Shown here: one piece after another, positions 1-23,191 of the stretch
How positions within the stretch are numbered: the stretch's first letter is position 1
Layout of the letters: each line of letters starts with the position of its first letter
Virus record (IMG/VR): IMGVR_UViG_3300029922_000308
Span: 1-23,191 of that record
Length of the DNA stretch: 23,191 nt
Origin: a virus
Reading direction: 5' to 3' (one strand)
Program-made: the position numbers and the translations under genes
The notes under the pieces: model-generated
The model's database searches: none
Told to the model about the DNA's origin: nothing
What the model saw: the letters and a program-made list of their open reading frames with translations, nothing else

Positions 1-101
1 AGGTCTACGCCTGGGTGTATGGTTGTAACATACTAATGTATGGCTACAACGTACGTGTTGGTCTATGTTGGGGAGCAGGGTTAGTTACATCTTATGGTTA
101 G
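1..101 (+). CDS. 3' end of a hexapeptide-repeat protein (partial)
   Basis: The reading frame starting at base 3 is open from the window edge to a TAG at 99-101. It begins VYAWVYG, the same repeat core found in the two complete beta-helix genes at 1384 and 3099, and the DNA (GTCTACGCCTGGGTGTATGG) matches their 18-base repeat unit closely. After the first two units the pattern decays (MYGYNV, then VGLCWGAG) and the protein stops without a recognisable C-terminal domain. This is either the end of a third paralogue or a degraded remnant of one. The 5' end lies outside the window, so length and start are unknown. Confidence 0.6.
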   Translation, partial: VYAWVYGCNILMYGYNVRVGLCWGAGLVTSYG

Positions 102-174
102 TGGTATCTACTGACTAACTATACCAACTGACTAAGTGGTCTGATAGGAGGACTTATGAGGGGAGGTATCCATA

Positions 175-245
175 CCTAGTTCTACCTATTTCTCTATTTC
201 TACCCTATCTCTACCTCTATTTCTATCCCCTCTGTATCTATATCC
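175..245. repeat. Pyrimidine-rich tract with about 6-base periodicity
   Basis: The plus strand is almost purely C and T, with single A residues spaced about six bases apart (for example 178, 184, 196, 202, 207, 213, 219, 225, 236). Units resemble TCTACC and TCTATT. It is low-complexity DNA of the kind that arises by slippage; whether it ever coded for protein cannot be seen. Confidence 0.55.
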
Positions 246-306
246 TCTAACAATAGATTCGTACCGTTATATCTCTTCACTATCAATTACTGGGTATCAT
301 CCTATA

Positions 307-335
307 TTGGGTAGTATCATTTATTTCGTTATAAT
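307..335 (+). promoter_or_regulatory. Possible sigma70-type promoter
   Basis: A perfect TATAAT at 330-335 lies 17 bases after TTGGGT (307-312), which keeps only the TTG of the consensus -35. Spacing is ideal but the -35 is weak. A second candidate overlaps downstream: TTGTAA (353-358), 17 bases, TTATAT (376-381). Either would drive transcription toward the gene at 941. The region is AT-rich, so chance matches are likely. Confidence 0.3.
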
Positions 336-553
336 CTAGGTCATTGAAACTATTGTAACTGTGTCCTTCGGACTATTATATCTAACAACTACTATATCAG
401 GTTTAATTTTTCTTTTTGATTAACTGTAACTTAATCGTGCTTAATGATCATAAGAGACACATTGCACTTATGTTCCCTTTTCGTTAGCTGGTCAATGTAG
501 AGCGAAGCGACTAATTATAATAGTGCGAAGCATTAGGTTATGATGATAAGAGC

Positions 554-570
554 AGTTAGATGGTCTAACT
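554..570. other. Perfect 7-bp hairpin
   Basis: AGTTAGA (554-560) and TCTAACT (564-570) form a 7-bp stem around TGG. No T-run follows, so it is not an obvious terminator. It may be an operator half-site pair or RNA leader structure. Confidence 0.4.
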
Positions 571-707
571 AATTGATTGTATCCGATCCCGTTTTGATTA
601 TACAAATATCCAGTTTTTATGTCAAGCACATAATATCGATTAAATGAATTATTTAGCTAACTCAATGAAAGGCTTATCACTTTCCAATAGCTCGAGGTAG
701 TGTTGAA

Positions 708-737
708 TGTAAAGGGTTGTAAAGGGTTGTAAAGGAT
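708..737. repeat. Three tandem 10-bp repeats (iteron-like)
   Basis: TGTAAAGGGT occurs at 708-717 and 718-727, and TGTAAAGGAT (one mismatch) at 728-737. The period of 10 bases places each copy on the same face of the helix. A perfect TATAAT follows at 745-750, but no -35 element with 16-18 base spacing is present. This fits activator or repressor binding sites over a promoter, or origin-type iterons. Function is inferred from layout only. Confidence 0.55.
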
Positions 738-877
738 ATGGCGCTATAATGTACAAGAATAACACACTGTTTAATAGATCTACGACAATTTTGGGTGACA
801 CTCCTAGATCCATTGAAGAACTCACTGGCACGGTGTCTGCATTACTTAGTAATTGTATAAGGCACGAACAACCCTGA

Positions 878-916
878 GGTAGGCTAGGTAACTTTCCCCC
901 GAGTATCTAGCCTACC
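878..916 (+). promoter_or_regulatory. Leader hairpin upstream of the gene at 941
   Basis: GGTAGGCTAG (878-887) and CTAGCCTACC (907-916) are perfectly complementary 10-base arms around a 19-base loop. The structure ends 14 bases before the AGGAGG ribosome binding site (931-936). Without a T-run it is unlikely to be an intrinsic terminator. It could be an RNA processing site, a protein-binding site or a stabilising 5' leader. Confidence 0.5.
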
Positions 917-940
917 AACACTCCATAATAAGGAGGATAT

Positions 941-1375
941 ATGACAAACCAACTACAAGACTTTATTAATAACTCTGAAACAAGCATCATGTTTAACCGT
1001 AACGGTGATACTACAATTACATTCTCCTCAATTGGATATTATCACGCGGAGCTAGCCGAGCTAGAAAGGCGGTTACTAGCTGAAGGATATAAAGACGCTG
1101 TCAGTAAAGGTCATGCGGACGGATTTGACAGAATGTCCGGTCGAACCTTTAGTACCTTTAAAGAGCCAAAACAATCAATTAAAGTAAAGCAGGCATATAT
1201 GAAAAAGGATAATACGACACAGAGAATGGCCGATGTAGTTGCTGCGATCCACTCTATTAAGAGTAGACTTAAGGAGGCTAGTCATGAAGAACAAGAACAG
1301 ATTATTGGCGATCTATTGGCACTTGAGAACTGTTTGGTAACGGAAGTAGAGCTATTCTTAAAAGGGGAGAGGTAG
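941..1375 (+). CDS. Unknown phage protein, 144 aa
   Basis: The ATG is preceded by a perfect AGGAGG at 931-936, so the start is well supported. I do not recognise the family. The N-terminal third (about residues 1-40) is mixed, followed by charged, probably helical segments: residues 33-50 contain AELAELERRLL and residues 90-140 are rich in Glu, Lys and Leu, ending in LFLKGER. There are no cysteines apart from one near residue 130, no signal peptide and no membrane segment, so a soluble cytoplasmic protein is expected. It is the first gene of the plus-strand accessory cluster and is followed after 8 bases by the first complete beta-helix gene. The leader hairpin at 878-916 may affect its expression. 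Confidence 0.75.
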   Translation: MTNQLQDFINNSETSIMFNRNGDTTITFSSIGYYHAELAELERRLLAEGYKDAVSKGHADGFDRMSGRTFSTFKEPKQSIKVKQAYMKKDNTTQRMADVVAAIHSIKSRLKEASHEEQEQIIGDLLALENCLVTEVELFLKGER

Positions 1376-1383
1376 GAAGGAAT

Positions 1384-2103
1384 ATGACTAAGAAGTATAA
1401 ACTACTACTGGATGATATCAAAGACATTGGTAATACTAAATTATATAGAATACAAAGACTATCTGATGGTCAATTAGGTGGTTATATCCAATCAGAGGAT
1501 AATCTTAGTCACCTGGGTAATACCTGGGTCTCTGATAATGCCCAGGTCTCTGGTAATGCCCGGGTCTATGGTGATGCCCAGGTCTGTGGTTATGCCTGGG
1601 TCTATGGTGATGCCAAGGTCTATGGTAACGCCCAGGTCTTTGGTGATGCTCGGGTCTATGGTGATGCCCAGGTCTATGGTAATGTCTGGGTCTATGGTAA
1701 TACCCGGGTCTATGGTAATGCCCAGGTCTCTGGTAATGCCCGGGTCTATGGTGATGCCCAGGTCTGGGGTGGTGCCAATGTCTATGGTGATGCCCGGGTC
1801 TATGATTATGCCTGGGTCTATGATAATGCCCGGGTCTCTGGAAAGGCCCGGGTTATTAGTCCCCAATGTATTATTCATCTACAAATAGGTTCTAATTTTC
1901 ACGTGACTATTCTAAGACGACAAGTTCAAATTGGGTGTAAAGTCTTTACGCGTGACCAAATAAAAGCCATAACAGCTTCTCGAGCGGAGGAGTACGGACT
2001 ACGTAGAAGCGACTATATCCCCTATCGTAAAATGATCTTAGGTGCTATGCGCTTGATTTCTCCTAACGGCGGTGCTTATGCCAAGAAAGAGATAATCAAA
2101 TGA
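1384..2103 (+). CDS. Left-handed beta-helix hexapeptide-repeat protein, 239 aa
   Basis: Residues 1-46 form an N-terminal cap with YKLLLDD, KLYRIQRLSDG and GGYIQSEDN, also present in the protein at 3099. Residues 47-157 hold about 18 hexapeptides of the type A-x-V-Y/S-G-N/D. This fits the left-handed beta-helix pattern, and three units per turn would give about six turns. The C-terminal part (about 158-239) is non-repetitive, with VQIGCK followed by a helical, basic stretch. Proteins of this type are frequent in phages and bacteria (hexapeptide-repeat, YdcK-like), but their role is mostly unknown. No acyltransferase active-site residue is recognisable, so transferase activity should not be assumed. 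GGAAGG at 1375-1380 supports the start. The stop overlaps the next start by 4 bases. Confidence 0.85.
   Translation: MTKKYKLLLDDIKDIGNTKLYRIQRLSDGQLGGYIQSEDNLSHLGNTWVSDNAQVSGNARVYGDAQVCGYAWVYGDAKVYGNAQVFGDARVYGDAQVYGNVWVYGNTRVYGNAQVSGNARVYGDAQVWGGANVYGDARVYDYAWVYDNARVSGKARVISPQCIIHLQIGSNFHVTILRRQVQIGCKVFTRDQIKAITASRAEEYGLRRSDYIPYRKMILGAMRLISPNGGAYAKKEIIK
1522..1854 (+). repeat. 18-bp tandem coding repeats, about 18 copies
   Basis: The beta-helix section is also a DNA repeat with an 18-base period and consensus close to GCCCGGGTCTATGGTGAT. Several units are identical over most of their length, and the same unit recurs in the gene at 3099. Such arrays can change copy number in frame by slippage or recombination. 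Confidence 0.8.
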
Positions 2104-2498
2104 TTATTACATATAATAAACATTCCCGAGATTTAGAGCCCTTTGTTCAAGATATGATTAAGCGGTTCCAATATAGCGAGACTAAGCATATAGTCTCCTT
2201 AGCAATCAAAGGGTATAACAGCAGCACAGGCGCTCAGCATGGAGCGATCACTAAAACAACCTTAAAGGGTCGTAAGGTTAGCTATACGATTACTCTTAAT
2301 CGCAAAGGTAAGCACAAATCTTATGAACCCCTGGAGTGTACCCTAACAACGCTCGCACACGAACTAGCCCACCTTACATACTGGAACCACGGTAGGGCAC
2401 ATTTCCAGCGAATGGCCATATTATTGATGTATGCAGGGTGCTCGATTGAAGAACATCAAATCGATTATACGAAGGAGCCTAAGTTATGTGTAAAATAG
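2100..2498 (+). CDS. SprT-like zinc metalloprotease, 132 aa
   Basis: The sequence LAHELAHLTYWNHGRAHF carries an HExxH zinc site (H87, E88, H91) and further histidines at 97 and 101 in an HG context, as in SprT/WLM-type metalloproteases. The protein is about the size of a minimal SprT domain and lacks the C-terminal zinc ribbon of longer SprT proteins. SprT and Spartan relatives cleave proteins, including DNA-protein crosslinks. Whether this phage protein does so is inference. The start overlaps the stop of the beta-helix gene by 4 bases (ATGA at 2100-2103), which indicates translational coupling. No signal peptide is visible, so it would act in the cytoplasm. Confidence 0.75.
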   Translation: MIITYNKHSRDLEPFVQDMIKRFQYSETKHIVSLAIKGYNSSTGAQHGAITKTTLKGRKVSYTITLNRKGKHKSYEPLECTLTTLAHELAHLTYWNHGRAHFQRMAILLMYAGCSIEEHQIDYTKEPKLCVK

Positions 2499-2698
2499 TA
2501 GTAGAGTTTCTATTCGAAGGTGGTGTAAGCGTCATCAGGGAGTACTTCTATGCTTCGTCGGCTGATCTATTATGCAAACTACGTCACGACTATCGTGGGT
2601 TCCCTACGCAAATTAGAATTGTTTCCAGTTTCTTCTACAAAAGAAGATGCCAGAACGTCTACATGCTTGATTACTACAAAAATCGAAAGGCAGGATAA
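2486..2698 (+). CDS. Unknown small protein, 70 aa
   Basis: AAGGAG at 2472-2477 lies 8 bases before the ATG, and the start overlaps the metalloprotease gene by 13 bases. The protein is rich in aromatic residues (FYASSADLL, FFYKRR, YMLDYYKNRK) and ends very basic. N-terminal residues 1-20 alternate hydrophobic and polar positions (KIVVEFLFEGGVSVIREYFY), which suggests a small beta-sheet fold. No known family is recognised. The next gene starts 1 base after its stop. Confidence 0.65.
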   Translation: MCKIVVEFLFEGGVSVIREYFYASSADLLCKLRHDYRGFPTQIRIVSSFFYKRRCQNVYMLDYYKNRKAG

Positions 2699-2699
2699 T

Positions 2700-2906
2700 A
2701 TGTCAGATACTAAGCCCGTCAGCTTTGTGTGGGCGCAGGCACTGGATGCTTATATGATTAAAGACGTAACGGTTATCGGTCTGTATAACCATCGGACCCA
2801 GCTCGCTGCCGAAACGCCTATTAAAGTGGATGTAGAATCTCATGTAGGCATTATTAATGGTAAACTGGTCCAGCTGAAGAAGAACCAGTACCGTGTTGTA
2901 TGTTAA
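2700..2906 (+). CDS. Unknown small protein, 68 aa
   Basis: I chose the ATG at 2700 rather than the in-frame ATG at 2550. The longer form would overlap almost all of the preceding gene, and 2700 comes one base after that gene's TAA, with AGGA at 2692-2695. The protein begins MSDTKPVSFVWAQALD and is rich in valine with alternating polar residues (DVTVIGLYNHR, IKVDVESHVGIINGKLVQLKK), so a small beta fold is likely. It ends YRVVC. No family is recognised. Its stop is part of a TAATG overlap with a possible start of the next gene. Confidence 0.6.
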   Translation: MSDTKPVSFVWAQALDAYMIKDVTVIGLYNHRTQLAAETPIKVDVESHVGIINGKLVQLKKNQYRVVC

Positions 2907-3094
2907 TGCTCAACGAGAGACAGGCCGCTTCGTGGTTAGGCTTATCTAGATTCTATCTACGAAACATGAGGCATGAAATGCATTCTCACTCAGGCCCTAA
3001 GTTTCACTATCGGCCTTCTCGTGGAGGAAAAACCTGTTGGTATCGGATGGAAGACCTGATAGAATGGAAAAGTACACATTTAAGAAGGAAATAA
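2900..3094 (+). CDS. Helix-turn-helix (excisionase/AlpA-like) DNA-binding protein, 64 aa
   Basis: The N-terminus LNERQAASWLGLSRFYLRNMR fits a winged-helix MerR/excisionase-type helix-turn-helix. It is followed by a basic wing (KFHYRPSRGGKTCWYR) and the acidic-aromatic segment MEDLIEWKST typical of AlpA/HTH_17 proteins. These small proteins bind DNA as transcription regulators or, in temperate phages, help excision. No integrase is visible, so a regulatory role is more likely. Two starts are possible: ATG at 2900, or ATG at 2906 in a TAATG overlap with the preceding stop. The second fits translational coupling, and they differ by only two residues. Confidence 0.7.
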   Translation: MLMLNERQAASWLGLSRFYLRNMRHEMHSHSGPKFHYRPSRGGKTCWYRMEDLIEWKSTHLRRK

Positions 3095-3098
3095 ACAA

Positions 3099-3728
3099 AT
3101 GAAAAAGTATAAACTATTACTGGATGATACCATAGACATTGATGGTATCAAGTTATATAGGGTCCAAAGATTATCTGATGGTCTGATAGGTGGTTATATC
3201 CAATCAGAGGATAATTTCAGTCACGAGGGTTATGCTATGATCTTTGGTAATGCCCGGGTCTATGGTAATGCCGTGGTCTATGGTGATGCCCGGGTCTATG
3301 GTGGTGCCCTGGTCTATGGTGATGCCCGGGTCTATGGTGATGCCCAGGTCTATGGTAATGCCCTGGTCTATGGTGGTGCCTGGGTCTATGGTAATGCTCT
3401 GGTCTATGGTGGTGCCCTGGTCTATGGTGGTGCCCTGGTCTATGGTAATGCCCTGGTCTATGGTAATGCCCTGGTCTATGGTAATGCCCGGGTCTATGGT
3501 AATGCCCGGGTCTATGGTGATGCCCAGGTCTATGGTAATGCCCGGGTCTTTGATACTAAACTTTCGTATGGTATTAAAATAGATAATGATGTCGGGTCTA
3601 AAATTAACCCCAGTCTACAGGGGCCAAGTATGCAATTAGATACTTGTATCCACTCATGGAAATCGTATACTGGGCTAACGGAGACTTACGCTTACTGTAC
3701 TAAGTGCGATAAAAGGGATACAAGATGA
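3099..3728 (+). CDS. Second left-handed beta-helix repeat protein with C-terminal zinc motif, 209 aa
   Basis: The N-terminal 45 residues closely match the cap of the gene at 1384 (YKLLLDD, QRLSDG, GGYIQSEDN). Residues 46-151 hold about 17 hexapeptides, more uniform than in the first copy, mainly A-L/R/Q-V-Y-G-N/D/G. After a short linker the C-terminus has C183-I-H185 and, 15 residues later, C200-x-x-C203, with GLTETY between them. This is a probable small zinc-binding knuckle. It is nearly the same as the C-terminus of the separate 68-residue protein at 7781 and is absent from the first beta-helix protein. AAGGAAA precedes the start. Function is unknown; a trimeric scaffold or binding protein is the usual expectation for this fold. 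Confidence 0.85.
   Translation: MKKYKLLLDDTIDIDGIKLYRVQRLSDGLIGGYIQSEDNFSHEGYAMIFGNARVYGNAVVYGDARVYGGALVYGDARVYGDAQVYGNALVYGGAWVYGNALVYGGALVYGGALVYGNALVYGNALVYGNARVYGNARVYGDAQVYGNARVFDTKLSYGIKIDNDVGSKINPSLQGPSMQLDTCIHSWKSYTGLTETYAYCTKCDKRDTR
3234..3551 (+). repeat. 18-bp tandem coding repeats, about 17 copies
   Basis: Units are close to GCCCTGGTCTATGGTGGT or GCCCGGGTCTATGGTAAT. Some neighbouring copies are identical at DNA level, for example the GCCCTGGTCTATGGTAAT units around 3443-3486. The array is more homogeneous than the one at 1522-1854, which suggests recent expansion or gene conversion. Confidence 0.8.
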
Positions 3729-4429
3729 AAATAAATGATTATCTATTAGCCTGTCGTCCCTATCTAAATAAAGATCTAATGATGGGTGGGCATCCTGTCC
3801 CGGCGGATGCAGGTCAGCAATGTGACAATCACGCCATGTTCACGGCAGAATACCTACGCATTGCTAAGGATATCGACCCCTCGTATAAACCCTCTAATCA
3901 TGTATGGGAGTTTGAACATAATGGCCAGCTCTATCGGTATATTACTAGTGACTCTGCTCTGGATCTATCTCCAGATGATTATCTAGGGTATCTTAACTAT
4001 TGTAACCTTTATGACCAACAATCGGCGCTTCGTCTTCTAGATTTTGGTAGGGCCAATTGGGGTTCCTACACCTCACCATGGAGTACGGTAGGCTTTCTGT
4101 GGCGACAACCGCAGCTATGGTGTGCTTGTCTAGCGGCTGCGGGTAAGCTAAGATTCTACCACCTTCCTCTTGTGATCTACACCGCCCTAGTTATCCTCGT
4201 GGCAGGGCACGGTGCTAGTCCTATAGCTGATCAAGACACACGTCGCCTCAGTTGGCACTTGATTCAGGTTATGAAAGGCGTATCCTGGTTATGTAGGCAG
4301 GCGGCGAAGGTCTGGTGGAGGAGATTAAGGAGTCAGTATGGCGAGGATGGGATGCGGATTGTATTTGCTAGGTATTTCGATGCTAGTCACCCTTTCGCAC
4401 GTTTTGCCGTTAATGAGTTGGAGAGGTAA
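3725..4429 (+). CDS. Unknown phage protein with one hydrophobic segment, 234 aa
   Basis: The start overlaps the preceding stop by 4 bases (ATGA). I do not recognise the family. The N-terminal half (1-130) has many conserved-looking small motifs, including GGHPVPADAGQQCDNHAMFT (21-40) and NHVWEFEHNGQLYRY (58-72). Residues 144-161 (FYHLPLVIYTALVILVAG) are hydrophobic enough to be a membrane segment or buried helix. The C-terminus is basic and aromatic, with two tryptophans before RRLRSQYG. It is directly followed by the glycosyltransferase gene with no gap, so a joint role in glycan synthesis or surface modification is possible, but this rests on position only. Confidence 0.7.
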   Translation: MKINDYLLACRPYLNKDLMMGGHPVPADAGQQCDNHAMFTAEYLRIAKDIDPSYKPSNHVWEFEHNGQLYRYITSDSALDLSPDDYLGYLNYCNLYDQQSALRLLDFGRANWGSYTSPWSTVGFLWRQPQLWCACLAAAGKLRFYHLPLVIYTALVILVAGHGASPIADQDTRRLSWHLIQVMKGVSWLCRQAAKVWWRRLRSQYGEDGMRIVFARYFDASHPFARFAVNELER

Positions 4430-5434
4430 ATGAAAATCTTATTCGTGGATGATGTTTGTCCCCGACCTTATGAAGTAACCTCCCTGGATACTATGCCAAT
4501 GGGCGGCACAGAAGCAACGTGTGCCAGGTTGATTAGGGAACTATCGAAACAAGACACTATCTTCATGTCGCAACAGAAGAGGACCGAGGAGCATGTAGAT
4601 AGTTTAGGAATTTCCTATCTTAAGGCAGACACATTAGTTGACAGTCCGGATGCAGTTATCACACTGCGAGATGCCAGGACGTTTCGAATTGTGAATGAGA
4701 GATACCCAAAGGCGAAACATTATTTGTGGATGCATGACGTTGTCTCGGGACCGTACTTAGAGCATCTACAACAGTGTATTGTGGACTTTCCGACTACGAT
4801 GCTTGCAGGTTCCTTATGGCACAAGATGCAGATTGCGGGTCAGTTGCCAGATCAATTTAATAAAGGGCTACTCAAGATTGAGCAAGTGACAAACTTCGTC
4901 GAGCACTACTGTGATAGGACCTCTGACCGAAGCTTCGATCCCTACAAGCTATCATTCTTCTCTTCTCCTCACAAAGGACTTGAGCGAGTACTGACACTCT
5001 TCACAGAGTTACACAAAAGAGAGTCGAAATACCAACTATATATTAGTAATCCAGGGTACTTTGCAAATCGAGAAGACCTCCCAGAGGGAGTAGTTCAACT
5101 CGGCGTATTATCTCATAAAGACGCGATCGAGAGCATACGAACCTCTTTGTGTACTTTCTATCCTAACAATACATTCCCAGAGACGTTTGGTCTCGTGTAT
5201 GCCGAGAGTAACGCTGTAGGCACTCCTGTTCTTTGCCACGACATTGGAGCCGCCAAAGAGATCATTACGACACCACAACAAATGGTTAGTGAAGATCCTG
5301 AAGTAGTTTACAAGACAGTCATGGATTGGACAGCAGGACTTAGGCCGGTGGTGAAAGTGAAAGAGCAGTACACGATCGGAGAAGCTATCCGTGATTGGCG
5401 TAAAATGTTAAATCCAATGAGGTTACTAAAATGA
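4430..5434 (+). CDS. GT-B fold glycosyltransferase (GT4-like), 334 aa
   Basis: The N-terminus KILFVDDVCPR followed by MGGTE (24-28) matches the acceptor-side start of GT-B enzymes. In the C-terminal half, FFSSPHKGLERVL (176-188) corresponds to the nucleotide-sugar binding region. PETFGLVYAESNAVGTPVL carries the EX7E motif (E251 and E259) characteristic of retaining GT4-type enzymes. The length is normal for a compact member. It would transfer a sugar from a nucleotide sugar to an unknown acceptor. In phages such enzymes modify DNA bases, virion proteins or host glycans, and nothing here decides between these. It starts right after the TAA of the previous gene and overlaps the next small gene by 4 bases. 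Confidence 0.85.
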   Translation: MKILFVDDVCPRPYEVTSLDTMPMGGTEATCARLIRELSKQDTIFMSQQKRTEEHVDSLGISYLKADTLVDSPDAVITLRDARTFRIVNERYPKAKHYLWMHDVVSGPYLEHLQQCIVDFPTTMLAGSLWHKMQIAGQLPDQFNKGLLKIEQVTNFVEHYCDRTSDRSFDPYKLSFFSSPHKGLERVLTLFTELHKRESKYQLYISNPGYFANREDLPEGVVQLGVLSHKDAIESIRTSLCTFYPNNTFPETFGLVYAESNAVGTPVLCHDIGAAKEIITTPQQMVSEDPEVVYKTVMDWTAGLRPVVKVKEQYTIGEAIRDWRKMLNPMRLLK

Positions 5435-5550
5435 TCAAACTATTAGGATATGGATTATTAGGGTATTTGGCAATAATCCTTTGGCCCCTCTTAATGCCGT
5501 TTATTTTGGGATGGTTTATTATCTATGTTCTGCAAGAGAGCAAGCGCTAA
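5431..5550 (+). CDS. Small membrane protein, 39 aa
   Basis: The ATG is in an ATGA overlap with the glycosyltransferase stop (5431-5434). The protein is almost entirely hydrophobic from residue 4 to 33 (LLGYGLLGYLAIILWPLLMP, then FILGWFIIYVL) and ends in the polar tail QESKR. This is one long or two short membrane segments with a central Pro. Its last 4 bases overlap the end of the endolysin gene on the other strand. It could be a holin-like protein or an accessory membrane peptide, but the strand and operon differ from the endolysin, so this is only a possibility. Confidence 0.55.
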   Translation: MIKLLGYGLLGYLAIILWPLLMPFILGWFIIYVLQESKR

Positions 5551-5972
5551 CTTAAATATAGATCATGTTCAGCTTGTCGCCTTGCCGTTAAACCCGGAAG
5601 GACTTTGCCCCCGGCCCGGTTCCACTTAAGGAACTCACTAGCTACTGCTAAGTCTGTTTGGCCATCAAGCAGTTTTCGCCACATTGTAGATTTTAAAAGG
5701 GCGCTAACTCCCAGGTTATAAGCAAAGTCAAGTAATGCGCCCATTTTCGTGTCACTTAGTGGTTTAGGTAGTTCTGAACTAAGTTTGTCTTCTAAGTGGG
5801 TTACTGTTTGAGTCAGCGCAACATCCGCCTGCTTCTGTGTCCAAACGACCCCACATGTAATAGGATATCCTGTTTGCCCATACCCAATCGTCCAGATTCC
5901 GACAGGGTCTTTATACGCCGTTAGTTTACAGCCCTCAAATCGCTTGATTAACTCTTCTGCATACTTGTTCAT
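5547..5972 (-). CDS. Endolysin, GH24 lysozyme (T4/P1 type), 141 aa
   Basis: This enzyme cleaves the beta-1,4 bond between N-acetylmuramic acid and N-acetylglucosamine in peptidoglycan. The N-terminus has FEGCKLTAYKDPVGIWTIGY with the catalytic triad E13, D22 and T28, at the same spacing as E11/D20/T26 in T4 lysozyme. The C-terminal region (FAYNLGVSALLKSTMWRKL, then WNRAGGKVLPGLTARR) is the usual GH24 ending. Length is typical. There is no N-terminal signal-anchor, so it would need a holin for release. GGAG lies 7 bases before the ATG, and the start overlaps the stop of the upstream 60-residue gene (ATGA). It is the last gene of a three-gene minus-strand island. Confidence 0.93.
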   Translation of the reverse strand: MNKYAEELIKRFEGCKLTAYKDPVGIWTIGYGQTGYPITCGVVWTQKQADVALTQTVTHLEDKLSSELPKPLSDTKMGALLDFAYNLGVSALLKSTMWRKLLDGQTDLAVASEFLKWNRAGGKVLPGLTARRQAEHDLYLS

Positions 5973-6151
5973 AATACTTCTCCAGTTAGGTCTTCTAGGG
6001 CTAGATAAAACTCTTGATCATCAATGTGAATTCCTTGATCCACCTGCAACGTCTTAAAGACAGAGATCGCATCTTGAAGGGCCTTCTTGTAACCCTGTTT
6101 GTATCCAATCCGGTAGCTTTCGGCGTATTTACCATCGGTATCAGGTTTCAA
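5969..6151 (-). CDS. Unknown small protein, 60 aa, TTG start
   Basis: I place the start at TTG (6151, reading left), because AAGGAGG sits 6 bases before it. A longer frame upstream would give an unlikely Ser/Arg-rich N-terminus inside the neighbouring gene. The protein begins MKPDTDGKYAESYRIGYKQG and continues as a probable helix with a Tyr/Lys/Gln pattern, then an acidic tail (DDQEFYLALEDLTGEVL). No family is recognised. It overlaps the upstream gene by 11 bases and the endolysin start by 4 bases, so all three are probably co-translated. By position it may be a packaging or lysis accessory protein. Confidence 0.65.
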   Translation of the reverse strand: MKPDTDGKYAESYRIGYKQGYKKALQDAISVFKTLQVDQGIHIDDQEFYLALEDLTGEVL

Positions 6152-6557
6152 TGTCCACCTCCTTAGGTTTGAAGTCTGGTAATATGACCTGAAGCGACGT
6201 TGCTTGTTGCTGCTGCGTCTGCTTGTCGATCCCCAGCGACTTGATGATGATCTCAACGCCTTTAAGATCGCCTTTCTCTAGGGCTTTCTTTAACGTTTTA
6301 TGGGCTAAGGGGACTAGCTCCTGCATCATCCCCTTCCAGGTACTAGCAGCTACAGACACCATCTGGTCAGAGAGTTCTGACAGGTGCTCCTTGAATTCAT
6401 CGGTCTTCATTAGCTTACCGACCTGCCGTCTCGTGATATGCATGTGGTCCATGATACCTTGTATACTACTTCCAGTAATTAACATTGACGCGACTATCTT
6501 AGCTTTTGAAGACTCAACGGCCTCTAATGCATCATCAGGTATTGTCTGTTCATCCAT
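6141..6557 (-). CDS. Probable terminase small subunit, 138 aa
   Basis: Residues 17-55 look like a helix-turn-helix (SKAKIVASMLITGSSIQGI, then ITRRQVGKLMKTDEF). Long helices follow (about 56-115, including MMQELVPLAHKTLKKALEKG and GVEIIIKSLGID). It ends with a Gln-rich linker and LQVILPDFKPKEVDIET. This order, with an N-terminal DNA-binding domain, central oligomerisation helices and an ILP-type tail, is typical of phage terminase small subunits, which recognise the packaging site. No large terminase is in this window to confirm it, so another HTH phage protein remains possible. The SD is poor (AGAGGA about 12 bases upstream), but a good promoter lies at 6583-6611. Confidence 0.5.
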   Translation of the reverse strand: MDEQTIPDDALEAVESSKAKIVASMLITGSSIQGIMDHMHITRRQVGKLMKTDEFKEHLSELSDQMVSVAASTWKGMMQELVPLAHKTLKKALEKGDLKGVEIIIKSLGIDKQTQQQQATSLQVILPDFKPKEVDIET

Positions 6558-6582
6558 ATATTATATATTTTCCTCTTGTTTT

Positions 6583-6611
6583 ATCTTACTAAAAATGGTG
6601 GAATATATCAA
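6583..6611 (-). promoter_or_regulatory. Sigma70-type promoter for the minus-strand island
   Basis: On the minus strand TTGATA (6611-6606) is followed after exactly 17 bases by TAAGAT (6588-6583). It lies 26 bases upstream of the ATG at 6557 and reads into the terminase-like, 60-aa and endolysin genes. The gap is only 70 bases and is shared with the divergent gene at 6628. Confidence 0.5.
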
Positions 6612-6627
6612 TATAGGAAATAAACAA

Positions 6628-7032
6628 ATGAAGAAAGCAGGCGGAACTAAGCACGATTCAGGTAAAGCGGGAATGGATCTTATACCCTTTGATGGTATTG
6701 TAGAGATTGCGAAAGTTCTTGACTTTGGCGCTAAAAAGTATACACCGGGGAATTGGGCCAACGGGATTCAGTTCTCTAGGCTTTTGGCAGCGGCAGAACG
6801 CCACATTGGGGAATACAAGGAAGGCCGGGATATCGATCCCGAGAGCGGATTAAATCACATCGCACATGCGGCGACCAACCTAGTCTTTCTTCTATGGATG
6901 CAAAAGCACCGACCCGAACTAGATAATCGATGGATTAAAGAGTCAAAAGAAGTCCCATCTAAGGCACAGGAAGAGGCATTTTGTGATGAGATGAAAAGTA
7001 AGGTTTCCCAAATCCTCAAGGGGATCCCGTGA
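6628..7032 (+). CDS. MazZ/DUF5664-like dNTP pyrophosphohydrolase, 134 aa
   Basis: The segment DLIPFDGIVEIAKVLDFGAK, then KYTPGNWANGIQFSRLLAAA, ERHIGEYKEGRDIDPESGLN and HIAHAATNLVFLLW, closely fits the dATP/dGTP diphosphohydrolase N-terminal family (formerly DUF5664). That family is related to all-alpha MazG-type enzymes. Key visible residues are E and H in ERHIGE, D and E in DIDPESG, and the two histidines of HIAHA. Family members hydrolyse dNTPs to dNMPs. The MazZ enzymes of 2-aminoadenine (Z-DNA) phages are related, but neither PurZ nor DatZ is in this window. The ATG at 6628 has AGGA at 6615-6618, and an upstream extension would run through the divergent gene. The stop overlaps the next GTG start. 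Confidence 0.7.
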   Translation: MKKAGGTKHDSGKAGMDLIPFDGIVEIAKVLDFGAKKYTPGNWANGIQFSRLLAAAERHIGEYKEGRDIDPESGLNHIAHAATNLVFLLWMQKHRPELDNRWIKESKEVPSKAQEEAFCDEMKSKVSQILKGIP

Positions 7033-7781
7033 CAGCTAAGAACAGTTACAGCTTCTCCGCACTCTCCGCTGCTTATAATTGCCAGCAGCTGTACAAGTTT
7101 AGGTATATTGATAAGATTATCCCCAAACAGGACCAGACGGGGGACTTAGCCTTCGGTAGTGCAATCCACTTTGCTCTAGAACAGTATTATACTGAGAAGA
7201 GTGATCCTGTAGAGAGTTTTAAATTATACTGGGAAGCAATGCTATCTAAAGACCTTCAGTACGGGAGATACAATCACGTGGCTCTGGCTGCTATGGGAGA
7301 AACCCTGCTAGTCAGATATGTAAGGCTACACGCTGATAAGCTCGGTGCTAGGTATGTAGAAAAGAGGCTCTTCACTACGATTGAAGGACATAAGTTAGAG
7401 GGTACTCCTGACGTGATAGGGGACTTTGAAGGCGAACTATCCGTGATCGACTTTAAGACCTCCGGCTATCGCTATCCTAAAGACAAGATCCTAATTAGTG
7501 AGCAAATGACCCTTTACGCCGCGATGGCCACTAAAGAATACAAGCTACCTATCACTCAGGTGGTGTATATCGTGTTCATCAAAGGCACAGTCCCATCTAT
7601 TCAGATTCTAAAGAACCCCCTCACCCAAGACACAGTTGCCGAAGTAGTGACTAACGTAGTACAACAGATTAATGATCTCGAGTCTAAGATTAAAGATAAT
7701 AGGCCTTATACAAGAAATACGAATAACTGTATTAAAGGGCCGATCATGTGCCCGTACTTTGAAACCTGTTGGAGGAAATAA
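7029..7781 (+). CDS. RecB/Cas4-like PD-(D/E)XK exonuclease with putative Fe-S cysteines, 250 aa
   Basis: RecB-family motifs appear in order: GSAIHFALE (H47), EGTPDVIG (D128), VIDFKTS (D141 and K143) and SEQMTLYAA (Q159, Y163). One cysteine lies near the N-terminus (C18) and three near the C-terminus (C234, C241, C247), the arrangement that holds an Fe-S cluster in Cas4 and AddB nucleases. Phage proteins of this kind process DNA ends for recombination. The next-but-one gene encodes a Rad52-type annealing protein, so the two probably act as an exonuclease-annealase pair. No CRISPR array or other Cas gene is present. The GTG start overlaps the preceding TGA. Confidence 0.85.
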   Translation: MTAKNSYSFSALSAAYNCQQLYKFRYIDKIIPKQDQTGDLAFGSAIHFALEQYYTEKSDPVESFKLYWEAMLSKDLQYGRYNHVALAAMGETLLVRYVRLHADKLGARYVEKRLFTTIEGHKLEGTPDVIGDFEGELSVIDFKTSGYRYPKDKILISEQMTLYAAMATKEYKLPITQVVYIVFIKGTVPSIQILKNPLTQDTVAEVVTNVVQQINDLESKIKDNRPYTRNTNNCIKGPIMCPYFETCWRK

Positions 7782-7987
7782 TGAATAAATCGGTAATGGA
7801 CTTAAAGTATCTACTACAGTCCGATTACATCATTCTCGATGGTTTTCGAACAACTAAGGATATAATCCAAGAACATTATGCAAATATTAAAGCTGGAATG
7901 GTCTGCATTCATGAGTTTAAAGACTATGTAGGACTAACTGAAACCTATAAATACTGTGTTAAATGTGATGAAAAGGAGAAACAATGA
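7781..7987 (+). CDS. Small protein with C-terminal CxH-CxxC zinc motif, 68 aa
   Basis: The ATG at 7781 is in a TAATG overlap with the nuclease stop and has GGAGGA at 7771-7776; an in-frame ATG at 7769 lies inside that gene and lacks such a site. Residues 1-40 are probably helical (VMDLKYLLQSDYIILDGF, then TTKDIIQEHY). Residues 42-63 carry C42-I-H44, a GLTETY segment and C59-x-x-C62-D. This C-terminal motif is almost identical to the end of the beta-helix protein at 3099 and probably binds one zinc ion. It lies between the nuclease and annealase genes, so it may help either. Function is unknown. Confidence 0.75.
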   Translation: MNKSVMDLKYLLQSDYIILDGFRTTKDIIQEHYANIKAGMVCIHEFKDYVGLTETYKYCVKCDEKEKQ

Positions 7988-8664
7988 CAATTAGTGAGAT
8001 GTTAGATGCAAAGATTCCCCGTGAGGTTATAAGTGATCGGGATGGGGGTGGCGGTCGTAGGCTTAGTTATTTAGAGGGTTGGTATGTCATTGACCGCTTG
8101 AACAAGGTCTTCGGTCCCGGCGGATGGTCAAAAGAGATTACGGATGTCAGACAGTTAGGGACCGCAAACGCAAAGCCCTCTTATATCGTCAAGGTCCGCT
8201 TGACGGTAATCGTGGACGGTACCGCAGTGGTTAAAGAGGGGTATGGTTATGGCTCTGATAAGAGTGCTAACAATCCTCACGAGCTGGCCATTAAAGAGGC
8301 AGTGACCGATGCCCTTAAAGTAGCCGCAAAGGATCTTGGCATGAGTATGGGATTGGCCCTTTATGATAGATCACAGGAGAATGTTGATGATGGACAAGAA
8401 AAAGAAGCCCACAAACCCGTTCCAGTGGCGAAAGCTATGGATAAGCCAGAAGTACAGAGTCAGGTCCTCGTTAGTCCTCCCGACCAAGGAGGTCAGCTAC
8501 GAAAATACATCCAAAACGCCTCTAAAATTGCCATGAAGAAAGGGCTGAGTCTCGAGGACTTAAAAAAGAGCTTTAAAGATAAGTTCGGATTTGATAAACT
8601 GTCTGATGTAAGTGAAGTCGAAAAACTGTTGGAAGTCAAAAAACATATTGACTCCCTAATTTAA
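7984..8664 (+). CDS. Rad52/Rad22-family single-strand annealing protein, 226 aa
   Basis: Residues 1-125 match the Rad52 annealing domain: LSYLEGWYVIDRLNKVFGPG followed by GW, then a KVRLTVIVDGT beta strand, GYGYG, and HELAIKEAVTDALKVAAKDL followed by GMSMGLALYD. Eukaryotic Rad52 and phage Sak-type proteins share this order. The protein would form rings that bind single-stranded DNA and anneal complementary strands. Residues 126-175 are a polar, Glu/Pro/Val-rich linker. The last 50 residues are a helical, Lys-rich tail (KKGLSLEDLKKSFKDKFGF), possibly for partner binding. The start overlaps the previous stop by 4 bases. The Cas4-like nuclease upstream is its likely partner. Confidence 0.88.
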   Translation: MTISEMLDAKIPREVISDRDGGGGRRLSYLEGWYVIDRLNKVFGPGGWSKEITDVRQLGTANAKPSYIVKVRLTVIVDGTAVVKEGYGYGSDKSANNPHELAIKEAVTDALKVAAKDLGMSMGLALYDRSQENVDDGQEKEAHKPVPVAKAMDKPEVQSQVLVSPPDQGGQLRKYIQNASKIAMKKGLSLEDLKKSFKDKFGFDKLSDVSEVEKLLEVKKHIDSLI

Positions 8665-8678
8665 CCTAAGGAGATAAC

Positions 8679-8852
8679 ATGGAACCTAATAACGAAACGA
8701 ATGAAGTTGAGACGAATACGACAAATACCTCGAATGAGACTAATTACATTAGTCGTATTGTTGACACTTTTTTCTTTGTATTAATAATGGTAGTTGGACT
8801 AGGTGGACCGGTCATTGTAGCCGCAGCTATTTATAACACTTTTCCTAACTAA
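8679..8852 (+). CDS. Small single-pass membrane protein, 57 aa
   Basis: ATG at 8679 has AAGGAG at 8668-8673. The first 23 residues are very polar, made almost only of Asn, Glu and Thr (NETNEVETNTTN). Then residues 28-52 form one hydrophobic segment (FFFVLIMVVGLGGPVIVAAA). It ends AIYNTFPN. A polar N-terminus before one membrane helix and no basic residue after it suggests an N-out orientation or a small accessory membrane protein. The next gene has its own AAGGAG overlapping the stop. No family is recognised; a holin role is not supported by its position among recombination genes. Confidence 0.6.
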   Translation: MEPNNETNEVETNTTNTSNETNYISRIVDTFFFVLIMVVGLGGPVIVAAAIYNTFPN

Positions 8853-8861
8853 GGAGATTTT

Positions 8862-9170
8862 ATGAGTCAACCACAAGAAAAGAACCCAAAGTTTAATGAT
8901 ACCCTTGCCCGAGCCTATCAGACCTCTCGCGGTGATTTTATGTCTGTAGACATCGATTCTGAAGTATTTGATGCACTACAGAAAGTAGAGATTGGGGGCC
9001 GTCTGTCACTTAAGATTATGAAAGTCAAGAAGACAGATAAGTCTCCTGATGCCTACTTTGAGTACATGACCCCTCAGAAGGTTAGGGCGTTGAAGGACTT
9101 CCTCGCAATTCAGAGAGCACAGGTCCGATCGGCCCCACCCCAGCACAAAGCCCCCGAAGACGTAGTGTAA
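8862..9170 (+). CDS. Unknown protein near the annealase, 102 aa
   Basis: AAGGAG at 8851-8856 supports the ATG. The N-terminal 30 residues are polar, the centre (about 27-75) looks like beta structure with DFMSVDIDSEVFDALQKVEI and GGRLSLKIMKVKKTDKSP, and a basic helix follows (KVRALKDFLAIQRAQVR). The C-terminus is Pro/Ala-rich and ends acidic. The size, position next to the annealase and basic beta-rich core would allow a single-stranded DNA-binding or recombination accessory role, but there is no diagnostic motif. It is followed by a 200-base structured gap. Confidence 0.6.
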   Translation: MSQPQEKNPKFNDTLARAYQTSRGDFMSVDIDSEVFDALQKVEIGGRLSLKIMKVKKTDKSPDAYFEYMTPQKVRALKDFLAIQRAQVRSAPPQHKAPEDVV

Positions 9171-9370
9171 TCTGTAGATCCCGTAGAGGTAACTCCTAGG
9201 CCCTGACGATGTCAGTCTTCTCTAGGTACTCCTAACTCGAGGATTAAAGCGTCACCTGCTCAGTGGTGAGATAGGGAGCCCTCAAGCAGTTCAGGGTGTG
9301 TGATACCGAGCGCCGGGCTAAGTCGGTATATTTTTATAGAGCAATTAAATCACCGGTTAGAAGAGAAAAA
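9171..9370 (+). ncRNA. Structured intergenic region, candidate RNA or leader
   Basis: This 200-base gap before the polymerase gene holds a series of inverted repeats. CCTAG (9195-9199) and CTAGG (9222-9226) enclose CTGAC/GTCAG (9203-9207 and 9211-9215). TCCT/AGGA lie at 9230-9233 and 9240-9243, TCACC/GGTGA at 9252-9256 and 9265-9269, and CCCT/AGGG at 9279-9282 and 9293-9296. A terminator-like hairpin follows at 9303-9329. AGGTAACTCCTA (9187-9198) and AGGTACTCCTA (9224-9234) form a near-direct repeat. Alternatives are a polymerase mRNA leader or a replication origin. No tRNA or known riboswitch pattern could be fitted. Confidence 0.35.
9303..9337 (+). terminator. Candidate intrinsic terminator before the polymerase gene
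   Basis: ATACCGA (9303-9309) pairs with TCGGTAT (9323-9329) around a 13-base loop, followed at once by ATTTTTAT. The stem is short but the T-run is well placed. It would end transcripts from the recombination genes and could be read through to the polymerase gene. Confidence 0.45.
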
Positions 9371-11206
9371 ATGAATATAATGAAAGTAGGTACATATGAA
9401 GAAGCAACGGCCCTATTTTCAACATGGGCGCACCCCTACGCAGTCCTCGATACAGAAACTACCTCTCTTAATCCTTTTGATGCTCGTGTTATTAGTTTTA
9501 CCCTCTCTGTGCCTTCTGGCGAAGATATATACTTTCTTAATGGCAGTTTCCTCTCATTTCTAAATCAGATAAAAGTCCCCCTTGTTTGTCACAACTTCCG
9601 CTATGACTTCGCCGTGTGCTTCCGGAACGGAGTGGACCTACGAAAACAAGGGCTCCTTCATGACACGATGCTTCTGGATCATCTTTTAAACGAAGAAAAC
9701 GAACATGGCCTAGATGCTCTAGTAAAGCGGTATTGGAATGATGACTACAAAGAAAAGTTCTGGAACAAATACAAGGACATTCAAGATGCGACGGAAGCGG
9801 ACCTCCTCCAGTACTCAGGCAAAGATGCGGGATATACCGCAAAAGCTTATAATAGCCTTAAACAAGCCCTTTCCGGAGTCATCCCGGACTCTCTAGTGGA
9901 CCAAACCCGAAATCTCGCACTTGCTCTCTATGATTCAGAAATTAGGGGTATCAAAGTAGACGTTGTTTATCTAAACGAAATAGGTGTGACTCTTGGACAT
10001 CAAATTACTGACCTTCTGGCCACGTTACGTAATAGTACTGACATTGAATGTTCAAGTATTGAATTGGAGCTATTCCATGCGGAGCTAGATAAAAGAAAAA
10101 CGGCCAAGGGACAAGCAGGGGTAAAACGGCCCGTGTTTAACTTTGGCTCGACACATCAGTTAGGTATGTTACTATATGATCAGCTGATGTTGCCTGAAAG
10201 AAAAAATAAACAGGGCAATAGGACGGTAGATGATGCGGCTTTAGAATCCCTCGAGGACCTACACCCGCAGGTGGCATTACTTAGGAAATATAGAGAACTT
10301 AACAAAGTCAAGACGGCCTTCATAGACGGAACATTGGAGAAATTACATGCTGGTAGGATTCATCCCTCATTTAATGTTAACGGCACAGTTACTGGTCGCA
10401 TTAGTTCTAGTAACCCTAATATGCAACAACTACCTAGGGAAGGCGGCGTTCGCGGTATTTATATCCCTGACCCTGGTTATGTGTTTCTTAGCTACGACTA
10501 CTCACAGTTGGAGGTGACAATTGCTGCCCATTATTCTCGAGACCCAAATCTCTTGTCTATTATCACGGATGGCGCTTCACAACACGATATCACGGCGAAG
10601 GGGCTTGGAATCCCTAGAGCGACTGCAAAGACGATTAATTTCGCATTACAGTACGGTGCAGGAGCCCAAAAAGTACAGAAGATCCTTGGCTGCTCTCTTG
10701 TTGAGGCAGAGGCAGCTCTTGAAAGATACTGGGAAACTTACTCAGGACTTCGCGACTTTATTAAACGATGTCACCGGAAAATCGAGTTAGGTGAGCCTCT
10801 AGTGACACCTTTTGGTAGAATCCGCCACCTCCCTTCCCGCCAAGAAATGAATGACCGGTGGGGTGACGAGGGATGGTATAGCAGATCGGAGAAAAAGTAT
10901 ATCTATAAGAGAGACATCTACTGGGCAGGTGTTCTCCGCCAAGGCCCTAATAGTATGATTCAAGGGACCGGGGCGGACTGCACGAGTGATTCCTTCATTA
11001 ATATCAATCGCGAATTAACCAAATTAGGTATAGGTTTCGGTATGTTCCCCATACACGATGAAAATCTCACCCAAGTTAAAGAAGACGCAGTTGACCAGGC
11101 AAAAGAGATCATGGAATACTACATGTGTGAGGTTGGAAAACGAATCGGTCTTACGGTGCCACTTAAAGTGGCTGGCGGTAAGCCGATGAAAAGGTGGTCC
11201 AAATGA
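9371..11206 (+). CDS. Family A DNA polymerase with 3'-5' exonuclease domain, 611 aa
   Basis: This is the replicative polymerase. The exonuclease domain has AVLDTETTS (D27, E29), LVCHNFRYDF (D79) and YSGKD (Y148, D152). The polymerase domain has TGRISSSNPNMQQLP (341-355), motif A DYSQLE (D376), motif B RATAKTINFALQYG (R416, K420, F424, Y428) and motif C IHDEN (H562, D563, E564). F424 corresponds to Phe762 of E. coli Pol I; phages with Phe or Tyr there are mostly predicted to be virulent. There is no 5'-3' exonuclease domain, as in T7-like enzymes. I chose ATG 9371 over an in-frame GTG at 9296, since that extension would run through the terminator-like hairpin. Confidence 0.95.
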   Translation: MNIMKVGTYEEATALFSTWAHPYAVLDTETTSLNPFDARVISFTLSVPSGEDIYFLNGSFLSFLNQIKVPLVCHNFRYDFAVCFRNGVDLRKQGLLHDTMLLDHLLNEENEHGLDALVKRYWNDDYKEKFWNKYKDIQDATEADLLQYSGKDAGYTAKAYNSLKQALSGVIPDSLVDQTRNLALALYDSEIRGIKVDVVYLNEIGVTLGHQITDLLATLRNSTDIECSSIELELFHAELDKRKTAKGQAGVKRPVFNFGSTHQLGMLLYDQLMLPERKNKQGNRTVDDAALESLEDLHPQVALLRKYRELNKVKTAFIDGTLEKLHAGRIHPSFNVNGTVTGRISSSNPNMQQLPREGGVRGIYIPDPGYVFLSYDYSQLEVTIAAHYSRDPNLLSIITDGASQHDITAKGLGIPRATAKTINFALQYGAGAQKVQKILGCSLVEAEAALERYWETYSGLRDFIKRCHRKIELGEPLVTPFGRIRHLPSRQEMNDRWGDEGWYSRSEKKYIYKRDIYWAGVLRQGPNSMIQGTGADCTSDSFININRELTKLGIGFGMFPIHDENLTQVKEDAVDQAKEIMEYYMCEVGKRIGLTVPLKVAGGKPMKRWSK

Positions 11207-11289
11207 TCTTACTTGGAGGCTTCCTACTCGGATTAGGCGTAGGGTTCTATTTAGGTTCTTATCTATTGGAGGTGTACTTTGCCGATTAG
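11203..11289 (+). CDS. Tiny membrane protein, 28 aa
   Basis: The ATG is in an ATGA overlap with the polymerase stop (11203-11206). Residues 2-22 are one hydrophobic, glycine-rich segment (ILLGGFLLGLGVGFYLGSYL), followed by LEVYFAD. The last 11 bases overlap the next gene, whose GGAGG ribosome site lies inside this frame. The GxxxG-like spacing could support helix packing. It is short enough to be chance, but the coupled start and clean hydrophobic profile favour a real gene. Confidence 0.45.
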   Translation: MILLGGFLLGLGVGFYLGSYLLEVYFAD

Positions 11290-11497
11290 AGAATACATTT
11301 GTTCGGATTGTGGTCATATTCAAGAATTTTTGATGGGTCGGTGGGATCCCGAAGATACGACCTTTACCTGTGTTCATTGCGACAGCCCTAAGTTGTCCAG
11401 GTTACCCCCTGTTACTGGGGGATACCATATTATCGGCTCAAACACTTCCTCTGTAAGGCCAAAAGGGGCAGGAAGTCGCCCGCGAGGTAGTAAATGA
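11279..11497 (+). CDS. FmdB-like zinc ribbon protein, 72 aa, TTG start
   Basis: PIREYICSDCGHIQEFLMG followed by FTCVHCDSPKLSRLP gives two CxxC knuckles (C8/C11 and C31/C34), the pattern of FmdB-type putative regulatory zinc ribbons. The C-terminal half is Gly/Ser/Arg-rich and ends GAGSRPRGSK, as in many family members. The TTG start has GGAGG at 11268-11272, 6 bases upstream. No in-frame ATG exists before the first cysteine pair. The molecular role of this family in phages is unknown. Confidence 0.78.
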   Translation: MPIREYICSDCGHIQEFLMGRWDPEDTTFTCVHCDSPKLSRLPPVTGGYHIIGSNTSSVRPKGAGSRPRGSK

Positions 11498-11694
11498 CAC
11501 AATTAGAGCTTTTTAAAAAACTACACTCGATTCTATCTTATCATGGCTATTTTTGTGATAGCTGGTGGACAGATAGTTTAGCCTCCGAAGCACAAGAAAT
11601 TCTCTATGAACTAGAGAAAATAGGTATAATGTTTGTCACGAAATATGAAAAAGGTAAGATTTGCGAGCATTTTACAGACATGGATTATAAATGA
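11494..11694 (+). CDS. Unknown small protein, 66 aa
   Basis: The start overlaps the zinc-ribbon stop by 4 bases (ATGA), and its own stop overlaps the next start in the same way. The sequence is acidic and aromatic, with a probable helix at 1-16 (TQLELFKKLHSILSYH), a Cys/Trp patch (FCDSWWTDSL) and a second helix (SEAQEILYELEKIGI). No family is recognised. No membrane segment is present. Confidence 0.65.
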   Translation: MTQLELFKKLHSILSYHGYFCDSWWTDSLASEAQEILYELEKIGIMFVTKYEKGKICEHFTDMDYK

Positions 11695-12125
11695 AGTATC
11701 TCCCCCTTCTCGCACTCTTCTTACCAATAGTCACAGATGCAGGCGTCCCTAAGATTACATTGGTAGAACAGGCGATGAACTTAGCAGCGATATCCGCAAA
11801 TATACCCATAAATATCCTTAAAGGAGTATGTTGGGTAGAAAGTCGACATAATCCTAATGCTTTTGTTAGGAATGATGCAGGGTCCCCATCGTATGGGCTT
11901 TGTCAATTAAAACTCAAGACCGCACGTTGGCTTGGATTTAAAGGGCCTAGAAGGGCCCTGTATAGCCCCGTGACCAATGCGGATTACGCAGCTAGGTACC
12001 TGAAATACCAGTATGGGCGGTACCACGGTAACTGGATCAGGGCGATTTCGGCTTATAATGCGGGTCGAGCCTTAACAGCTAATCTGGAGTATGTTAATTT
12101 AGTATTTAAACACGTTGCGAGGTAA
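11691..12125 (+). CDS. Lytic transglycosylase (SLT domain) with signal peptide, 144 aa
   Basis: The N-terminus MKYLPLLALFLPIVTDAG is a signal peptide or signal anchor. The SLT fold follows: GVCWVESRHNPNAF with catalytic E50, SYGLCQLKLKTARWLG (normally the GLMQ motif, here GLCQ), and WIRAISAYNAGR. It cleaves peptidoglycan glycan strands to 1,6-anhydro-muropeptides. A signal sequence on a phage SLT protein fits exported cell-wall opening during infection or lysis. Its position between replication genes, away from the endolysin and holin-like genes, is unusual. The start overlaps the previous stop (ATGA). Confidence 0.87.
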   Translation: MKYLPLLALFLPIVTDAGVPKITLVEQAMNLAAISANIPINILKGVCWVESRHNPNAFVRNDAGSPSYGLCQLKLKTARWLGFKGPRRALYSPVTNADYAARYLKYQYGRYHGNWIRAISAYNAGRALTANLEYVNLVFKHVAR

Positions 12126-12130
12126 TATGG

Positions 12131-13042
12131 ATGAGCCCATCCCCAAAACAGATTCTCGATAAAGCACTTACCCATAGTACCCGTCTTTGTGATATACCTG
12201 TGTCTTTGGGGATTAATGCACTTGATTGCGGGTTTCCTACAATAGAACACTATGAGTATCTGGTCCAGGGTGAAGGACGAATTACAACGATTGCAGCCCG
12301 ACCGGGCAACGGCAAGACGGCTCTGGCATGTCAAATCGCCCTAAATGTGTCCAAGTGGGGTCGAACTCTCTACCTGTCCTTAGAGATGAAAAAAGAAGCC
12401 CTTAAGACCCGCCTATTAGGCGTAAGCTCGGGTATCCCGATTCGAAAACTAAGCCACACTACGAATAAAGTTCGTCTTGATAAAGCAATCGAAGATTTCG
12501 CCGCCTATAAACTAGATATTATCGACACTCCCGGCCTGACGATTGAGGACCTAATTATTCAGGTACTAGACGAGGCTCGTAGGGAGCCCCTGAACCTGGT
12601 AGTTATCGACTATGTAGGACTTATTGATTTTGAAGGTGAAAATAGGGCACTGGCATTAGGGAAAGCTGTCGTTCGTATTAAAAAGGAAGTGGCCGAGCAT
12701 TTAAAAATACCTGTGATCCTGTTAGCTCAAATGAAGCGGGGGTTCGAAGATAAGTATGCCAGGGCTAAGATGGAATATGAAAAGGCTAAACAGTACGCTA
12801 CCGGTGCTAATGAGAAGATTCTAGAAATTAGACCTGGAATGGAAGATCTAGGGGAATCCTCTTGGCTCGAACACGCATCTGACGTTATAATGTTCTTACA
12901 CCGCCCCTGTCTATTGAATCCGGATATCTCCCCTACCCTCTTTCAGGTGTTTGTAGCCAAAAATAGGCATGGTGAATCGAAAGACTTTGTGCTAGAGTTT
13001 AGTCAGGAACTAACCCGATTTGTTGACCATGGAGTATTATGA
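12131..13042 (+). CDS. DnaB-type replicative helicase, RecA-like domain only, 303 aa
   Basis: The Walker A motif ARPGNGKTA (G59-T63) is followed by LYLSLEM (80-86, the DnaB H1a-type motif), Walker B LNLVVIDYVGL (D160), ILLAQMKRG (Q200) and a C-terminal ASDVIMFLHRP with KNRHGE carrying the arginine finger region. Usual DnaB is about 450 residues with an N-terminal domain that binds primase; here that domain is absent. A charged insert of about 30 residues (after MKRGFEDKYARAKMEYEKAK) separates Q200 from the last motif. It would unwind DNA 5' to 3' as a hexamer ahead of the polymerase. GAGG at 12119-12122 supports the ATG. The primase is encoded separately at 14049. Confidence 0.9.
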   Translation: MSPSPKQILDKALTHSTRLCDIPVSLGINALDCGFPTIEHYEYLVQGEGRITTIAARPGNGKTALACQIALNVSKWGRTLYLSLEMKKEALKTRLLGVSSGIPIRKLSHTTNKVRLDKAIEDFAAYKLDIIDTPGLTIEDLIIQVLDEARREPLNLVVIDYVGLIDFEGENRALALGKAVVRIKKEVAEHLKIPVILLAQMKRGFEDKYARAKMEYEKAKQYATGANEKILEIRPGMEDLGESSWLEHASDVIMFLHRPCLLNPDISPTLFQVFVAKNRHGESKDFVLEFSQELTRFVDHGVL

Positions 13043-13293
13043 CACTAAAGGATAGGTATAAACAGGCACTTGAGACTGATAACAGCCTATTGGTGAGGAA
13101 AGAGGACCTCCAGAATCCTGAATTTAAGCATGCAGGGTACAGTACACAGTACTGTGAGTATATCGGACTAAAACAGTCGGATTTAAAGAAACTCGAACGA
13201 GCGGGAATGATGATCAGGGCTTATGCCGATAAAGGGACCGGAAAATCAACCCGGTGGCTCTTTCTCGACATTACCCCAAAGGGAGAAGTATGA
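13039..13293 (+). CDS. Unknown small protein, 84 aa
   Basis: The start overlaps the helicase stop by 4 bases. The protein has an N-terminal helix (LKDRYKQALETDNSLLVRKE), a central GLKQSDLKKLERAGMMIRAY, and a basic turn (KGTGKSTRW) leading to a beta strand. The central part resembles a helix-turn-helix followed by a wing, and GTGKST resembles a Walker A motif by chance only, as the protein is far too short for an ATPase. A DNA-binding accessory of replication is possible. No family is recognised. Confidence 0.65.
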   Translation: MTLKDRYKQALETDNSLLVRKEDLQNPEFKHAGYSTQYCEYIGLKQSDLKKLERAGMMIRAYADKGTGKSTRWLFLDITPKGEV

Positions 13294-13625
13294 TTACCAT
13301 ACGAACGCCCTTACAAGACCTTAATCGTATTCAGCCGTGGAGCCTAATTAATAGTAAACGAGGGTATATCTATACCCTCCTCTCACATAGGGACAAGGGC
13401 TATCTAATACGCTTTAATGACCATGTAGAAGAGACCGCCAGAATAAAAGATATCTCCAACACGCTTATTAAGAAAATTCTTCTAGCCTACCGACCCGGAC
13501 CCGTGCACATTAGCGTGTCAACCCCCGAGGCGTTTGAATCCTGTGATAAAGATGCCCAAAGCGTCGTTGCCAGTATCGTCCATGCCCTTCTGCGGTACAA
13601 ATGTGGTTCCCAGGAAGTATTATGA
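13290..13625 (+). CDS. Unknown protein, 111 aa
   Basis: I chose ATG at 13290, in an ATGA overlap with the preceding stop and close to GGGAG (13281-13285), over an in-frame start at 13254 inside that gene. It begins MITIRTPLQDLNRIQPWSLI. Residues 20-60 look like beta structure (KRGYIYTLLSHRDKGYLIRF), then helices, and the sequence ends YKCGSQEVL. No motif of known function is seen. Its stop overlaps the resolvase-like gene, so it belongs to the same replication operon. Confidence 0.65.
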   Translation: MITIRTPLQDLNRIQPWSLINSKRGYIYTLLSHRDKGYLIRFNDHVEETARIKDISNTLIKKILLAYRPGPVHISVSTPEAFESCDKDAQSVVASIVHALLRYKCGSQEVL

Positions 13626-14083
13626 CCGGCCGGGGCCGTCGTATAAAAGGTAAGGTCGGAGAATACCTCGTTAGGGATATTCTACGCCGCATGATGTATG
13701 TTGATGCGGTGAGGGTCCCATTATCAGGTGCCTCAGAGGGCTTCAAGGGAGACGTGCTCTTCACTGACGACCGGGAGGTCAAGAGAACCATTGAGGTGAA
13801 GTCCCGAAAAGCATCCTTTACCTCTTTGTACACAAAGTATAATAATACTACGCGAATTCATGATCGCCTGGGCCTAATTACCATTACTGCTTTAGAGCCT
13901 AGTCTGCGATCCCGATTAACCCGCCTTGTTGAACCTGAATCTTATAAAATGTTCCATAGACGCTTTGAAACCCTCTTTAAACTAAAACAGGAGTCTGATT
14001 ATTTAGTCGTTAAAGATAACAATAAACCTCCATTATTGGTACTATTCCATGGCCAACTCCCTTTACAAGATTTTATGTCCTAA
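13622..14083 (+). CDS. Holliday-junction-resolvase-like PD-(D/E)XK nuclease, 153 aa
   Basis: The start is ATG 13622 (ATGA overlap, AGGAAG at 13612-13617). The N-terminus GRRIKGKVGEYLVRDILRR has the conserved Gly-Glu (E14). RVPLSGASEGFKGDVLF carries D44, and TIEVKSRK carries E58 and K60. This E...GD...ExK order, with R-P-x-S-G-A before the first Asp, is typical of Hjc and related phage resolvases. It would cut branched DNA during recombination or before packaging. Other PD-(D/E)XK endonucleases share the motif, so the exact substrate is inferred. It is separated from the primase by a 35-base overlap. Confidence 0.78.
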   Translation: MTGRGRRIKGKVGEYLVRDILRRMMYVDAVRVPLSGASEGFKGDVLFTDDREVKRTIEVKSRKASFTSLYTKYNNTTRIHDRLGLITITALEPSLRSRLTRLVEPESYKMFHRRFETLFKLKQESDYLVVKDNNKPPLLVLFHGQLPLQDFMS

Positions 14084-14750
14084 GCACGAAGAAGAGACGC
14101 CTAGCTGTACCGTCTACGATGATGGCAGCGGCTTTTGCTTCGGGTGCAACACCTACTTTGCAAAGCTAGATGAGCCGGCTCCGGTTAAAATCGAACCAGA
14201 GGACCTATCAGCTACCTTCGCCTACATTAAGACCTTACCGATAATCGACCACCGTGGGCTGCAGTTCCCTTACGATAATACAGGCTATTATATCACGTGG
14301 CCTAATGATGCTTATTATAAGAAGCGAAAGTGGGAAACTATTGAATCTGGTCCGAAGTACAAAGGGGCCAAAGGTATCACCAAACCCTGGTTTAATTACA
14401 ATGAAGGCTCTTCCTCACCCATTTGTGTAATTGTTGAAGGGGAAGTAAATGCTATGTCCTTGCACAAAGCATGCCCCGATTTACCGATCTACTGTCCAGG
14501 TGGAGCGTCTAACTTTACTGATTCTCAAGCAAAAAGGTTATTGCCTATACTCCAGATGTATGCTCAAATAGAAATAGTAGTAGATGAGGATATACCTGGA
14601 GTAACGGCCGCCATAGCCCTTAAAAGCCTTTTACAGCCCGCCTGTACCCATGTTTGTATCCACTTAATGGAGGAGGATGTTAATAGCATCTTAGTAAAGC
14701 ATGGGATCGAAGGAGTCAAAAATCAAATCAAGATTACTGAATCTATCTAA
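14049..14750 (+). CDS. DNA primase: zinc finger plus TOPRIM domain, 233 aa
   Basis: LCPKHEEETPSC followed by GFCFGC gives a CHC2-type zinc finger (C10, H13, C30, C33) with the usual Pro-Ser-Cys (C20). The TOPRIM domain has ICVIVEGEVNAMSL (E130) and EIVVDEDIPGVTAA (D179, D181). These parts synthesise short RNA primers on the lagging strand. At 233 residues it is about the size of the primase half of T7 gp4, so primase and helicase (12131) look like a split version of that protein. The only usable ATG lies before the zinc finger and overlaps the preceding gene by 35 bases. No clear ribosome site is visible, so coupled translation is likely. Confidence 0.88.
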   Translation: MANSLYKILCPKHEEETPSCTVYDDGSGFCFGCNTYFAKLDEPAPVKIEPEDLSATFAYIKTLPIIDHRGLQFPYDNTGYYITWPNDAYYKKRKWETIESGPKYKGAKGITKPWFNYNEGSSSPICVIVEGEVNAMSLHKACPDLPIYCPGGASNFTDSQAKRLLPILQMYAQIEIVVDEDIPGVTAAIALKSLLQPACTHVCIHLMEEDVNSILVKHGIEGVKNQIKITESI

Positions 14751-15096
14751 GAAATATGATAAGTTAATCCCTAATGTCGATAAAGGGCATTTATCGTATA
14801 CGTTTAGATTAGAGAACAGCAATGTTGTTCATTGTCAACCTGACACTCAGTATAGTGAATTAGCGGAGCGCCTTGAAGAGCAGCTATTATTGTGTGGATT
14901 TCCTTCTCTCTACGTCGAAATGATCATGGACCGTTTCGTAAGCGGATTCTCCTATGAGGATCTCGCTGAGAAATATCATTTGACCTCCCGGCATGCAGCC
15001 CGACGGTATATCACGAAAATCATCGGTGAGATGCGTACAAATAAATCCTTGTACCTTATATTAAAACAGGCTAACGTGGAATTTGAGGAGAAGTAA
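14701..15096 (+). CDS. Sigma-region-4-like helix-turn-helix protein, 131 aa
   Basis: Residues 78-115 (MIMDRFVSGFSYEDLAEKYH followed by LTSRHAARRYITKIIGEMR) fit a sigma70 region 4 or related HTH that recognises promoter -35-like DNA. The N-terminal part (1-25) is very basic. No region 2 is visible, so it cannot be a full sigma factor. It may be a small phage transcription regulator, for example for late genes. The start at 14701 overlaps the primase by 50 bases and has no clear SD; a start slightly downstream is possible. It ends directly before the exonuclease gene with TAAATG. Confidence 0.6.
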   Translation: MGSKESKIKSRLLNLSKKYDKLIPNVDKGHLSYTFRLENSNVVHCQPDTQYSELAERLEEQLLLCGFPSLYVEMIMDRFVSGFSYEDLAEKYHLTSRHAARRYITKIIGEMRTNKSLYLILKQANVEFEEK

Positions 15097-15891
15097 ATGA
15101 AAAAACAAGGTCCAAAGATACTGGTTTTCGACATTGAGACGGCTCCCCTTCTTTCCTATACTTGGGGACTTTGGGATCAGACGGTTTCCCTTAATCAAAT
15201 TAAATCCGATTGGTATATCCTGAGCTGGGGGGCCAAATGGTTAGATACCAAGAATCCCCACGTGATGTATATGGACTCCCGGGGATCCTCAGATTTAGAG
15301 AATGATAAGAGGCTCCTGAAGGGTATTTGGAAGTTACTTGATCAGGCCGACATCGTCGTGACTCAAAATGGCAAGAATTTTGACGTCAAAAAGCTAAATG
15401 CCCGATTTATCATTAATGGCATGCAAGCACCTAGTAGCTATAAGCACATTGATACTCTAGAGATTGCAAAAAAGAAATTCGGCTTTACTAGTAACAAGTT
15501 AGAGTACATGGCAGATAAGTTAAACACTAAATATAAGAAACTCAAACACGAGAAGTTTTCTGGATTTGAGCTATGGAAGGAATGCCTGGCGGGTAATTTG
15601 AAGGCTTGGAAAGAAATGGAGAAGTACAACAAATATGATGTACTTTCCCTTGAGGAACTATATACCAAACTATACCCTTGGGACCCAAGTATTAACTTTA
15701 ACGTGTATAATAGCAGATTTTCCAATAAATGTAGTTGCGGAAGCTCCAACATCGCAAAGAATGGATATTTCTACTCCGCCGTAGGTAAGTACCAACGATA
15801 CCGGTGTATGCAGTGTGGCGCTGAAGTTCGTAGCCGTAAGAATGAATTTGGACCAAAGAAACGTGCCTCGTTAACAGTGAGAATTCCATGA
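15097..15891 (+). CDS. DEDD 3'-5' exonuclease (RNase H-like) with C-terminal zinc ribbon, 264 aa
   Basis: ILVFDIETAP carries the first motif (D12, E14), VTQNGKNFDVKKLN the second (D96), and YNKYDVLSLEELY the third (Y177 and D181, so the DEDDy type). These enzymes remove nucleotides from 3' ends. It resembles the predicted RNase_H_2/YprB-like family rather than polymerase proofreading domains. Residues 212-240 have C212-x-C214 and C237-x-x-C240, a zinc ribbon that may bind nucleic acid, and the tail is basic (KKRASLTVRIP). It sits in the replication operon, right after the HTH gene with GAGGAGAAG as ribosome site. Confidence 0.8.
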   Translation: MKKQGPKILVFDIETAPLLSYTWGLWDQTVSLNQIKSDWYILSWGAKWLDTKNPHVMYMDSRGSSDLENDKRLLKGIWKLLDQADIVVTQNGKNFDVKKLNARFIINGMQAPSSYKHIDTLEIAKKKFGFTSNKLEYMADKLNTKYKKLKHEKFSGFELWKECLAGNLKAWKEMEKYNKYDVLSLEELYTKLYPWDPSINFNVYNSRFSNKCSCGSSNIAKNGYFYSAVGKYQRYRCMQCGAEVRSRKNEFGPKKRASLTVRIP

Positions 15892-16355
15892 CCATAATTG
15901 ATCGTCCTACAATATTTATAGATGTGGATGAGACGCTTGTTGCCTGGCACTGCACCTATTTCAAACCAATGCAAAACAACATTGATTCATTGATTAGACA
16001 TGCTGAGCGGGGACACTATGTCGTAGTGTGGAGTGCAGGTGGGCACGAATGGGCGGCACGAGTAGTTAAGGAATTAGGATTAGCTGACTATGTCGACTTA
16101 GTAATGACTAAACCTCGCTGGTATTTAGATGATATGCCTGCGGATAGCTGGATGGCTAGATACTGGGATAAACAAGGGAGTGCAGATGGAGAAGCTAAAG
16201 ACGTTGATGTCCACACTAAAGGATCTGTTGGAAGTGTTGAAGGGATTTCTAATTTGGGTCTTATTTCCAGTGTTGGCGGTAGTGCTCTATGTAATCAAGC
16301 TGCGAAGCTCGGTAACAGAGTTAAAAGATCAAGTAGCTGTAAAAGAACACGATGA
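15888..16355 (+). CDS. HAD-superfamily phosphatase with an unusual C-terminal tail, 155 aa
   Basis: IFIDVDETLVAW carries the HAD nucleophile and acid (D12, D14). YVVVWSAGG gives motif II (S49), and KPRWYLDD gives the conserved Lys (K75) and acidic pair (D81, D82). Small phage HAD proteins are usually about 100 residues and dephosphorylate nucleotides or nucleic acid ends; the substrate here is unknown. The first 92 residues are a complete domain. Residues 93-155 are Ser/Gly/Lys-rich without the look of a fold, and from base 16186 this frame overlaps a convincing membrane-protein gene. The tail may be a by-product of a lost stop codon. The start overlaps the previous stop by 4 bases. Confidence 0.78.
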   Translation: MTIIDRPTIFIDVDETLVAWHCTYFKPMQNNIDSLIRHAERGHYVVVWSAGGHEWAARVVKELGLADYVDLVMTKPRWYLDDMPADSWMARYWDKQGSADGEAKDVDVHTKGSVGSVEGISNLGLISSVGGSALCNQAAKLGNRVKRSSSCKRTR

Positions 16356-16542
16356 GCAGTTAATTAAAGAAGAAGAATCCCTGGTTAAGGAGAAGAAAGA
16401 TGCTGACGAATCTGAAAAACAGTATACGATTGAGCGCAATGCTGCTCTTGGTCTCTCCGCAGGCGGTAGCCCTGTCCGCGATCCCGAAGGTGCCCCCAAA
16501 TCCCTGTCTAAAAGTGATAAAGGCAGCGGATCGGGCACTTAA
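16186..16542 (+). CDS. Inner-membrane spanin-like or lysis accessory protein, 118 aa
   Basis: AAGGGAG (16174-16180) lies 5 bases before the ATG. The protein has an N-terminal helix, one membrane segment (about 20-38, FLIWVLFPVLAVVLYVIKL), a charged coiled-coil-like section (45-88) and a Gly/Ser/Pro-rich tail. This order matches i-spanins (Rz-like), which link the inner membrane to an outer-membrane partner during lysis of Gram-negative hosts. It overlaps the HAD tail by 170 bases and the next gene by 143 bases, each in another frame, and Rz/Rz1 pairs often overlap in this way. The identity is inferred from topology and arrangement only. Confidence 0.55.
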   Translation: MEKLKTLMSTLKDLLEVLKGFLIWVLFPVLAVVLYVIKLRSSVTELKDQVAVKEHDEQLIKEEESLVKEKKDADESEKQYTIERNAALGLSAGGSPVRDPEGAPKSLSKSDKGSGSGT

Positions 16543-16771
16543 GGATAAAGACCACCTAATTAAAGATCAAGAGGCCTTGATTGTAACATTAAAAGCAGAT
16601 AACACCAAACTGGTGGTTAAGGCATCTGAAGAGAAGCAACGGGCCGACCGCTGGTATAAAGATCCCCTGATCAGTGCTCCTATCGGGGCTTCAATTGCCT
16701 TGGGGGCAGCTATTAGCCCTGCGATCCTGATTGCAGTACCGGTGTTTATTCTAATCGGGCTATTTAGATAG
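16400..16771 (+). CDS. Exported coiled-coil membrane protein, spanin-like candidate, 123 aa
   Basis: AAGGAGAAG (16387-16395) precedes the ATG. The N-terminus has a signal sequence (about 1-26, RLSAMLLLVSPQAVALSA), then a single Cys at 36 in PPNPC, a charged helical section (37-85) with KDKDHLIKDQEALIVTLKAD, and a hydrophobic C-terminus (93-121). Signal, periplasmic coiled coil and C-terminal membrane anchor resemble a unimolecular spanin in layout. However, the Cys is not in a proper lipobox (no L-A/S-G/A-C), so lipoprotein status is doubtful. It ends overlapping the convergent holin-like gene by 12 bases. Confidence 0.55.
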   Translation: MLTNLKNSIRLSAMLLLVSPQAVALSAIPKVPPNPCLKVIKAADRALKDKDHLIKDQEALIVTLKADNTKLVVKASEEKQRADRWYKDPLISAPIGASIALGAAISPAILIAVPVFILIGLFR

Positions 16772-16787
16772 GTATCTAAGAAGAGCC
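16758..16787. terminator. Possible bidirectional hairpin at the convergent gene junction
   Basis: TTAGATA (16764-16770) and TATCTAA (16773-16779) form a 7-bp stem, enclosed by GGCT (16758-16761) and AGCC (16784-16787). It lies exactly where the plus-strand run (stop at 16771) meets the minus-strand run (stop at 16760). The T-runs are poor, so termination may need other factors. Confidence 0.35.
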
Positions 16788-17014
16788 AAGAGTAGAGTGA
16801 CCATGCCGCCGCTAGAGGCCACTAAAGCTAACTTATGTACAAAAATCGATGTGTCTTCAATAGGCTTAACTCTGGTCTCTAAATTAGTAGATCGTCTCTC
16901 ATGCTCAATCAACGTCGTATTTGCTACAGCACCCTGACGGACGAGCTCAAGGACTTGAATTTTAACTTCTTTTACATCAGCCTTAATTTCTTTAAGGATA
17001 TCGTCGGTATGCAT
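16760..17014 (-). CDS. XhlA-like holin/haemolysin candidate, 84 aa
   Basis: The first 55 residues are a charged coiled-coil (DILKEIKADVKEVKIQVLEL followed by VRQGAVANTTLIEHERRS, then LETRVKPIED). One C-terminal membrane segment follows (about 61-80, KLALVASSGGMVTLLLALLR). This is the layout of XhlA-type proteins, which act with holins or as holin-like proteins to release endolysin. It is the last gene of the minus-strand virion run. Small tail or membrane accessory proteins can look similar, so the call is moderate. Confidence 0.6.
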   Translation of the reverse strand: MHTDDILKEIKADVKEVKIQVLELVRQGAVANTTLIEHERRSTNLETRVKPIEDTSIFVHKLALVASSGGMVTLLLALLRYLSK

Positions 17015-17022
17015 AATACACG

Positions 17023-17634
17023 TTACCGTTTCCTTACCGTGAACGGGTCAATGCGAGGTTTCAATGCCTGAGCAGCATTAACTGCCGAATCGGACATTTG
17101 TGCAGCTCCTTCTCCCACCTCAGAGGCTGTCTGTCCTGCACCGGCTACAGGTCCCGATGAGGCCCCTTTGATAAGATCAATCAGTTTACCGGCGCCCGGG
17201 ACTTTAGACTCTATAGCCTTACCAATCATCCCCGATATTCCCCCGCCCGCTGCCCCGAGTAGTTTTCCGATACCTGCCGAACTAGCCGCAGCCCCCGCGA
17301 GCTCCCCATACTGAGAAGCATCCCGGTGTTGTTCCATGTTCTCAGCCATTCCAGGATACTGAATAGGCGCGGAACCGAATGTGGCCCCTTTAACAAGGCC
17401 CCCAACACCTGCAGAGACGGCATCCGCCGCATTACGCAAGGCGCTCTTGTTAGATTCAGGAGCCCTTGACATCATATCAGGTGCGATCTGACCGGAATCT
17501 AGTTTTTGTTTGTCCTGGTTTTCAGCAGGTTGAAATGGCGAAGGTCCTGCCTGCTGTTTGGCCTGCTGACTACCTTGGAATTTCTGAAGATATGCTTGAT
17601 AAGCAGCAATTTGATCTGGTGTATAAGCCGGCAT
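17023..17634 (-). CDS. Ala/Gly/Gln-rich probable virion protein, 203 aa
   Basis: The N-terminus (MPAYTPDQIAAYQAYLQKFQ) is helical and Gln-rich. Residues about 60-170 are dominated by Ala, Gly and Ser with amphipathic stretches (ELAGAAASSAGIGKLLGAAG, and GGISGMIGKAIESKVPGAGK). Such segments occur in phage internal or DNA-ejection proteins that enter membranes. The TAATG overlap with the upstream gene and GGAGG six bases before the ATG support the start. No family is recognised, so the virion role is inferred from composition and from the neighbouring tail genes. Confidence 0.6.
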   Translation of the reverse strand: MPAYTPDQIAAYQAYLQKFQGSQQAKQQAGPSPFQPAENQDKQKLDSGQIAPDMMSRAPESNKSALRNAADAVSAGVGGLVKGATFGSAPIQYPGMAENMEQHRDASQYGELAGAAASSAGIGKLLGAAGGGISGMIGKAIESKVPGAGKLIDLIKGASSGPVAGAGQTASEVGEGAAQMSDSAVNAAQALKPRIDPFTVRKR

Positions 17635-18587
17635 TAGTTACCTCCCTGAGATTTAAGAAATGAATCTATGTCCAGAGCACCCGGGGGCGGTGTCGGCACT
17701 GAAGGTGCTGCAGAGGGCGTCTGATTAAAGAACGACTTTAACCTATCGATAGGGCCGGGTGATTGTCCGGCCGGGGATTGAGCCCGCTGCTGTGCGGCCT
17801 GCTTTTGCATTGCATCTAACTGGGAAAAATTATCCCCCACTTTACCCATCTTAGCCTCTAATCCGCTTCCGAATTGGCCAAATACACTAGGGTTTGTCGC
17901 TGCTATGTGCGGCGCAAACTGACCCGCTCGCATCATAAAATCAGATTTATCAGCCCCATATCCCGACTGAGTTGCTGCATAAGAATGCCGAAGCGCCTCT
18001 GTCATACTCTGTTTAAAGGCGTCCGATTTACCTGAGTTCTGGAGTCCAGTCACGAAATTCTCTAATTTCTCTGAATTACCTACAATAGAGGGATCACCAC
18101 CGAAGGACTGAACAACCGTACCTAAAAGGCGTTGTGTGGGGCCTTCGGTTATGCCTGCAAGCCCGACAGCCGCCTGCTTCATACCCAAGGCATCGCCCCT
18201 GGCCAATCCCCCTGTTGCAATGTCCAATCGGTCAAGGATAGGCTCGTATTTCTTTGAGACCTTTCCGAATTCATTACTCAAGGCCTGACCTTCAGATTTT
18301 TGCTCCTGCATCATCTTCAGTGCTGGATCGTGGGGGGATAGCGTTGCCCCTTCAGCAGAGACATTAACCCCGGTCTTTCCACCGTATTGATCGTATAGCT
18401 CCTGAGCCTGTTGCTGACGCTTATTTCCTAATGCTGCTGTTGCAGCCTCTTTTGCTGCTTGATTAGCTGCTTCTTGGCGTCCCTTTAGCAGGGTCTGCAT
18501 AGTCTCGCGACCTGCTTGGGCTGCTGCATTAAAAGCGGCCTCATTCATCGGACTACGATAGTCGTAGGCTGTTAATTCGTTTGCCAT
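17634..18587 (-). CDS. Probable internal virion or structural protein, 317 aa
   Basis: AAAGGA precedes the ATG. The first 80 residues are Ala/Gln/Glu-rich helix (NEAAFNAAAQAGRETMQTLL, then RQEAANQAAKEAATAALGNK). The middle (about 110-230) is mixed and looks globular, with LDRLDIATGGLARGD and NFVTGLQNSGKSDAFKQSM. The end is a Pro/Ser/Gln-rich linker and a short tail (GALDIDSFLKSQGGN). No enzyme motif is seen. Together with its two neighbours it resembles the run of ejection or pilot proteins found near tail genes of podoviruses, but that is positional inference. Confidence 0.6.
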   Translation of the reverse strand: MANELTAYDYRSPMNEAAFNAAAQAGRETMQTLLKGRQEAANQAAKEAATAALGNKRQQQAQELYDQYGGKTGVNVSAEGATLSPHDPALKMMQEQKSEGQALSNEFGKVSKKYEPILDRLDIATGGLARGDALGMKQAAVGLAGITEGPTQRLLGTVVQSFGGDPSIVGNSEKLENFVTGLQNSGKSDAFKQSMTEALRHSYAATQSGYGADKSDFMMRAGQFAPHIAATNPSVFGQFGSGLEAKMGKVGDNFSQLDAMQKQAAQQRAQSPAGQSPGPIDRLKSFFNQTPSAAPSVPTPPPGALDIDSFLKSQGGN

Positions 18588-18596
18588 AAATGTCCT

Positions 18597-19817
18597 TTAA
18601 AGATAGGTTCCAAGACCGGGTGTACCATTACCACTTAGGGTAGATTGACCTGGGAGGGGTGTGGTTGTGTTAGTAGTTGTGGGAACTCCAGCTGTAGCAG
18701 CAGCAGCAGCTGGAATTAATGCACTACCTGCATTTGCTCCTACTGCACCTGCTAGTGATCCTAGCCCCGAGGACACCGCCCCAGATATCATTGATAGAGG
18801 ATTAAAGGCAGTAGCCTGTTGCTGGGCAAATGCTGTATTGGCGATGTTTTGATTAAGTCCCTGTGATTGTAAAAATGAATTAGATGCATTCATGGCGGCT
18901 GTATTTGAGAGTCCTTGAGCATTTAAGTTACCCGATTCGGTATTACTAATAGCTGTCTGCCCTAGACCACCAAGATTTAAGCCCAGGTTACCAGCATTCT
19001 GTTGCTGTGTCAGATCGGCAGTAGTCCTGGCTTCTGCAAGACCTTGAGCTGTAGCAATACGATTAGATGCGATTTGGCTCTGTAGTCCAGCTAACTGTTC
19101 GAGCTGACTACCATATGAATTTGAGAACTCTTGTTGAGCAATCCCGCTATCAGCGGCACCTAGGCCTCTATCAGCTAGCCCTTGAGCTAAACTAGCATTC
19201 GTATTACTGAACATCCGAGCGGTGTTTCCCGCTGCCTGACTGTAGGCTGCTAGATCTTGGTCCGTTAGTCCATAAGACGGATCATTGCCCATCAACGCTT
19301 GACGATCGGAGGTCAGATCACTAGAAGCGGTATTATATTGCCCGAGGGCCTGACCCATTAACCCGGTTTGTCCAAATAGTCCGGAATAAACAGGATTTGA
19401 CATGACCTCAGAAGAAGCAATCTGATTCTGCAACGTAGGATCAGTCATAAATGCATTAAGCATCTGTGCAGGAGTAAAAGCCGAGGTCTGATTAGGAGAA
19501 GTGTTTACGGGAGTCGCAGGGCTCGAAGGGAGTGAGGCCTTACCCAAACCTGAGGCCTTACCCAAACCTACTGCTGGTACGGCTGGGGCTGGGGCGGGGG
19601 CGGGTGCTACAGGAGTATTAGATGCCATCGGAGGAAGCGCATTAATCTGGCTCGTCGCATCCGCTAAACTTATGGCACCACTACGGAATTGACTTAGAAT
19701 ACCCTGATAAGCCGGGTTTGAGGCAAGCTGACCACTGGTCTGTTGAGTCGCGGTAAGATTCTGTAGTCCCGCATTTGGGCCTGGATTATTAATTGGTGCA
19801 TGTGAACCCGAACTCAT
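18597..19817 (-). CDS. Asn/Gln/Ala-rich probable virion protein, 406 aa
   Basis: AAGGAA precedes the ATG in the short gap after the GNAT gene. The N-terminal 110 residues are disordered-looking, with PAPAPAPAVPAV and a duplicated GLGKAS. Residues 110-310 form long helices rich in Ala, Gln, Asn and Leu (QLEQLAGLQSQIASNRIATA, then QGLAEARTTADLTQQQNAGN). The C-terminus is Gly/Ala-rich with an alanine run (LIPAAAAATAGVPTTTNTTT). This composition fits an internal ejection protein or a tail-associated coiled-coil protein. No catalytic motif is visible and no named family is recognised. Confidence 0.6.
   Translation of the reverse strand: MSSGSHAPINNPGPNAGLQNLTATQQTSGQLASNPAYQGILSQFRSGAISLADATSQINALPPMASNTPVAPAPAPAPAVPAVGLGKASGLGKASLPSSPATPVNTSPNQTSAFTPAQMLNAFMTDPTLQNQIASSEVMSNPVYSGLFGQTGLMGQALGQYNTASSDLTSDRQALMGNDPSYGLTDQDLAAYSQAAGNTARMFSNTNASLAQGLADRGLGAADSGIAQQEFSNSYGSQLEQLAGLQSQIASNRIATAQGLAEARTTADLTQQQNAGNLGLNLGGLGQTAISNTESGNLNAQGLSNTAAMNASNSFLQSQGLNQNIANTAFAQQQATAFNPLSMISGAVSSGLGSLAGAVGANAGSALIPAAAAATAGVPTTTNTTTPLPGQSTLSGNGTPGLGTYL
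19533..19568. repeat. Perfect 18-bp tandem duplication inside the 406-aa gene
   Basis: TGAGGCCTTACCCAAACC occurs twice without a mismatch (19533-19550 and 19551-19568). It duplicates six codons and creates GLGKASGLGKAS in the protein. The identity of the copies suggests a recent in-frame slippage event. Confidence 0.85.
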
Positions 19818-19819
19818 AA

Positions 19820-20242
19820 TTATTCCTTATTTTCCCACGCGAAGATGACGCCGGGCCATGATTTAACTGAAACTGATTTACTTTGAGCTGCTTTAGATAA
19901 GCCGACCATTGTCTTAATTTGATGGTCGTCATTTGCGGTGTTTCCCAGTAGGTACTTAATACCTCGGGCCTTGACTTCTTTGTAAAGATGGTCCCAGAGT
20001 CCCTGGGCAATCCCTTGTTTCGCATAGTCAGGGGCAATACAGAAATGGTCAATGTAGCCTACTGATTTTCCCGCCATTAAACCGCACCAAATGAATCCTA
20101 CGAGCCTGCCCTCTTCATTGCGTACTTGGTATGCCAGGTCCACCTTATTGATAGCTCTCTTACTAAAAAGGAACTTACCTGAGGGTGCTAGTAGATGCTC
20201 AATAGCAGGGATATCTGATTTAGTGGCCCGTGAAATATACAT
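19820..20242 (-). CDS. GNAT-family N-acetyltransferase, 140 aa
   Basis: The protein begins MYISRATKSDIPAIEHLL, the usual first strand and helix of the GNAT fold. GRLVGFIWCGLMAGKSVGYI provides the central strands. IDHFCIAPDYAKQGIAQGLW followed by DHLYKEVKARG is the acetyl-CoA binding motif A (Q/R-x-x-G-x-G/A type). The enzyme moves an acetyl group to an unknown amine. The TAATG overlap with the glycine-rich adhesin gene places it in the virion operon, which is common for phage GNATs of unknown target. It could modify a virion or host protein. Confidence 0.82.
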   Translation of the reverse strand: MYISRATKSDIPAIEHLLAPSGKFLFSKRAINKVDLAYQVRNEEGRLVGFIWCGLMAGKSVGYIDHFCIAPDYAKQGIAQGLWDHLYKEVKARGIKYLLGNTANDDHQIKTMVGLSKAAQSKSVSVKSWPGVIFAWENKE

Positions 20243-21120
20243 TATTGGTAATATTCTTCCACAATCACAACACCACCGCCCCCGGCCGCACCGCTAACTT
20301 GACATCCCCCGCCCCCGCCGCCTCCATATGCGCCCCCGGCGTCAGCTGTATCACCTTGATTTTTTCCGGCTCCTCCTGCCCCGCCTAGCCCGCTAGGTCC
20401 CCCTGCTCCAGGAGCACCCGCGACTGTGGCGCTAATCCCAAATACTCCTGCACCACCTCCGCCGCCTTTAAGGTTAATGGTTCCAGAGGACCCTACACCA
20501 GCACTTCCTCCCGAAACTACCTGAGAAATAGCTGTACTGGCCGATCCTCCAGAGCCACCTGTCGCTTTAGCGATAATAGTAGCGGCTACCGTTGTAAATG
20601 AGGAGGAACCTCCTGCTGCAGCGGCGCTGCCGCCCTGAACACCGCCCGAGCCTCCACCTCCCACCGTATACAAATACGTCGAAGCTAAAGATCCAGTTAC
20701 CCAGGCGACACTTGCTCCGCCCCCGCCTCCGCCGCCTCCACCAGCCTCGCCTCCTGTATTAGCTCCTGAGGCACCCCCGCCTCCACCTCCGCCGATTACG
20801 GTAACTTTTAACCATACGGCGCCTGTGGCTGTTGTGTATGTTGCTGCCACAGTCGAGGAAGTAAAAATCTGTTGTGTAGGCCCCTTGCACGTAGTACCTA
20901 CAGTCGTCCAAACCGGGGCACCACCAACCACAGCCAACACCTGGTTTGTTGATCCTATGGCAAGTCCGGTCAAATTATTCGAACCATTCGTAATAACAAC
21001 GGCATTGGTGGTTGTTTCGGCCGCCTGTATATGATTAACAAGAGCCGCAAAGTCAGCATTAACATCCGCGGATTTAATTAATGTATTAGCGGTAAAGGTA
21101 TTAGGTAAGGATAAAGACAT
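20242..21120 (-). CDS. Glycine-rich tail fibre/adhesin protein, 292 aa
   Basis: The N-terminus NTFTANTLIKSADVNADFAA followed by LVNHIQ fits the attachment motif of many phage fibres (T-x-A-D-x-V-N-x-x-F). SNNLTGLAIGSTNQVLAVVG followed by APVWTT resembles a short fibre repeat. From about residue 108 the protein is a glycine-rich domain with several runs of six to nine glycines (VTVIGGGGGGG and similar) separated by variable segments, ending GGVVIVEEYYQ. Glycine-rich domains of this kind, as in T2/S16-type adhesins, form packed polyglycine helices with variable loops that bind receptors. It is therefore a likely host-recognition protein. Confidence 0.82.
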   Translation of the reverse strand: MSLSLPNTFTANTLIKSADVNADFAALVNHIQAAETTTNAVVITNGSNNLTGLAIGSTNQVLAVVGGAPVWTTVGTTCKGPTQQIFTSSTVAATYTTATGAVWLKVTVIGGGGGGGASGANTGGEAGGGGGGGGGASVAWVTGSLASTYLYTVGGGGSGGVQGGSAAAAGGSSSFTTVAATIIAKATGGSGGSASTAISQVVSGGSAGVGSSGTINLKGGGGGAGVFGISATVAGAPGAGGPSGLGGAGGAGKNQGDTADAGGAYGGGGGGGCQVSGAAGGGGVVIVEEYYQ

Positions 21121-21121
21121 A

Positions 21122-21457
21122 TTAAAGCTGAGCTCCTATTAGGCTAGCGAAAGTAGCGGTACCTGAATTAGGTACAATCACGTTATACTCATGAGTCGTC
21201 GTTCCACCACCGCTACCTGTGGGGTAGGTAAGAGTAATTAAGACAGTAACGGCCGGTGTAGTTGTTTCAACTAAAGATAAAGACCATGTACCATCAGAGG
21301 CCGAGGTCGTTGAGACCTGATAATCCATGATTAAGGAGTTATCGGTCGGATGTATAAATGGTCTAAGGTTTGTTGCCGCAATGGTAGCCCCAGATAACAC
21401 TGTACCTGAAGTATCTCGAAGTAACCCTGTTATTGCACAGACTGTTGGATTTGCCAT
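21122..21457 (-). CDS. Small beta-sandwich-like virion protein, 111 aa
   Basis: I chose ATG at 21457, one base after the upstream stop, with GGAA close before it. A start at 21493 would add 12 residues inside the tail gene. The sequence MANPTVCAITGLLRDTSGTV, then LSGATIAATNLRP, DGTWSLSLVETT and TVLITLTYP, resembles a carboxypeptidase-regulatory-like or Ig-like beta sandwich (x-x-G-x-V-x-D-x-x-G-x-x-L-x-G-A-x-V). Such domains decorate tails or hold fibres. Its position between the tail protein and the adhesin supports a connector or tip role. The exact family is uncertain. Confidence 0.65.
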   Translation of the reverse strand: MANPTVCAITGLLRDTSGTVLSGATIAATNLRPFIHPTDNSLIMDYQVSTTSASDGTWSLSLVETTTPAVTVLITLTYPTGSGGGTTTHEYNVIVPNSGTATFASLIGAQL

Positions 21458-21458
21458 A

Positions 21459-23191
21459 CTATTTCCGGAGCCCTGCGATTGTATACAAGACACTATACCC
21501 CGCTATTGTTAGCGGGGCATTAATATCTTGTTGTTGAAATTCTAAGGTCAAAGCGTCACCCTCTACTGCGTTCATATTAAACACCACTGGTGTGTAGGTA
21601 GCATAGTTAGTATCCCAAAAGGAGCTATCCCAAGTTGCTTGATCCCAGACCGAAGTCGTAACTTTTGTACTAATTTGTTGCTGGGGAAGTGATTTCTTTT
21701 GATCACTTGTAATCTGATATCCAGTCCAATAATTAACTACTAGGTTTTGGACTGTACTCTGTCGACACCAAACTAAAAGCTTATGAAACCGTTTAGCGGT
21801 CCCTACGACACCATAATCTTCGGGACGTGCTCTGTAAGTAAACGCAATCGACTGGCCGTTATCGGAATTGTAATTATCGTACATCTTCCAGATACGGCCA
21901 TCGTTACCGCTACCATAGAGAACCTCGGCTGAGGCGATAATCTGCGAATACATCCCATAAATATTATAGGTCAAGGAGTCTTTCATAAAGACTCCGTCGA
22001 TCACCCGGCCCGCTAGGGCATTCGCCATATTTGGCAGTGTTAACCTTAAGTCTAGTTTGATCATCATCTTATTGATGCCTAACGATAGGCTGGACACGAC
22101 CCAAACAACCTGGTTCTGCTTTCTAAGGAAAGCTCCGATACCTAGGTTAAGGTTTATCAGGTCCATATCCCCATCTTGTGTGAAATCAAACTCTAGGGGC
22201 CTACTGATGTACACCGGTTTGTAGGCGCCGTCCCAAATGTAGATACCTCGGTAATCAATCCAGTAGATAAATCCGTTAGCTAACACTAAAAGAGGTTGGG
22301 CAACACAACCTACGGAATCCATGAACTTAAGTGTCACGTCGCTCTGTTGTAGAATGTTACCGCTACTATCTGTTAGTGTTAGGAAGTAGTTTCCAGTCAC
22401 AATCCACAATTCCCGCTCTTTGAAGATGCACAGCATCTCATCGATAGAAGTTGAGGTGGGGGTACTAAAGTTGATTACCGCAACTGCCGTAATTGAACCA
22501 CCACTAGGTATTGTAATCGTATTAGAGAGAGGCCACGATTCGGGTTTATTTGTATCAGAGAAGTAAAGGGTCGATCCCGAAGCAGTGACTAAGTGTCTCT
22601 TCCATGTAGTTATAACATTATATGTACCAGATGGCAAGGTCGAGTTATCTAAACTTATGTTCCCGGCTCTAGGTACTAGATCAGAGTCCGATTGGTTGGC
22701 CCCGATGTCAATAGTAAACCCTGCTGACCACGCTACGGTGGCTACTAGGTCTCCAACAGTAAAGCCTGTAACGCCAATAGGGGTCTTCGCAGATCGGTAG
22801 ATCACAACATGGTCGTATTTGGTACTGTCTGGATTCGTTACACCAGTAAAGTCAATTTTAACGTTCTGGGTCGAGGAAATCGAAAAGGATAAGTCTAACG
22901 CGGCGTTACTGGTTGCCCCGGTCGAGAGCTTCGTAAAGGCTATGGCGTAGAAATAAGTGCCTGCAGGAAGTGTACCATTTGTACTCGTAGTAGAGAAAGA
23001 AAGAGCACCTGCAGCCGGGGCTACTGCCCCATTTAAGGTATATTGAGTTCCGGTATAAGCCCCTAGATTCCCGTTTGTCTGTCCCCCACCGGCCATCCAA
23101 GCTAGATTGGACGTAGTGGTATTAAACTGACTAAACACAACAGGTTGTGTGCTAGTGAACACGCTACTAGTGGACGTCGAAGTATCCGTAT
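21459..23191 (-). CDS. Large tail protein (possible P22 gp10/T7 gp12-like hub), 5' end outside the window
   Basis: The frame stays open to the window edge. In-frame codons before the GTG at 23162 read as a Ser/Thr-rich stretch, so the true start lies beyond 23191 and at least 577 residues are present. The N-terminal part is Thr/Ser-rich with beta strands (GTYFYAIAFTKLSTG). The middle has repeated beta-propeller-like phrases: LVTASGSTLYFSDTNKPESW, MLCIFKERELWIVTGNYF, and GFIYWIDYRGIYIWDGAYKP. The C-terminus has TYRARPEDYGVV and strands ending in YTIAGLRK. This resembles podovirus tail hub/nozzle or stabilisation proteins. The call rests on pattern and on the adjacent fibre genes. Confidence 0.65.
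   Translation of the reverse strand, partial: TDTSTSTSSVFTSTQPVVFSQFNTTTSNLAWMAGGGQTNGNLGAYTGTQYTLNGAVAPAAGALSFSTTSTNGTLPAGTYFYAIAFTKLSTGATSNAALDLSFSISSTQNVKIDFTGVTNPDSTKYDHVVIYRSAKTPIGVTGFTVGDLVATVAWSAGFTIDIGANQSDSDLVPRAGNISLDNSTLPSGTYNVITTWKRHLVTASGSTLYFSDTNKPESWPLSNTITIPSGGSITAVAVINFSTPTSTSIDEMLCIFKERELWIVTGNYFLTLTDSSGNILQQSDVTLKFMDSVGCVAQPLLVLANGFIYWIDYRGIYIWDGAYKPVYISRPLEFDFTQDGDMDLINLNLGIGAFLRKQNQVVWVVSSLSLGINKMMIKLDLRLTLPNMANALAGRVIDGVFMKDSLTYNIYGMYSQIIASAEVLYGSGNDGRIWKMYDNYNSDNGQSIAFTYRARPEDYGVVGTAKRFHKLLVWCRQSTVQNLVVNYWTGYQITSDQKKSLPQQQISTKVTTSVWDQATWDSSFWDTNYATYTPVVFNMNAVEGDALTLEFQQQDINAPLTIAGYSVLYTIAGLRK

Follow-up and report, generated by a model that had tools for sequence, protein, structure and literature searches.

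Here we report that two complete genes in a viral DNA stretch of 23,191 nucleotides (IMG/VR record IMGVR_UViG_3300029922_000308; the whole stretch is hereafter the window) encode paralogous proteins, P0001 and P0002, whose sequences define an N-terminal cap, a beta-solenoid rod of hexapeptide repeats, and a C-terminal tail. By sequence comparison, both belong to a known YdcK-type beta-solenoid family that is widespread in phages. The rod surface of this family changes fast around a conserved core, which suggests a diversifying binding surface. Both proteins probably serve a tailed phage as accessory proteins in the cytoplasm.

P0001 (positions 1384-2103; 239 aa) and P0002 (3099-3728; 209 aa) are complete open reading frames on the plus strand, each with a good ribosome-binding site. 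The P0001 cap (residues 1-48; 1384-1527) is kept in relatives and aligns with the YdcK cap, and the following rod (1528-1851) consists of 18 hexapeptide units, each encoded in frame by 18 bp. Its tail (1852-2103, including the stop codon) is a domain with an invariant Gly-Cys, the usual one in the family. In P0002, a cap similar to that of P0001 (residues 1-47; 3099-3239) is followed by a rod of 17 units, likewise 18 bp each and in frame (3240-3545), and the tail (3645-3728, including the stop codon) ends in a Cys/His motif, CIHSWKSYTGLTETYAYCTKCDKRDTR, that is possibly metal-binding. At the DNA level, the two arrays are 18-bp tandem repeats at 1516-1853 (18.8 copies, 80% matches) and 3241-3549 (17.2 copies, 89% matches). 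No further arrays were found in the whole record, and scans of the window with Rfam and for tRNA were both empty.

The initial annotation had described three loci sharing the hexapeptide, two of them with a common cap and different C-terminal domains. For the two complete genes this description holds: the caps share 70% identity across the first 77 residues, and the Gly-Cys domain of P0001 is unrelated to the Cys/His end of P0002. The third locus, placed at 1-101, stands only as a plausible remnant. It is a stop-terminated fragment of 33 codons on the plus strand (3-104), cut by the contig end, with one or two recognizable units, one of them clear, and no visible cap. Its DNA resembles about one repeat unit (shuffle p about 0.003), whereas as protein it matches the repeat weakly (p 0.009-0.02). 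Plausibly, a third solenoid gene has left its 3' end here.

The assignment to the family comes from several profile comparisons. The Pfam YdcK solenoid model PF18836 matched P0001 (E = 4e-25, 85.9 bits) and P0002 (E = 7e-29, 97.7 bits) well above its curated cut-off of 30. A PHROG 7964/5070 profile covered the cap and rod of both proteins (E = 9e-63 and 4e-54, respectively) and matched all 36 of 36 relatives, and in a profile built from these relatives the cap and rod aligned to YdcK 2f9c (22-138) with E = 1e-26. Like P0001 and P0002, YdcK of Salmonella and E. coli (2f9c, 2pig) combines a cap with a hexapeptide solenoid. However, the window proteins have near-perfect DNA repeats and other tails, and P0001 scores 54.7 bits with the YdcK equivalog model NF040481, far under the 350-bit cut-off, and so is not YdcK proper. 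The members of PHROG 7964/5070, such as orf229 of Streptococcus phage Sfi19 and proteins of Vibrio breoganii phages, share the cap, the rod and the Gly-Cys tail of P0001, whereas the window adds the Cys/His tail of P0002 and adjacent paralogues with different tails. The family occurs in at least 63 INPHARED records, in phages and prophages. Searches with full-length P0001 against viral contigs and with the P0002 tail against INPHARED gave no matches, and full-text searches, with subscription literature excluded, returned no functional paper on YdcK or phage hexapeptide repeats.

Many family members carry misleading names, for example putative acyltransferase or transferase. Along with the hexapeptide repeats themselves, such annotations are what speaks for a left-handed beta-helix acyltransferase, a reading that is already contradicted and retains almost no probability. 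We rejected it because neither rod contains a histidine and the Hexapep model PF00132 reaches only 13.7 bits where its cut-off asks for 27; moreover, NCBIfam acyltransferase matches among relatives are weak and scattered. Profile searches with P0001 and P0002 turned up no known enzyme family with a conserved active site, a match that the initial annotation had named as refuting. Defense and anti-defense models also gave no match, which weighs against a counter-defense function.

Structure prediction, which the initial annotation had proposed as a check on the beta-helix, returned a beta-solenoid for the arrays (pLDDT 80-90, single-sequence prediction), and alignment-based prediction gave mostly 84-94 for cap and tail, including 90-94 for residues 1-40 of the P0001 cap. 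Among fold matches, the single-sequence model came closest to the right-handed bactofilin 2n3d (Z 9.6, rmsd 2.2, 101 residues), so that indications of handedness diverge between YdcK homology and this model. Bactofilins (PF04519) are likewise triangular solenoids of short strands, but they form filaments, and in the Pfam comparison P0001 scores 24.4 bits against a cut-off of 27.9 and P0002 has no match, while some relatives pass. Foldseek searches of the PDB with both models produced no match with E below 0.001. By sequence, the best solved structure for the Gly-Cys tail had only E 0.4, and none was found for the P0002 tail.

The evidence for a binding surface comes from the variation within the rods. 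By the hexapeptide fold, V1 and A5 of each unit would point inward and positions 2, 4, and 6 outward. Over 218 loci, pN/pS was computed per unit position by comparing the units of one array, and it amounted to 1.98, 1.31, and 1.19 at outward positions 6, 4, and 2 and to 0.31 and 0.26 at core positions V1 and A5, values that differ from a formal dN/dS test and could be distorted by unit exchange and homogenization. At position 6, protein-level change exceeded silent change in 179 loci, as opposed to 39. Between the two window genes, pS and pN are 0.325 and 0.125 in the caps and 0.063 and 0.202 in the rods. Counting against a binding surface, a search for face periodicity among the outward residues gave no excess at lag 3.

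Some relatives have the same cap and tail with a non-repetitive rod, and array length differs between near-identical phages. Both observations fit a mutational by-product, in which slippage and recombination add, remove, and swap units, the fold tolerates nearly any outward residue, the diversity is non-adaptive, and the tail does a simple job. We regard this account as rather unlikely, since relaxed constraint alone would bring pN close to pS, not to about twice pS, and since the window rods show fewer silent but more amino-acid differences than the caps. Diversification by a retroelement came into question since A positions of the unit (TAT, AAT, AAG) are among the variable bases; it was rejected because 38 of 39 relatives' records lack a reverse transcriptase, and none was noticed in the fragmentary record of the window. 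A variable tandem repeat is also present in NeuO of prophage CUS-3, a hexapeptide O-acetyltransferase, where it can break the reading frame (PMC3046976). The NeuO repeat has a unit of seven nucleotides (heptanucleotide) and sits outside the solenoid, at the 5' end, whereas in P0001 and P0002 the variable repeat is the solenoid itself, with a frame-preserving 18-bp unit. The frame is intact in 63 of 67 arrays and in both window genes; the other four arrays are broken, possibly through phase variation driven by the repeat and possibly by assembly error.

Rod length varies widely, from 3 to 57 units among the matches listed, and whole coils are not required. A fixed ruler or full-coil constraint was rejected, as unit number modulo 3 showed no significant departure from uniformity (p = 0.10), and no fixed geometry is kept. 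This freedom of length weighs against a spacer or scaffold, in which the rod would separate cap and tail or polymerize, gathering tail activities (nucleotide diphosphohydrolase, Cys/His, Gly-Cys) near replication and recombination proteins. The composition of the tails and the gene context speak for such a role, as does the bactofilin-like fold match. A dATP/dGTP diphosphohydrolase family that four Bartonella loci carry as a fusion with the rod is encoded free-standing in the window (6601-7032, plus strand), and the P0002-type Cys/His motif recurs at the end of a 72-aa ORF (7769-7987, plus strand) between the exonuclease and annealing-protein genes; among the arrays examined, P0002 alone has it. 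A passive spacer, however, leaves the excess of pN over pS at outward positions unexplained, and we consider the scaffold doubtful.

The genes around the solenoid genes of relatives belong to a recombination/replication region rather than to the virion genes; ERF, RecT, and YqaJ are enriched near the array compared with genes at least 7 away (best 25 families listed), which is suggestive only. In the window, a metallopeptidase-like gene (WLM/SprT-like, HELAH; 2100-2498, plus strand; below Pfam cut-offs) overlaps the P0001 stop codon, a search with the protein encoded at 3725-4429 found nothing, and a group 1 glycosyltransferase gene lies at 4430-5434 (plus strand). In one relative (G040) a solenoid gene precedes the glycosyltransferase, and in a syntenic relative (G041) it is a pentapeptide gene that does so.

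The same cap and rod carry at least five tail types, which supports the proposal of a modular family under diversification, its cap constant and its tails interchangeable, as does the excess of amino-acid change at outward positions. Several copies occur in some phages: six in L034, and six or more on the contig of L060/L098. One tail domain is common to pentapeptide rods and one hexapeptide rod (fusion L184). Pentapeptide-repeat proteins (PF00805; phage members, Qnr/MfpA) also have a solenoid rod, and one locus carries either type of protein, as G041 illustrates, but their repeat has five residues, their cap is different, and their tails are not homologous to the Gly-Cys tail: homology of C-G-C-F-x-G-T with C-A-C-L-x-G-T was rejected at an hhalign probability of 2%. 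The PF00805 model matched neither P0001 nor P0002. DNA mimicry and gyrase binding are known capacities of pentapeptide solenoids (PMC10886550), and together with the common tail domain and the G041 arrangement this raises the prospect of a Qnr/MfpA-like solenoid binding host topoisomerase or another DNA-binding enzyme. Such a role is improbable here: the fold matches to HetL, AlbG, and QnrB (Z 8.5-9.3) are little above the range common without kinship, and the rods carry little net charge (0 and +2), which led us to reject a charge-based DNA mimic.

We tentatively favor, at somewhat below an even chance, a modular accessory protein that binds a variable target in the host through its rod. The cap would start the solenoid, the tail would be its exchangeable functional or anchoring part, and the rod would offer a length-tolerant binding surface, remodeled by copy-number change, unit exchange, and homogenization, of which length change is seen in relatives. 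It would bind a host macromolecule that differs between hosts, for example a defense or nucleic-acid-handling protein, and binding would make the protein an inhibitor or decoy in early infection. The conserved core, fast surface, variable length, and exchangeable tails make this binding function directly testable.

A broader and distinctly less probable reading is that phages keep a set of repeat-protein binders whose hexapeptide and pentapeptide rods are exchangeable recognition surfaces and whose tails are exchangeable effectors. Unit exchange and selection, not a retroelement, would have diversified the rods. If so, paralogue clusters such as those of L034 and the L060/L098 contig would be directed at several host targets; and if swapping between pentapeptide and hexapeptide rods is general, two large unexplained families of phage proteins would share one role.

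The left end of the window carries, on the + strand, two complete genes that are each centred on a tandem array of an 18-bp unit and that belong to an already known phage family; one of the two has an unusual tail. P0001 (1384-2103, +) contains 18 in-frame hexapeptides encoded by an array at 1516-1853 (+; 18.8 copies, 80% matches), and P0002 (3099-3728, +) contains 17, encoded at 3241-3549 (+; 17.2 copies, 89% matches). Both have ribosome-binding sites and rods of the V-Y-G-N/D-A-X type; the proteins are 70% identical across the N-terminal 77 residues, and their tails are unrelated to each other. The initial annotation had counted three beta-helix hexapeptide loci, of which the two complete genes with in-frame arrays stand; the fragment at 1-101, which translates as VYAWVYGCNILMYGYNVRVGLCWGAGLVTSYG*, has one clear hexapeptide unit only, followed by decay of the repeat. 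Shuffle tests of its resemblance to the repeat unit gave p about 0.003 for DNA and 0.009-0.02 for protein. The fragment is possibly the end of another solenoid gene, the third. No signal peptide or membrane segment was apparent on reading the P0001 and P0002 sequences, so both proteins are probably cytoplasmic. A metallopeptidase-like ORF (2100-2498, +; HELAH, WLM/SprT-like, below the cut-off) overlaps the P0001 stop codon, and thus the two may be translationally coupled. Over the P0001 array, a second + frame (1478-1888) and an antisense frame (1492-1878, -) are also open for nearly the length of the array, probably as a by-product of the unit length. The AT-rich segment at 105-940, which has no long + strand ORFs and bears short tandem repeats at 173-225 and 708-735, is possibly a regulatory region or origin.

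Both proteins were assigned to the YdcK beta-solenoid family of Pfam, well above the cut-off, and fall in PHROGs families 7964 and 5070, which were matched by 36 of 36 aligned full-length proteins. A profile of 36 aligned proteins matched one solved structure, YdcK (2f9c/2pig; E = 1e-26), in an alignment that extends through the cap; YdcK itself was ruled out (54.7 bits vs the 350-bit equivalog cut-off). The solenoid genes of Streptococcus phages Javan174, Javan318, Javan68, Javan249, and Javan420 carry the annotation glycerol kinase, which looks like an error passed on from record to record. In line with the proposed beta-helix, a beta-solenoid is predicted: AlphaFold2 without an alignment folded the rod, with a central pLDDT of 80-90, and not the ends, and with 35 relatives it gave the cap at pLDDT 90-94 and the tail domain mostly at 84-90, leaving the rod unfolded because the repeats misalign. 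Combined, the two runs predict a cap, a solenoid, and then a tail in which strands lead into helices. The best fold match of the single-sequence model is a right-handed bactofilin (Z 9.6), whereas YdcK, the homologue by profile, is taken as left-handed, its lineage being classified with LpxA-like proteins. An acyltransferase function is nearly eliminated: both rods lack histidine, and the score for the acyltransferase hexapeptide model fell below the cut-off.

Silent (pS) and amino-acid-changing (pN) differences between units were counted for each hexad codon. At position 6, the two window arrays showed pN of 0.45 and 0.44 vs pS of 0.08 and 0.02. Pooled over 218 loci, with one array per locus, pN/pS, which compares units of one array and is not a formal dN/dS test, was 0.31 at V1, 1.19 at position 2, 0.88 at G3, 1.31 at position 4, 0.26 at A5, and 1.98 at position 6. 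At position 6, pN exceeded pS in 179 of the 218 loci, with the reverse in 39, and positions 2, 4, and 6 kept their direction when units that fit the search pattern were omitted. Between P0001 and P0002, the cap has the profile of a normal conserved domain, with pS 0.325 and pN 0.125. The rods, with pS 0.063 and pN 0.202, are closer to each other than the caps are at silent sites, and yet their outward-facing residues differ. This pattern would be expected if selection favoured change at exposed positions; slippage with conversion may be an alternative source of it. It is unlikely that a diversity-generating retroelement is responsible, as reverse transcriptase is absent from 38 of 39 relatives' records. 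Array length also changes: arrays range from 264 to 465 bp among five Vibrio breoganii phages in which the sequence around the array is about 98-99.5% identical, with the frame broken internally in two of the five. Loci L039 and L101, with flanks 93-94% identical, contain 12 and 36 units. No constraint on unit number modulo 3 was detected (p = 0.10), and hence there appears to be no need for whole coils or a fixed cap-tail angle. Over the whole set, cap and tail are kept in one frame by 63 of 67 arrays, an indication of selection for the complete protein. In five Vibrio phage records (L004-L008: MG592419, MG592418, MG592511, MG592510, and MG592579), annotated CRISPR spacers sit within the coding repeat of the solenoid gene and look like false calls.

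The P0001 tail domain occurs in Streptococcus, Vibrio, Acidovorax, Curvibacter, Lactobacillus, and many other phages or prophages; its Gly184-Cys185 is invariant in 36 sequences, the rest being highly variable. Relatives with non-repetitive rods (Motura, Pd_22F, and phiKSUM) bear it too, so that it is possibly the ancestral end. In P0002 this domain is missing, and the protein ends in CIHSWKSYTGLTETYAYCTKCDKRDTR, which recurs on a 72-residue protein (7769-7987) encoded between the exonuclease and annealing-protein genes; silent sites between the two copies are saturated, which argues against a recent duplication. The window was the only place where the P0002 tail turned up among 257 reading frames that bear arrays. 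The proposed search for the cap with differing C-terminal domains gave such cases in other loci, where the same cap and rod carry a dATP/dGTP diphosphohydrolase tail (PF18909; four Bartonella loci, L148, L183, L234, and L251), a coiled-coil-like stretch (L042), or short ends without a domain. Phages may hold several copies: six in L034, three each in L055, L061, and L104, and at least six on the L060/L098 contig.

The rod may be exchangeable as well. In one relative (G040; DNA polymerase 44% identical), a P0001-tailed solenoid gene lies immediately upstream of a homologue of the window's glycosyltransferase gene; in another (G041; polymerase 43% identical), a pentapeptide-repeat protein and a short ORF precede the same glycosyltransferase, and no YdcK repeat was found in the record. 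This pentapeptide protein shares 50% identity in its tail, over 52 residues, with the tail of a Burkholderia hexapeptide solenoid (L184), and the same tail is borne on pentapeptide rods in Bordetella phage IFTN6, L284, and L285. A tail borne by hexapeptide as well as pentapeptide rods (a single fusion, L184) and a locus that can hold one rod or the other (a single case, G041) suggest that the two solenoids may substitute for each other. The G041 pentapeptide gene (L280:3-521, L281:3549-3896), upstream of the glycosyltransferase homologue, spans contig ends, a sign that the genome may be circular or permuted. On phage contig L024, a hexapeptide solenoid gene and a pentapeptide-repeat gene (3-560 and 1669-2271) lie about 1.1 kb apart. 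The initial view of a modular family under diversification thus gains support at the family level: the core is kept, the surface changes, length is free, and tails, perhaps also rods, can be exchanged.

The window, an IMG/VR virus record of 23,191 bases, encodes a tailed-phage gene set, including DNA polymerase, DnaB-like helicase, primase, exonuclease, annealing protein, endolysin, and terminase small subunit. Among the matches listed for 126 neighbouring proteins scanned were ERF (4), RecT (2), YqaJ exonuclease (2), Sak, SSB, Gp157, NinB, and DnaB, and an equal-sized control set further from the array had fewer such recombination and replication families among the matches listed. Rival proposals for these proteins are a scaffold, a mutational by-product, and a gyrase-inhibitor-like role. 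In the best-supported mechanism, the rod would bind a host factor that varies from host to host and would carry the tail as an exchangeable part, the protein presumably acting early in infection.

Follow-up and report, generated by a model that had tools for sequence, protein, structure and literature searches.

A 24-residue module with a predicted zinc hairpin recurs at the ends of unrelated small proteins of uncultured phages and may serve as a docking tag

The window analyzed here is the entire record of an uncultured virus, 23,191 bases in length. Two of its open reading frames, at 3099-3728 and 7781-7987, terminate in CIHSWKSYTGLTETYAYCTKCDKR-DTR and CIHEFKDYVGLTETYKYCVKCDEK-EKQ, respectively, and the pattern CxHx[WF]KxYxGLTETYxYCxKCD is common to both ends (Table 1). 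The preliminary description had reported the same motif, starting at 3645 and 7904, at the ends of two proteins otherwise unrelated to each other, and both points are confirmed. Indeed, copy 2 used as a query against the whole record found two sites only (E 2e-16 and 9e-11). Moreover, the protein at 3099 belongs to the YdcK beta-solenoids (PF18836, E 7e-29, 97.7 bits for a cut-off of 30), and we obtained no convincing family match for the protein at 7781, whose gene shares overlapping stop and start codons with the nuclease gene before it and with the Rad52-type gene after it. The motif had been given 22 residues, but its real length is 24, as the final Lys/Arg is conserved too.

Table 1. Features of the window bearing on the two module copies
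Feature	Position	Strand	Basis and remarks
Untagged YdcK paralogue	1384..2103	+	N-terminus 77% identical to the 3099 protein; different C-terminal region, found in other phages too
YdcK-type beta-solenoid protein, 209 aa	3099..3728	+	ORF and PF18836 match; C-terminal module after a linker of ~30 residues
Module copy 1, CIHSWKSYTGLTETYAYCTKCDKR	3645..3716	+	Sequence and profile search
PD-(D/E)XK nuclease, upstream neighbour of the 7781 gene	7029..7781	+	PF12705, E 6e-20
68-aa protein with C-terminal module	7781..7987	+	ORF; gene overlaps its neighbours (TAATG / ATGA)
Module copy 2, CIHEFKDYVGLTETYKYCVKCDEK	7904..7975	+	Sequence, profile search and AlphaFold hairpin
Rad52-family annealing protein, downstream neighbour of the 7781 gene	7984..8664	+	PF04098, E 1e-28

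The two copies are identical at 16 of 24 residues and at 44 of 72 nucleotides, and the third base is kept in only 6 of the 16 residues that they have in common. This low match in nucleotides and third bases points to conservation at the protein level and not to a recent copying of DNA. The YdcK paralogue of the window provides a natural untagged comparison for the 3099 protein. We rejected the idea that the module is a feature of the YdcK family, as no full-length copy turned up in 77 phage records selected for YdcK (one gave a weak match over half the length). The window also encodes, at 11279-11497, a 72-aa protein with two CxxC pairs and the look of an FmdB-type zinc ribbon, which is unrelated to the module.

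A single-sequence protein query was too strict for the uncultured viral contigs and retrieved nothing, so these were scanned instead with a degenerate DNA pattern, CxHx[WF-like]...G[LF]...[YF]xYCxxC. This gave 42 stretches, all but one of which contained the module; two further patterns enlarged the set, and a profile was built from the matches. Together, the pattern and profile searches yielded 71 non-redundant carriers of 36-259 aa, nearly all from uncultured viral contigs, though these lengths are estimates for genes with an uncertain start codon or cut off by a contig end, and the carriers found by pattern are biased toward it. Such a recurrence makes the match between the two copies of the window more than chance. 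The presence of the module in other phages, which the preliminary description had proposed to check by profile search, is borne out for uncultured viruses. Cultured phages and plasmids, searched by tblastn with either the module or the 68-aa protein as query, yielded no credible module, the six matches at E 4-9 being at chance level. In 257 Gb of bacterial genomes, five pattern matches were obtained, of which two are real, both amid phage-like genes, and one of these two contigs has two copies; about 450 genomes of the same phyla as these two starting genomes contained no module beyond them. The module is thus restricted to uncultured phages. Pfam, NCBIfam, PHROGs and PADLOC offer no convincing model for it, only scattered weak matches, and no PDB entry covers it by sequence. 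One carrier gave a weak NCBIfam match to NrdD (E 0.0024), which was absent from single scans of ten carriers and which we treat as a chance resemblance of zinc sites. The open-licence literature that we searched holds no description of the module, and an earlier account may exist elsewhere.

In 68 of the 71 carriers, no more than 25 residues separate the module from the C-terminus, and in 46 of them no more than 6 aa; in the other three it is at or near the N-terminus, directly so in two. When it was removed, the 70 remainders fell into 50 families without detectable similarity (BLAST and phmmer, E 1e-3), a number to be read as a maximum, since relatives that diverged quickly may no longer be recognized. 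Several phage records contain two to four copies each, with four on the 62-kb contig 3300014501_000019, and these numbers are minima because contigs are fragments. In one case, L214:10087-11124 (G026), three consecutive genes carry the module, each with a different N-terminal part. Likewise, in contigs where a module gene stands between a ribonucleotide reductase gene and a gene that, from reading its sequence, we take to be DUF3310-like, the module persists and the N-terminal part varies: it can be as short as some 23 residues, acidic in nature, or reach some 70 residues and open with a beta-rich stretch. The preliminary description had proposed a reused module, and this is what we observe: one motif on some 50 unrelated remainders, at a terminal site, in several copies per genome and absent from other YdcK proteins. 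Its tie to recombination genes or to a repeat scaffold fails, as those are two of many carriers. A module that would be the rule in recombination operons was also rejected: carriers are nearer to DNA-metabolism than to structural genes in 18 of 25 cases (p 0.05, gene classes being assigned by reading sequences), a marginal link, and the nuclease/Rad52 locus is one of many.

The linkers may be modular too. In several carriers (for example L180:6555-6935, L004:6358-6657 and L010:4849-5133), a short segment resembling [FS][IV]PIxIxI immediately precedes the module. Two others, L035:2241-2666 and L039:4877-5101, have a short LSQEEID stretch in common, which resembles, possibly by chance, the N-terminal segment by which the flagellar switch protein FliM binds CheY.

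The spacing of the candidate metal ligands is C-x-H-x14-C-x2-C, and C1, H3, C18 and C21 are present in all 71 carriers. The first pattern left Tyr8, Asp22 and Lys24 free; among its matches, Tyr8 is nonetheless invariant and the other two are frequent. As a safeguard against circularity, one scan was run with the first Cys and the His left free and another with the CxxC left free. They returned 38 and 31 stretches, of which all but five were known carriers, and the unforced ligands were always recovered, all matches of one scan having the C and H and all those of the other the CxxC. The five new stretches keep the ligands, with C-x2-H or C-x3-H in three of them. AlphaFold predicts a two-stranded beta-hairpin (strands 11-15 and 20-24, core pLDDT of ~90), which in the model is positioned between the two ligand pairs, as in a zinc ribbon or zinc hairpin; the hairpin appears again in the model of the 68-aa protein, whose N-terminal part is of low confidence. 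Because the unforced searches recover the Cys and His residues and the predicted hairpin is confident, the module is likely a minimal Zn(CHCC) hairpin, and a zinc site in it is well supported by residue conservation and modelling. Structure searches with the module, a model of just 33 residues, gave a best E of 2.3 with Foldseek and no Z of 2 or more with VIA-align.

How could such a module be used? In the scheme that we propose, many unrelated small phage proteins would bear a self-contained 24-residue zinc hairpin at one terminus, the C-terminus in nearly all cases. This module would consist of a Cys-x-His turn, a beta-hairpin in which Trp, Tyr and Gly are conserved, a Cys-x-x-Cys turn and then Asp-x-Lys. 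Each carrier would owe its own activity to its variable part, and the hairpin would recruit all carriers to the same protein partner inside the infected cell. We give about an even chance to this reading, in which the module would be a phage-restricted terminal docking tag, probably zinc-bound, for a single partner. As expected of such a tag, one module is found at the terminus of unrelated proteins. At the variable positions, copies from the same genome match more often than copies from different genomes (0.46 versus 0.36, permutation p 0.00035), whereas at third codon positions the values are 0.49 and 0.51. This likeness beyond codons fits a co-adaptation of the copies to a genome-specific partner, as judged from sequence comparison; it could also reflect an old duplication inside the phage lineage, or an amino-acid bias in common. 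Furthermore, the module has a mean charge of -0.3, close to neutrality, and is attached to acidic remainders; such charges suit contacts with protein better than binding to nucleic acid. Together with the within-genome likeness, they lead us to favour a docking tag. The common partner put forward in the preliminary description is plausible, given the within-genome likeness; no partner gene, nor any gene family common to all module-bearing records, was found, and nothing pointed to a host protein over a phage one. Much of the conservation of the module may merely hold a tiny hairpin together.

Three other explanations deserve consideration. The hairpin could be a nucleic-acid-binding zinc module that anchors small proteins of many kinds to the DNA or RNA of the phage, as nucleic-acid binding is common among small zinc hairpins. 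The conserved aromatic residues and lysines, as well as the slight excess of carriers near DNA-metabolism genes, are in line with this, but the charges of module and remainders and the marginal nature of the positional link argue against it, and we regard it as unlikely. Quite unlikely, in our opinion, is a role as a stability cap, a zinc-clamped end opposing terminal unfolding or proteases without any specific partner. The terminal site on unrelated proteins and the compact, metal-clamped fold predicted for the module would suit a cap; however, a mere cap needs neither the conserved non-ligand residues Tyr8, Asp22 and Lys24 nor the matching within genomes, and the module is also found behind long, apparently flexible linkers.

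The carriers might also descend from a single ancestral family of small genes in which the C-terminus was conserved and the N-terminal part hypervariable, and which was duplicated within phages without any transfer of the module between proteins. The syntenic slots in which the module is kept and the N-terminal part differs could be understood in this way, as could the greater likeness of copies within one genome and the kinship that fast divergence can hide. Nevertheless, the YdcK carrier clearly joins the module to a separate, otherwise untagged family, and two carriers have it directly at the N-terminus, which makes such an origin improbable.

A broader and more tentative proposal, which we believe in rather less than in the tag itself, is that a group of uncultured phages would place one zinc-hairpin "address tag" on whichever small protein requires it and so gather an unrelated cohort on a single hub inside the infected cell, the tag being fixed and the cargo turning over. 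If true, this would be unusual in that conservation would lie in the tag and not in the protein that bears it. Small early phage proteins mostly have no known function and resemble nothing; a tag on about 50 unrelated kinds of them offers one handle, and finding its partner would place many orphan proteins in one process.

The module-bearing phages have other recurrent features. Of 37 module-bearing records, 17 encode a protein resembling a lipoprotein, many copies of which have an HExxH-type peptidase motif (L216:11906-12481 in G026, L255:3388-3963 in G030 and L203:12804-13358 in G136, for instance), and one copy used as a query found nothing in cultured phages and no clear host. These phages also frequently encode secreted proteins of ClpP/SppA-like and subtilase-like type. 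A second zinc-like N-terminus, MSYVEHCxxHGQYHGExCxEC, occurs twice in the viral contig L196 (18883-19143 and 19445-19861) and again in a module-bearing MAG contig (L160:3653-3943), and is possibly a second recurring module. Finally, a large-terminase frame in L241:10441-12927 (G033) has an apparent intein-like insertion (CLAKGTLVYT...).

Several known systems share part of these properties. Like zinc ribbon and zinc beta-hairpin domains (TFIIB-type ribbons and some NUDIX hydrolase ribbons), the module has two short metal-binding turns, here predicted, joined by a beta-hairpin, and it shows a weak, non-significant structural similarity to entries such as 3cng and 8iue. It differs from them by its C-x-H first turn (C-x2/3-H in a few), its length of 24 residues only and its own aromatic/Gly/Asp/Lys signature, and it gave no convincing match to a family model and no significant one to a solved structure. 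NUMODs of homing endonucleases are short modules shuffled among phage proteins as DNA-binding parts of nucleases; the present module is likewise short and probably shuffled, but its carriers are not nucleases and it has no NUMOD match in Pfam. In phage T4, the capsid-targeting sequence of the internal proteins is a short N-terminal tag, cleaved, on otherwise unrelated proteins. The module is also a short terminal tag on unrelated phage proteins; in contrast, it is mostly C-terminal, a zinc site is predicted in it, and its genes show no clustering next to head genes. As for the 3099 protein, its N-terminal and repeat parts are those of the YdcK family (PF18836, NF040481), and what sets it apart from the other YdcK proteins and YdcK-bearing records examined is that it carries the full-length module.
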